IMG/VR virus record: IMGVR_UViG_3300025012_000156
Span: 1 to 45,473 of that record
Strand: one strand, 5' to 3'
DNA: 45,473 nucleotides
Origin: a virus
The translations under genes and the position numbers were made by a program. Under the pieces are notes generated by a model that was not told where the DNA came from, made no database searches, and was given only the letters and a program-made list of their open reading frames with translations. Shown here piece after piece: positions 1 to 45,473 of the stretch (position 1 is the stretch's first letter; each line of letters starts with the position of its first letter).

Positions 1-128
1 AACCCCGCTCTCTCCTCGGTCAGGGCAAAAAGAAAACCATGTCAGATGCCGCCCTTGCTGCCCGTAAACTCAATGCATCCAAGCCTCGCCCCTCTCGCCG
101 TAAACCCGTCCCTGATCCACCTAAATAG
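1..128 (+). CDS. 3' end of the small zinc-ribbon protein gene (same gene as 45300-45467)
   Basis: This is the left copy of the gene that is complete at 45300-45467. The stop codon TAG is at 126-128. The missing T near base 9 shifts the frame only at the extreme edge of the contig and is most likely a sequencing or assembly error. Count this as one gene, not two. Confidence 0.75.
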   Translation, partial: PRSLLGQGKKKTMSDAALAARKLNASKPRPSRRKPVPDPPK

Positions 129-134
129 CCAACC
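1..134. repeat. Terminal direct repeat, left copy
   Basis: Positions 1-134 match 45339-45473 at every base except one T (45348) missing from the left copy. The repeat lies inside a coding gene. This is what an assembler leaves when it closes a circular molecule, so the contig is probably a complete circular (or circularly permuted) genome of about 45.34 kb. A genuine short direct terminal repeat is less likely because it would split a gene, but it is not excluded. Confidence 0.9.
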
Positions 135-141
135 GCGATAC

Positions 142-214
142 AATCGGGTAGCCGGGGGTTTTTCTCCCCCAGCCCCAGGACTCCGACCCGGCAAACCCCG
201 CCGGGCGGGTCAGG
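142..214 (-). mobile_element. Remnant 3' end (domain V-VI) of a group II intron
   Basis: On the minus strand, 176-142 is identical over 35 nt to the 3' end (domain VI hairpin) of the full intron at 8117-10018. The stretch 177-214 resembles that intron's domain V: the GGGCGG arm and the opposing CCGGG arm are kept, while the apical part differs. There is no reverse transcriptase or 5' intron domain next to it: the stop codon of the 225-800 gene is only 10 bases away. It is therefore a 5'-truncated relic or a minimal element. It sits between arms TAGCC (minus) and GGCTA, consistent with class C introns choosing terminator-like hairpins. That targeting preference is family knowledge. That this was an independent insertion is inferred. 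Confidence 0.7.
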
Positions 215-224
215 GGGCTAGCCG

Positions 225-800
225 TTATAGTGCTCTGTTTTTTTTGGTGTCTTTGCCGGGCATCAGAAAACCGATCCCGCCGTCAAACCGCAAATGAGCC
301 GACGTTTCCGCTCCGGTCGGGGAAATTTCGACATTCGGCAAATCCCGGAGAAGATGCAGCGCATTTGCCTTGAATTGGGCGGGTCCGATAGTTACCAGTT
401 CATCGGCATCAACGCCGGTCCCGGAGCAGTAGCGACACATCAACACTTCGCCTTCGCCTTCGCATGATCCGCATTCAATGCCGCTGTACTCGGTATAGGT
501 GTTGCTGAGTGTCACCGTGCCTACGCCGCCGCACTCGTAGCATTTGCAGTTATTCACCACTCCTGCACAGTGCTTGCAAGTCTGGACTTCGACAGCCGGG
601 ACTTTGTACCACTCTCCAGGTTCGCCCGCCTTCGATATCAGTTCCGCCATCTTCGGCGTATCCTGCTTTCTCACTCCAAATATAGGAGTAACGCCAATTG
701 CCAGAAATCCGTTTGTTGCCCACGTTTTGCCGCCCTGTGTGAACGGTTCCGCAATATTCGGGTGCATCGGGTCTTTGCAGCAGAATTGTTTCAAATCCAT
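225..800 (-). CDS. Cysteine-rich protein with DnaJ-type zinc motifs
   Basis: 191 aa, last gene of the leftward early operon. Residues about 74-130 carry four CxxC units (CKHC, CYECGG, CGSCEGEG, CRYCSGTG), the spacing seen in the DnaJ cysteine-rich zinc-finger domain. There is no J domain. A zinc-binding scaffold or protein-interaction role is inferred; no enzyme motif is visible. The start is set by a strong ribosome site (AAAGGAG) eight bases before the ATG. The stop TAA lies in the context TAACGG shared with several other early genes, and the intron remnant begins about 10 bases further on. Confidence 0.85.
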   Translation of the reverse strand: MDLKQFCCKDPMHPNIAEPFTQGGKTWATNGFLAIGVTPIFGVRKQDTPKMAELISKAGEPGEWYKVPAVEVQTCKHCAGVVNNCKCYECGGVGTVTLSNTYTEYSGIECGSCEGEGEVLMCRYCSGTGVDADELVTIGPAQFKANALHLLRDLPNVEISPTGAETSAHLRFDGGIGFLMPGKDTKKNRAL

Positions 801-817
801 GAAAAATCTCCTTTCGC

Positions 818-878
818 AACTATAAACTAGCCGCAGCAGACGGACGGCAAAAACCGCCGCCGCTGTGCTAGATACGTT
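818..878 (-). repeat. Junction hairpin with AAC...GTT ends
   Basis: Between the 877-1326 and 225-800 genes lies an imperfect hairpin. On the plus strand: AAC 818-820, spacer, CTAGC 827-831, inner GC-rich arms, GCTAG 867-871, spacer, GTT 876-878. The outer AAC overlaps the stop codon of the upstream gene (minus strand TAAC). There is no U-run, so it is a poor rho-independent terminator. The architecture resembles the hairpins at 2279-2328, 10346-10371 and 10797-10846. Confidence 0.55.
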
Positions 879-1326
879 ATGATGCTATCCGTATGAATCG
901 ACGTTCACCGCAGCCATATGCACATGTCAACAGCTTCCACTGTACCCACGGCAGAGATTTCATGACTATGACCCCGCAGCCAGAACAACGATATTCTGTC
1001 AGTTCCGGCTTGAATTGGATTCTGTTTTCTGTCTCGCCCCATTTTGCCAAACCATTTGCAACTGCATACTCCATGAGGTTGTACGATTTGGTATATCCCC
1101 ACCGGAGATGCCGCTGTATTACAGAACACCCGAATTGCTGGCCTGCTGAAACTATGGTTTTGAGTTGCCAGAGCGCCGCGAATTTTTCCGAGATTTCTTC
1201 GGTCTGAAATTCGTTGCTTCGTGGATCTAGCGCATCATAACCATCAGATGCAGGGGAAGATAGGCATCCCTTGCACTTGTCGAGAGTTTCTATACAGTTT
1301 CCGTCTATTTCACTTTCACAATTCAT
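877..1326 (-). CDS. Protein with FtsK-gamma-like winged-helix segment and cysteine pairs
   Basis: 149 aa. Residues about 67-95 (from GCSVIQRHLRWGYTKS) follow the pattern of the FtsK gamma winged helix: a hydrophobic residue, QR.LR.GY, then a small helix ending in an NGL turn. In FtsK this domain reads KOPS DNA signals. Flanking cysteines (C18/C21 and a C-terminal CSGC...CAYGC) may bind zinc. A DNA-binding role is inferred from this local resemblance only. The ribosome site GGAGGG precedes the ATG. The stop overlaps the junction hairpin 818-878. Confidence 0.75.
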   Translation of the reverse strand: MNCESEIDGNCIETLDKCKGCLSSPASDGYDALDPRSNEFQTEEISEKFAALWQLKTIVSAGQQFGCSVIQRHLRWGYTKSYNLMEYAVANGLAKWGETENRIQFKPELTEYRCSGCGVIVMKSLPWVQWKLLTCAYGCGERRFIRIAS

Positions 1327-1350
1327 GATTCCCTCCGCTGATCTAAACCG

Positions 1351-1719
1351 TTATGTCAATGGTGTTGTTAGCTGATGAATTGCCTGTACAGCGGCTTCAT
1401 GGCAGTCGTAAAAAACAACCTCTTGTTCATAAAGTTCCCGCATTGAAGCAACCCACTTAACTAGCCCTTGGCCGAGCGTCCTGAATCCCGGCTCGCCTTC
1501 GTAAACGCTGTATCCCCATACTGTGGGGCCGCATGACGGATGGTTCAGGATCTTGCAGCAGAATATAGTAGGGAAGCAGTCAGGGCCATAAATACACCAC
1601 AACACCCTGTTCCAATTTTTTGGCAGAGCGGGGTTAACGGCATAACCAGCAAATGCAGCAGGGTTTGTCCCTCCGCAATCTTCTGTTGAATGATCGTGGC
1701 TGTTACACTTGTCGCACAT
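1351..1719 (-). CDS. Hypothetical cysteine-rich phage protein
   Basis: 122 aa, beginning MCDKCNSHDHS. An upstream in-frame Met exists, but the ribosome site GGGAGAAATC lies directly before the codon at 1719, and the longer form would run into the gene upstream. The N-terminal CxxC...H.H...C could bind a metal; the middle contains further cysteine pairs. No family recognised. The stop is in the TAACGG context. Confidence 0.7.
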   Translation of the reverse strand: MCDKCNSHDHSTEDCGGTNPAAFAGYAVNPALPKNWNRVLWCIYGPDCFPTIFCCKILNHPSCGPTVWGYSVYEGEPGFRTLGQGLVKWVASMRELYEQEVVFYDCHEAAVQAIHQLTTPLT

Positions 1720-1760
1720 GATTTCTCCCTTGATTTCGCAAACCGTCCAGGCTGCAACCG

Positions 1761-2261
1761 TTATAAATCTCGGCGAATTCCTAGTAATGCCACCTGACGG
1801 ACAACCCGCTTCGGTGGCCATTCCAGCTCAATACCAATTGCAGCTAGTGTATCAGTGACGTTCACGCCCATCCCCTCCGGACACCATGTCTCCTCATAGC
1901 CAGGGAAAGAAACAAGCGCAGCCTCAATTTTGGCCTTCAGTTGTTTCCGCGCAGTTCCCTGCCAGTAAAGCACACAGTAAAGCTGCCGCTCCGACCAGGC
2001 GGGGTTTGCAGCTTTCATTCGCCCCACATGCGCCGCCAGATCGAATTCATTGACCACGGCATACACTGGCCGGGTTAAGTCGAACGCCTCATGGAAAAGG
2101 GGTGCTTTCGGAGGGCACCGGTCGCACTTGCCAACATTCGGACAACCCTTCGGATGCAGAGGGTATGGTTTTACACACAGACCGCGCACCTGATAATCAA
2201 TTTCCGGGTCAACTTCGATAGCTCCCACGGCGTTATCTCCAAACAAATTGAGGTTCGACAT
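1761..2261 (-). CDS. Hypothetical protein with conserved cysteine cluster
   Basis: 166 aa. Residues about 28-52 hold the pattern C...HPKGCPNVGKC..CPPKAP. Similar cysteine-proline clusters occur in phage and bacterial proteins of the predicted metal-binding DUF2284 kind, so a metal or Fe-S site is plausible (inference). The rest has no catalytic motif that I recognise. Ribosome site GGGAGG precedes ATG 2261; the stop sits in TAACGG. Confidence 0.75.
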   Translation of the reverse strand: MSNLNLFGDNAVGAIEVDPEIDYQVRGLCVKPYPLHPKGCPNVGKCDRCPPKAPLFHEAFDLTRPVYAVVNEFDLAAHVGRMKAANPAWSERQLYCVLYWQGTARKQLKAKIEAALVSFPGYEETWCPEGMGVNVTDTLAAIGIELEWPPKRVVRQVALLGIRRDL

Positions 2262-2278
2262 TGTCCCTCCCGATTTAT

Positions 2279-2328
2279 AACAAAACGTAGCAGCAGGCGA
2301 TGAAGCCCGCTGTTGTACTCAAGCCGTT
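2279..2328 (-). repeat. Junction hairpin with AAC...GTT ends
   Basis: Plus-strand reading: AAC 2279-2281, GTA 2287-2289, then GCAGCAGGC paired with GCC/GCTG at 2305-2312, TAC 2316-2318, GTT 2326-2328. The outer pair again includes the stop codon of a neighbour (2327-2536). Same layout as 818-878 and 10797-10846. Confidence 0.5.
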
Positions 2329-2536
2329 ATTTACCCTCAAAATTCACCTTACCGTCTTTTGTCTCATACAGGAAAAAACAGTCACCCACTGAATGCTTGG
2401 CGATCCATTTTCTTCCATTAATATCTGTGAGAGTCATGCCGTTGATACCGGCACCCATTGTGTCCTGCGATTGACAGCCCGTAAATAACAAACAGATGCA
2501 GCCCACCAACATCATTGCCGTAATTAACTTTTTCAT
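2327..2536 (-). CDS. Small lipoprotein
   Basis: 69 aa. Residues 1-21 form a lipoprotein signal (KK, hydrophobic core, lipobox LFTGC), so the mature protein would be acylated at Cys and held at a host membrane. The remainder has a short beta-rich segment (LTDINGRKWIAKHSVGDCFF). Possible roles are superinfection exclusion or envelope modification; neither is shown. Its ATG overlaps the stop of the 22-aa ORF upstream (ATGA), suggesting coupling. Confidence 0.75.
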   Translation of the reverse strand: MKKLITAMMLVGCICLLFTGCQSQDTMGAGINGMTLTDINGRKWIAKHSVGDCFFLYETKDGKVNFEGK

Positions 2537-2601
2537 GCGTTTCTCCTTTTATTGTTTTCTCTACCGAAGTAGAGGGGCTGATCTGCCACATTACCGTCCA
2601 T
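2533..2601 (-). CDS. Tiny ORF, 22 aa
   Basis: Starts with MDGNVADQPLYFGRENN and has an excellent ribosome site (AAAGGAGGGGG) just before the ATG. It ends in an ATGA overlap with the lipoprotein gene. It may be a real micro-protein or a leader peptide that delivers ribosomes to the lipoprotein start. Confidence 0.45.
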   Translation of the reverse strand: MDGNVADQPLYFGRENNKRRNA

Positions 2602-2612
2602 ACCCCCTCCTT

Positions 2613-2705
2613 TTACCTGTTCGTCCGACGGTAGCTGTCCCATGTGAACTGAAGCATCATAGATTTACCCTCGCAGAAGCGGTCTTCCTTTTGAATGGAT
2701 TCCAC
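2613..2705 (-). CDS. Tiny ORF, 30 aa, GTG start
   Basis: Reads through from GTG 2705, two bases after the stop of the loader-like gene, to TAA 2613, with a protein-like sequence (RFCEGKSMMLQFTWDSYRR). A shorter version starts at the internal MM. It fills an otherwise empty 100-base gap in a compact operon, but the ribosome site is weak. Confidence 0.35.
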   Translation of the reverse strand: MESIQKEDRFCEGKSMMLQFTWDSYRRTNR

Positions 2706-2706
2706 G

Positions 2707-3165
2707 TCACATAGCTTGCTCAGTTGGATCAAGTCCATACCCTCGTTCACGGTACATGGACATAGTGTCCATTGCCTCTTTGCGCCATCCCAAGCCTGGG
2801 AATAGTGCGTCCATGTGCATCATTCCTTCTACAAACTGCCGTCTTGTAAGCTTCCCTGTTTGTATGCCGTCAATCAGTTTGTTTGCCATCTCGCCTTGAT
2901 TCTCAAACTTAGTGATGGTCTTGCACTCTACTTGTTTCACTGGTCGGGGAGGGATAAGCCGCTGATACGTTTTGAGTGCTACCGGTGTCGGGAATTTAGG
3001 CTCGTTCATCATTGCCGACGAGATGCAAAACTCTGCATCTTCGATTGTCAGGTGCTGCAAAGCAAGGAACAGAATTTTTACAATATCCTTATCTTCCGGC
3101 TTTCCAAATGCCTTGAACATGGCAACAGATGCCGCCAGGAATCGAGGCTTGTCTTGATCGGTCAT
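2707..3165 (-). CDS. Helicase-loader-like replication protein
   Basis: 152 aa. The N-terminal half is a helical region with the pattern seen in phage helicase loaders/inhibitors such as SPP1 G39P: a run of acidic/hydrophobic helices followed by PKFPTPVALKTYQRL. No Walker A motif is present, so it is not a DnaC-type ATPase. It overlaps the replication initiator by ATGA (3162-3165), the usual initiator-loader pairing. The function is inferred from pattern and context. Confidence 0.6.
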   Translation of the reverse strand: MTDQDKPRFLAASVAMFKAFGKPEDKDIVKILFLALQHLTIEDAEFCISSAMMNEPKFPTPVALKTYQRLIPPRPVKQVECKTITKFENQGEMANKLIDGIQTGKLTRRQFVEGMMHMDALFPGLGWRKEAMDTMSMYRERGYGLDPTEQAM

Positions 3166-3929
3166 ACTCCCTCCAAGAATGCTTGGCGCTGCTCTTGCGC
3201 TCTCATCTCTGCGCTGTCAGCAAAAGTTAATGGCCTGTGTCGAGTGACGTTAAACGCTACCGGTTTTTCAGCCCGGTTTAACCAATTGATGATACGCTTG
3301 CGGCTGATATGCCTGCGGTTGGTTTCGCACCATGTCCCGCACTTGGCTATTTCCCTTTCAACGTCCAAACCTTCATAAGCTGGATTCGTTTTGAGAGATA
3401 ATGCCCATTCCTCATCAGTCAGTTTCTCAACAGTCGGGCGTGACGGTTTTACCGGAACGCTCACCGCTTCGACTGAATCAGTGAATCCGGAATCCGGAAT
3501 CAGTGAATCCGGAATCAGTGAATCAGGAATCAGTGAATCAGGAATCAGTGAATCAGGGGGGTTTTTACCGTTGCCTAACGGTGAATCCACGGTTAGGGGA
3601 CAACCGTCTGATATATCAGGCAGTTTTGACTTAACCTCTGTATGGTGTGGACTTTGGTGATCAAGGAAATTCACCACATGCAAATACTCTTTACCGTCAA
3701 CAACGTAGGTCTTGATGAATCCTTTCCGTTCAAGTACGGTGAGTTCACCGTTAATATTCAGTGAGTCATACGGGAAGATTTCAGCCTTGATCCTTAATGG
3801 CCTTTTCTCTAAACGGCCTTCTCTATCAGCCATGCACCACAGTCCAATGAACAACAGCCGGGCGAACAAACTACATTCTGCCAATTCTTCATTTTTAAAG
3901 AACGCAGGCTTTATATTTCTGGCTCTCAT
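3162..3929 (-). CDS. Phage replication initiator (O-like), with internal PDSLI repeats
   Basis: 255 aa. Residues 1-75 look like the winged-helix domain of phage replication initiators/replisome organisers (RARNIKPAFFKNEELAE... ADREGRLEKRPLRIKAE.FPYD). A linker at about 125-147 consists of tandem pentapeptides PDSLI, encoded by 15-bp DNA repeats. The C-terminal region is basic and helical, probably for helicase or loader contact. As in lambda O, the repeats inside the gene may be the origin itself. A ribosome site (GAGGGA) precedes ATG 3929. It lies downstream of a putative small RNA with its own terminator. Confidence 0.75.
   Translation of the reverse strand: MRARNIKPAFFKNEELAECSLFARLLFIGLWCMADREGRLEKRPLRIKAEIFPYDSLNINGELTVLERKGFIKTYVVDGKEYLHVVNFLDHQSPHHTEVKSKLPDISDGCPLTVDSPLGNGKNPPDSLIPDSLIPDSLIPDSLIPDSGFTDSVEAVSVPVKPSRPTVEKLTDEEWALSLKTNPAYEGLDVEREIAKCGTWCETNRRHISRKRIINWLNRAEKPVAFNVTRHRPLTFADSAEMRAQEQRQAFLEGV
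3475..3555. repeat. Tandem 15-bp repeats, candidate replication-origin iterons
   Basis: Four perfect or near-perfect head-to-tail copies of GGAATCAGTGAATCA lie at 3496-3555, with a degenerate part-copy at 3475-3495. They are inside the initiator gene, the place lambdoid phages keep their origin. The unit is a multiple of three and encodes PDSLI, so a purely protein-level repeat is the alternative. Confidence 0.55.
3574..3597. repeat. 24-bp imperfect palindrome beside the iterons
   Basis: CCTAAC 3574-3579 pairs with GTTAGG 3592-3597, and GTG with CAC inside, around AATC. It lies 19 bp from the last repeat and includes GTGAATCC, part of the repeat sequence. It could be an extra initiator site or an unwinding element. 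Confidence 0.4.
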
Positions 3930-3959
3930 AATTCAATCCCTCGTTCATGAAACATCACA

Positions 3960-4061
3960 ATAAAAAAACCGCTGGATGTGTGCGCATCCGAGCGGTTAGA
4001 TTATGGTCTACTCCCTATGCCGCAAGGCTAGTAGATCAACCAAATTGGTATCGTGTTCGCA
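3960..4061 (-). ncRNA. Putative ~100-nt structured small RNA or attenuated leader
   Basis: A minus-strand unit with a promoter at 4067-4096, an expected start near 4060 and a strong rho-independent terminator ending near 3962. It contains no credible ORF. It folds into a short hairpin (GTGTT/AACAC, about 4052-4067), the palindrome ACCAATTTGGT, a two-part stem (CTACT.GCC/GGC...AGTAG, about 4007-4034) and the terminator stem. It may be a free regulatory RNA, or a leader whose terminator controls the replication genes starting at 3929. Not a tRNA: no acceptor/T-arm geometry. Confidence 0.5.
3962..3997 (-). terminator. Rho-independent terminator
   Basis: Minus-strand hairpin: AACCGCT (3997-3991), one bulge, GGATG, 6-nt loop, CATCC, AGCGGTT (3973-3967), followed by a T run to 3962. 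Twelve base pairs with a U tract make it one of the best terminators in the window. It lies between the genes 4220-5750 and the replication genes. Confidence 0.85.
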
Positions 4062-4066
4062 CAAAC

Positions 4067-4096
4067 ACTATAAATATTCTTTTTTCAATTTGACAA
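4067..4096 (-). promoter_or_regulatory. sigma70-type promoter for the small RNA
   Basis: Minus strand -35 TTGTCA (4096-4091), an 18-nt AT-rich spacer, -10 TATAGT (4072-4067). The surrounding 4080-4219 stretch is strikingly AT-rich and codes for nothing visible. Confidence 0.55.
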
Positions 4097-4219
4097 TGTC
4101 CATTTTACTGGTTTACTAGTTACAGGCGCAATCTCAATTTGTGTATGTTGGTAAAATATTGGAATAACTAGGTAAAATAAAAATGTAAGTATTATGTTGC
4201 TGTTAAGTCAAAGTTTTGA

Positions 4220-4711
4220 CTATGATTCCAACACTCTCCGCGCTGTGGCGCAGGCTGGGCACTGAATTACCTTTGGTTCGCAGATGCATGTATTTGCTCT
4301 GCCAGAATAAGAGTGAACCGCACAAGTTACGTCATGCTTCAATTTCCCACACATGGTGTATTGTTGGTGCATCTTTATCACCGCCTCCGCCAACTGACGG
4401 GAGTCGGCCTGTAGTACTGACATAGTGATGTCTTTCTTTATGGCACAAGGAGTACACACATGCCCGCTTACTATGTCGCAGTAGCAAGCCGAAAGGTAAA
4501 CACCTCTTACGCACCCACGTTCCAACTCCGCCACCCTATCGGACAGCCGCGCTTTGTCGGCTTCCAGGGAGGTGATGCGGGATAGTAATCGCGTCATAAT
4601 CGCAAAGCCTTCTTTCTCGTGCCCATTCATCCCGGCACTGATATAATATGCCGGTTCGCCCCAGTAACATTCTTTGTGTCGCACTGTGTTGCCAACTTTA
4701 AAGATAGTCAT
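4220..4711 (-). CDS. Hypothetical protein with coiled coil and cysteine motifs
   Basis: 163 aa from ATG 4711 (ribosome site AGGAGAGAG); the longer in-frame extension would overlap the upstream gene. Residues about 40-66 (LLSRITSLEADKARLSDRVAELE) are a leucine-heptad coiled coil. The C-terminal half carries repeated cysteine pairs (ACYC, CTPC, CICEP, CPAC) that could bind zinc. No family recognised. Confidence 0.7.
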   Translation of the reverse strand: MTIFKVGNTVRHKECYWGEPAYYISAGMNGHEKEGFAIMTRLLSRITSLEADKARLSDRVAELERGCVRGVYLSACYCDIVSGHVCTPCAIKKDITMSVLQADSRQLAEAVIKMHQQYTMCGKLKHDVTCAVHSYSGRANTCICEPKVIQCPACATARRVLES

Positions 4712-4725
4712 GGTGTCTCTCTCCT

Positions 4726-5448
4726 CTATTCCACTATCCCATAGTTTATCTTGATACATTCCCGAGCAGTTGAAAGCGTCCCGTCCTTATCCCATATCGC
4801 ATCATGGAGCATATCTAGGCATTCATTTGCGGTATGTATCTGAACAGAGTTAATTGCCTGCTTTATTTCTACTTCAACACAGTCTAGTGGGTCGCCACTA
4901 TCGCAACCGGAAGAATCCGCGCAATACTCTTGATGCAACCACTTGAGCCGTTGACACCATCGAATAGCCTCCGCATCAATTCCTGCCTCAAATGCGGCAC
5001 TTGCTGTGCTAAATGGTGTACGAATCTTGTCCTGATTTGCTTCTGCTTTCTGCCAGTAATCATGGAATTGATCATTCATTCCCTCCCCCCTCCCCGCCAG
5101 ACAGCGCGGACAATCGACATGCCCCTCGTTGGTATCCTGAATGCCGGTATCCCCGCCGCAATAGTAGGGATATGATGAATGGACGTGCGTTACATGCTCC
5201 CTGCGGAGGATCTGCATCATCATTTTCTGGCAGCAGGCGGCTTGCTGTGCTAGCTCTCGGAATGACCCGTGTGGCCCGTGATGGTCGCCAATATTGATTG
5301 CTAACTCGACTTCATCAGCTTCGCCCATTGTCGCCCTGAACATGCCCATGTACGTGTAATCATCCCACATGCCATGCTTCGCTATCCCTTTGAACAACTC
5401 CCGGTGTATGGCGCGCTCTATCGTTTCGCGCTCGGTTGCGGTTATCAT
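4726..5448 (-). CDS. Hypothetical phage protein
   Basis: 240 aa. The N-terminal 80 residues are helical with conserved-looking GEADEVELAINIGDHHGPHG and a following QQAACCQKMMMQI helix, a layout often seen in phage nucleotide-metabolism proteins, but I cannot assign it. A central CxxC (CPRC) occurs near residue 117. It overlaps the downstream end of the 5445-5750 gene by ATGA. Confidence 0.65.
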   Translation of the reverse strand: MITATERETIERAIHRELFKGIAKHGMWDDYTYMGMFRATMGEADEVELAINIGDHHGPHGSFRELAQQAACCQKMMMQILRREHVTHVHSSYPYYCGGDTGIQDTNEGHVDCPRCLAGRGEGMNDQFHDYWQKAEANQDKIRTPFSTASAAFEAGIDAEAIRWCQRLKWLHQEYCADSSGCDSGDPLDCVEVEIKQAINSVQIHTANECLDMLHDAIWDKDGTLSTARECIKINYGIVE

Positions 5449-5750
5449 GGTGTCTCCCTTACTTCTGTTGCATTACCAAATAAATCATTAACGAGTTTTT
5501 TGTGTGCAGCGAGTACAGTTCTGCGAGTCGGTCTTATTTTCATATTTATAGGGCTAATAGGGGAGAATGATGCATATGGGTGACTGGCCGTCCATACTAT
5601 TATGTCTCCGATACGTGCACTATGATTGTCAATTTTTTCAAATTTATGGTGTTTCATTTGGTTTCGCAGAATGGTGTCCCACTCTATTGACAATGGGTTT
5701 AGCATAGTCCAAAAACTTGTATTGAACATTACTGATAGCCAATTTTTCAT
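5445..5750 (-). CDS. Hypothetical protein
   Basis: 101 aa starting MKNWLSVMFNTSFW. The start at 5750 is chosen for its AAGGAGAG ribosome site. Aromatic-rich N-terminus, basic C-terminus (KIRPTRRTVLAAHKKLVND). No motif recognised. Coupled to the next gene by ATGA. Confidence 0.6.
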   Translation of the reverse strand: MKNWLSVMFNTSFWTMLNPLSIEWDTILRNQMKHHKFEKIDNHSARIGDIIVWTASHPYASFSPISPINMKIRPTRRTVLAAHKKLVNDLFGNATEVRETP

Positions 5751-5751
5751 A

Positions 5752-6180
5752 TCAACTCTCCTTAATTTCAATTCCGTGGACGGACTTCATTAGATGGGCT
5801 TTGCACCTGAACATCGGTAAACTCCTCGTCGCTGGTGATTTCACGTCCTCCACGATTAGCGCCCCGCCCTGTGTGTAGGTGAAGTCAGCAACGTAACGGA
5901 GTGCCGGTTTCTTCCTCCCTCCCAACTGGACCGATGGGGCCAACTCAAACGGGACTTGTCTTTTGAGGTCGGAAATCGCCCCGGCACGTTCCATTATTTT
6001 CAACTGGTTCCATCGGGCATATTCGCGCTTGCTGTCAAACTTGATACCGTCAACCTCAACCTTTTTGTTGTTGTACTTACTCACCTTCGGCGCGGGTAAC
6101 AGGTCGGCTACGGAATGGCATGAATTAGCGGCAACCTTGACGTTGTGGAGCCGTTTAAACTCGTCTTCGGTCATCCGCAT
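5752..6180 (-). CDS. DUF1064 family PD-(D/E)XK-like nuclease
   Basis: 142 aa. Matches the DUF1064 signature: KYNNKKVEVDGIKFDSKREYARW, then LKRQVPFEL, then RYVADFTY and IVEDVKSPATR. The D...E.K arrangement (VADF...VEDVKS) is the PD-(D/E)XK core. In phages these small proteins sit among replication and recombination genes and are thought to act as structure-specific (resolvase-like) endonucleases. The activity is inferred from the family. The first codons overlap the upstream HTH-like gene by 10 bp. Confidence 0.85.
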   Translation of the reverse strand: MRMTEDEFKRLHNVKVAANSCHSVADLLPAPKVSKYNNKKVEVDGIKFDSKREYARWNQLKIMERAGAISDLKRQVPFELAPSVQLGGRKKPALRYVADFTYTQGGALIVEDVKSPATRSLPMFRCKAHLMKSVHGIEIKES

Positions 6181-6419
6181 TGGTAATCACCCATCACCAT
6201 CCCCAGTGGCACCCTGTCCAGCCGCTTGCACATCATCTCCCGGCGCATGTTCTCGATACCTTCCAGTTCAAGCGCAGATCTAGCTATAGTGGCGGGTATG
6301 GGGGTCTTCCCATAATAGTGGCGTCTGTATTGCTCATGGCCGATGCCCAAGAGGACCGCCATGGATGGAGCATCAAAGTTTAGTCGCGTTTGCAGGGCTT
6401 GCAGGTCTTTGTGTGTCAT
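6171..6419 (-). CDS. Small HTH-like protein
   Basis: 82 aa from ATG 6419 (ribosome site GAGGAAAAC). Residues about 4-50 (HKDLQALQTRLNFDAPSMAVLLGIGHEQYRRH in pieces) resemble a Cro/XRE-type helix-turn-helix: a 'skip, turn, recognition' pattern followed by a hydrophobic helix. Possibly a transcription regulator for the methyltransferase gene immediately upstream; this is inference. Confidence 0.6.
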   Translation of the reverse strand: MTHKDLQALQTRLNFDAPSMAVLLGIGHEQYRRHYYGKTPIPATIARSALELEGIENMRREMMCKRLDRVPLGMVMGDYQCG

Positions 6420-6459
6420 GTGCGTTTTCCTCGTTGATTTTGATGATTTTGTATCCAAA

Positions 6460-7308
6460 TCAGGCGGCGAAAAGTACAGGGTGAATCTTTGCCATCTGCG
6501 TAGGTGAAAAGCCTAGTTTCTGCGTTTCATCAATCTCGGTCTTTCTTGTTTCCAGCAGATTTAAAGCGTCCCTGTAAAAGTCTTTCTTGATCTCGAACCC
6601 ATAGGCCCGTCTACCGCAATTGATAGATGCTAAAAGGGTTGAACCACTACCGGCGCAGGGGTCAATCACTACGTCGCCCTCATCTGTGAATACCCGTATC
6701 AGCCGTTCAAGTAGTTTTACCGGCTTCTGTGTCGGGTGAATCTTCGGCGTGTCCGTGTCGCGCTCCATGTCGATGCAATTCATCACCATCTTGCCTTCGT
6801 TGTTGAACTTCGGGAGCTTGTCACGGTACAAGAGCAACGCATATTCACAATTACCCACCACACGCATATTTGCTTTCAGTACCTGGGCAGAAAAGTTTTT
6901 ACGGAACACAAGATTGATGTATTTATTCAGCCCGTACTTTTTCGCCTTTTCAATCAACTCAAATTGCTGTTCAAAAGCACAGAACACAATCATGCAGGGT
7001 GCTTTACCCGCCTCTTTCGGCTCTTTCACCATTAGCGTTGAGCAGAAGTGTAAAAACTCGGTAATCCTGAAATCCTTGTCAGTGTCAAAGAACTCTTTTC
7101 CTGCTAATTCACTCTCCCCGTTGGCATTATCTCCGCCGATGTACCATGATGGATTCGAGCCATAAGCGTTCTTACCGATGTTGTACGGAATATCAGCTAT
7201 GACCAGTTGAGCCTTGGGAATTGCGTAGGGCTTGTAATTCTGGAAGTGGTCGTTAATCAGCTTGAATTTTGCTGTACGCTGTCTTATGTCGCCCCTGTCC
7301 TCCATCAC
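6460..7308 (-). CDS. DNA methyltransferase (N6-adenine or N4-cytosine, beta-like order)
   Basis: 282 aa. Catalytic motif IV is DIPY at residues 39-42 (a DPPY variant), HPTQKP lies at 191-196, and the SAM-binding motif DPCAGSGS at 216-223. Catalytic motif first and SAM motif last is the beta-class order. It transfers a methyl group from SAM to an exocyclic amino group in DNA. There is no restriction enzyme beside it, so it is an orphan methylase, probably protecting phage DNA or affecting regulation. The proline-to-isoleucine change in DPPY is tolerated in known members. Overlaps 7305-7601 by ATGA. Confidence 0.9.
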   Translation of the reverse strand: MMEDRGDIRQRTAKFKLINDHFQNYKPYAIPKAQLVIADIPYNIGKNAYGSNPSWYIGGDNANGESELAGKEFFDTDKDFRITEFLHFCSTLMVKEPKEAGKAPCMIVFCAFEQQFELIEKAKKYGLNKYINLVFRKNFSAQVLKANMRVVGNCEYALLLYRDKLPKFNNEGKMVMNCIDMERDTDTPKIHPTQKPVKLLERLIRVFTDEGDVVIDPCAGSGSTLLASINCGRRAYGFEIKKDFYRDALNLLETRKTEIDETQKLGFSPTQMAKIHPVLFAA

Positions 7309-7601
7309 ACGCCCCCCAACTTAATAAACCGCCCCTTGTCATCCCTGCCGACTCGCTTCGGGTTAAACGCCTGCTGGATGGTCTTCTCGACATGTTCCAG
7401 CACCTGCGCGGCAGTGTTCAACTTTTCCGGTTGCCATGTGTTCATGTGGTAGTAGTCAACCGCTTTCAGTGCCTTATCCACCAGCGCGTTTAACGCTCTG
7501 GCTCTGGCGCTCTTTGGATTCAGCTTATTCTCTTCGTAGCGGATGGTTTCTATTGCGCCCACTCCGATACTGAGATGCAGTATCTTTTCATCGTCGGTCA
7601 T
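7305..7601 (-). CDS. Hypothetical protein
   Basis: 98 aa, mostly helical (LNALVDKALKAVDYYHM), with a basic C-terminal tail ending GRDDKGRFIKLGGV. No motif recognised. Coupled to the methyltransferase gene through an ATGA overlap. Confidence 0.65.
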   Translation of the reverse strand: MTDDEKILHLSIGVGAIETIRYEENKLNPKSARARALNALVDKALKAVDYYHMNTWQPEKLNTAAQVLEHVEKTIQQAFNPKRVGRDDKGRFIKLGGV

Positions 7602-7619
7602 AGCTTCCTGTCCTTTCTG

Positions 7620-7898
7620 CTATTTGTTTGAAACTGGCTTTCCTGTAGAATCAACCCGCAAATGCAATCCACCTTTCCCATCGGATAAATAGTGAACACC
7701 TGTTTGATTATCTATTAACAGCTTCAATCCTGACCGATTCCATCCGTCTTTATCTGTTGAATCCAAGCCAAAACTGAATGCGTTTCGGAATAAGCCAATA
7801 ATCACCAGAACCAAAAACAACCACAAAAGCCAATTACTCATTGCCGAAATTGCCCCGTCGGTCAATTTCCTGCCTATTTCAACAAAACTTGGTTCCAT
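7620..7898 (-). CDS. Small membrane protein
   Basis: 92 aa. One membrane segment at about 22-41 (NWLLWLFLVLVIIGLF), then a globular tail (KDGWNRSGLKLLIDNQTGVHYL) resembling the beta-hairpin of DUF6440-like proteins, where an RSG...D..TGV.YL core is common. Predicted inner-membrane with the tail on one side. Function unknown. Confidence 0.7.
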   Translation of the reverse strand: MEPSFVEIGRKLTDGAISAMSNWLLWLFLVLVIIGLFRNAFSFGLDSTDKDGWNRSGLKLLIDNQTGVHYLSDGKGGLHLRVDSTGKPVSNK

Positions 7899-7916
7899 TT
7901 TAGTAGCTCCTTGTTA

Positions 7917-8102
7917 TTACTTCCCTTTCTCTTCGATTCTCAACCTCAACGTGCCGCAAATGGCGTCCATCAAAGTTATCTCGTAATCCGCCTTCTCCTG
8001 TGACTGCTTCCCGATCCTGACGAGTTCGGGATACATGGCGCGGCGGCGGGATAACTCGCGCTCGGCTGCGTCTAGTTGATCGTGTAGGGTGATGATGGTC
8101 AT
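7917..8102 (-). CDS. Small coiled-coil phage protein
   Basis: 61 aa from ATG 8102 (ribosome site AAAGGG). The pattern LHDQLDAAERELSRRRAMYPELVRIGKQSQEKADYEI is typical of a short two-helix protein found in many phage early regions. The group II intron ends only about 14 bp upstream, so the extra N-terminal residues of the longer reading frame are intron sequence, not protein. Confidence 0.7.
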   Translation of the reverse strand: MTIITLHDQLDAAERELSRRRAMYPELVRIGKQSQEKADYEITLMDAICGTLRLRIEEKGK

Positions 8103-8116
8103 TGTGGTCCCTTTAT

Positions 8117-8190
8117 AATCGGGTAGCCGGGGGTTTTTCTCCCCCAGCCCCCACACCACCCGGCATGCGGGTCCGCACCGGGCGGTTCGA
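8117..8190 (-). ncRNA. Intron domains V and VI
   Basis: Minus strand: domain V begins GAACCGCCCGG and closes with CCGGGTGGTG. Domain VI is the hairpin GGGGCTGGGGG / CCCCCGGCT followed by ACCCGATT. The CCGC element near the start of domain V corresponds to the catalytic CGC triad typical of class C. These nucleotides form the ribozyme active site. Confidence 0.75.
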
Positions 8191-8195
8191 TAGAA

Positions 8196-9536
8196 TTACC
8201 GGGCCGTAGCCGGGTAATGGATCTTCACCCACAGTTCTTTGACAGATAGTAACCCTTGATCCTTTAGACATTGGTTAGTCAGACCGGTCTGGGCCGCAAG
8301 TCTTCGAGACATCGCCCACGGGCCGCTTCTGTTCAGGCCCGCGCGGATGGCAGTGCCGAGTTGTGTACCAAGCGCGAGAAGATTCCGAATCTTGGTACGG
8401 CACCAGCGCCACTGTTTCCAGTAGCACAGCCGTATTCTTCGCCGTATCCAACCGTCTATTTCCGGGATTTCACGGTAATACTCCGAGATGCCGAAGTAGC
8501 CCATCCAGCCACGGAGATATTGGGCCAGCTTATTCAACCGGTACTTCATGGAGACCCGCCAGCTTCTTCCGGTGTACTGCTTGACGCGGCGTCTGAATTC
8601 CCGGTATGCCTTGTCAGACCAGATGATGCGGGTTCCGCTGAAGATGAAACCAAGAAAGTCGATGCGGGATGTTCTTGCTACCGAACTTTTGGTTTCATTG
8701 ACCGTGAGCTTGAGTTTGTGCGTCAGGAAGGTTTTCATGCCTTCCATCACCCGGTCACCGGCACGCTGGCTTTTGACCAGTATGACAAAGTCGTCAGCGT
8801 AGCGGACGAATTTGTGACCGCGTGTCTCAAGCTCTTTGTCCAGTGTGTCGAGTAGGATGTTGGCTAAAAGCGGTGAAAGCGGCCCACCCTGGGGTACACC
8901 CAGGCGGGTCTTTTCCAGCCGCCCGTTTACCTTCACTCCGGCTCGCAAGTACCTGCCTATCAGGGATAGAACCCGCTTGTCGTGGACCTTTCTGCTCACA
9001 ATATGCATGAGCAGATCGTGGTTGACCGTATCGAAGAACTTGGCAAGGTCGATATCCACGGCAATACGGTATCCCTGCCGGATGTACTCCCGTACCTGCC
9101 GGACAGCGTCTTTCGCTGAACGACGAGGACGGAAACCGAAGCTCGATTCCGAGAAATCCGGATCGAAGATCGGCGTCAACACTTGGGCAATGGACTGTTG
9201 GATCAGCCGGTCAAGTACGGTGGGTATCCCCAGTGGGCGGGTTCCACCCGTTGCTTTGGGAATTTCCACCCGTTTAACCGGCAGGGGTTTGTAACTGCCT
9301 GTCGTCAGCGATTCGCGAATTTCTTTCCAATGAGAACGGGTATGGTCGGGGAATTGTTCGATGGTGATGCCATCGACGCCGGGTGCGCCTTTGTTTGCTC
9401 GCACCCGTTTCCACGCTTGCTCCATATTCGCACTGGAGAGTATCCGCTCCAGTAGGTGTTGCTCCGGGGTTGGCTGGTCAATGACGCGCTCCATGGGCAT
9501 TCCCCCGGACGGGTTCTTTATGTCATGAAAGCTCAT
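8196..9536 (-). CDS. ltrA: Group II intron reverse transcriptase/maturase
   Basis: 446 aa from ATG 9536 (ribosome site GGGAGGAG). Reverse-transcriptase blocks are clear: RPLGIPTVLDRLIQQ, SSFGFRPRRSAKDAVRQV, the catalytic FVRYADDFVIL, and GVPQGGPLSPLLANILL. The C-terminal part matches the maturase (X) domain and ends without an HNH endonuclease, as expected for class C. It aids splicing and copies the intron RNA into DNA at new sites. It is a bacterial class C protein, not a DGR reverse transcriptase. No frameshift or lost catalytic residue is seen. Confidence 0.95.
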   Translation of the reverse strand: MSFHDIKNPSGGMPMERVIDQPTPEQHLLERILSSANMEQAWKRVRANKGAPGVDGITIEQFPDHTRSHWKEIRESLTTGSYKPLPVKRVEIPKATGGTRPLGIPTVLDRLIQQSIAQVLTPIFDPDFSESSFGFRPRRSAKDAVRQVREYIRQGYRIAVDIDLAKFFDTVNHDLLMHIVSRKVHDKRVLSLIGRYLRAGVKVNGRLEKTRLGVPQGGPLSPLLANILLDTLDKELETRGHKFVRYADDFVILVKSQRAGDRVMEGMKTFLTHKLKLTVNETKSSVARTSRIDFLGFIFSGTRIIWSDKAYREFRRRVKQYTGRSWRVSMKYRLNKLAQYLRGWMGYFGISEYYREIPEIDGWIRRRIRLCYWKQWRWCRTKIRNLLALGTQLGTAIRAGLNRSGPWAMSRRLAAQTGLTNQCLKDQGLLSVKELWVKIHYPATAR

Positions 9537-10018
9537 TGGGGCTCCTCCCCTTTCTTCGTTCGGCCCTTCGGCGGGGTAAGACTTCCCGGACTCTCCCGGG
9601 CTTGTTTCCAGCCGCTTGATCGCTTGAAAGCGGCGTCCGTCGCCTACTATGGCTTTTGCTGACTTCTGCCCCATCACGGCAGCTGTTGCCAGCGGCCGCG
9701 CCATCAGGAAACAATGGCATGCGGGACAGATCTCCCCGGATAAGAACGTGAACTGTCGCTACACAACCGCAGCATTTACCATTTCTCCTGAATCCGTGGA
9801 ACTTCGTCATGTTGTGCTGACTTGTCCGGATGATGGCCTTGTATGCTGTTTCTGTTCGTCGGCTCATAGCTTTGCGCTCCGGCTTCCTCCAGACCCCTCC
9901 TCGCGGAGACGCCCTTGCCTTCGGCTAGTACTTGTTTTACCCTGTCCTCGCGACAGTGACTGGATTCTCGTACAGGGGACTTGCACCCCATAAGTTCACG
10001 CCCATGACGGGCGTACAC

Positions 10019-10050
10019 CAGCGCATCGGGCGGATAAACCGCCCATGCTG
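10019..10050 (-). repeat. Hairpin target of the group II intron
   Basis: Minus strand CAGCATGGGCGG pairs, with small bulges, with CCGCCCGATGCGCTG around TTTAT. The intron begins at the next base. It follows the stop of 10054-10299 (TAACACCAGC). The arm CACCAGCATGGGCGG recurs at 44957-44990 in an empty context. Confidence 0.7.
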
Positions 10051-10053
10051 GTG

Positions 10054-10299
10054 TTATGGCGCTTCCAGTAATTTTCGCGCTTTATCCAAATGGTATAGCG
10101 CATCATCAATGTTGTTATCGACATGGCGAGATATTACACAGTGTATTGCGTGCATTATCTCCCCTGCCGCCTCGCAACCTATATTTCCGGCCCGAAATAG
10201 CCGTTTTGTATCAGCAGGGTTAGATGGTCTCATCCCGGATATTCGGCTCAGGATATCGGCTGCATCAGATAATATATCTCTCTGTTTTTTATTATTCAT
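10054..10299 (-). CDS. Hypothetical small helical protein
   Basis: 81 aa beginning MNNKKQRDILSDAADIL, helical throughout. The start at 10299 is preferred because GGAG lies 11 bases upstream; that GGAG is exposed in the tetraloop of a GC hairpin (10306-10319). No family recognised. Immediately upstream of the group II intron. Confidence 0.6.
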   Translation of the reverse strand: MNNKKQRDILSDAADILSRISGMRPSNPADTKRLFRAGNIGCEAAGEIMHAIHCVISRHVDNNIDDALYHLDKARKLLEAP

Positions 10300-10305
10300 C
10301 TTCGT

Positions 10306-10319
10306 GGCGCCTCCGCGCC
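10306..10319 (-). promoter_or_regulatory. Hairpin presenting the ribosome binding site
   Basis: Minus strand GGCGC-GGAG-GCGCC: five GC pairs around the Shine-Dalgarno GGAG of the 10054-10299 gene. It may hold the site open or modulate access. Confidence 0.35.
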
Positions 10320-10345
10320 ATAACCAGGTAAATGCACCGGTCTGC

Positions 10346-10371
10346 AACCGCCGGTGATTTCCCGGCCCGTT
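10346..10371 (-). repeat. Short junction hairpin with AAC...GTT ends
   Basis: Plus strand AAC 10346-10348, CCGG 10351-10354, CCGG 10362-10365, GTT 10369-10371 (GTTAAAT). On the minus strand this reads TTTAACGGG..., 12 bases after the stop of 10384-10776. Confidence 0.4.
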
Positions 10372-10383
10372 AAATGGACTCTG

Positions 10384-10776
10384 CTAATGGTCCGGTTCGT
10401 CCTCGTCCAGCGCGTCATAAATTGATATGAGGCAACCGTCACAGAGTTTAGGGGTGCCGTGGTTCCCATGGCAGCCAGAAACCTCTTTCAGAGCCCCTTT
10501 CAGCTTTTCTATCTGCTTGTGTGCGTCTTTTGCGACCTTCTCCCATGTTTTCCCGTGGAGAGAAAGCCCTTCGACTTCGGCGATAAGCCACTTCATGAGG
10601 TCACGACGCCCGGCTCCCCCTTTGCCCTCGGTAACCTGCATCCACTCTTTGATGTCAGAGAGAGTGATCGGCTTCAATTCTCTCGGCTCATAAGTAGCTT
10701 CTGGTGGACATTCAACACCTATTGCGTAGTGCTTACATGCTCCACGACATATCCCCCCGCACTTGCTCAAATCCAT
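10384..10776 (-). CDS. Hypothetical cysteine-containing early protein
   Basis: 130 aa from ATG 10776 (ribosome site AAAGGAG). The N-terminus has CGGICRGACKHY...C, possibly a metal site, and the C-terminus CHGNHGTPKLCDGC. The middle is helical (KLKGALKEV). Function unknown; it lies next to the recombination block. Confidence 0.65.
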   Translation of the reverse strand: MDLSKCGGICRGACKHYAIGVECPPEATYEPRELKPITLSDIKEWMQVTEGKGGAGRRDLMKWLIAEVEGLSLHGKTWEKVAKDAHKQIEKLKGALKEVSGCHGNHGTPKLCDGCLISIYDALDEDEPDH

Positions 10777-10796
10777 TTTGGTTCTCCTTTCGCTCA

Positions 10797-10846
10797 TTTA
10801 ACCACTGGCACGACCCGCCGGAGCGGTTCAGCCAGAGGCCGTTAAA
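10797..10846 (-). repeat. Junction hairpin resembling an attC site
   Basis: Plus strand: ATTTAAC 10796-10802, CTGGC 10805-10809, inner CCGC/GCGG, GCCAG 10831-10835, GTTAAA 10841-10846. Two nested arm pairs separated by short unpaired spacers give the R-L / L-R layout of integron attC hairpins. There is no integron integrase in the window, so recombination function is not supported. Confidence 0.5.
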
Positions 10847-11564
10847 ACCTCACACCGGAAACCTCTTCGATCACCAGGCCCTTAAACGCCCTGAGCCCGT
10901 TCGTCTTCACAAACGCCTTGAGCGGTCCATCATTGACCTTGATAAGATTCGGCACGGCACCGGGATTCTTTTCGCAGAGCTCCAACAGGAAGGGGATCAG
11001 CTGCATAACGGTAACCTTGATATCTTTCGCTTGGGTGATATTTCCGGCTGCCGTGCGGATTGTCTTATCAACAACCGGGGCGATATTAACTGGAGCCGCA
11101 TACACGTTTTCTGCCTTCTCCATAAGGGATTCGGCCTTTTCGTCTTTGCCCTTTTCCATCGCCTTGAGTGCTTGCGCTTCCAGACGTTCGCGCTCTTTCT
11201 TGGCAACTTCTTCAGCGGCAATCCGCGCCTTGCGCTCTTCTTCCCTGCGGATCCGGTCCTGTTCCTGGAGATAGGTGTTCATGCTGGTGCGGACGATCCC
11301 CATTGCTTCCGTTACTGGTGCCAGTTCGTCATTCTTCTTTTTCAGTACTGCATCATAGTTCGCCTTTGCGGCGATGCGGAGCGGTTCAAAGTATTCCGTG
11401 ATTTCCTTCTCCAGTGCTTTAAGCCCCTTGCCGAGTTCGCCGGCTGCCGCGTAGGTTTCAGGATTGGAAACGGTCAGGCTTGTGGCCTGCTCGTAAAGGC
11501 TTAAACACTTGGCTTCCAGTTCGACTTCCGGGCTTATTGCTATTACTTGCGCTTGAGCGGTCAT
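10842..11564 (-). CDS. Coiled-coil protein of the recombination block
   Basis: 240 aa. Residues about 25-155 form a long, highly charged coiled coil (RIRREEERKARIAAEEVAKKERER). The C-terminal 80 residues are more globular (IKVTVMQLIPFLLEL). Proteins of this shape commonly accompany phage RecT-exonuclease pairs, but I know of no proven function. The start at 11564 is chosen for the AAGGA site; ATG 11576 is possible. The stop lies in TAACGG. Confidence 0.65.
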   Translation of the reverse strand: MTAQAQVIAISPEVELEAKCLSLYEQATSLTVSNPETYAAAGELGKGLKALEKEITEYFEPLRIAAKANYDAVLKKKNDELAPVTEAMGIVRTSMNTYLQEQDRIRREEERKARIAAEEVAKKERERLEAQALKAMEKGKDEKAESLMEKAENVYAAPVNIAPVVDKTIRTAAGNITQAKDIKVTVMQLIPFLLELCEKNPGAVPNLIKVNDGPLKAFVKTNGLRAFKGLVIEEVSGVRF

Positions 11565-11584
11565 TTGTTCCTTCATGAATTATT

Positions 11585-12133
11585 TTATTTTTTTCTGCGT
11601 CTCTCTTTGTTGCATGCCGCATGGACATAAGACCCACAATGAAAAACCATTTTTGTTGGATCATCATACTTTTTACACACGAAACACCTACGCCAGTCGG
11701 CGTTTCCACACTCTGATTCAGCTCTCAGGCTGGTATGTAGCTGTGTGTGGGCGGAAGTGTTTTCACACACCAAAAGATTTTCAATTCGGTTGTCAGCCTT
11801 AATCCCATTGATGTGGTGAACGACGTTTTGAGGATGAAGGTGCCTTCCGTAGTTTTCCTCAACAACGAGGATGTGTTCGTGTACGTACCCATATTTATCA
11901 GCCCTCGGATGATCTTCCCGATGGACAAGGACATACCCGCTGGCAGTGACAACCCTTCCACCCTTCCACTTTCCGCACTTCTCACCTTTCCTGCCTCTTA
12001 CATGATGACCAGTCAGGTAGCGCATTGGCATACCTTTGATTCTGTTGTTTGATTGGTCATTATCTTGTGAGATGGCGGTTTTACCTCCGCATCCACAATG
12101 GCAAAAACCGAAAGGCACTATGCTGTTTTCCAT
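11585..12133 (-). CDS. HNH endonuclease
   Basis: 182 aa. The central region has the HNH_3 pattern: YVHEHILVVEENYGRHLHP, then VVHHINGIKADNRIENL (H-H-N). N- and C-terminal cysteine pairs (CHCGC; CFVCKK) are likely zinc fingers. It cuts DNA with a single metal at the HNH fold. Freestanding HNH genes in phages are usually homing endonucleases; lodged between the exonuclease and coiled-coil genes it looks like an inserted gene. It overlaps the exonuclease gene by 16 bp. Confidence 0.85.
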   Translation of the reverse strand: MENSIVPFGFCHCGCGGKTAISQDNDQSNNRIKGMPMRYLTGHHVRGRKGEKCGKWKGGRVVTASGYVLVHREDHPRADKYGYVHEHILVVEENYGRHLHPQNVVHHINGIKADNRIENLLVCENTSAHTQLHTSLRAESECGNADWRRCFVCKKYDDPTKMVFHCGSYVHAACNKERRRKK

Positions 12134-12723
12134 GATTCGATCATCCTTTTGTCCCAATAGAAATCGAGCAACTTACGGAACCTGGGCCAACTCTGCTTGT
12201 CATTGGCCTTGGTGTATTTGTATGAACCGTCCTGGCGTATCTCAAGAACACGGTGTTCATACTTGGTTCTTGCTCCACTATTTTTAATCCAGAGATTTTC
12301 CTGTGCTACCAGCTGCAGAGGGTCAGACAATTGGTTGAAGGCTCGACTTTTAATCTCCACGATCAACTTCCCATCCAAGATAAGGTCCGGTATCCCCGCA
12401 TACCTTAGAGCCGGGTCACCCATTGGAAGCTCGACAATAAAATCAGACTTGTTGAATCCATAATCTTTGAGCCACTGAGGGAACGCTGTCAGCACCGGAC
12501 GCAGACTAGGATCAAGAACTTCCACATCGAGAGAATCCGTGCAGTAGAGTTCGACAACCTTATGGACCGCGGAACCATACTGCTTGGCCGCCTCCAGGAT
12601 ATGCTTCGGTATCCCGCTCCAGTCATACAGTGGGTCAATGACTGTTGTTATCCCGGGCACCTTCTGCCCACCTATGCGGTGGGTGTGGGTTTCTTCATCG
12701 AATGTGTAGGTTTTGGCTCCCAT
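12118..12723 (-). CDS. PD-(D/E)XK exonuclease partner of RecT
   Basis: 201 aa. RecB/Cas4-like nuclease motifs: GSAVHKVVEL (motif I), RYAGIPDLILDGKLIVEIKSR (G.PD...D....EIK, motifs II-III) and the downstream QL.LVAQENLW (QxxxY-like position). It would resect 5' ends of linear DNA to leave 3' single strands for the annealase encoded just upstream (12725-13645). Its length is typical of phage members. Confidence 0.85.
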   Translation of the reverse strand: MGAKTYTFDEETHTHRIGGQKVPGITTVIDPLYDWSGIPKHILEAAKQYGSAVHKVVELYCTDSLDVEVLDPSLRPVLTAFPQWLKDYGFNKSDFIVELPMGDPALRYAGIPDLILDGKLIVEIKSRAFNQLSDPLQLVAQENLWIKNSGARTKYEHRVLEIRQDGSYKYTKANDKQSWPRFRKLLDFYWDKRMIESWKTA

Positions 12724-12724
12724 G

Positions 12725-13645
12725 TCAGTTTCCCGCGTAAGGGCAATCCAGCATGTGGCCGGTGTTCTTGACGGGGTCCACCATCTCGCCGCAGTTCTTA
12801 CACTGGATCAGCGTGACTTCTGTTTCTGGCTCGGCTGCCTTTTCCGGTTCGGCTGTGGTGGCAGCTTCCGCCGATTTGATTTCCCCGGCGCCGATTGCCT
12901 TGATAGCATCATTGACAAGTGACTTGGGAAGATCAGAGACGCTGTTAATTTTGTAGTGGGCTTTGAAGCTGGCCTCGGACACACCGCCTTGCTTCAGCTT
13001 TACATGGAGCATCTTGACTTGGCCTTCCGTCGCCTTGTCTCCATTGTCTGTTGCCGGTGCGGCCTTTGTTTGTGGCTGCTGAACGGACGGTTTGCCTTGG
13101 GGCTGTGTAATTTCTCCGGTGGCAACATTTACCGTCTCTCCCTGTACGACAATTTCATCCGATGTGTACGGCATTCCGCCAAGTTCCTCGGGGAATGCCA
13201 TGCGGAATGCCTGGGCGATGGCAACCTTTTTGATCATGGTTCGTGCCTTGGTTTTCCACATGGTGTTCTTCTGGTCATACTCAGAGAAATAAACCTCGTG
13301 ATAGAAGGGTTGTGTCCAGTCACGACGATGTATTTCGATGCAGCCCCTCATGTCGTCGCCTTCTCCTTCGGTCCAAGCCTTCCACCCTGTCAGTATGCCG
13401 CTACGTTCCGCCCGCTTCAGGTAAACCTCGTATCCAACAATGATGTTGAAGTTTTCGCCGTACTGGATGCCGTAAATCTCGCGGATAAAAGGGTTCAGCT
13501 GAAAAGCCTTGCATATCTGGATGAATTGTCGGCGGTGGGTGTCTTTTAGCTTATTCCCGAAGCTGACCAAGTATTCCTCGATAACGGAATCAGGCACGGC
13601 TACAGGTGATTGTGCTTCTCTTGCCATAGGGATAATGTTGCTCAT
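12725..13645 (-). CDS. bet: RecT/Bet single-strand annealing protein with C-terminal zinc finger
   Basis: 306 aa from ATG 13645 (ribosome site GGAGAG). Residues about 25-165 match lambda Bet/RecT: QLNPFIREIYGIQYG, NIIVGYEVYLKRAERSG, WKTKARTMIKKVAIAQAFR, FPEELGGMPYTSDE. A flexible Pro/Gln/Ala linker follows, then a helical segment and a C-terminal CKNCGE...H..DCPY zinc finger that lambda Bet lacks. It anneals single-stranded DNA in phage recombination. It is coupled to an HNH gene upstream (ATGA). Confidence 0.92.
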   Translation of the reverse strand: MSNIIPMAREAQSPVAVPDSVIEEYLVSFGNKLKDTHRRQFIQICKAFQLNPFIREIYGIQYGENFNIIVGYEVYLKRAERSGILTGWKAWTEGEGDDMRGCIEIHRRDWTQPFYHEVYFSEYDQKNTMWKTKARTMIKKVAIAQAFRMAFPEELGGMPYTSDEIVVQGETVNVATGEITQPQGKPSVQQPQTKAAPATDNGDKATEGQVKMLHVKLKQGGVSEASFKAHYKINSVSDLPKSLVNDAIKAIGAGEIKSAEAATTAEPEKAAEPETEVTLIQCKNCGEMVDPVKNTGHMLDCPYAGN

Positions 13646-14088
13646 TTGTTCTCTCCTTCCCATCTCTGGGTCCATTTCCAAATTGTGCCTATGCTCAGAT
13701 CGAGCGCATGTGCGATGTTCTTGTAGGATTTGCCTTCGGCTCTCATGGCTAGTATCTCAGCCTTGTAGATAGGAGCCTTGGCCAGCTTCAGATACCAGGA
13801 CTGGTCTTTCCTTCCGTGGCAGGACAGGCAAAGTGTCTGCAGGTTTTCATGGGTGTTGTTTTTGCGGTTTCTGTCTTTGTGATCCACGGTTATGGGTCTG
13901 CCCCACCTGGCCTTGTGCTGCTCGTCGGTCATGCCGCAGGCCACACATGAGTAGTTATCCCGCTCCAGAATCTCTAACCTGATCTTGTTGTTTGAATAAT
14001 TAGAGGCGGTCGAGAAGCCGTGCTTCTTTTGAAATTCACTTCTGGCTTTCCGCTGCCACTCATTTTTATAGGCTTGCGACATTGCCAT
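13642..14088 (-). CDS. HNH endonuclease with C-terminal helix-turn-helix
   Basis: 148 aa. HNH core RLEILERDNYSCVACG, then ITVDHKDRNRKNNTHENL, then LCLSCHGRKD, with two CxxC zinc pairs. The C-terminus (AEILAMRAEGKSYKNIAHALDLSIGTIWKW) is a resolvase/MarR-type helix-turn-helix that would supply DNA specificity. Probably a homing endonuclease linked to the bet gene, which it overlaps by ATGA. Confidence 0.88.
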   Translation of the reverse strand: MAMSQAYKNEWQRKARSEFQKKHGFSTASNYSNNKIRLEILERDNYSCVACGMTDEQHKARWGRPITVDHKDRNRKNNTHENLQTLCLSCHGRKDQSWYLKLAKAPIYKAEILAMRAEGKSYKNIAHALDLSIGTIWKWTQRWEGENK

Positions 14089-14128
14089 TTTTTGTGTACC
14101 CTCCTTCCGTGATTTTGTTGTTGGAACT

Positions 14129-14150
14129 GGCGCTCTGCAAAGCGCCTTTT
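14129..14150 (+). terminator. Hairpin after gene 14151-14312; weak terminator on the plus strand
   Basis: GGCGCT (14129-14134) and AGCGCC (14141-14146) form a perfect stem followed by TTTT on the plus strand only. On the minus strand it immediately follows a stop codon but lacks a T run, so for the operon it is more likely an RNA-stabilising or pausing hairpin. Confidence 0.35.
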
Positions 14151-14312
14151 CTATTTGACTTCTTTGACCTGAATCTTCTTATGCTTTCCCAAAAACCCCG
14201 CGTTTATCGCGTCCATCAGGACCAGCGACATAGCCTGAACCGCGTTATCTGCTGTTGAATATCCCGTGTACCAAGGGCCGGTAGTGTATGGGATCGTCAC
14301 TTCAAACTTCAT
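14151..14312 (-). CDS. Small early protein, 53 aa
   Basis: Begins MKFEVTIPYTTGPWYTGYST and ends KIQVKEVK, a beta-rich small protein. A ribosome site (AAAGGAG) and an ATGA overlap with the upstream gene (14309-14312) support it as real. No family recognised. Confidence 0.65.
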   Translation of the reverse strand: MKFEVTIPYTTGPWYTGYSTADNAVQAMSLVLMDAINAGFLGKHKKIQVKEVK

Positions 14313-14461
14313 CCTTCGCTCCTTTCGATTGTCATACTGGAAATGTCATCCCCGAATACCGCATCCATTGACTCCTTGTGGCGGGTTGCGTCAATCGGGT
14401 TGCGAAACATCAATTCCGATTCCCGCCCGTCACTCCATTTGGTCTTCAATATCCACTTCAT
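14309..14461 (-). CDS. Small early protein, 50 aa
   Basis: Begins MKWILKTKWSDGRESELMF. The start at 14461 has GAGGAGG eight bases upstream. The first 32 bp overlap the end of the 14430-14582 gene in another frame. Alternating hydrophobic pattern suggests a small beta-sheet protein. Function unknown. Confidence 0.6.
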   Translation of the reverse strand: MKWILKTKWSDGRESELMFRNPIDATRHKESMDAVFGDDISSMTIERSEG

Positions 14462-14582
14462 CTTCGGCCTCCTCTTCTTCAAACCCCGGCACCTCATAAT
14501 CATCCCGCCAATAATCAGGATGTTCCGAGTAGTCCCTATTCTGTTGTGCTCGCTGTAGCGTCCTCTCGTTGTTGCAGCCCAT
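14430..14582 (-). CDS. Acidic small protein, 50 aa
   Basis: Begins MGCNNERTLQRAQQNRDY and ends in a very acidic tail (FEEEEAEDEVDIEDQME). Starts inside the end of the 14536-14958 gene. The GGGGGT site is acceptable. Its charge would suit a DNA mimic or protein-inhibitor role, but that is speculation. Confidence 0.5.
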   Translation of the reverse strand: MGCNNERTLQRAQQNRDYSEHPDYWRDDYEVPGFEEEEAEDEVDIEDQME

Positions 14583-14958
14583 CGAGTACCCCCAATTGGA
14601 GTCGTGATATGCTAACCTGCACCGCGTTTGCCCTGCATCGTGCGTGGGCGTTGCCGAATTGAAGTATCCTGGCAATCTGCGCGGAGGATTCGCCAGCGGC
14701 GCAGAGGTTGAGAACCAGCGCCCTGTTCGCCATGATGATGCGGTCTGTTGCGGTAATCCTTCGCTCCACCTTGATTCGCTGATATTTACCCGGAAACGGC
14801 ATTGCTTGTTTAAACGGGTCATCAATCCATTTGCCGCAGTTCCAACAACTCATGCCCGATGTGAACGATGCTTCCCCGTACTGGCCGTCAATTGTGCTTT
14901 CCCTGCTAAATACCCTCTGCTGGTGACTCATTTGTTCATTGCATTTTGGACACTGCAT
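14536..14958 (-). CDS. Zinc-ribbon protein with helix-turn-helix
   Basis: 140 aa. The N-terminal CPKCNEQM and CWNCGKW pairs form a zinc ribbon. Residues about 75-105 (IIMANRALVLNLCAAGESSAQIARIL) look like a helix-turn-helix of the ParB/sigma-like type. Likely a DNA-binding early regulator; the target is unknown. Confidence 0.7.
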   Translation of the reverse strand: MQCPKCNEQMSHQQRVFSRESTIDGQYGEASFTSGMSCWNCGKWIDDPFKQAMPFPGKYQRIKVERRITATDRIIMANRALVLNLCAAGESSAQIARILQFGNAHARCRANAVQVSISRLQLGVLDGLQQREDATASTTE

Positions 14959-14967
14959 GACTGCCCC

Positions 14968-15069
14968 CTAGTTCCCGAAAAAATAGAGAATAAATGTTAG
15001 CATCATGATAAGAACCACCACCCTTGCCATTCCCTCCGCTATTGCGTCATTTAATTGGCCCTTGTTCAT
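14968..15069 (-). CDS. Single-span membrane micro-protein, 33 aa
   Basis: MNKGQLNDAIAEGMARVVV followed by the hydrophobic LIMMLTFILYFFGN. The start overlaps the preceding 22-aa ORF as ATGA. The amphipathic N-terminus plus membrane helix could be holin-like or a host-membrane modulator; no evidence decides. Confidence 0.5.
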   Translation of the reverse strand: MNKGQLNDAIAEGMARVVVLIMMLTFILYFFGN

Positions 15070-15134
15070 GCGATCACCAAGTACATGAGGGTTAGCCATG
15101 CGGCAGTGGCGGCGATGTGTTGAATGAGTTTCAT
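15066..15134 (-). CDS. Hydrophobic micro-protein, 22 aa
   Basis: MKLIQHIAATAAWLTLMYLV plus IA, almost entirely hydrophobic, with a very good ribosome site (GGGAGGGAG). Together with 14968-15069 it makes a coupled pair of membrane peptides. Confidence 0.45.
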   Translation of the reverse strand: MKLIQHIAATAAWLTLMYLVIA

Positions 15135-15160
15135 ACTCCCTCCCCTGCTTCGCTAAAGAA

Positions 15161-15400
15161 TTATTCAGCCAAAATAGCCCTGATCCTTTTCGCCTGATCA
15201 GGGGTGAGTATTTTGCCGGTAAGGTATAATTTAAATTTAGTGTCTGAGTGCCCATAGACTTGAGCAAAGACTGAATGTCCGTGATTGCCGCTGAGTTCAT
15301 CGAAAATTGTTTGAAGTTCCTCCATGCAATCCACCAGTTCATTTGTGCCGGGTTCTCCGTCTACCGTGACAAGTATGTCCCTAAAAATTCTGTTGCTCAT
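15161..15400 (-). CDS. Hypothetical protein, 79 aa
   Basis: Beta-alpha protein (RIFRDILVTVDGEPGTNEL; FKLYLTGKILTPDQAKRIRAIL). ATGA overlap with the upstream gene. No motif recognised. Confidence 0.6.
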   Translation of the reverse strand: MSNRIFRDILVTVDGEPGTNELVDCMEELQTIFDELSGNHGHSVFAQVYGHSDTKFKLYLTGKILTPDQAKRIRAILAE

Positions 15401-15636
15401 ACTCCCTCCATTTGGTAGCCATACGTCCGGCTGTCTGATACCGCGTCATGTGAGATAAACCGACAATTTACCGATATACCGTTGCGGCGTAGCTCCGTGA
15501 TTGCCGCTGAGACAGCCTGAGTGCCCGTAAGGATGGATATCTCTTGTGTGGTGTACTCTGCACCTGTGGAAAGTAGCCTGTGGAGTTTCTGGAGGCGTTT
15601 GGAACTAGACAACTTAGCGTAGTGTATGGTTCCCAT
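15397..15636 (-). CDS. Winged-helix DNA-binding protein
   Basis: 79 aa. RLQKLHRLLSTGAEYTTQEI, then SAAITELRRNGISV, then a C-terminal beta hairpin (RFISHDAVSDSRTYGYQM): the pattern of small winged-helix proteins found in phages. Likely binds DNA; target unknown. Ribosome site is a G-rich run before ATG. Confidence 0.75.
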   Translation of the reverse strand: MGTIHYAKLSSSKRLQKLHRLLSTGAEYTTQEISILTGTQAVSAAITELRRNGISVNCRFISHDAVSDSRTYGYQMEGV

Positions 15637-15644
15637 TTTCCCCC

Positions 15645-15791
15645 CTAACTTTCGGCATTAAATCCGATTGAAAATCCAGCGATGAGTGAGCAAACTACAA
15701 CTCCAACCATCGAAACGTAGTGGCCTTGTATTGCTCCCGGCACATTTATGCCGATACACGCCAATTGAACTAGTGAAAGAAATATTTTCAT
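15645..15791 (-). CDS. Small membrane protein, 48 aa
   Basis: Two hydrophobic segments (IFLSLVQLACIGINV and MVGVVVCSLIAGFSI) joined by a short loop. Ribosome site AGGGGG. ATGA overlap with 15788-15955. Role unknown. Confidence 0.55.
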   Translation of the reverse strand: MKIFLSLVQLACIGINVPGAIQGHYVSMVGVVVCSLIAGFSIGFNAES

Positions 15792-15955
15792 TTTTTCCCC
15801 CTGAATCGTGGTTCCATAATTGCGTTGTATTCGTCTTGACTGAGTGACGCCAGAAACGCGGCGTCTATCTGAACCTCTTTCTTCTGCGTCATACGCTGGA
15901 ATAGGTCGTTAAGCATTTGCTCGATTACTTTGAAATCTTCTTCATCTAGAGTCAT
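15788..15955 (-). CDS. Small acidic-to-basic helical protein, 55 aa
   Basis: Starts [19 protein letters not shown] and ends EPRFRGKK. ATGA overlaps on both sides (15952-15955 and 15788-15791) place it firmly in the operon. No family recognised. Confidence 0.6.
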   Translation of the reverse strand: MTLDEEDFKVIEQMLNDLFQRMTQKKEVQIDAAFLASLSQDEYNAIMEPRFRGKK

Positions 15956-16530
15956 GGCTCAACACGGTTTAATGCCAGCCATGATAGACATGTTTGGTAT
16001 GCCATCCACCGAAGTTGGCTCTTCATATCCCCGATGTTTGGGAACTCGCCGGGGTTGTTCCAGAAATCAGCAGCCCAATCTTCTACCGTCCTAATGTGGC
16101 ATCCCAATCGTATCCACTCTTTCCCGTCCTCTCCGATAATTGGCATACAGATGTATTTGTATAGTCCGGTAAAAGCAGATGTAGATTTGATTTTTATATC
16201 CCCATAGTCGGCATCGCACAGGTTGGCACCGCACAGGTTGGCACCGCACAGGTTGGCACCGCGCAGGTTGGCATCGCGCAGGTCGGCACCGCACAGGTTG
16301 GCATCGCACAGGTTGGCACCGCACAGGTTGGCACCGCACAGGTTGGCACCGCGCAGGTCGGCATCGCACAGGTTGGCATCGCGCAGGTTGGCACCGCACA
16401 GGTTGGCACCGCGCAGGTCGGGGACTCTTTCTAAACCAGCATTTTTTACATAAGTCAGTACCAGTTCACGTAATGGCATATCCCCCTCGGTGATAACTTC
16501 CCCACTAAATCTGTTCAATATTTGTGTCAT
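15952..16530 (-). CDS. Pentapeptide-repeat protein
   Basis: 192 aa. Residues about 38-110 are some 14 consecutive A(N/D)L(C/R)(G/D) pentapeptides, which fold as a right-handed quadrilateral beta-helix. The flanks are non-repetitive; the C-terminal 80 residues ([17 protein letters not shown]) resemble a domain that often follows pentapeptide repeats in bacterial proteins. Some pentapeptide proteins mimic DNA and inhibit gyrase (MfpA, Qnr), but most have no known function, and the cysteine-rich loops differ from Qnr. Tightly coupled to the next gene by ATGA. Confidence 0.88.
16210..16420. repeat. 15-bp tandem DNA repeats encoding the pentapeptides
   Basis: About 14 copies of a GCACAGGTTGGCACC-like unit with two or three variable positions. 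The low divergence suggests recent expansion or ongoing slippage and copy-number variation. Not a CRISPR: there are no spacers. Confidence 0.85.
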
Positions 16531-16591
16531 ATCATCCTCTTTAGTTAAGTTATTGGGGCGGAATGTAATTATGCCGCCAAAAGCGCGAGGG

Positions 16592-16990
16592 TCATGGCTT
16601 TACAAAAACCTGCTTGCGGGTTACGGTAAAATGTTCACATTGTTGACATGGTGTTATGTGTTTTTCGTCACCGGAGTAATCAAGGCAATCCAACCGGCTG
16701 ATACACCTACCCCCTTGTTCCGGACATCTCACCATTTCGGGCGTTTTATTTTCAATTGTGATTGCGGCACCATCACTAATAAGGTTTGAAGCAACCATCC
16801 GATTATAAGACTTGCCGTTTTTCCCTTCTTTAATTTGCAAACCAGCAATTTGAATCATTTGACTAACTCTCTTTGAGGTCTGGTTGTAAAACCCAAGCAT
16901 CAATGAGGCTTTAGCGTCTGATATTGTTCCCTTCATCACCTCTTGTGCCAATGTCCTTATTTCCATTATTTCTTGTTCAATTAAACCCAT
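16592..16990 (-). CDS. Early protein with C-terminal cysteine motif
   Basis: 132 aa starting MGLIEQEIMEIRTLAQEV. A helical N-terminal half, then CPEQGGRC....C...........CQQC, which may bind zinc. The start is set by a G-rich ribosome site; the longer reading frame would overlap its neighbour. Function unknown. Confidence 0.65.
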   Translation of the reverse strand: MGLIEQEIMEIRTLAQEVMKGTISDAKASLMLGFYNQTSKRVSQMIQIAGLQIKEGKNGKSYNRMVASNLISDGAAITIENKTPEMVRCPEQGGRCISRLDCLDYSGDEKHITPCQQCEHFTVTRKQVFVKP

Positions 16991-17316
16991 GATCCAAATC
17001 CCCCCCTCTTTTTGAGGTCCATTTCCAATTGAACCACCCGTTGCATTGTCAAAAAACGATCTTTGAGTTCTTGCTTTTTGAAAAAATGAGTACTCCACAT
17101 TCTGACACCACAACAGCTCTTGCCGTAATAAACGTAAATATCAAAGGTTAGATGCCATCTTCCGGTGTTGTGTTTTTTTAGCTTCGACCACAGCCTTTCG
17201 GCCTCGTCGTGGAACAAAACTTTTTTCCGTTTCATGTAAGCCCTAAACCACCACCGCATCGTTTCGCTTTTGTTGTCACTCTGGCTAAGTTTCTTGTGTA
17301 GCGGAACATAGGTCAT
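16981..17316 (-). CDS. Hypothetical early protein
   Basis: 111 aa from ATG 17316, in ATGA overlap with the HTH gene upstream. Basic, aromatic-rich (MRWWFRAYMKRKKVLFHDEA), suggesting nucleic-acid binding. No domain recognised. Confidence 0.6.
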   Translation of the reverse strand: MTYVPLHKKLSQSDNKSETMRWWFRAYMKRKKVLFHDEAERLWSKLKKHNTGRWHLTFDIYVYYGKSCCGVRMWSTHFFKKQELKDRFLTMQRVVQLEMDLKKRGGFGSWV

Positions 17317-17501
17317 GGCTTTCCCTTCGGCTCGATCCCCAAAAAAACCCTGTCGCACTCTTCCGCCGAAAACCTAAACTGCTTCCCCGCCTTACCAGCG
17401 CGGAGTGTTCCATTCTTCAACATCTTCCGTACTGTGTCGGCATGGACTCCATAACGGGCGCAAACTTCCTTTGTGCTGTACACTTGAGTATTCACTTGCA
17501 T
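17313..17501 (-). CDS. Excisionase-like helix-turn-helix protein
   Basis: 62 aa, first gene of the leftward early operon. VYSTKEVCARYGVHADTVRK followed by MLKNGTLRAGKAGKQFRFS is the MerR/excisionase (HTH_17) winged-helix signature. In temperate phages such a protein directs excision or represses early promoters (Cro-like). The position opposite the repressor suits either. An excellent ribosome site (AAGGAGGTGA) fixes the start at 17501. Confidence 0.8.
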   Translation of the reverse strand: MQVNTQVYSTKEVCARYGVHADTVRKMLKNGTLRAGKAGKQFRFSAEECDRVFLGIEPKGKP

Positions 17502-17544
17502 TGCAATCACCTCCTTAACGTGATACGTTTTGATGTGTTTTGGC

Positions 17545-17574
17545 TTGTTCCTGCTTGGTGGATACCGTTATAAA
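17545..17574 (+). promoter_or_regulatory. Candidate repressor promoter
   Basis: -35 TTGTTC (17545-17550), an 18-nt spacer, -10 TATAAA (17569-17574), pointing at the repressor gene. Its -10 overlaps the operator at 17573-17587, so the repressor could control itself. Confidence 0.5.
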
Positions 17575-17595
17575 TCACTGAGTGAATATTGTCAA
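17567..17595 (-). promoter_or_regulatory. Early leftward promoter (PL-like)
   Basis: Minus strand -35 TTGACA (17595-17590), exactly 17 nt, -10 TATAAC (17572-17567): a near-consensus sigma70 promoter for the early operon. The spacer is filled by the operator palindrome. Confidence 0.8.
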
Positions 17596-17630
17596 TCACT
17601 TTTTTGCAATTTATTTTTCACGGAGTGATT
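17573..17630. promoter_or_regulatory. Repressor operator cluster
   Basis: AATCACTGAGTGAAT at 17573-17587 contains the perfect palindrome TCACT-G-AGTGA. Further half-sites are AATCACT at 17594-17600 and AGTGATT at 17624-17630. The first lies between the -35 and -10 of the leftward promoter. The last covers the repressor ribosome site. Binding by the 17633 repressor is inferred. Confidence 0.7.
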
Positions 17631-17632
17631 TA

Positions 17633-17995
17633 ATGGAAACTGGTGATAAAATTATAGCGATACGAAAGGCCGCTAAATTGAATCAGAAGGATTTTGCAAG
17701 ACCGCTCGGAGTGGGTGCTTCCTACATTTCGGAGATTGAAAACGGCAATAAGGAACCATCGAACACATTGGTTTCTTTGTTGCGGGCGCACTATTCGATT
17801 AGTGGTATTTGGTGGGAAACCGGCGAAGGGGAAATATTCGCGGATACTGAAAAAGAAAAAGCTGAGTTGCACCCCGAAGACCAGGAACTACTCAGCTTAA
17901 TTCATCAGTTGGACGGGCGCAGATTGTCGCTGTTTAAGGCTGACCTTTACAAACGATTGGCAGAGCAGTTGGAGTCGGATTACGAAAAGGAATAG
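17633..17995 (+). CDS. XRE/Cro-CI type repressor
   Basis: 120 aa. Residues 1-65 are a classic XRE helix-turn-helix (IIAIRKAAKLNQKDFARPLG, then SYISEIENGNKEPSNTLV). After it comes GIWWETGEGEIF, common in short phage repressors, and a helical C-terminus that probably dimerises. There is no LexA-type peptidase domain, so induction is not by RecA-stimulated self-cleavage. The start at 17633 is chosen for the CGGAG site. Confidence 0.88.
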   Translation: METGDKIIAIRKAAKLNQKDFARPLGVGASYISEIENGNKEPSNTLVSLLRAHYSISGIWWETGEGEIFADTEKEKAELHPEDQELLSLIHQLDGRRLSLFKADLYKRLAEQLESDYEKE

Positions 17996-18095
17996 GCCCA
18001 CTAATGATTGCCATCACCATCAGGACGGTTGTCGCGTCTGGTAGCTTTTGCAATAAAACACGCTTGATACGGTTTAACTTGATCTGGTCTTCCAT
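17934..18095 (-). CDS. Possible small membrane protein opposite the repressor end
   Basis: 53 aa, starting MEDQIKLNRIKRVLLQKL, with a hydrophobic stretch (TTVLMVMAIISGPIPF). A GAGAGG site precedes the ATG. Its last 62 bases are antisense to the repressor gene, so it could be chance; no promoter stands out. Confidence 0.3.
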   Translation of the reverse strand: MEDQIKLNRIKRVLLQKLPDATTVLMVMAIISGPIPFRNPTPTALPIVCKGQP

Positions 18096-18236
18096 ACAAC
18101 ACCTCTCACAGTTTTGGTAGATCGCTGAAACATTTTTTTGACACACTCAAATTTAATGAACAACGATTTTAATGTATACTCAATCTAACACGCACCAAGG
18201 ACACAAAGTGTCACACACCAAAAAAAGGGAGGAATT

Positions 18237-18533
18237 ATGAAACGAATCATATTAGTTATGGCTTTGGTATCAATGGCATCAATCGCGTATGCGGATCAAT
18301 TTGTGGAGGGCTACACCCGTAAAGACGGAACCTATGTCGCCCCACACTACCGCTCAACCCCTGACAACTCCTACAACAACAATTACAACACACAGGGCAA
18401 TTACAACCCCTATTCCGGCAATAAGGGAACCAACCGCCCCACTTACAATGATAAGACGCCGGAGAGAAATCAATCAGCAACGCCAAATATCGACTATTAC
18501 GGCAAGACCGGATACAAGCCACTCTTCAAATGA
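18237..18533 (+). CDS. Small secreted protein with conserved GYTRKDGTYV motif
   Basis: 98 aa. Sec signal at 1-20 (MKRIILVMALVSMASIAYA then DQ). Mature part has V.GY.RKDGTYVAPHYRS.PD followed by Asn/Tyr-rich GNYNPYSG, a short domain seen in many Gram-negative exported proteins of unknown function. Strong ribosome site (GGGAGG). It ends in an ATGA overlap with the integrase, so both are probably expressed from the prophage: a candidate lysogenic-conversion factor. Confidence 0.8.
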   Translation: MKRIILVMALVSMASIAYADQFVEGYTRKDGTYVAPHYRSTPDNSYNNNYNTQGNYNPYSGNKGTNRPTYNDKTPERNQSATPNIDYYGKTGYKPLFK

Positions 18534-19537
18534 GCATCGAGAAACACCCCACAAGAGAAGGATGGTATTACGTCAAATACTATCCACAGGGGCGCAACCA
18601 TCCCCCACAGCGACGCAGGGTAGAAGGATTTGACGCGGCCTATCAGCTCGACCAAGCTATCAAACAGCGCAAGCTCAAGGCCGAGCCAGTGACACATCCC
18701 CGCTTGGAAATGATCGCGGAAGGGTATCTAGAGTGGGCAAAGAAGAACCTGGCCGGCGCGACATATCAGACACGGGAACGGAGGATGCGAAATTACATCC
18801 TCCCCTTCTTCGGTTCTTATCGCGTCTGTGATCTCAATCAGCAACTACTTGACCGCTACGCCGCCACCGTTGCCAACTGCACCTACCACACGGACCTGAA
18901 CGCACTGCTGGCGCTCACAACATGGATGCGGAAACGCGACTACTGTGACCCGCTGCACTTCAAACCAGAGCGCCCGCGGATGAACCCACGCAAACAGGTA
19001 TTCCCGACCTTCGAACGCATCATTGACGCCATCGAATCAATGGACAAGCCGGTACATCGCGTTATGTTTTACATGATGCTATTTTCCGCCCTGCGGTGGA
19101 ATGAAATCAGAAATGTCAGATGGGAAAACGTGTCTATCAAGGATGGAGTGTATAAGCTGGCAGAAACTGATATCGAGGACGTGTTACCGATCCCCGCGCC
19201 TGTCCTCCCATGGCTGAAAGAGAACCAAAAGGAAAGCGGCCCGGTGTTCGAGGGGAGAACCAAAGGCCAGCCGTACACGTACCTGTGGAAGATATGGAAA
19301 CAGGCGGGGGAACACATCGGCCTGCGGATCTCGTCGCACACATTCAGGAGATGCGCTGCGAATCACCTGTACAAGATGACCGGCGATATACATTTAGTTC
19401 AGCGACTGTTGAGGCATAAGAAAGTACAGACCACCCTCCGCTATATCGAACACTCCCAGGAAGCCCATGAGCGCGGATTAAATATGCTCGTCGACTTCGC
19501 CAACAAGTCCGGCAAGATGAGAAAAGTTGTCCAGTGA
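18530..19537 (+). CDS. int: Tyrosine integrase
   Basis: 335 aa. Catalytic residues of the tyrosine recombinase family are all visible: R189 (FSALRWNEI), H270 and R273 (SSHTFRR), H296 (LLRHKK) and Y305 (TTLRYIEHS). Residues about 55-150 form the core-binding SAM-like domain. It joins attP and attB to insert the phage. I cannot locate attP; it is likely within the 19538-19668 gap or beside the gene. Confidence 0.95.
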   Translation: MSIEKHPTREGWYYVKYYPQGRNHPPQRRRVEGFDAAYQLDQAIKQRKLKAEPVTHPRLEMIAEGYLEWAKKNLAGATYQTRERRMRNYILPFFGSYRVCDLNQQLLDRYAATVANCTYHTDLNALLALTTWMRKRDYCDPLHFKPERPRMNPRKQVFPTFERIIDAIESMDKPVHRVMFYMMLFSALRWNEIRNVRWENVSIKDGVYKLAETDIEDVLPIPAPVLPWLKENQKESGPVFEGRTKGQPYTYLWKIWKQAGEHIGLRISSHTFRRCAANHLYKMTGDIHLVQRLLRHKKVQTTLRYIEHSQEAHERGLNMLVDFANKSGKMRKVVQ

Positions 19538-19668
19538 GTCAATTTTTAATGTGGGTTAAGTAGCTGAAAATAGATAGGAAAATGAAACGTGTTCATTTAC
19601 TGCCTTGAAATTGCCATGCCCATGAATACTACGTTTGAGAGCAATTTCGTGACTACCATTGACTACGG

Positions 19669-19709
19669 CAAAAAGAAGCCCGGCAGCGAAGGAGAGGCGC
19701 ATACCGGGC
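19669..19709 (-). terminator. Terminator of the late operon
   Basis: Minus strand GCCCGG (19709-19704) pairs with CCGGGC (19683-19678), with inner TGCG/CGC(T) pairs, followed by TTCTTTTTG. It lies just after the last late gene and prevents read-through into the integrase. The stretch 19538-19668 shows nothing else recognisable. Confidence 0.7.
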
Positions 19710-19733
19710 GATTGCAAGGGGAATTATTTAAGG

Positions 19734-22331
19734 TTAGTATGTAAAGGTGAATCCCATTGAAAACGGGCGGCGGGTCACCACCGATGGGGTGGCCGGGGCC
19801 ACATAATCCAGCGCCCCAATATACGTGCCGCCGAAGCCAGACGTATCCAGCGCGGCGTTTTGCGGGGCAAACGATGTGTTGTATTGGGGATCAACGGCGA
19901 GTGCGTTTGAAGTGATGCTGATATCTGCATCCGTGTAGGTTGCCGCTGTTGTGGGCAATTCGGGTACAAACACACCAGCTTTGATACTATTAGCGCCGTC
20001 CGCTAACGATACCTCGGAATCAAATATAATAAATACTGATGTTGCATCAGGTGCCACCCACACACCCGTTGTGACCATTGGAATTATGGTCAGTGTGTCA
20101 GTTGTGTTTGCTTTCACCATTGCATATTGGCCTGCACCTGTACCGCTCACTATTTTAACCGTCTGAGACATCAACTGATTAGCTGTCCATCCAGCACCGG
20201 ATTTTACAAGCGTTCCATAGGTGGTGATTGCGCCGGTACTACCATTGATTACGGATGCAACACCCCCTGTTGCTGTTCCCTGGTGTATGACTAGATTTTG
20301 TGCTGAACCGCCTTCCCAGGAAAGATTATACGCGGCATCTGTTCCCGGTGTCCCAGAGACAACCAGTTCCAGACTTTTACCCACCGACATGGGGAGAGGG
20401 TACGATGGGTCGAAAAGGTAAACTCCTGCGCAGCTGCGGCTGTTGGTGTTGTATTCGGCTCCAGATTTAACAAATGTTGCCTGTTTAACATTCGTTGGTG
20501 TCGTTGTGTTGCCGTAGTCGTTGTTAAAATCCAGCCTTGCCAGGGCCATGCTAGTTACATTCGTTGCATTATCAGCGGGGCGATAAATCCCCTGTTTGGA
20601 ATTGGTGCAGTTGTTGTTATAGATTTTGAGTCGAGTGCCGAGGACAACAGTGGTTTCGCCATCGTTAAAATTGATCGTTCTGACACTGGAATCAAACGTA
20701 TTGTTTGCTATTTCTACGTTGTCGATCCAATGAGCGCCATTGTATCCGAGAGTCCAGCCACCCCCCATATCTGCCGCATCACTGTCTGATATAATATTTC
20801 TAGCAAATTGGTATCCGGTTAAATACCCGTTGATGGAACGATGAACCGCGCCATGGTGCCAGATTTTGCTAAATACATTATCTGTCACGACCATGTAATT
20901 ACCGATTCTGACAACCCTGTTTCCGTAGGACATATTATTATAGCGGTAGTATGCGGCACCAGTAACAATTCCCTCGTTCATGAATCCGCCAGAATCATAC
21001 GATGCGGTGTACCCGGATAGTGTGTTGTATTCGAAATACGCTGGGTGGGTTCTCAGAGGGATGAAATTATCAAACTCGATAAATCCGGTGTTATAGCGCA
21101 CATAAATTGTGTCGGATTGCGTACCTCCCGTATCGGCAAATAACCGAGAGTAAGAATCTAGTGTGTTATTTGAAAAACTGACAAACGGTGATGTTTGCAC
21201 ATGGATCAGGCTACCGTAGTTTGACGTGCTAAACCGACAATGCCGGAACGTGTTACCCGTTACTGGAACCACATTAGCCGAATTCCCAGTACAGGTATCT
21301 AACGTGACGGGACGGGTACAGTATTCAAATGTGTTTCCCGTTATTTCCACCCTACGATCCGAGTCCAGTCCAGGTGAGTATTTGTATTTAGCGTAAATGC
21401 CCGTACCACTCGCCATCGTTGACTGTGACGTTTGACTCCCCATATATCGGATAGTGCAATTTTTTATAGATACAGATGAACCCACAGTATTTGCAGAGCT
21501 GGAGATGCTAGCGCTAAACCAGTTGGCATATTTGTAGCTGTAGGTGGTTGTATGTGTAGTGAAAACACTTTTATTTACCCTGTAATAAATAATCCCCTTT
21601 GCGTGGTCAACATAGTAGTCACCATAGTTGGCAATGGCGGCATAGCTAGCTACGTGATTGGTGAGAACATTCGATGAATTCACAACAAAACTGGTATCTC
21701 CAAAACTGCCGATACCGTTGTTTGCGGCGTTTGAGATAGGGCCAGGGTCTAAATTAGTGCCGAATTTTATTTTCATGATGCAAATTGTTGGCGTGGCTGT
21801 GTCATAAACTATAGTTGACCCGTTAGCCGACTGACTGGTCACCGCGTTATCCCACTTGACCTTTGCAGCCGGTATGCTGATCGTCACACCATCAGCGATG
21901 ATGTGGCCGTTATTTGATACTGTACTACCGTTATCGGCGGCAAGATCCAACAGGATTGAACTCCCAGCCGCAGGGGTAAACTTGGCATATTGGTTTACAC
22001 GTATGCAGGTGTTGTTAGTTAAATCAAAACCCCGCAACGTGAGGGTCACACCAGTGGCGACAGTCAACACTCCATATGTAGTCGAATTAGTGGCCTGGAT
22101 CGTAACAGCATGGCCGACAACGGCGGCATTGCTGCCAACAGTGGTATTTTCATCCACAACAACAGTATGCCCCGTGGCGATTACAGCGGTATCACCTGCT
22201 CCGGGTTTGACCCCGCCTGTCCATGTCGTTGTTGCCGACCAGTTGCCGGATTGTGCTGATGTGATTGCTGCCGCCCATACCTGCATAGGCAAAAGGCAGA
22301 GTAGCGTTAAAAATAAGAGTATTTTCCTCAT
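19734..22331 (-). CDS. Exported parallel beta-helix protein, tail-spike-like
   Basis: 865 aa. A clear Sec signal at 1-20 (MRKILLFLTLLCLLPMQVWA). Residues about 25-600 have many short repeats rich in N, T, G and V (NNTFDSS, NNTCT), the pattern of a right-handed parallel beta-helix as in tail spikes and pectate lyases. The C-terminus ends RRPFSMGFTFTY, reminiscent of an outer-membrane beta-strand with a terminal aromatic. It may be a tail spike, a depolymerase or a cell-surface protein of the lysogen. The signal peptide is unexpected for a virion protein. Last gene of the late operon. Confidence 0.75.
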   Translation of the reverse strand: MRKILLFLTLLCLLPMQVWAAAITSAQSGNWSATTTWTGGVKPGAGDTAVIATGHTVVVDENTTVGSNAAVVGHAVTIQATNSTTYGVLTVATGVTLTLRGFDLTNNTCIRVNQYAKFTPAAGSSILLDLAADNGSTVSNNGHIIADGVTISIPAAKVKWDNAVTSQSANGSTIVYDTATPTICIMKIKFGTNLDPGPISNAANNGIGSFGDTSFVVNSSNVLTNHVASYAAIANYGDYYVDHAKGIIYYRVNKSVFTTHTTTYSYKYANWFSASISSSANTVGSSVSIKNCTIRYMGSQTSQSTMASGTGIYAKYKYSPGLDSDRRVEITGNTFEYCTRPVTLDTCTGNSANVVPVTGNTFRHCRFSTSNYGSLIHVQTSPFVSFSNNTLDSYSRLFADTGGTQSDTIYVRYNTGFIEFDNFIPLRTHPAYFEYNTLSGYTASYDSGGFMNEGIVTGAAYYRYNNMSYGNRVVRIGNYMVVTDNVFSKIWHHGAVHRSINGYLTGYQFARNIISDSDAADMGGGWTLGYNGAHWIDNVEIANNTFDSSVRTINFNDGETTVVLGTRLKIYNNNCTNSKQGIYRPADNATNVTSMALARLDFNNDYGNTTTPTNVKQATFVKSGAEYNTNSRSCAGVYLFDPSYPLPMSVGKSLELVVSGTPGTDAAYNLSWEGGSAQNLVIHQGTATGGVASVINGSTGAITTYGTLVKSGAGWTANQLMSQTVKIVSGTGAGQYAMVKANTTDTLTIIPMVTTGVWVAPDATSVFIIFDSEVSLADGANSIKAGVFVPELPTTAATYTDADISITSNALAVDPQYNTSFAPQNAALDTSGFGGTYIGALDYVAPATPSVVTRRPFSMGFTFTY

Positions 22332-22339
22332 GCCGCCCC

Positions 22340-22687
22340 CTATCGCAACACTATCAGTTCATCAATATCCGCTTTGATAAGAATGTAATTGGTCAAGTCG
22401 CTGCCGAGATAGACTTTCGTGTCTTGGTCGGCCTGTACCTTGATAACCTTTGTCAGCACGCTATTGTATGAAATAGCGGTACTTTTAGTCAGGTAGTGGT
22501 TTGACGTTTCATCCCACACAAACGCCTGCGCCGATTGCGGAAACTGCGCCATCACCGGTTTCATTTTGGCAATACGGAGGTTAGGTGTAGCCGTTGTAGC
22601 ACTTGACGCAATAGAGAACGTAAACGTGCTTGTGTCGGCAAATGCCAGTGTGGGGAGTAGTATTAGAATCAGTATTAGTTTTTTCAT
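22340..22687 (-). CDS. Small exported protein
   Basis: 115 aa from ATG 22687 (ribosome site GAGGTGATT). Signal peptide MKKLILILILLPTLAFA, then a beta-rich body (TSTFTFSIASSATTATPNLR ... KVYLGSDLTNYILIKADID). It could be a chaperone or carrier for the following spike gene, with which it is adjacent; inference only. Confidence 0.65.
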   Translation of the reverse strand: MKKLILILILLPTLAFADTSTFTFSIASSATTATPNLRIAKMKPVMAQFPQSAQAFVWDETSNHYLTKSTAISYNSVLTKVIKVQADQDTKVYLGSDLTNYILIKADIDELIVLR

Positions 22688-22689
22688 AA

Positions 22690-22851
22690 TCACCTCAAAG
22701 GAACTGTATTACCATCAGCCTGCACCGATGGATTAGTCTGCACTGTTTTCGGCTGCTCAATCTGAACTTTGTTGTAATCGCCGTGAAAGTTGCAATTCAC
22801 TGTACTACAACCGGCGCAAATGGTAAATATTGCGATTAAGTATATTTTCAT
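22690..22851 (-). CDS. Small lipoprotein, o-spanin candidate
   Basis: 53 aa: MKIYLIAIFTICAGC with a lipobox ending at Cys15, then a short polar tail rich in N, Q and P. Size, lipobox and position close to the muramidase fit an outer-membrane spanin subunit (Rz1 type). No Rz partner is obvious, so this is tentative. Confidence 0.55.
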   Translation of the reverse strand: MKIYLIAIFTICAGCSTVNCNFHGDYNKVQIEQPKTVQTNPSVQADGNTVPLR

Positions 22852-23279
22852 GGAGCCTCCAAAATTACTGGCTTGCTACGGACTGCCGAGCTTCGGCCAA
22901 AATCCCGCACTCCACGGAATAGCCACCATGCGCGGATCGGTGCAACGCACTTTTTCCACCCTTGCGCGTCCTCAATGTAAATCCGCCTAAATTCCTTGTC
23001 TGCGGCTTTTCTCCATTTCAGGGATAGTAAACCATCCTTCATCAAACGATAAAGGCAATCGTGCAATAAGCTCGGCCGAATCATGCTTTTTGTATCCACT
23101 GCTGGACCGCTGGCACCATCCCACGAAAAGCCCTTGTCGATTATCAAAACTCCATCTGTGCTGAGTATTGCGTAATCAGTGGCAATGTGCTTCATGGGGC
23201 GAATTGCGGTCTGGATAACATAAGCTTCCGCAAGCCGATATTTGTAATTGACCTCGATGTACTTTACTTTCCCGTTCAC
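22848..23279 (-). CDS. DUF1353 family protein
   Basis: 143 aa with a GTG start at 23279 (ribosome site GGGAGG), overlapping the previous gene's stop. The conserved block DKGFSWDGASGP...D..S..RPSLLHDCLYRLM...L...+KAADKEFRRI is diagnostic of DUF1353, found in phage late and lysis regions; function unknown. The histidine/aspartate pairs (LLHDC; AADKEF) suggest a metal-dependent fold. Confidence 0.85.
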   Translation of the reverse strand: MNGKVKYIEVNYKYRLAEAYVIQTAIRPMKHIATDYAILSTDGVLIIDKGFSWDGASGPAVDTKSMIRPSLLHDCLYRLMKDGLLSLKWRKAADKEFRRIYIEDAQGWKKCVAPIRAWWLFRGVRDFGRSSAVRSKPVILEAP

Positions 23280-23404
23280 GCTTCCTCCCTGTGCTTTCGA
23301 CACACCGCCTGCCAGATAATCAGCCCGCCCACCTTCGCCGCTTTCTGGTGGAGCGCCTTTTCTCCGCATATCCGGCATTTCAATATGAATGAGTTACCGG
23401 CCAT
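23276..23404 (-). CDS. Small zinc-finger-like protein, 42 aa
   Basis: MAGNSFILKCRICGEKALHQ ... AVCRKHREEA: CxxC and CxxH pairs could hold one zinc. It overlaps the GTG of the next gene and the end of the previous one, as expected in a compact operon. Confidence 0.5.
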   Translation of the reverse strand: MAGNSFILKCRICGEKALHQKAAKVGGLIIWQAVCRKHREEA

Positions 23405-23510
23405 TTTTAGCCGTCCACGTTTCGCAGGTACCCCATGAATCACGGATAGCCCATGTCAAAGCGCATCCCCTGTTAGTCTGGTTCCAGAATCGGCAATCTT
23501 TGCAGGTCAT
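23394..23510 (-). CDS. Small cysteine-rich protein, 38 aa
   Basis: MTCKDCRFWNQTNRGCALTW ... TCETWTAKNGR. The CxxCxxW...C...C arrangement recurs in many phage micro-proteins. Ribosome site AGGGGA. Function unknown. Confidence 0.5.
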   Translation of the reverse strand: MTCKDCRFWNQTNRGCALTWAIRDSWGTCETWTAKNGR

Positions 23511-23518
23511 ATCATCCC

Positions 23519-24127
23519 CTATCTTCTGGTTTTACTTTCGTATGCAATTACAGACCGCTGGACATTTCCTTTTACCCTTCGTGCCCATACGCTCAAATAT
23601 CTTTCTTTGTTGGAGTTTGCGTCTACTATTTGCACGTATCGGTTGTGGATAAGCCCTATCATGTGGACATACAAAAGTTCCTGATTGACACTGTTCAGTC
23701 GAGCAACTGTAGCTTTGCCGATATTCCCATCAACAGCGATTCGCTTTGCGGGGTAGCCAGCGTAATTAATAGCCCGTTGGAGTATCCTGGCAGCGGTTCC
23801 CTGCCCCAAATTGACAGCGGCGTCAAAATAGTCATTGGCGATAATCTGGCTCTTCCATTCTCCACACCGAGAAGCCCCCCAAAAGTCACGGCTGTATATT
23901 ACAGACGCTCTTTCCAGTGTCAGATTTCGGATGTCTTCTTTCGGATACGACGCAGCGGCAATGCCGTATTTTGTCCCTTTCAGAACTCCATTTGCATAGT
24001 TGCCTGAATCGTTGGGATCTCTTTGAAAACCGCCCTCGTGTCCAAATGTGTTTATAAGTGCTGGCTTAATATCGGCGGCATGGCAGATATTTGACATTAA
24101 AAGAATGGCGATTATTGCGTATATCAT
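23519..24127 (-). CDS. GH108 muramidase endolysin with signal sequence
   Basis: 202 aa. Residues 1-18 are a Sec or signal-anchor segment (MIYAIIAILLMSNICHA). The GH108 core has E31 in HEGGFQRDPND, then GTKYGIAAASYP, LT...A..IY...FW, and the C-terminal peptidoglycan-binding-like NLGQGTAARILQRAI. It cleaves the glycan strand of peptidoglycan from the periplasm. The export signal means a holin may only need to depolarise the membrane (signal-arrest-release style); that is inference. Confidence 0.88.
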   Translation of the reverse strand: MIYAIIAILLMSNICHAADIKPALINTFGHEGGFQRDPNDSGNYANGVLKGTKYGIAAASYPKEDIRNLTLERASVIYSRDFWGASRCGEWKSQIIANDYFDAAVNLGQGTAARILQRAINYAGYPAKRIAVDGNIGKATVARLNSVNQELLYVHMIGLIHNRYVQIVDANSNKERYLSVWARRVKGNVQRSVIAYESKTRR

Positions 24128-24225
24128 TTATTCCTCTCTGCATAATCCTTCTGTGGGCATTCATTACACGCAAACGTGATTAGCACGTAGCCATACACCG
24201 GACATTTCTTTAGTGGAGTCGTCAT
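24124..24225 (-). CDS. Small ORF, 33 aa
   Basis: MTTPLKKCPVYGYVLITFAC ... CPQKDYAERNK. Three cysteines and a short hydrophobic core. ATGA overlap with the muramidase gene supports translation. Confidence 0.4.
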   Translation of the reverse strand: MTTPLKKCPVYGYVLITFACNECPQKDYAERNK

Positions 24226-24227
24226 GA

Positions 24228-24329
24228 TTAAATCCCCGCCCTTTCGAGTTTTTTATTAAGCGCCTCCACCCATGCAGCGGGGGTTTTGGCGTTTGGGAAT
24301 AATTTTATGAATTGGTCGATTTTGATCAT
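24228..24329 (-). pseudogene. N-terminal remnant of a GH19-type phage endolysin
   Basis: 33 aa: IDQFIKLFPNAKTPAAWVEA then LNKKLERAGI and a stop. In GH19 phage lysozymes the N-terminus has this layout (a P.A helix, LN...GI) and then continues T..R.A.FLAQ..HES with the catalytic glutamate. Here translation stops exactly at GI. It looks like a lysis gene displaced by the neighbouring GH108 gene. Confidence 0.5.
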
Positions 24330-24347
24330 GCTCACCCTCACCACTCT

Positions 24348-26492
24348 TTACTGGATAGGAAATGTAATCGTCCCAAAAACCCCGGTCAGATCGGTTTCAT
24401 TAGTATATGCAGTGGTAAAGGAAGGGTCTTTGTAAAACCGTATCGTAGTACCGGCTTGGGTTGCAAAAGCCACTCCCGATTGGGTAGCCCCGCCATTCCG
24501 AATGAATACATGGCTATAAAAGCTGTCAGCTTGGGACTCAACCGTATAGCCCCCTGGCACTTTGAGAGTTAGATACGTGGGGGCATTGGAAACGGTTGTA
24601 GTAAATATGGAGAAGGTCAGCGTCATAACTTTCCCCGAAACCGTGTAACGGATATGTTTCTGGTCTCCCGATGCCACCGTCCAGTGATTACCAGTGCTAG
24701 CACTAAAATTTGCTGCATCAAAGGCGAAGTTGCTCCACACAGGCTCTAACTGGTAGTTTCGGATTGAGGCACCATTTGCGCTGTAGTTTGCTAGATTGCT
24801 AAAGTCACCACTCTTCACGTAGATTGAAGGGCCATCAGCGTATATGTTGTATAGCAGGGAGGACACAGCCATCATGTTTCCTGAAACTTGCCAGTACATG
24901 CTGCCCGTTACAGCGCCCCCTTTGAGTAGCTTAATCGCCGCCGTAGTGGGTCCAGGGTTAACCCCCGTGCCATCCTCTGGATTTATGAGCCCGTCTGAAT
25001 TTTGAGTAAAACTGTTCCCCGTTACTGTGCCTCGGGACATTATCGAAGACACTGTGCCGTAATGACCCACGACAATGGACGCTTTGCCGATTCCGCTACT
25101 ATCCTCAACGGTACCGCCTCCACTAAACGAGTTGCCGACAATGGTATTGTTGAAGTCGATCGTGCCTGTGCCTGTGGACATGGACGCGATATGGAAAAAT
25201 CTATTAGCGTCGAACTCCACCCCTGTCACCCGTGTCCGACTTGAGTTTTTTGCAAAAACAATCCCTTTGGCGTTGTACTCAATTTTCCCGCCCCTGATGC
25301 TTACGCCGCCGCCACCGTCCACAAAATACATGGCAGCGCCCGTCGATAGGGTGTCCCCGATGTAACTTACATTGGTATTTTGTATGTAGTTTCCGTCATA
25401 GTCAGAATCCCCTGAAACCTCGGAGTAAACGCCCTGCTCCGAGGCATTTGAAATATTATTGCCGGTCGCTTTTATGAGCCCCGCATACCTCGCACTGATG
25501 CCCCTCTGGCCCCCGAAAACCGCAACACGCTCTATATTGTGGTTGGGGTAGGTGTCGGTCCCTGATGTGTTACCCAGGGCAATACCGTATCCGTTCCCGC
25601 CGTTTGCCATCAATATACCGACATCGTAAACATGCGAGTTTTTCGACTGCCGCATATTGATTACAGGCGTATCGGCGGCCCATCCCGCAGCGGGAACGAT
25701 CACGGTCCCGGCGTAGGCGCTCGCCGCCTCACCGCCACCGTAGGGGGTGCCGGCAGGAACGCCTCGAATGGTATAATTATTCTTGCCTGATCCGTCGATA
25801 GATGACGCAATCCCGTATCGGCCTTGCGCCAACACTGTCCCGACGTGGGCACTGCTTCCAGAAACAGCGGCGATAGCCTTCGTCCAGGCTCCAGACATAT
25901 CTGTCGTTCCGGGAGTTGTGTTGACCGCGAACCACTCAGGCCGCGCCTCCTTCAGGCCGGTCAATGCACCTGATCCCGTGAAGGTGACATATCCACCAGG
26001 GGAAAACTCTATCGCCCTGTCAGACGGCCATGATATTGCGCTGGTAACGACAATAGGGGCTGTGACTCGCACTGTCCCGCCTGCCGCGTCTGCTGACGTT
26101 ACAGATGCTAACAGTTCCGCGTAGGTAGATACCTCGATAAAAGTTGAGAGCGCGTCCCGTAGCTGCACATCCTCCCATAGGAATTTCTGAACCCCTGCAG
26201 AATTAGTGATCTTCACGTCGTATAAACCATCCCCGTAAACCATCGCCGTACCGTCTGCGGATAACGTATAGGGATTGGCGGCGGGAGTGGTCTTATTCCG
26301 GTCCGCGTAAATCGCCTTGTAGGTCGTGGTCCCCGGCACATAGAAATATGCCTTCCCACCGGCAAGGGTAACGCCCCCGGCACGTTGGGACACTAACAGC
26401 GCGTCAAATACTTGACCCTTGCTGGCTGCGGTAGCGTCGCCGCACGCGGTCAGTGTAAACAGTACGAGTAAAAGTATCAGTCGGTTAAACAT
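24348..26492 (-). CDS. Tail-spike-like beta-helix protein with lipoprotein signal
   Basis: 714 aa from ATG 26492 (GGGGGC site). Residues 1-17 form a lipobox signal (MFNRLILLLVLFTLTAC). Residues about 30-115 match the domain found at the head of many phage spikes (GKAYFYVPGTTTYKAIYADR, NPYTLSADGTAMVYGDGLYD). The rest is a predicted parallel beta-helix and a C-terminal beta domain. The spike probably binds or degrades host polysaccharide. A lipoprotein signal on a spike is odd; translation from a later codon would remove it. Confidence 0.8.
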   Translation of the reverse strand: MFNRLILLLVLFTLTACGDATAASKGQVFDALLVSQRAGGVTLAGGKAYFYVPGTTTYKAIYADRNKTTPAANPYTLSADGTAMVYGDGLYDVKITNSAGVQKFLWEDVQLRDALSTFIEVSTYAELLASVTSADAAGGTVRVTAPIVVTSAISWPSDRAIEFSPGGYVTFTGSGALTGLKEARPEWFAVNTTPGTTDMSGAWTKAIAAVSGSSAHVGTVLAQGRYGIASSIDGSGKNNYTIRGVPAGTPYGGGEAASAYAGTVIVPAAGWAADTPVINMRQSKNSHVYDVGILMANGGNGYGIALGNTSGTDTYPNHNIERVAVFGGQRGISARYAGLIKATGNNISNASEQGVYSEVSGDSDYDGNYIQNTNVSYIGDTLSTGAAMYFVDGGGGVSIRGGKIEYNAKGIVFAKNSSRTRVTGVEFDANRFFHIASMSTGTGTIDFNNTIVGNSFSGGGTVEDSSGIGKASIVVGHYGTVSSIMSRGTVTGNSFTQNSDGLINPEDGTGVNPGPTTAAIKLLKGGAVTGSMYWQVSGNMMAVSSLLYNIYADGPSIYVKSGDFSNLANYSANGASIRNYQLEPVWSNFAFDAANFSASTGNHWTVASGDQKHIRYTVSGKVMTLTFSIFTTTVSNAPTYLTLKVPGGYTVESQADSFYSHVFIRNGGATQSGVAFATQAGTTIRFYKDPSFTTAYTNETDLTGVFGTITFPIQ

Positions 26493-26793
26493 GTTGCCCC
26501 CTATCATCATCATTGCGTCTGTGGTTAGCATGGCGTTCATCACACCGTGTCTCAATTTTAGTTATCTGGTTTGACGTGGTAAGTGCTAAACTCTCCATCC
26601 CGTCAGCCAGCCTGCCTAGTTTGCCCTCCATACCGTCCATGCGCTGGTTCATCTGCTTGGCAAGATACATGGCCACCCATCGACCACCGGCCACCAACAT
26701 GCCACCGAGCGTGATTACTGCGCCCGCAAGTAACTTGATAGCGGCTGTGATAATGTCCGGTTGTACTATCATCTCCATTGCGGGCGCGGGCAT
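26485..26793 (-). CDS. Holin-like membrane protein
   Basis: 102 aa from ATG 26793. One or two closely packed membrane segments (ITAAIKLLAGAVITLGGMLVAGGRWV) followed by a coiled coil (QMNQRMDGMEGKLGRLADGM) and a charged C-terminus. This is the layout of several phage holins or holin-associated proteins. A longer reading frame continues upstream to 26973, but a TGATG junction with the 28-aa gene favours the short form. Confidence 0.6.
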   Translation of the reverse strand: MPAPAMEMIVQPDIITAAIKLLAGAVITLGGMLVAGGRWVAMYLAKQMNQRMDGMEGKLGRLADGMESLALTTSNQITKIETRCDERHANHRRNDDDRGQHV

Positions 26794-26879
26794 CAGCAGG
26801 ACTTCTTCCCGCCCTTTTTGACAGGCGGCTTTGGTTTTGCGCTGCTCATCGGCTTCATAATCCCTTTTCTGCTCATCAT
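26793..26879 (-). CDS. Tiny basic protein, 28 aa
   Basis: MMSRKGIMKPMSSAKPKPPV then KKGGKKSC. Lysine/proline-rich peptides of this type recur beside ejection-protein genes in podoviruses. Ribosome site AAGGAACGAGG; stop overlaps the next start. Confidence 0.45.
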   Translation of the reverse strand: MMSRKGIMKPMSSAKPKPPVKKGGKKSC

Positions 26880-27014
26880 GGCCTCGTTCCTTTCTTGTGC
26901 GTGATGTGATGCGGTGGTACTCTTTGTAAATGTGGTCAAAAGGAATAATGGAACAATTATTGATGTTGCTCATCTTGGGTATATTCTTGTGCCTGCTTAC
27001 CTATGGCTGCGGGT

Positions 27015-28871
27015 TTACTGACCTTTCCTACCCTTGATCCTTCTCCTTGCTGCGGCTATTTCTCTCGGCGTCATCCCCGATTGTTTCATGGCGCTTGGGT
27101 CATACACCCCGCCCCGTTCCCCTGCTATAAATGTCCGTGACGACGGCAATTGTTTCTGACGGTTCGGAAGAAGACCGGCAACCGGACGCTCCATATCCAC
27201 TGTTGCCGGCTGGCGTTGCGGTCTGAAATCCTGAGTACGGACAGGGGGGATATATTCACCCTCTATAGCGGGCCTTACTGCCGGGAGATTTGATGCATCA
27301 CCCTTGATCGCCCCGTACTCTTCTTGTAGCTTCGGCACTGCCCCCGCCTTCCTCAATTCATCAAGTTTGGACTGTAAAGTCGCTTTTATTGCTCCGAGCC
27401 TGTTGTTAAGTTCAGCCTTCGGAACTGCTCGACCTCTCGCCTTGTGCATAGCAATGGCAAGATTGGCTTTAATGGCGGGAGTATCAATAAGCCCTACCAG
27501 TGCGCCCACAATGGCCCCTTTTGGCCCACCCATCGCCCCTGTCGCCATTTTTATTGGTACACCTATGCCTACCATGTCCCGGTTCTCTATGCGGTTTACG
27601 GCCTTAAACAACACCTTTTCCAGATTGATAAGGGTGGAGTCTTTCGCGTTCAGTTCGGCAAGTTCTGGTATCTGGTTGACAATCTCTTCCTTGGCGCCTC
27701 TGGCCATGGCTTTCTTTGCTTCGACCTCAAACCCTTTCAGTTCACCGTATGCATTTTTAAGTTGCTTATATGTGTTGACCTTCATGGTCTGTGCAACGTC
27801 TACCGGTATCTGCCCGTTTACCACTGAGGGGTGGTCGCGTAATGAAGCGGCAAAGTCGTCGATCTTGGCAAGTACGTTGTTGTTGTCACCAAAGGAGTCA
27901 ATCGCCCGCTGTTTCACATCATCCAAACGGCTAACGATATCCTCCACGTTAATCATCTTGCCGCCTTGCGTGGATTCTTTTATCTTCTGCCCGATCTGGC
28001 TGTTAAGGTCGTTGATGTTGTCGTACAGTCTGCCGAGTCCCTTCTTGTTGGGAACATATCCGCCTTCAAGACCTGCCTTGACGTTGGCGGCTCTCTGTGC
28101 CATCGGTATGACGGTACTCTGCTTGATTGAACTGGCGTAAAGCTTCTCAGGGGTAAGCCCGACTTTCTCCACTCCTGCTGATGCAAGGTCGCGCAGAGAC
28201 TTTTTAGCTGCCATACCCCCGAACGCCATTAGCCCCGAGCCGAGCGCATCGTTTTCCCACGCTTCACGGGCGGCGGGCATATCCATATTCCCTTTTGCCA
28301 GGTCAACAAGCCCCGTGGGTGCCAGCATCCCCTTGACGTTCTCCCCCACAAAGCGCCCCACGCTCCCCTGTTCTGGACTCGTAGCGGCACTGTACGCCCC
28401 TTTTGCCAGTTCCGGCATGGCGTAGGCTAGGTTAGTAAGTGACTTGTCGGGATTATTGATAACGCGGTTGATACCGGACAGCATCGCCCCGCCCGTGGTT
28501 GGGCTTACCTGTGGCCCCAATGTTTCATCCACGGTACGCTCGGCATACACCGGGTCGGCATACTTACCCAAGGCGGCATCAGCGACACGCCCCGCGAGAG
28601 GCAAGCGTCTGACAGCTTCCTGCTTCAAGTCCCGCTTGCCCTGTGAGCGGATGAATTGCGCCATGCCAGCGCGGTATTTGGGATCATTGACGAGTTGTTT
28701 TGTGTACTCCTGTGGCGTTTGTTGCGGTGCGGCGGGTTTGTCAGTCCCACCTGCCAAATGGTCATACACTCCCGGGTACTTGGCAATGATCTTTGATTCC
28801 AATTCCCCATCGGGTAATGAATCGTAAGCGCCGGGATACTTCGCCCTTATTTTAGATGCAAGTTCGCCCAT
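27015..28871 (-). CDS. Ejection/internal virion protein (P22 gp16 slot)
   Basis: 618 aa. Two N-terminal copies of the motif (I/A)KYPG.YD.L.(D/G)..EL, frequent in podovirus ejection proteins, then a long helical body and a glycine/alanine-rich hydrophobic patch (GAMGGPKGAIVGALVGLID) able to enter a membrane. The C-terminus is basic and ends AARRRIKGRKGQ. In P22 the third ejection protein (gp16) helps DNA cross the inner membrane; the assignment here rests on order, size and composition. Confidence 0.7.
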   Translation of the reverse strand: MGELASKIRAKYPGAYDSLPDGELESKIIAKYPGVYDHLAGGTDKPAAPQQTPQEYTKQLVNDPKYRAGMAQFIRSQGKRDLKQEAVRRLPLAGRVADAALGKYADPVYAERTVDETLGPQVSPTTGGAMLSGINRVINNPDKSLTNLAYAMPELAKGAYSAATSPEQGSVGRFVGENVKGMLAPTGLVDLAKGNMDMPAAREAWENDALGSGLMAFGGMAAKKSLRDLASAGVEKVGLTPEKLYASSIKQSTVIPMAQRAANVKAGLEGGYVPNKKGLGRLYDNINDLNSQIGQKIKESTQGGKMINVEDIVSRLDDVKQRAIDSFGDNNNVLAKIDDFAASLRDHPSVVNGQIPVDVAQTMKVNTYKQLKNAYGELKGFEVEAKKAMARGAKEEIVNQIPELAELNAKDSTLINLEKVLFKAVNRIENRDMVGIGVPIKMATGAMGGPKGAIVGALVGLIDTPAIKANLAIAMHKARGRAVPKAELNNRLGAIKATLQSKLDELRKAGAVPKLQEEYGAIKGDASNLPAVRPAIEGEYIPPVRTQDFRPQRQPATVDMERPVAGLLPNRQKQLPSSRTFIAGERGGVYDPSAMKQSGMTPREIAAARRRIKGRKGQ

Positions 28872-28879
28872 GATATCCC

Positions 28880-30295
28880 CTAGAGTATTCCGAGTGGGTC
28901 TTGTTTGCCTTTGGGAGGTGCAGGATTGCCGCCTTTATTGCCTATTCTGCCCTTGCGGTCATTGCGGGTATCTTCTATCTGCTCCTTCACTGATTTAATC
29001 CGCATATCCCCGGCATGTTTAGTCTCTTTAAGGATTTTCAACATGTCATTGACGGACAGGTTTTTGTCGTGAATCTTGGCCCATTTCTCTTGAGCGCCCA
29101 CTGAAAGTTCTGCGACGCTGGCAGTCGATCCAGTTGAAAGTTTGCCGATCTCGTTTTCGATTTCCGTGATGTACATGTCGTATATGGACTGTTGCGGAGA
29201 ACCCGCTATCATCTGTCGGAATTTGCGGATAGGTACGTTCATCAACCTTGCGTCGGCGGTGTAAAGTTCTGCTCCAATTTGCCCCACACGGTCAATTTGT
29301 GCGTTGAGGTTTTTAACAAAAGAGCCCATCGAACCTAGCTGTTTTTGCTGTTGTGTCAGCGATGAAGAGTAAGCAGAGTTTTCAGCGCGTGAACCGGCGT
29401 AATCAGCCCCACCGTTCTTTTCTACCCACTTGATAACGCTGCTTCTGACTGTGCCTCTATTTGGCACATCTTGGAGATTAGCGCGGCCTTCCTGTATCGC
29501 TCTACCCCATGCTTCTACGTCATCGCCCATGTCACCATTGCCACCAGAAGCAGGCTTGTACCTCGGTGCGCTACTTACCTTCTTCCAAGTTCTACCGCCG
29601 TCCTGTGACTCTTCGGCCACAGTGGTGTTTCCGGTGTTGTATTCGCGGAACTTGTATTCTGCTTTCTGCTCCACCGGCTCAATCTTGTTGAACTGGTACG
29701 GCTGTTCTGGGTTGCCCGTTGCCGTCCCTATTACTTTGTACGTGCCGGCCGGCAAGAACTCTTGCGGGTTCATCGGATTACGCAACTCACCGTCCTTGAA
29801 TGGTTTGGTAATCTCCATTTTGGTATCATCGGCAAAGGATACATATTGAGCCATCGGTGCAAGCTCCGGGTCTTTCATCATTTCCGCTTTGGTGTACTCG
29901 GTCAGAAATTCAGGACGCATCCCCAGGGATTTATACGTCTTGATGCTATCAAGATGCTTGGCAGACATTTCAGCCCGTTGCTTCTTCTTGGCGGCTTCCT
30001 GCGTGGCTTTCATTTCAGCCAGGTAAGCGTCTTGTGGGTTATTGACACCGTAAAGCGACTGTCTCGCCCCCTGTTGCGCCTGCTGGTCCTGTAACTGCGC
30101 TTCTGCGCCCTGCATCTCCATCTCACCACGTCGCATCTGCAAATCCGCCAGCGAGTTCCGCCGCGTCCGGTCTTCCCGCTCGACTCCGCGTTTTTGGATA
30201 TCGGAGAGCGTGCCGCTGATCTGGTCCATACCCTCGGCCATCGGGTTACGTGCGCCCATGTATTGGGCATAAGCCATGTAATTTGGTTCAGCCAT
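28880..30295 (-). CDS. Ejection/internal virion protein (P22 gp20 slot)
   Basis: 471 aa, hydrophilic and Gln/Met-rich at the N-terminus (QLQDQQAQQGARQSLYG), then a beta segment and a helical C-terminus ending GKQDPLGIL. No enzymatic motif. Position between the two other ejection candidates supports a role in the injected tube. Sequence similarity to P22 gp20 itself is not visible. Confidence 0.65.
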   Translation of the reverse strand: MAEPNYMAYAQYMGARNPMAEGMDQISGTLSDIQKRGVEREDRTRRNSLADLQMRRGEMEMQGAEAQLQDQQAQQGARQSLYGVNNPQDAYLAEMKATQEAAKKKQRAEMSAKHLDSIKTYKSLGMRPEFLTEYTKAEMMKDPELAPMAQYVSFADDTKMEITKPFKDGELRNPMNPQEFLPAGTYKVIGTATGNPEQPYQFNKIEPVEQKAEYKFREYNTGNTTVAEESQDGGRTWKKVSSAPRYKPASGGNGDMGDDVEAWGRAIQEGRANLQDVPNRGTVRSSVIKWVEKNGGADYAGSRAENSAYSSSLTQQQKQLGSMGSFVKNLNAQIDRVGQIGAELYTADARLMNVPIRKFRQMIAGSPQQSIYDMYITEIENEIGKLSTGSTASVAELSVGAQEKWAKIHDKNLSVNDMLKILKETKHAGDMRIKSVKEQIEDTRNDRKGRIGNKGGNPAPPKGKQDPLGIL

Positions 30296-30304
30296 AATGC
30301 CCCC

Positions 30305-31261
30305 TTACCCTGCCCACGGTCCGGCAGAGTCACCGGCATAGGTTGTGTTTGCATCGTAATTGTCAACAGTGCCGTTGTAGCTACCCCATCCGCTGGTATC
30401 TCCACCGCTGTTCTTGTTTATGTCGTAAATTTTCAGCCCCAAGTTAGCCAGGCTGTTCATTGACTGCTGGCTGTTGTACATCTTGTTCTGATTCGCCATA
30501 CCGATACCAAGGGATGCGTTGGCGGCGTTGTTGCCCTGATTTGTGAGGTTATTACCGGCTCCGGTTGAGAATCCAGCGGAAGCGGAAGCGAGTGAAGAAG
30601 ATCCACCACGTGCGATGTTGGTCAGGTCGGCAAGTCTCGAGAGTTGTTTATCGTACTCACTCGCGGCCAGGTTCTTGTTTGAATCCGCCATCACGTTCAT
30701 TCCGTAGGTGGAATTAGCGCGGCCAAGGCTGCGAAGCGTGCGCCCGGTGTTCTTCTCCATCTGCGACTGCTGCCATTTGTAGGCGTCTGTCTCGGTGGGG
30801 TTGAATGCTTCACTCTGCATCATCGGCGGCGCTTGGTCGGTGATGTTCCCTTGTGCGTCCCGGTAATACGTGCCAGCTTCGTTGTATTTCTGCTTGTCAC
30901 GATACCGGCCAAGGTAGGTGTCAATGTCCTTGTATTTAATCTGCATCGCCTCCGGGTCGCCGGAGGTCTTTCTCAACACTATATCGTCGTAATTGGCTTT
31001 TCTCAGGTCGTCGGCGGATAGCTTAGTATAGTTCGGGTCGGCGTAACTCTGGCGTTTGCCCGTGATAGCATCCACAAGGCTGTAATATGACGGAAGGGAC
31101 GCTTTAAAGAACGGGTCGGATAGTGACTTCTGATATTCTAACTGTTCCCGCCGTAGTTGCAGATCGGCATCGGAAGCTTGCTTCTGCTTCTTGCTGCCGT
31201 CCTTAATCGCGTCAACTGGATCATCTGTTAAGCCTACGGCCTGGTTAAAATCTGCGCACAT
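30305..31261 (-). CDS. Ejection/internal virion protein (P22 gp7 slot)
   Basis: 318 aa. The N-terminal VDAIKDGSKKQKQASDADLQ region is a helix; later comes QSQMEKNTGRTLRSLGRANS and a glycine/asparagine-rich, weakly hydrophobic C-terminus (GAGNNLTNQGNNAANASLG). This composition is typical of the first ejection protein in P22-like phages. Inferred from order and composition. Confidence 0.65.
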   Translation of the reverse strand: MCADFNQAVGLTDDPVDAIKDGSKKQKQASDADLQLRREQLEYQKSLSDPFFKASLPSYYSLVDAITGKRQSYADPNYTKLSADDLRKANYDDIVLRKTSGDPEAMQIKYKDIDTYLGRYRDKQKYNEAGTYYRDAQGNITDQAPPMMQSEAFNPTETDAYKWQQSQMEKNTGRTLRSLGRANSTYGMNVMADSNKNLAASEYDKQLSRLADLTNIARGGSSSLASASAGFSTGAGNNLTNQGNNAANASLGIGMANQNKMYNSQQSMNSLANLGLKIYDINKNSGGDTSGWGSYNGTVDNYDANTTYAGDSAGPWAG

Positions 31262-31265
31262 ACTA

Positions 31266-31739
31266 TCACCCTATCCTTTGAGCCAATTGAATCCCTGACT
31301 CCATGAATCCGCGTTTTCTCAAATAGTCGCCCCATGTTTTGAACTCTGGTTTGGGAACATAACTAATCTTGAAATACAGCGGCCCCCTCTCTCTGATTTT
31401 CTCCACTATCGCGTCAAGCATCTTTATCATTATCTTGCACCTCTGAAACGTTGGCAGGTCCGGTGCGGCGTGATGTGCCATTTCCAGGGCTTGTGTGTTC
31501 ACCCTATGCCATAACCCTTTAGCGGGGTAATAAACCACTGACACGCCCACGATGCGGCTTCCTTCACGTGCTACAACAATGTCATGGTTCGGCTGTGTCA
31601 ATACTGAGGTCCACCACTCCACCATTGCATCGTACTCCCATGAATTGCCGGTTTCCTCAAAGCCCATTTCATCAAACATCGGCTTTGATTCGATCATCAG
31701 ACCGGCAAGGTCTTTCATGGTGGGGGTGTCAATTATCAC
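31266..31739 (-). CDS. GNAT family acetyltransferase
   Basis: 157 aa. The DIVVAREGSRIVGVSVVYY strand pair is the GNAT beta2-beta4 core; the acetyl-CoA segment lies in the following helix (QRCKIMIKMLDAIVEKI), with a less canonical Q/RxxGxG loop. C-terminal LRKRGFMESG is the usual beta6-beta7 region. It would move an acetyl group from acetyl-CoA to an amine. Encoded in the late operon, 11 bp overlapping the radical SAM gene; substrates may be virion proteins (inference). Confidence 0.8.
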   Translation of the reverse strand: MIIDTPTMKDLAGLMIESKPMFDEMGFEETGNSWEYDAMVEWWTSVLTQPNHDIVVAREGSRIVGVSVVYYPAKGLWHRVNTQALEMAHHAAPDLPTFQRCKIMIKMLDAIVEKIRERGPLYFKISYVPKPEFKTWGDYLRKRGFMESGIQLAQRIG

Positions 31740-32646
31740 GGATGATCCTCGTTACAAGGTTGTCGATCTTGTTCCCTTTGCCGTGATACCAGGGAGCGCA
31801 AAAGTTCTCCATGATGTCAACGTTCTGTGCGGTGTTCCATGAAATCAGCATGAGGTTGATATAGTCCATCTCCACCGGGCAGAATATGGTCTTAGGGGAG
31901 AACATGCGCCCCATGCAGTGACCTTTCTCGACAAGGAGCTTGTACATATCAGAAACGAAGATTCCCGCTGTCTGGTCTTCAATGTTGCCACCTACCGGCG
32001 CGGCCATGTGCATCCTGAACACGTCGCAAAGGTCTTTGCCGATTACGGCCGCATCTTGGATATGCTGGTAATACCCATCAAGGCTGTTGTCGGTGTAGAT
32101 GATCGAAGCAAACCTATGCCCGTTGTCTTTGGCCTCTTCCACCCGCTGATTGAACAACTCTTCCGATTCGGGGTGATGTGATAGCGTCCACTCACACGGT
32201 AAATTCCAATCAATTTTGTATCCGTTGGTGATAACGGAAACGCGATACCCCATCTCTTTCAGCGCTTGAACAATGGCGGGGAGATCCTCTCTCAGTGTCG
32301 GCTCACCACCGGATAGGATAATCAAGTCACCCTGCGGCATTTGGCTGGCAAGAGTCATTATCCGCTCGACCGGCACGTCATAATTGTCCAGGTGCTGAAA
32401 ACACCACTTGCAGCGGAGGTTGCAGCGGTAGGTCACGTCAATGATTAAGCCCGGGTAAAAGTATTTCGCGTTATTTCGCTGCACCATCCCGTAAAATGAC
32501 GCATCTCTTTCGACTATCCCGTGAAATAACCCATGTTCAGGGCATACCTTCCGCATAACCGCCATGCCGTCAATCTCGTAGATGGTCGCTGGAATGTCGC
32601 AAAGACAGCGCGGGCAAAGTGATATGGTCTGCTTGAGTACGGTCAT
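31729..32646 (-). CDS. Radical SAM enzyme with N-terminal zinc-ribbon-like motif
   Basis: 305 aa. The cluster-binding motif C75-x3-C79-x2-C82 (DVTYRCNLRCKWCF) and GGEP at 113-116 identify a radical SAM enzyme, which cleaves SAM to a 5'-deoxyadenosyl radical. N-terminal C11, C14, C16, C35, H38 (CPRC...CPEHG) match the N-terminal signature of the Tes/MJ0619-like group. Three C-terminal cysteines (C244, C256, C283) could hold an auxiliary cluster. Its ATG overlaps the needle-slot gene by ATGA and its end overlaps the GNAT gene. Substrate unknown; peptide or protein modification is one option. Confidence 0.9.
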   Translation of the reverse strand: MTVLKQTISLCPRCLCDIPATIYEIDGMAVMRKVCPEHGLFHGIVERDASFYGMVQRNNAKYFYPGLIIDVTYRCNLRCKWCFQHLDNYDVPVERIMTLASQMPQGDLIILSGGEPTLREDLPAIVQALKEMGYRVSVITNGYKIDWNLPCEWTLSHHPESEELFNQRVEEAKDNGHRFASIIYTDNSLDGYYQHIQDAAVIGKDLCDVFRMHMAAPVGGNIEDQTAGIFVSDMYKLLVEKGHCMGRMFSPKTIFCPVEMDYINLMLISWNTAQNVDIMENFCAPWYHGKGNKIDNLVTRIIRDN

Positions 32647-33311
32647 GTCGCCAATATCCCCGATGTTCTCAGTTTGGCTAAAAGCGCGTTGAAATCTGTC
32701 ACAATGCCGGGTACATCAATGGCGGTGCTGTTGGCGTGTGCCGCTGTCTGTGCCACTGATACAGTCAATGTGTTGGCTACATCGTCGTAAGTCAGCGTCA
32801 CAGCGTTGCCTGCAGTCAACATGCTTGCAATATTGTCCTGAATATCCTCAAGCGTGTGATGGATGGTTACATCTGCCGTGTGGTCTTGCCACACCTTGGC
32901 CTGCCCATTTGACAGGTGCTTGTCCTTAACAACGTCCGTGTCCGATGGGTCAAGCACCCCTATCGCTTCGAGCATGTCGTGGTCGGTTCCGTGCGGGTTG
33001 CCGTCTATCACTTCGACATGGTCCTGCCACACCTTGCCATCGGCGTTGGATATGTGCTTTACCTGCGCTGTGTCGGTTCCGGTAGTCCAGCCGAGTACGT
33101 CGGTCAACATGGCATGGGTGCGTGTCTCAATGTCGCTTAACTTCGAACCGGCTTTATTGATGATCCCCCACGCCACGCCCCCAGCGAATGACAGCACCCT
33201 TTGCAGTTGCTGTATCCACCGCTCCCATTGCTGAGACATCCCCCCACGTGCGTTTATGATCGGCTCACGCGGAACGGGGGGGAGTGTGGTTTGTGGGTTT
33301 TCACCGGCCAT
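32643..33311 (-). CDS. Virion protein in the tail-needle slot
   Basis: 222 aa. N-terminal VPREPIINARGGMSQQWERWI is common in podovirus tail proteins. Then two similar modules: HISNADGKVWQDH...GNPHGTDHD and HLSNGQAKVWQDH...IHHT, a repeat pattern of trimeric fibre-like proteins. A final SVAQTAAHANSTA leads to a short C-terminus. Encoded directly after the gp10-like gene, as gene 26 is in P22. Confidence 0.7.
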   Translation of the reverse strand: MAGENPQTTLPPVPREPIINARGGMSQQWERWIQQLQRVLSFAGGVAWGIINKAGSKLSDIETRTHAMLTDVLGWTTGTDTAQVKHISNADGKVWQDHVEVIDGNPHGTDHDMLEAIGVLDPSDTDVVKDKHLSNGQAKVWQDHTADVTIHHTLEDIQDNIASMLTAGNAVTLTYDDVANTLTVSVAQTAAHANSTAIDVPGIVTDFNALLAKLRTSGILAT

Positions 33312-34772
33312 CTATCGCCTCAAATAAGTGACATCTTCGCTGATCGTATTAATGACAAACTCGCCCGTACCGCGCTTTACGTTGTACCTGTAGAAATTAG
33401 CCACCTTGGTAACGTCTACTTGGTGGTTTATATGTCCACTCTTCACCAGAGCGCGAAATATCGCCCCTGCGTCGCTTAAGTCGGAAAAGCCTATCTCATG
33501 TTGCCGGTACACGTAAGAACCGCACTGGACCGAATCTGAGGGGCGACGATAATCACCAACCTTGCCAAGGGATATGGTTCGGGGGTTGCTCCATATTTTC
33601 TTGCCGTTATCTCGCCATCGGTGGGTAAATACCGGCTCTGCGTCATAATCAATAACGGCATCAGTGCCGAGAGTGTAAAGTTTCCCGTCACGCCCGCCGA
33701 TGAACTGTAGCCCCCATGGCTCGGCGTAGGTAAACGAGCATCCCCGGTATGATTGCCACTGTCCTGAATCACCATCCCACTTAGCGAATATCAGCCACAT
33801 CTTAGTTTGGATGTGATAGGCAAAGGTCACGGAGGGGTAATACTGCTCGTCGATGATCGTGTTAGCAGTGGGGAAGTCCAACACATAGAAGTTCTGACCC
33901 TTGAATGCGACAATGAAGCCCCTCGCATCGTCCACGCGCTCAAACTGCTCGATAGGTAGGTCAATGGGAAATGAGATGATTTCAGGAGCGCCCCCTCCGG
34001 TCAGTTTCACAACCTTGCGGCTTTCGGTTACTTGGGAGATGTAATAAATACTCTCCCCATCAAACGCCACCGAGTGAGGGGAAGGAGTGCCGAAGTGTTG
34101 AGCGGCGTTTTTGTTCACGGAGAATGGAACAGTACCGTCAACATAGGTGACTTCCAGCGTCCTCTCTCCGATGTTGTAAACCTGCTCGTAAGCCACAACC
34201 AGCGCCTGCACTCCATCAGGATTGCTCTCGTTGTTGTACACTTCCCACAATGCGTACCCATTCACTTTGTCGTCGCTGTAGAACGTGTCCCCGTCAACCA
34301 CTCCAGTTGAATCATCACCAATGGCTTGCAGATATCCGCCGATGTAGGCAAGGCCTGTCACCTTGTCAGGAGCGTTACCGGCAAGCTGTGTGATCGTCGC
34401 GCCGTATTTGTTGATAGGACCGTTTGCGGCAAAGAAGATATCTGTGCCGTCATCGGTGAACACGGGGGGGTAGCCACTTTCCAATACTGCCCCGGTCAGT
34501 TCGGTGACAGGTCCGAGTGCCGACGTTTTAGCCCATACACGGCCAGCGGCGACTATCATCAGCACGTTATGCCCACGGATGAACTCGCAGAACACCTCAA
34601 CGCCAGGGCCGACACCGATATCAGCGTTGAGCGTCAATCCCGGTATGGTGCGGATGGCCTGCCCACGGTCCATGTAGCAGTTGTAATAGGCAACAGACGA
34701 ACCATCGTGGAGCGTGGAGTCGTCAACATCCAAGTTGATACCGGCACCTATGGGAAGGGGTTTAAGTGGCAT
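33312..34772 (-). CDS. P22 gp10-like tail hub / packaged DNA stabilisation protein
   Basis: 486 aa. Beta-rich throughout with GG-turn repeats (AYIGGYLQAI, FIGGRDGKLYTLG), starting MPLKPLPIGAGINLDVD; size (P22 gp10 is 472) and order after the gp4-like gene agree. It closes the portal channel and holds the spikes. It follows the 34773 gene with no gap. Confidence 0.82.
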   Translation of the reverse strand: MPLKPLPIGAGINLDVDDSTLHDGSSVAYYNCYMDRGQAIRTIPGLTLNADIGVGPGVEVFCEFIRGHNVLMIVAAGRVWAKTSALGPVTELTGAVLESGYPPVFTDDGTDIFFAANGPINKYGATITQLAGNAPDKVTGLAYIGGYLQAIGDDSTGVVDGDTFYSDDKVNGYALWEVYNNESNPDGVQALVVAYEQVYNIGERTLEVTYVDGTVPFSVNKNAAQHFGTPSPHSVAFDGESIYYISQVTESRKVVKLTGGGAPEIISFPIDLPIEQFERVDDARGFIVAFKGQNFYVLDFPTANTIIDEQYYPSVTFAYHIQTKMWLIFAKWDGDSGQWQSYRGCSFTYAEPWGLQFIGGRDGKLYTLGTDAVIDYDAEPVFTHRWRDNGKKIWSNPRTISLGKVGDYRRPSDSVQCGSYVYRQHEIGFSDLSDAGAIFRALVKSGHINHQVDVTKVANFYRYNVKRGTGEFVINTISEDVTYLRR

Positions 34773-35090
34773 CTATTCGTACTCCATCGTGGTCAGTGCC
34801 TGATGCAGTAAATGGGCGGTCAAGTCGATGAAAGGCTCGTCTTGATGCAGATAATCACAGTCTTTCGCCTTGGCTGTCTGCGAGTGGTACACCACAAAGT
34901 GCATGAGTTCGTGGAGGAATGTTTGTTCCCGTTGGCTGTCGCTCTTGTATGGCATGTTCGGGTTCATCTGTATTTCATTGGTGCGATATGAAGCGAAGCC
35001 ACAAACATCGGTCTTTTCCGCAAAATGCACGGTATCCCATGTGACTTCTATGGTCTGCCCCATCAATTTAAACCGTTTGGGTATTCTCAT
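34773..35090 (-). CDS. Small HExxH metallopeptidase-like protein
   Basis: 105 aa. H60-E61-L-M-H64 (FLHELMHFVVYHS) is a zinc-peptidase motif, preceded by a beta-strand region (GFASYRTNEIQMNP) like that of SprT/IrrE-type peptidases. A downstream acidic residue (D/E in HQDEPFID) may be the third ligand. It overlaps the gp4-like gene by one base. It could process a virion protein or a host factor. Confidence 0.72.
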   Translation of the reverse strand: MRIPKRFKLMGQTIEVTWDTVHFAEKTDVCGFASYRTNEIQMNPNMPYKSDSQREQTFLHELMHFVVYHSQTAKAKDCDYLHQDEPFIDLTAHLLHQALTTMEYE

Positions 35091-35800
35091 TACCGCCCCC
35101 CCGGCTGGAAGTAGATCGACACTTCTTCAAAGTCATCCAGATCAGACAGCGCCTGCTCATATCTCGATTTAAGCGCGACCTGCTCGTCAAGCGGTACTCT
35201 CAGTTTCGGCGCAATAGTGTAAGCAAGTCCGATAGTGAAACATTGTAACCAATCAACCGGCATGGTTGCGGTATCTTCTGCTGTGGTGAAATCATCAACA
35301 GGCTTCTGATATTTGAAAAGCAATTGCTGTGTTGCGTCATCGGCAACCGGCCACACATACAGCCGAGAATTATCAAGTTGAGGGTCGTAAGCGTACTGTA
35401 TCGGTTGACCTGCCGTGTCCTTGGTGGTCAGTTCGTTGTATTCGCTGATGGATACTTTGTTGATGGGGGTTTGTGTGTCATTAAAGTCAAGGCGCACATC
35501 AGCAATCTTGATAGGGCGGATGATCTTTGTCACACCATCGGATTCAAACGCATCTCCATCAGGGCCAAGTAAATACGACTCTTGCCCGACGACGAGCGGC
35601 AAAATAGCGTCTTGATACGTGTGGATGAATAACCCTTTGGCTTGCCACGATTTAGCGTACAGGTTCAAGGACCGGCAAAAAGATTCTAACAGCGCGGCAG
35701 GAATGGCTGACTCAATATCAAGCATGCTGGTGAGGTCAACGGCTTCCCTTATAATCTCGTCACGGTTAAGCGTGAATGTGTGAACACCTGAAACGGTCAT
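35090..35800 (-). CDS. P22 gp4-like head-completion / tail accessory protein
   Basis: 236 aa. Alpha-helical N-terminus (IIREAVDLTSMLDIESAIPA), then LNLYAKSWQAKG, PL..GQ.SY.LGP and a long C-terminal helix, the layout of gp4-type head-tail adaptor proteins. It binds the portal ring after packaging. Four bases overlap with the zinc-ribbon gene. Confidence 0.75.
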   Translation of the reverse strand: MTVSGVHTFTLNRDEIIREAVDLTSMLDIESAIPAALLESFCRSLNLYAKSWQAKGLFIHTYQDAILPLVVGQESYLLGPDGDAFESDGVTKIIRPIKIADVRLDFNDTQTPINKVSISEYNELTTKDTAGQPIQYAYDPQLDNSRLYVWPVADDATQQLLFKYQKPVDDFTTAEDTATMPVDWLQCFTIGLAYTIAPKLRVPLDEQVALKSRYEQALSDLDDFEEVSIYFQPGGR

Positions 35801-36030
35801 AAATCCTCCGGTGTCACATCGCCGGGTTCAAGGAAAATGTCGGTTACTTGCGGGCGGGCATTGTCGATTACTATCTTGTCATTGGATGATTTAACGCTGT
35901 CCTGGGGATGACGGGGTTCATAGTCCTTTTTACAGACCATGAATCCCCGCCAATCCTTTTTCAGTTCGGACAGGTAAAAACGGTAGCCGCAGCTATCGCA
36001 AATAGCCCACGCATTACCTGGCCGGTACAT
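35797..36030 (-). CDS. Zinc-ribbon protein of the head-tail block
   Basis: 77 aa. CDSCGYRFYLSELKKDWRGF followed by MVCKKDYEPRHPQD, a motif common in small phage proteins near connector genes. Usually C..C...C..C; here the last Cys is replaced by Asp (CKKD), so metal binding may be weaker. Function unknown. Confidence 0.75.
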   Translation of the reverse strand: MYRPGNAWAICDSCGYRFYLSELKKDWRGFMVCKKDYEPRHPQDSVKSSNDKIVIDNARPQVTDIFLEPGDVTPEDL

Positions 36031-37004
36031 TAAGCAGCTACTGCAATGCCGGAAGTGGCATAGGTAGGAACCGCGCCGTCAATGTAAACGCCTGTAGTGG
36101 TAGACAGCTTAGTATTGTTGATGCTAGAACAGTTGCGGATGAGGGCAAAGCCTTCAGTCTGTTCAGCGGCAAAAGCCACACATTGAGCCGGTACAGCGGT
36201 TGACAACTTCGTAGTAAAAAACACGCTGTCATCAATCAGCAACATGCGCTCCACATCGGTTGCATTAGCCCCATAGACGAATCGGTTGTTGACGTGACCA
36301 GCTTTCTTCCAAAAGAGGCAATTCTTGAATAGTACGTCGCGGGACACTTTGCCGGCCCCGGCCACTTCTTTGGTCATCAGAACGTTAGCGCGGACAATTG
36401 CGCCTGCGATTGCGTTTGCATTTGAGCCGATAGTGCAGTTGATGAGTTGTGCTGAATCGCCATTCATAACCAGTTCAGCGGCACCAGTCTGGTCAAGGTC
36501 GGTTTCCTTGTAGAACTCGCAGTTGCTGTAAACCGAGTATTCGCCGCCTTCAAGCACTGAGTAAAGGCTTTGTGCCACGGTGTTGGCTGACGTGAACTTG
36601 ATGTTGTGGAAGCTGTTGCGCACCCCCGTATTCAACAGGGCACCAAGGTCGGTAGCTGCGGTTGTCACACCCATTGAAATCTTGGCATTCTGCCCATACA
36701 TGCGGCTTGTACCATCCATACCGACGAAATGGACTCGGTTTTTAGCCACGGTCAGCATCTCAGTAAGGACGTGTGAAGCACTGCCCATCAGTACGATCAC
36801 ATCATCCTTATTGGTTCTTGCCTGGGCGTATGCTGCGGCAATGGTTTTAAACGGACGCTGGGCGCTGTTAGCCTTTACGCTGATACCGTCATTGCCAAGG
36901 GTATAATCGACAAAAAGAAAATTGCCGGGAGTTGCGGGAACGCCGCCACCCATTACAGGGACGCCGAATGAAGATATGCCGTTGGGAAAATTGGTGAGGC
37001 CCAT
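36030..37004 (-). CDS. Beta-helix virion protein (head decoration or fibre)
   Basis: 324 aa from ATG 37004 (AAGGAG site). From about residue 45 the sequence has repeated short beta strands and Asn/Gly turns (FHNIKFTSANTV, YSNCEFYKETD, LINCTIGSNANAI), typical of a parallel beta-helix. Lying between coat and connector genes, it is probably a head-surface protein; it could also be an adaptor. Confidence 0.65.
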   Translation of the reverse strand: MGLTNFPNGISSFGVPVMGGGVPATPGNFLFVDYTLGNDGISVKANSAQRPFKTIAAAYAQARTNKDDVIVLMGSASHVLTEMLTVAKNRVHFVGMDGTSRMYGQNAKISMGVTTAATDLGALLNTGVRNSFHNIKFTSANTVAQSLYSVLEGGEYSVYSNCEFYKETDLDQTGAAELVMNGDSAQLINCTIGSNANAIAGAIVRANVLMTKEVAGAGKVSRDVLFKNCLFWKKAGHVNNRFVYGANATDVERMLLIDDSVFFTTKLSTAVPAQCVAFAAEQTEGFALIRNCSSINNTKLSTTTGVYIDGAVPTYATSGIAVAA

Positions 37005-37032
37005 GTTGTTCTCCTTCACAGGGTTGACTGCA

Positions 37033-37050
37033 AGGGGGCTAAAGCCCCCT
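37033..37050 (-). terminator. Hairpin after the coat gene
   Basis: AGGGGGCT / AGCCCCCT, eight perfect pairs, 26 bases after the coat-protein stop, without a U run. Probably a partial terminator or RNA-stabilising hairpin that makes more coat than downstream message. Confidence 0.45.
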
Positions 37051-37075
37051 CAAAGGGTTGATGTTATGTTATTGG

Positions 37076-37990
37076 TTAAACTCCGGGAGAACCGTACAGC
37101 GCACGAGGGTCAAACGCAGTAAAGGCGTACCGTGACGATGCTTTGTATCTCGCGTTCTCTGTATCCCAGTCATTTTCTGCGGTAGGCTCGAACTCGTCAG
37201 CCCTACGCTCCTGATACACCAGACCCTCTGCATCGGTCAGGATGAAGAAAGCATCTGTGTCAGTCAGGTAGTGGTTGATTGCGATGCCTTCAGGAAAGAT
37301 GTTTTTGGCCTTGAGTGCGTTAATAGCGTTGTTGGCGGTATCATACTCAAGGGAAGATTTCAGGATGCGTTCTGCTTCGAACATCAAGGAGGGCGGCACC
37401 AACAGTTTCTTAGGCATTACGGCAATTTTCAGCCCACGGTCATCAGTGAAGTTGGAAATGTCGATTGCCATCTGCTCAAGTGCGGCCTGGTTCAGGTCGG
37501 AAGCCACTGCGAGAGTGTTGGAGAACGTACCGCCGGCAGCATTCGGATGATCGGTAGCACACAGCACCTTTCCATCTCCGAATGTGTAACCTGCGGTGTA
37601 GGCGCGGTTAATCAGGTTCGCGCCCACGATTTCCTTGGTCTGGCGCATGGAGTTTGCCAGTGCGCGGGACCGCTGAGTGGAAATCTTGTCGTACTGGTCA
37701 TCCTCGTACATTTCACGAGTGATGATGAAACCAAGAGCATAGGTCACGTTGGTTGAACGTGTGGTGAAACCCTGCTTCATGGAGTCCATAGCAATCGGTT
37801 GGCCCTCAGATTTACGCTGTGCCAGACCGAAACCGGAAAGTCCCTGATACTCTTCATACGCCCGTGTGGACGTTTCCTTGTTGAAGATATCGGTGTACTC
37901 GGTTTTGTGCTTGTTGTACTTGTCCCCGTAGATCTTCTTAATTCCCGGCGTAAGGAGTTTAGCAAACCCGCCTGTAGTCATTATGGGCAT
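37076..37990 (-). CDS. Major capsid protein
   Basis: 304 aa, likely HK97-fold. The pattern TRAYEEYQGLSGFG, GFIITREMYEDDQYD, ADHPNAAGGTFSN and PPSLMFEAERIL resembles Mu gpT-like coat proteins found in podoviruses. It follows scaffold and decoration genes in order and has its own strong ribosome site. Shorter than P22 coat (430) and without the telokin-like insertion. Confidence 0.8.
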   Translation of the reverse strand: MPIMTTGGFAKLLTPGIKKIYGDKYNKHKTEYTDIFNKETSTRAYEEYQGLSGFGLAQRKSEGQPIAMDSMKQGFTTRSTNVTYALGFIITREMYEDDQYDKISTQRSRALANSMRQTKEIVGANLINRAYTAGYTFGDGKVLCATDHPNAAGGTFSNTLAVASDLNQAALEQMAIDISNFTDDRGLKIAVMPKKLLVPPSLMFEAERILKSSLEYDTANNAINALKAKNIFPEGIAINHYLTDTDAFFILTDAEGLVYQERRADEFEPTAENDWDTENARYKASSRYAFTAFDPRALYGSPGV

Positions 37991-38002
37991 TGTAAGACTC
38001 CT

Positions 38003-38560
38003 TTATGCGTGGAATGCCTGCTCTGCGCGGGTGAACATTACATTGTAACGTCCCCATACCAGAGTAGGGTCATTGTCGATTAGGCTCGGAATTTCAACCA
38101 CGGTGAAATCAGCGCTGCTGTTGGTGGTCAGTTCACAAGCGGAAGTCCCGGTCAGTGTGCTGCCTGCTGTGTACGAAAGGTCACAGGTATCACCAACAAC
38201 GAGAGTCAGGGCGGTAGCGGTCTGAGATTCGAAAAGCATGTCATCTGCCGGGACGTAGAAGCATACCCACTCGGTATGTGTGGACGCGCTGTCATCGTAG
38301 AATGTTGCGTTGTCATTGGCCGGGTCGAAAGGTCCAACTGCGCCACCCTCAACGAACTTACCGAATCCGATTGCAACACCGAGAAAGCCGGTGTCATTTG
38401 TCGCACCGGGAGCGGCAAGGCCGGATTCCAGGTTGATAGGATCACCGACAAAAATGTCGGCACCATCTGCGACGCCTATAGTCCTGATTGATCCGCGCCA
38501 TGAAGCGCCGCTCAGGGTTCTTACGGGTCGAAGCCCGTTAGGACGATCTGTATTTGCCAT
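38003..38560 (-). CDS. Head decoration-like protein
   Basis: 185 aa. Starts MANTDRPNGLRPVRTLSGAS, then small beta strands with Thr/Asp/Gly turns (GDTCDLSYTAGSTLTGTSA). Directly upstream of the coat gene. A capsid-stabilising role is inferred. Confidence 0.62.
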   Translation of the reverse strand: MANTDRPNGLRPVRTLSGASWRGSIRTIGVADGADIFVGDPINLESGLAAPGATNDTGFLGVAIGFGKFVEGGAVGPFDPANDNATFYDDSASTHTEWVCFYVPADDMLFESQTATALTLVVGDTCDLSYTAGSTLTGTSACELTTNSSADFTVVEIPSLIDNDPTLVWGRYNVMFTRAEQAFHA

Positions 38561-38563
38561 AAC

Positions 38564-38986
38564 TTAATCCCTTTGTATCTTGATGCCCTCGCCAATTGCG
38601 GAGCCACCAAGTTTAGTTTTGATGTCTTGCTCCATGGCTGCTTCCAGCGCGTCAACTTTTACGTGTTTCTCTTTCTGGTCTTCCTGATAGTATTTTTCAG
38701 GTATTTCCATCAAAACGGCTTTGGTCCCTGCTCCGACTGACTTCACAGTCATTGAACCAACGCTTGATGGGTCGCCTGCATGTGGGTCGCCTACTTGCTC
38801 ATCCTCTACGGGTGTCCAGCCTGCAATCTTGAACCGCTCTATGCGGTCGTCAGTGTCGTTGACCAACCGGCGCACGAATCCGGGCCGGGTGTCAGCGCGA
38901 ATGATGTTCTGCCTGTGTAGCGGGATACGTTCGGGACGTTCCGCTCTGCTTGCTCCCTCTATGGGCCTGGTGCTGTGTCTGCTCAT
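38564..38986 (-). CDS. Head-associated hypothetical protein
   Basis: 140 aa with an arginine-rich N-terminus (RHSTRPIEGASRAERPERIP) and a charged coiled-coil-like C-terminus. ATGA overlap with the scaffold gene. It may be a minor head protein or scaffold partner. Confidence 0.55.
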   Translation of the reverse strand: MSRHSTRPIEGASRAERPERIPLHRQNIIRADTRPGFVRRLVNDTDDRIERFKIAGWTPVEDEQVGDPHAGDPSSVGSMTVKSVGAGTKAVLMEIPEKYYQEDQKEKHVKVDALEAAMEQDIKTKLGGSAIGEGIKIQRD

Positions 38987-39741
38987 TTCTTACCTCCTAA
39001 AACGCCGCTATCGACGAGTCCCTTGATGTATTCTTCTTCACTCATAACGCCTTGCCGGACAAATCCGCGTACTACCTTTCGGGTTTCGTCGTCTAAATCA
39101 GCCATGGTGTATGTCTTTTTCCCCTCGCCGCGCTTGCCACCTTCAACGGCTGGTGGGTCTTTGCGCTTGTCCGGTGCTTTCTCGAACTTCTCAGGGAACT
39201 TGATTTTGATTGCGCTTTCCATCGCTTCCAGCGCCCCGGCCATGTCGTTAGGATTATCTTCAAGGTAGTTTCTGGCGTATGCCTTGCCAAAGCGAACTAT
39301 CTTGTCGTCGGCATAAAACCATTCGCCGTTATCCTGTTCCCATGCTGTGATAGCAGGGTGGACATTATCAATCGGCACCTTGATTGCTTCCGCTTCCTTG
39401 ATTGCCTTGTCAATCTCCCGTACCTGCTCCCGGTCACCTTGGTCGATAGCTTCGTCACGTTGCGCGGTAAGGTCGGCAACGGCCTTGTTATATGCCGCCT
39501 GAGATACTTTGGTGATGTACCCTTTGACCTCATGCAACGTGGTCTTGAACTCTTTGTTTTCCTTTTTTATCTTCCGCATCTGTTCATACAGTGGCGCACG
39601 CTTGACGAACTCTTTAGCGTCTACCCATTGTTCGGGGTCGCCATCGTATTCCTCCAGTGGTCGCCACCCTGCGGCTGATGCTTTTTCAATGAACGGGTCA
39701 ACCTGCGCTTGTTCCTGCTCTGTTCCGGTTGTTTCTTCCAT
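38983..39741 (-). CDS. Scaffolding protein
   Basis: 252 aa, strongly acidic N-terminus, long helical middle (YEQMRKIKKENKEFKTTLHE ... KAIKEAEAIKVP) and basic C-terminus (RKDPPAVEGGKRGEGKK). This charge pattern and the position between GroES and coat genes fit a scaffold that templates head assembly and then leaves. Confidence 0.72.
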   Translation of the reverse strand: MEETTGTEQEQAQVDPFIEKASAAGWRPLEEYDGDPEQWVDAKEFVKRAPLYEQMRKIKKENKEFKTTLHEVKGYITKVSQAAYNKAVADLTAQRDEAIDQGDREQVREIDKAIKEAEAIKVPIDNVHPAITAWEQDNGEWFYADDKIVRFGKAYARNYLEDNPNDMAGALEAMESAIKIKFPEKFEKAPDKRKDPPAVEGGKRGEGKKTYTMADLDDETRKVVRGFVRQGVMSEEEYIKGLVDSGVLGGKK

Positions 39742-39747
39742 GGCTCT

Positions 39748-40047
39748 TTAGCCCTCCTTAACTACGCAAAGACAGTCTTCGTCATTAACCACCCTGTAAT
39801 CAATCTCGCCGTCCTTGACGTTCTCACCGGCATACTTGCGGAAGATAACCTTGTCACCCACCTGCGCCCATGGCGTGCCATCGTCAAACGCTTTCCATGC
39901 GTTCACACCAACGGCAACTACAGTGCCGCGCATGGTTGCTTGCTGGTCACGCTCCTTGGTAGTGGCGGCGAGAATAATACCGCCTGCCGTTTTCTCTTCC
40001 ACCGTTTCCGGTTGAATCAATACTCTGTGGCCGCTTGGCTCAATCAT
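39748..40047 (-). CDS. GroES-like co-chaperonin
   Basis: 99 aa. Cpn10 features are clear: GHRVLIQPETVEEKTAGGII (mobile loop ends GGII), GTVVAVG, and GDKVIFRKYAGE with YRVVNDEDCLCVV. There is no GroEL gene in the window, so it must work with the host GroEL, like T4 gp31, to enlarge the folding cage for coat protein. Next to scaffold and coat genes. Confidence 0.92.
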   Translation of the reverse strand: MIEPSGHRVLIQPETVEEKTAGGIILAATTKERDQQATMRGTVVAVGVNAWKAFDDGTPWAQVGDKVIFRKYAGENVKDGEIDYRVVNDEDCLCVVKEG

Positions 40048-40075
40048 TTGTGTTCCTTTCCCCTTTGGGCTGGAT

Positions 40076-40112
40076 AAAAGAAAAGGGCAACCATCGTTTA
40101 TGATGATTGCCC
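40076..40112 (-). terminator. Rho-independent terminator
   Basis: Minus strand GGGCAA-t-CATC-loop-GATG-g-TTGCCC (40112-40085) followed by TTTTCTTTT. It separates the terminase-portal unit and the 41-aa gene from the head genes. Read-through, or a promoter that I cannot see, must supply the genes beyond. Confidence 0.78.
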
Positions 40113-40152
40113 CTCTTATTACGATAAAGGCGATATTCGGTTGTGAACTGCC

Positions 40153-40278
40153 TTACGCTACATCTTCGGTTGTCTTTGTCTCAATCTTCTTCGGTTGTCC
40201 GTTTGCAAAATGGATCGTGACGTTTCCATGGAAGTTTGAAGCCCTCAACTGCTTTATGACTTCTTCCACTGTTTTCAT
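40153..40278 (-). CDS. DUF2292-like small protein, 41 aa
   Basis: MKTVEEVIKQLRASNFHGNV then TIHFANGQPKKIETKTTEDV. It matches the helix plus beta-hairpin pattern of DUF2292 (YezD), common in bacteria and phages, function unknown. Upstream (about 40280-40360) there is an AT-rich stretch with a TTATAAAT box that may be a promoter. Confidence 0.6.
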   Translation of the reverse strand: MKTVEEVIKQLRASNFHGNVTIHFANGQPKKIETKTTEDVA

Positions 40279-40373
40279 TGCCAATCCGTGGTACACTAGT
40301 GAGTTAATTTATAACACGGTTGATACTATCTCACATTTTATCTACGTTGGTCAATAATGTTGTGAGTCTTCAT

Positions 40374-40808
40374 TTAAAGGCCAGTCCACTGTGTCGTATT
40401 TAATCGGTATATGTTGACCATGTCGTTAACCCCATCCATCACGGTTCGGGTCTGCGGTTGGTTTGGTTTCTCCCTTTGGGGAACAAAAGCAACTCGCACA
40501 GTAACCACATAGTAGCAATAGCCATCAGTGTTTATCTTCGTCAGTTCAGGCTTACGACGCCAGAACATGCTGTCAGGTCTTCCGCTGGATTCCCATACCC
40601 GTTTAAATGAATCTAACAACTTCTGGCAAGCTATTTCTGGCGAACTATAGATAGCGGAAATTCTCTCACCTTCTTTTTTGATTCCCTCGCCATCTATCAC
40701 AATAGCCTTTATTGTTCTCCCATTTCCTAGAGACACATTGCTGCAATATATCTCACCAGATGGTTCACAAATAGCTTCAATTCCACGCAATAGCTGTTGA
40801 ACATCCAT
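40374..40808 (-). CDS. Hypothetical late protein
   Basis: 144 aa, mixed alpha/beta (GRTIKAIVIDGEGIKKEG; YCYYVVTVRVAFVPQRE). No motif recognised. Immediately downstream of the 69-aa gene. Confidence 0.6.
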   Translation of the reverse strand: MDVQQLLRGIEAICEPSGEIYCSNVSLGNGRTIKAIVIDGEGIKKEGERISAIYSSPEIACQKLLDSFKRVWESSGRPDSMFWRRKPELTKINTDGYCYYVVTVRVAFVPQREKPNQPQTRTVMDGVNDMVNIYRLNTTQWTGL

Positions 40809-41018
40809 TTATTCCTCCACATCCATCTCAAGAAGTGCATCAAGGCCCAACAATACCCCCTCCCTGATCGAAGCCGCCCGGAAGGTCTGCTCCGCTGTCT
40901 GGTGCAATGGGGATTTCTGTTCCCAGTTCTGCCGGTACTCCCTCAGGAACTTGAAAACCTGCTCCGTCGTCGCTTGGCTCTTCCATTCCACCCATTCCGC
41001 TCTCGTCAATGTTTCCAT
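40809..41018 (-). CDS. Small protein overlapping the portal gene
   Basis: 69 aa starting METLTRAEWVEWKSQATTEQ, helical, with the ...REGVLLGLDAL ending common in small proteins that follow portal genes. A good ribosome site (AAAGGATG). Its first 179 bases overlap the portal C-terminal coding sequence in another frame. Confidence 0.65.
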   Translation of the reverse strand: METLTRAEWVEWKSQATTEQVFKFLREYRQNWEQKSPLHQTAEQTFRAASIREGVLLGLDALLEMDVEE

Positions 41019-42903
41019 CGGTCATCCTTTCTTGCATAGATTGTCTCATCATGTCATTTTCTTGACCTAGTTGCCCAGCGAATTGCCGGTAATATTCCAA
41101 CTGCGGGCCGAGTTCGGCGGCTTCCGCTTGTGCTATTTTTGCCATGGTATCAGCGCGGGTGTTCTCAATCTGTGCGTCAAGTAAGGCGATTTCAGCGGCT
41201 TGTTTCTCGCCTTTCAATGCAAGTTCGTGTTTTTTGATCTCTGCGTCCATTTGAATCTTAATCATCTCCGGGTTCGGCGGCTGTTGCCCCGCTTGCTCTT
41301 TACCTTCCTTCGGGTGGATCTCTTCGATGTTGTCAATCTTGATTGCTTCGAGGTAATTGTGAACAATCTGCCAATCGTTAATACCCGGCGCACCCTTGAC
41401 CTGCATCAATGCCTGTGCTTTGGCAAGCCTCTGAATATCCGTCCCTTGGTTCGGGTCGGAAACTGGCACAACATCAAGATCCTTTTCGTTGTAATCGGCG
41501 CGGATTGCTACCTGCTCGATATCCAGCACGCGGAAATAGTATTCATCATCCATGTAATCACGATTCAGCTTTGCTAGCTTCTTGAACTCTGACTTAAGGG
41601 ATCGGTAAATGCGCTTGTGGATACCGCTAAACACCTTCATCCCCTGCTCGATACGTGCAAGCATGGTCCCCACTGGCTCGTTTGGCCCTGCGGATTCACC
41701 GGACATGACATCAGCCACGCTTGATAATTGTTTGCCAGCGTCAACAAGGAATGAAAGCATGGTGAACAGAACAGCGGAAGGTTCCTTGACCGGGAGAGAA
41801 AAAAAACCATCTCTCAGGTCTTGCGGGCTTGCGTCTGTCATTTTCCACTCGCCGGGCTGGAACTGGTATTTGCCCCCCTTGATTTTGATACCCCGTGAAA
41901 TCAAACCGCCCTGCATGTTGGACAGCGTGCCAGCGTCAAGGAGTTGGTTGATGTTGGTGTTGATTGCTTCGTTCAGCGGCGCCAACAGTTGACCGAATCC
42001 GATATCGTAAAACGTGCCATCGAATGAGGGGAGGAATGAGAACTTGGTAAAATACTGTGTGGGTTCAATACGGGCTAGTTTGCCGTCCTTGGTGACAATG
42101 ATAGCCTCTTTGTCATAGCAAGGATACACACGGACCACTTTAGCGGATGCCCGGTGAACGGTGACAATGTACGGCTCCTGGTATCCATCGTCGTCAAGGT
42201 CATACCATAGATGTTGTTCAAGAAATTGCTCGGCGGCTTGCTTCTCTTCGTCAAACTCGTACATGATGTCTTCGTCAACAAAGATACCGTCCGCCTTGCG
42301 CTCGTGTACGTCATTGCGGTACAGCCATATCCCCTGGTCTGTCACCCTTCTGGCGTCTTCTATACTCTTGGCGTCATTGTGGACCACGATATCAAGCGGC
42401 TTGCGGAGGCATGAAACATTGCGGCGGCGGATGGGGCAGAAGTATGTTTTCTTAAACAGCGTGCCGATGATGGGCAACATCATCAGGAGCCGGTCAGTGT
42501 CCTCTTCCCACTCGGTCATCTCTTCAAGCACCTGATAGCTCATGTGCTTGCTGATACGGTCGGCACGCTCCTGCTTACTACCGTCCTGGTCCCGGCCAAT
42601 CACCTTAGCTTTGACCACATCATTACCACGGATAATCTCAGGATATGCACGAGCATGGAACTGGATAGCGGCATAGGCGATTAACGGATATTTCACATCG
42701 GCGCTGTTCGGCCATGGACCGTCACCGGCTGACTCAATCTGCATTGCAAGGTCAAGACCATCCTGCGTACGGCGCTCCCAATCTTCGCGGGTGATCAGGT
42801 CGGCTTGCCAATCTTCGACCACCTGTTGACCGAGTAGGTTTAGTTGGTCGTCGGTAAACTCTTTGACCATGTTGGTCATGCCTATCCATTTTTCTAGTTT
42901 CAT
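40840..42903 (-). CDS. Portal protein
   Basis: 687 aa, close to P22 portal (725). N-terminal TDDQLNLLGQQVVEDWQADLITREDWERR, a wing domain with IVTVHRASAKVVRVYPC, the conserved ALFTMLSFLVDAGKQLSSVADVMSGESAGPNEP in pieces, and a long C-terminal helix (KHELALKGEKQAAEIALLDA). The final 60 residues are Gly/Pro/acidic-rich. It forms the twelve-subunit DNA gate and docks the terminase. Confidence 0.92.
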   Translation of the reverse strand: MKLEKWIGMTNMVKEFTDDQLNLLGQQVVEDWQADLITREDWERRTQDGLDLAMQIESAGDGPWPNSADVKYPLIAYAAIQFHARAYPEIIRGNDVVKAKVIGRDQDGSKQERADRISKHMSYQVLEEMTEWEEDTDRLLMMLPIIGTLFKKTYFCPIRRRNVSCLRKPLDIVVHNDAKSIEDARRVTDQGIWLYRNDVHERKADGIFVDEDIMYEFDEEKQAAEQFLEQHLWYDLDDDGYQEPYIVTVHRASAKVVRVYPCYDKEAIIVTKDGKLARIEPTQYFTKFSFLPSFDGTFYDIGFGQLLAPLNEAINTNINQLLDAGTLSNMQGGLISRGIKIKGGKYQFQPGEWKMTDASPQDLRDGFFSLPVKEPSAVLFTMLSFLVDAGKQLSSVADVMSGESAGPNEPVGTMLARIEQGMKVFSGIHKRIYRSLKSEFKKLAKLNRDYMDDEYYFRVLDIEQVAIRADYNEKDLDVVPVSDPNQGTDIQRLAKAQALMQVKGAPGINDWQIVHNYLEAIKIDNIEEIHPKEGKEQAGQQPPNPEMIKIQMDAEIKKHELALKGEKQAAEIALLDAQIENTRADTMAKIAQAEAAELGPQLEYYRQFAGQLGQENDMMRQSMQERMTDGNIDESGMGGMEEPSDDGAGFQVPEGVPAELGTEIPIAPDSGADLPGGFDQGGGIVGP

Positions 42904-44286
42904 TTAATAGCCTCCACGGCGGCTGCGGATTGATCGTTCTTCTTGGTGGTCGTCTTCATCCCATCCATTTTCATCTTTGTAGCCTACCCCGAACGTACGG
43001 AATGCATCAGAACCATGCGAACACCAGTTATGCAATGGCCGGTTGCCGAGCTTCTTTTTTACTTCGTCATATTCAGCGCAATATCCCTCTAGTGCTGAAA
43101 TACCCTTAGAGCATTTCTCTTCATCGAACCAACATTGGGGCAGTATGTTGCGGCAAGCCGGAATGTGTACCTGAATCAACGTGTCAATGTTACGAACACG
43201 GGAAACAACAATGATCGGTTTAATTCCCAAATTCTCCGCCACTTCCTTGCGGCTGAGGGCTATTTCACTGTTGGTCATTTCCCTTTGCTCGGCATCATGT
43301 GGCATGTGATGATTCCCATAGGTGTACCCCTTGCGGTGTTCAGACCCTGGTAACTCTCCGCGCAACGCCTTGGCATAATGTTCTAGCCCAAAACCAGTAT
43401 TTTCGTAATAATCAATAACTGCATGGGACCGCCCTATGTGCTGAATAAACCAGATAGTCATAGAGTCGTCTACACCCAAATCCCAATAGGTATTGACCTC
43501 CGCGCCTGGTTGATGCGGCACACGGGTTATCCTGCCTTGTTGTCTGGCCTCTGCCATCTGTTTAGAGTAGTACGCACCTGGCACACATCCTTCAAACGAA
43601 CACATGTACTCTTGATTGAAAACTGCCAGTCCTTCGTTATCCCCATAAATGGAAATCAAACCGGCCTTGATGTTGTCAAGCTGCTCTTGAGTGAATACCC
43701 CTGTTTTGTCGGCAGTCAGCAGTTCAGCAAACCAATCAGGATGCGACCGGGCATGGTCATACATGGTCTTGCCGTGATTGTTGCCCCTCGGGGTGTAGGG
43801 GAATATCGCCCATCCGCCGTTCTCCTCTAATATCGGCTCAATGAATGCCCATGCTCTAGGGTCGGCTAATGACCACTCGGAGAACACGACACCACGGGGA
43901 GGTGAACCAACCAAGCCGTCAAAGTTATCAGAGCCGACAATGTGCCAGACAGCGCCGGATACCAGCTCGATCTTCATTTCCTGCTGGCTAGTCTTTGTGC
44001 GGATCTCTGGCGGGAACGCTTCATCAATACGCTTCTTGCCGGTATGAGGGTTGACTGCATCCCATATAGCACGTCTGCCGTGTGCATACTCTGGCATCAT
44101 GTGCCAATAGTTGCCGGGGTGCTGGATTGCATCAACAGCGGTCCAGTGTAAAGCAACCTCGTCTTTACCCGCCCGGCGGTGCCACACTTCAACAGCACGC
44201 TTGCCGCCTGACTCTAAATATTTCCATGTGGGGAGTTGGTAATCTCTGGGGGTCCAGTTATTAGGGAGGGTTACTATTGGCATCAC
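42904..44286 (-). CDS. Terminase large subunit
   Basis: 460 aa. Atypical Walker A HRRAGKDE (36-43) and Walker B VVFSEW (133-138) for the packaging ATPase; a nuclease domain with D269 (YWDLGVDDS) and a later HGSDAFR acidic site. It pumps DNA into the head and cuts it. ATGA overlap with the small subunit. Headful (pac) packaging is likely by analogy with P22, and fits a circularly permuted assembly. Confidence 0.95.
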   Translation of the reverse strand: MMPIVTLPNNWTPRDYQLPTWKYLESGGKRAVEVWHRRAGKDEVALHWTAVDAIQHPGNYWHMMPEYAHGRRAIWDAVNPHTGKKRIDEAFPPEIRTKTSQQEMKIELVSGAVWHIVGSDNFDGLVGSPPRGVVFSEWSLADPRAWAFIEPILEENGGWAIFPYTPRGNNHGKTMYDHARSHPDWFAELLTADKTGVFTQEQLDNIKAGLISIYGDNEGLAVFNQEYMCSFEGCVPGAYYSKQMAEARQQGRITRVPHQPGAEVNTYWDLGVDDSMTIWFIQHIGRSHAVIDYYENTGFGLEHYAKALRGELPGSEHRKGYTYGNHHMPHDAEQREMTNSEIALSRKEVAENLGIKPIIVVSRVRNIDTLIQVHIPACRNILPQCWFDEEKCSKGISALEGYCAEYDEVKKKLGNRPLHNWCSHGSDAFRTFGVGYKDENGWDEDDHQEERSIRSRRGGY

Positions 44287-44762
44287 TCGCCAAACTTAAC
44301 AATATTGATTGACAGAGCCGCACCATCTTTGCCGGTGATTTCTTGGCTGATCTTGTCGCCGTACTTCTTCGGGTTAATCTTCGACAATAACCATTTGCGG
44401 GAGTCAACACGCAATTTAGACCGTTGGATATGCTCATGATCTACAAACGGCTTGCCATCCTCGTTGAACGCCATATCAAGTGAACTGTCATCGCTGATTT
44501 CCAATATCTGATCGGCCATGTGTTCAATCTGGTACTCTTTCGCGCACGCGTACTGTGCTTTTAACTCTTCGCTCTCACTTATCCATGTCCTGATTGTTCT
44601 CGCTGGTGGGAATGTTTGGTCATCCTTTCGGAACGCGTCACATATCCGCCTGATACCATACTCGGTGTCCTTGGTCGACTCACACACCATTTCAACTATC
44701 CGTTGCCGGTATTGCTCAACGGTTTCTGTTGGGTCGGCTGATTTGAGTGGTTTACGTGACAT
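44283..44762 (-). CDS. Terminase small subunit
   Basis: 159 aa. The N-terminal helix-turn-helix (GIRRICDAFRKDDQTFPPAR ... IRTWI) and the central helix EYQIEHMADQILEISDD are hallmarks of the small-terminase family. The ending LRVDSRKWLLSKINPKKYGD is also typical. It recognises the packaging site and regulates the large subunit. The pac site may be inside its own gene. Confidence 0.92.
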   Translation of the reverse strand: MSRKPLKSADPTETVEQYRQRIVEMVCESTKDTEYGIRRICDAFRKDDQTFPPARTIRTWISESEELKAQYACAKEYQIEHMADQILEISDDSSLDMAFNEDGKPFVDHEHIQRSKLRVDSRKWLLSKINPKKYGDKISQEITGKDGAALSINIVKFGE

Positions 44763-44799
44763 TTACGCCCTCTGGTCGCTTGTTCGCAGGCTCACTGCT

Positions 44800-44824
44800 C
44801 TATATGCCCCTACGGGGTTATATT
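44800..44824 (-). promoter_or_regulatory. Hairpin in the late 5' leader
   Basis: CCCC-GTA-GGGG flanked by TATA on both arms, just downstream of the late start site. It may stabilise the long late transcript. Confidence 0.35.
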
Positions 44825-44837
44825 GCAGGTGCGGCAA

Positions 44838-44866
44838 ATTATAGTAGTTATGCCCCCTTGCGTAAA
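44838..44866 (-). promoter_or_regulatory. Late promoter
   Basis: Minus strand -35 TTTACG (44866-44861), 17 nt, -10 TATAAT (44843-44838). It starts the packaging and head genes. The weak -35 with perfect -10 would suit an activator. The stretch 44763-45106 otherwise contains only this promoter, the hairpins at 44800 and 44957, and the plus-strand promoter at 45037. Confidence 0.7.
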
Positions 44867-44956
44867 TGTTTTTTTGTGATTGTGGCGTAAATGGTTGAAA
44901 TATCGTTAATGGAGGTGGTGGATTTTGCTTGACATGAGGTTTTTGTAGATAGAAAG

Positions 44957-44990
44957 GGGCGGTCGTGCCGCCCATGCTGGTGTTGTACCG
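44957..44990 (+). repeat. Hairpin sharing the intron-target arm
   Basis: GGGCGG-tcgtg-CCGCCC followed by ATGCTGGTGTT. The stretch CCGCCCATGCTGGTGTT is identical to 10039-10055, next to the intron insertion point. A likely unoccupied target for the same intron and a weak terminator on the minus strand (TTTCTATCT follows). Confidence 0.5.
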
Positions 44991-45036
44991 CTCAAGATTT
45001 ATTTTTGCCTATTGCATTTTTTATTGAAAAAACCTC

Positions 45037-45065
45037 TTAACACTAGCGAAACGTTCCGCTATAGT
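45037..45065 (+). promoter_or_regulatory. Promoter of the two-gene plus-strand operon
   Basis: -35 TTAACA (45037-45042), 17 nt, -10 TATAGT (45060-45065): a good sigma70-type match, 42 bases before the first start codon. Confidence 0.72.
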
Positions 45066-45069
45066 TAAA

Positions 45070-45078
45070 TCACAGTGA
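45070..45078. promoter_or_regulatory. Operator-like palindrome TCACAGTGA
   Basis: Perfect TCAC-A-GTGA just downstream of the -10, inside AAATCACAGTGAA. It resembles the AATCACTGAGTGAAT operator at 17573-17587, so the same repressor may silence this operon in the prophage. Inference from sequence likeness; one base less spacing could matter. Confidence 0.45.
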
Positions 45079-45106
45079 AGGACAAACCAACTCAGGAGGC
45101 TACACC

Positions 45107-45307
45107 ATGAAAACGAACACTCACAAAATCGAAATCGCAGTTGACCACGCCGAAGCCGATGAATTTTGTGCATGGCTGAATACCCAGGGTCACACCGCCA
45201 CCGTTGGCCGCTCGACTGGCAATTACGTTGATGGCGACTGGACCTCCTCCGACCAGGCCGCAGGTGACATCCTGAATGGCCTCTGGGACGATTACTGCAA
45301 TGGTTGA
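45107..45307 (+). CDS. Small early protein, 66 aa
   Basis: MKTNTHKIEIAVDHAEADEF ... GDWTSSDQAAGDILNGLWDD: beta strand, helix, then an acidic helix. Very good ribosome site (AGGAGG). Under its own promoter on the strand opposite to nearly all other genes, which is typical of immediate-early host-takeover or moron genes. No family recognised. Confidence 0.75.
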   Translation: MKTNTHKIEIAVDHAEADEFCAWLNTQGHTATVGRSTGNYVDGDWTSSDQAAGDILNGLWDDYCNG

Positions 45308-45467
45308 GTGCAAATGTCCACATTGCGGCGGGGTGATAAACCCCGCTTCTCTCCTCGGTCAGGGCAAAAAGAAAACCATGTCAGATGCCGCCCTTGCTGC
45401 CCGTAAACTCAATGCATCCAAGCCTCGCCCCTCTCGCCGTAAACCCGTCCCTGATCCACCTAAATAG
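45300..45467 (+). CDS. Small zinc-ribbon protein with basic tail, 55 aa
   Basis: MVECKCPHCGGVINPASLLG then a lysine/arginine/proline-rich tail (LNASKPRPSRRKPVPDPPK). CxCPHC suggests zinc binding; the tail suggests nucleic-acid contact. The start codon overlaps the previous gene's end (8 bp), so translation is coupled. The same gene's 3' part reappears at 1-128 across the circle join. Confidence 0.75.
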   Translation: MVECKCPHCGGVINPASLLGQGKKKTMSDAALAARKLNASKPRPSRRKPVPDPPK

Positions 45468-45473
45468 CCAACC

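Follow-up and report, generated by a model that had tools for sequence, protein, structure and literature searches.

A phage-specific family of short radical SAM enzymes in an interchangeable slot directly upstream of a small ejection protein gene

The closest described relatives of the enzyme discussed here are the large radical SAM proteins of the Tes/TrsS type, which are about 440–490 aa long. The rubredoxin-like iron site of GDGT-MAS/Tes has the form C9X2C12X20C33X2H36 (PMC9433317). The Tes reaction also requires a C-terminal [4Fe-4S] cluster, which holds the substrate intermediate. On the phage side, the counterparts by position are T7 gp13 (PF11090) and P22 gp14 (PF11039), late proteins of about 140–160 aa whose genes stand immediately before the gp14/gp7 ejection gene; Pfam lists the first as a 'probable scaffold protein' and the second under 'head morphogenesis', and neither is a radical SAM protein. 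Is there a precedent for an enzyme of this chemistry being tied to the virion? Full-text literature searches turned up no phage radical SAM enzyme described as linked to the virion, and no account of enzymatic maturation of a DNA-ejection protein was found either.

The DNA analysed here, called the window below, is the whole 45,473-nt stretch (positions 1 to 45,473) of IMG/VR virus record IMGVR_UViG_3300025012_000156. A second contig, 3300025030_000257, is 100% identical to it over the stretches compared. The gene order is Hc3, a fibre-like protein, a radical SAM enzyme, a GNAT-like ORF, an ejection protein and two more ejection-slot proteins. This matches the P22 order 10-26-14-7-20-16, so the placement of the two enzyme-like genes in the gene-14 slot, made in the original prediction, is correct. 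The genes and motifs are:

33312–34772, minus strand: head closure protein Hc3, P22 gp10-like (phrog_578, 1.3e-20)
32643–33311, minus strand: 222-aa head-fibre-like protein in the needle slot (C-terminus of PF11133, E=5.8e-8)
31729–32646, minus strand: radical SAM enzyme, 305 aa, with a rubredoxin-type N-terminal domain, a radical SAM core and a diverged C-terminal half
32533–32616, minus strand: C11-X2-C14-X20-C35-X2-H38, mononuclear metal site (rubredoxin-like Fe or Zn), spaced as in GDGT-MAS
32401–32424, minus strand: C75-X3-C79-X2-C82, radical SAM [4Fe-4S] motif
32299–32310, minus strand: GGEP at residues 113–116, SAM binding
31798–31917, minus strand: C-terminal segment with C244, C256 and C283, no auxiliary-cluster motif recognised
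31266–31739, minus strand: GNAT-like ORF, 157 aa, GTG start, sub-threshold GNAT, lacking the RxxGxG/A loop
30305–31261, minus strand: first ejection protein, P22 gp7-like (phrog_598 'DNA ejection', 1.4e-5)
28880–30295, minus strand: second ejection-slot protein, 471 aa, conserved in relatives
27015–28871, minus strand: third ejection-slot protein, 618 aa, conserved in relatives

Both slot ORFs are real, as are their overlaps (ATGA at 32643–32646, and 11 nt at 31729–31739 between the radical SAM gene and the GNAT-like ORF), and late co-expression with the virion genes, as first proposed, is supported. All the motifs named at the outset are present as well: the radical SAM cysteines, GGEP, the N-terminal CPRC...CPEHG and the three C-terminal cysteines. 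The 222-aa gene is at most a putative needle gene, its sole match being a head-fibre C-terminus; 124 of its 222 residues are identical to the product of the gene upstream of radical SAM in a sister locus, L110. Elsewhere in the window, a small SprT/HExxH-type metallopeptidase gene lies at 34773–35090, a type that recurs in the late region of some relatives (in L118 it is the gene upstream of radical SAM). A GroES-like co-chaperonin gene (39748–40047) stands between the portal and capsid genes and is conserved in Alcaligenes phage QDWS535 and in Manatee Spring phages, and an ORF of the early region (8196–9704) resembles, by eye, a group II intron reverse transcriptase/maturase.

What kind of enzyme is the 305-aa protein? 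It matches both PF04055 (radical SAM, E=3.4e-12) and PF23545 (HMPTM N-terminal zinc ribbon, E=5.4e-15) above the Pfam cut-offs. It shares with Tes/GDGT-MAS (MJ0619, HMPTM) a CX2CX20CX2H site of identical spacing and, with the Tes/TrsS type in general, the CX3CX2C core and GGEP; this type also gives its best NCBIfam scores and its best Foldseek match. Against the curated cut-offs these scores are low, 88.6 bits versus 450 for Tes and 86.5 bits versus 490 for TrsS (63–89 bits for the window and its relative L006 together, versus 450–490). The N-terminal auxiliary cluster of Tes/TrsS, three Cys plus His (CX3CX2C...H) ahead of the core, was found in all four TrsS comparators checked and is absent from the window protein and from the four phage relatives checked (L006, L018, L019, L031), a gap that an alignment shows too. 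The phage proteins are also shorter, at 305–349 aa, and have no recognisable C-terminal auxiliary-cluster domain; in the window protein the three C-terminal cysteines form no motif in which the C-terminal [4Fe-4S] cluster of Tes could be recognised. Because the auxiliary cluster motif is missing and the scores fall far under the cut-offs, the window protein is a relative of the Tes architecture and not a Tes. Prokaryotic viperins (pVip) match only the generic core, over about 75 residues (71–146), with 46 bits versus a cut-off of 180; in contrast to them, the phage protein adds a rubredoxin-type domain and adjoins a structural gene. A defence reading was rejected, as PADLOC matches only this generic viperin core.

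AlphaFold models of both window proteins, built from shallow alignments, are poor (mean pLDDT 47–48), and that of the radical SAM protein has low confidence outside its N-terminal domain. With this low-confidence model Foldseek ranked Tes first (7tol, 9.7e-10; 7tol/7tom between 1e-9 and 1e-8), and viperin-type cores were matched too.

Closer relatives are found among phages. Starting from the window and extending stepwise to L006, then to L018, L019 and L031, the search reached about 37 viral contigs, which form a new phage-specific radical SAM family of ~340 aa (about 330–350 aa), with one further member in a contig binned in a Geobacteraceae MAG (L031). In a scan of genomes L031 was the only full-length hit among the matches listed; the others listed were partial, and those opened were TrsS-like. 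The carriers are uncultured short-tailed phages, and no cultured phage with the short family was found in INPHARED. Across 24 members there is no or almost no variation in the Zn/Fe site, the cluster cysteines, SGGEPT, H171-PKN and C199; the C-terminal half of the family has, besides HPKN and C199, RCYPVP...NEG. This near-invariance of the metal ligands, SGGEPT, H171-PKN and C199 indicates that catalysis is under selection. Two contigs deserve a remark: L102 carries, besides the short family, a second, different radical-SAM-like protein upstream of its tail genes (1803–3074, 423 aa, GRGCPYQCTYC), and the L019 contig looks chimeric, its radical SAM gene being convergent with, and overlapping, an opposite-strand P22 gp10-like gene.

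How does the window copy fit into this family? Its residues 6–144 align to the short family (L006, L018, L019, L031) in one unbroken match of 105 bits, whereas the match to TrsS breaks into two pieces of just 30 and 46 bits; by this measure it joins the family over its N-terminal two domains. The C-terminal half scores 3.9 bits against the family (best shuffle 6.2) and 0.5 bits against TrsS, with which it does not align, and is not demonstrably homologous to that of the family. In the tree the window branch is very long (5.35) and its placement unsure. Given the unalignable C-terminal half and this branch, the properties of the family may not hold for the window protein.

The strongest regularity of the family lies in its gene neighbourhood. 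In all 24 non-redundant complete loci of relatives with a readable next gene (L006, L031 and loci within L098–L132), the gene immediately behind radical SAM is of ejection type, starting within -20 to +130 nt and mostly within -10 to +4. The encoded proteins are small, mostly with an N-terminal hydrophobic helix, and among 24 downstream proteins scanned with PHROGs, the window's included, 17 matched phrog_598 and three phrog_21132, both 'DNA ejection'. The window differs from all 24 relatives in having the GNAT-like ORF between radical SAM and the ejection gene. The linkage extends to a second genome type (L098, L099, L100, L103), in which the order is terL, an 84/88-aa protein, radical SAM, a 122-aa hydrophobic protein and portal; here we infer an ejection role for the 122-aa protein. 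The genes upstream of radical SAM vary among loci, and the upstream gene was rejected as an alternative substrate, its products being variable with no conserved motif seen. The window enzyme thus shares its N-terminal two domains with a phage family that sits directly upstream of a small ejection (pilot) gene, and the idea that an ejection protein may be the substrate, part of the original prediction, is supported by this placement.

The other part of that prediction, that the radical SAM enzyme and the acetyltransferase form one coupled modification pathway, is not supported. In the window, and likewise in the sister contig that is 100% identical to it, the two genes are adjacent and overlapping, but no second independent pair exists among the 24 radical SAM loci: not one has a GNAT before the ejection gene. 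Relatives instead have radical SAM without GNAT (24 of 24), GNAT without radical SAM, a cupin-like gene or nothing, all three of GNAT only, radical SAM only and neither being common. A search for the window GNAT in 12 related records found nothing, although GNATs here are so divergent that this search cannot settle the matter by itself. The GNAT assignment itself is under threshold, and the coupled pathway is very improbable. The refuting observation named with the original prediction, related phages carrying only one of the two genes at random sites, is half borne out: they do carry only one, yet its position with respect to the ejection gene is constant and not random. The better finding is that phages have a radical SAM family which stays coupled to an ejection gene.

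Is the 157-aa ORF an acetyltransferase at all? Pfam and PHROGs see GNAT similarity, in each case weak: PF13527 gives E=0.053 and 14 bits versus a cut-off of 25, under threshold, and a phrog acetyltransferase profile E=0.07. The acetyl-CoA loop [RQ]xxGx[GA] was not found in it, a profile built from the slot GNATs of other phages gives it 4.1 bits, no better than shuffles (3.9), and apart from the identical contig neither IMG/VR nor INPHARED yielded a close homologue. Its AlphaFold2 model (pLDDT 47.8) has no significant Foldseek match, and the STING and EscU rows of the structure comparison (Foldseek/VIA-align) are meaningless at that confidence. It resembles T7 gp13 and P22 gp14 in size, late position and placement directly upstream of the ejection gene. 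It has no detectable sequence relation to them: neither PF11039 nor PF11090 matched, and a profile link to either was rejected (hhalign probability under 1%). T7 gp13 and P22 gp14 may be GNAT folds, a possibility given no weight as evidence here. Alcaligenes phage vB_Af_QDWS535 and Alteromonas phage ZP6 carry an acetyltransferase-annotated gene between their tail/fibre and ejection genes; these loci have no radical SAM gene, and the window GNAT is not demonstrably homologous to theirs. The safest description of the ORF is that of a slot occupant whose activity is uncertain.

Seen across relatives, the slot holds one interchangeable enzyme-like gene, which is cupin-like, GNAT or radical SAM, or it holds nothing; two slot genes side by side were found in the window alone. 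Cupin-like occupants, a label that rests on weak Cupin_2 scores where PHROGs calls short tail fibre proteins, are found in Sphaerotilus R1, Shewanella X14, Dickeya Amaethon, DSL-LC05 and L009. Among 78 classified loci of the DSL-LC05 type, 60 are cupin-like and four GNAT, and L202 is a fifth GNAT by another check. GNAT occurs without radical SAM in Alcaligenes phage QDWS535 and in L171, L176, L189, L191, L200 and L202, the last six having RGSGAG in their slot GNATs, with significant Pfam scores for the two scanned. The slot is empty in L007 and L015, and T7 gp13 or P22 gp14 stands at the equivalent position in those phages. L006 has radical SAM in the slot and L009 a cupin-like gene, yet their ejection proteins are 88% identical; the slot enzyme can thus be exchanged without much change in the ejection protein, which speaks against a strict enzyme–substrate link.

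What, then, does the slot protein do? Unrelated enzyme folds in one place are what would be expected of a slot that tolerates insertions and houses an accessory enzyme, made late or ejected, whose target is a metabolite, lipid or nucleotide of the host, or host defence. In the relative L005 a Tad2-like gene (4724–4984; Thoeris anti-defence, PF11195, E=2.6e-27) lies just after head-closure Hc3, so the late region can carry counter-defence genes, and the nearest structural match of the window enzyme is a lipid-modifying one, with viperin-type cores matching too. However, the Tes and viperin family cut-offs are missed by a wide margin, and free cargo need not follow the ejection gene to the terL–portal region, yet none of the 24 radical SAM genes lies elsewhere. 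A host- or metabolite-directed enzyme is the main rival, if a somewhat unlikely one. The annotation of T7 gp13 and P22 gp14 as scaffold or head morphogenesis proteins offers another answer, in which the slot protein would assist the ejection proteins as chaperone or scaffold and the enzymatic folds would be reused scaffolds; the missing acetyl-CoA loop of the window GNAT-like ORF fits this. Against this, every one of the 24 radical SAM family members, or every one but a single exception, keeps the cluster ligands, SGGEPT and the rubredoxin-type site, and several slot GNATs keep RGSGAG; an assembly helper is decidedly unlikely. The reading we prefer, in which the enzyme's substrate is the ejection protein or a different protein of the virion, is itself tentative, with a probability of roughly 0.4. 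Gene placement suggests, without proving it, that the radical SAM enzyme chemically finishes the ejection protein.

Where on the ejection protein could such a modification lie? Behind canonical radical SAM genes, ejection proteins start Met-[W/F/Y/V/I/M] in 22 of 24 cases, nearly all with a clear Shine-Dalgarno sequence; behind cupin-like genes all 60 start Met-[T/S/A/P], and behind GNAT genes all four start Met-Ala. Of 15 other podoviruses, taken as a mixed sample, only one or two (L009 depends on the start chosen) have a large residue 2. The residue after Met decides, by the methionine aminopeptidase rule, whether Met is kept or lost; most radical SAM-linked ejection proteins would therefore keep it and the others lose it. 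The contrast (22/24 large versus 64/64 small) consists of raw counts uncorrected for kinship and physical linkage, and so the signal is a lead: as the ejection gene's N-terminus abuts the slot, it may co-vary with the occupant simply through linkage. In a well-supported radical SAM subclade (L123–L128, L131) the ejection proteins are extended at the N-terminus by 13–28 aa ahead of the hydrophobic helix; the extension, whose end is often [WF][CM]G, looks leader-like and may likewise be only linkage. The more specific proposal, that the family installs a radical-derived modification at a Met-aromatic/hydrophobic N-terminus and that the exchangeable slot enzymes (cupin-like, GNAT, radical SAM) are each matched to a different ejection N-terminus, is rather unlikely; it would amount to enzymatic maturation of a DNA-ejection protein.

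The preferred reading, modification of a virion protein, would run as follows. The radical SAM enzyme would be made late, together with the ejection protein, and through a 5'-deoxyadenosyl radical would alter that protein, most likely close to its N-terminus, or else another virion protein. This would take place before or during assembly, and the ejected protein would then work better in the host envelope. The GNAT-like ORF would be a separate occupant of the same slot type, additional here, possibly lacking catalytic activity and not a pathway partner. The window copy is an outlier, with its diverged C-terminal half, the intervening GNAT-like ORF and a replaced ejection N-terminus: its first ejection protein begins MCADF and lacks the N-terminal hydrophobic helix of relatives. 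In L110 a canonical 348-aa radical SAM gene is flanked by a matching fibre gene and an ejection gene (about 50% identical) whose product starts MWVAA; in the window the canonical radical SAM gene and the MWVAA N-terminus are replaced by the diverged radical SAM gene, the GNAT-like ORF and MCADF. The window phage may thus have had its canonical radical SAM gene replaced, or strongly diverged, the ejection N-terminus changing along with it.

An unsolved question is how the ejection proteins of podoviruses refold to form a channel through the host envelope. A set of enzymes with a genetic tie to the smallest of these proteins would suggest that it matures covalently, and would offer a concrete, testable substrate. 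The family also defines a compact radical SAM architecture, a rubredoxin-type site plus core with no N-terminal auxiliary cluster, useful for asking what role the rubredoxin-type site plays in the larger Tes/TrsS enzymes.
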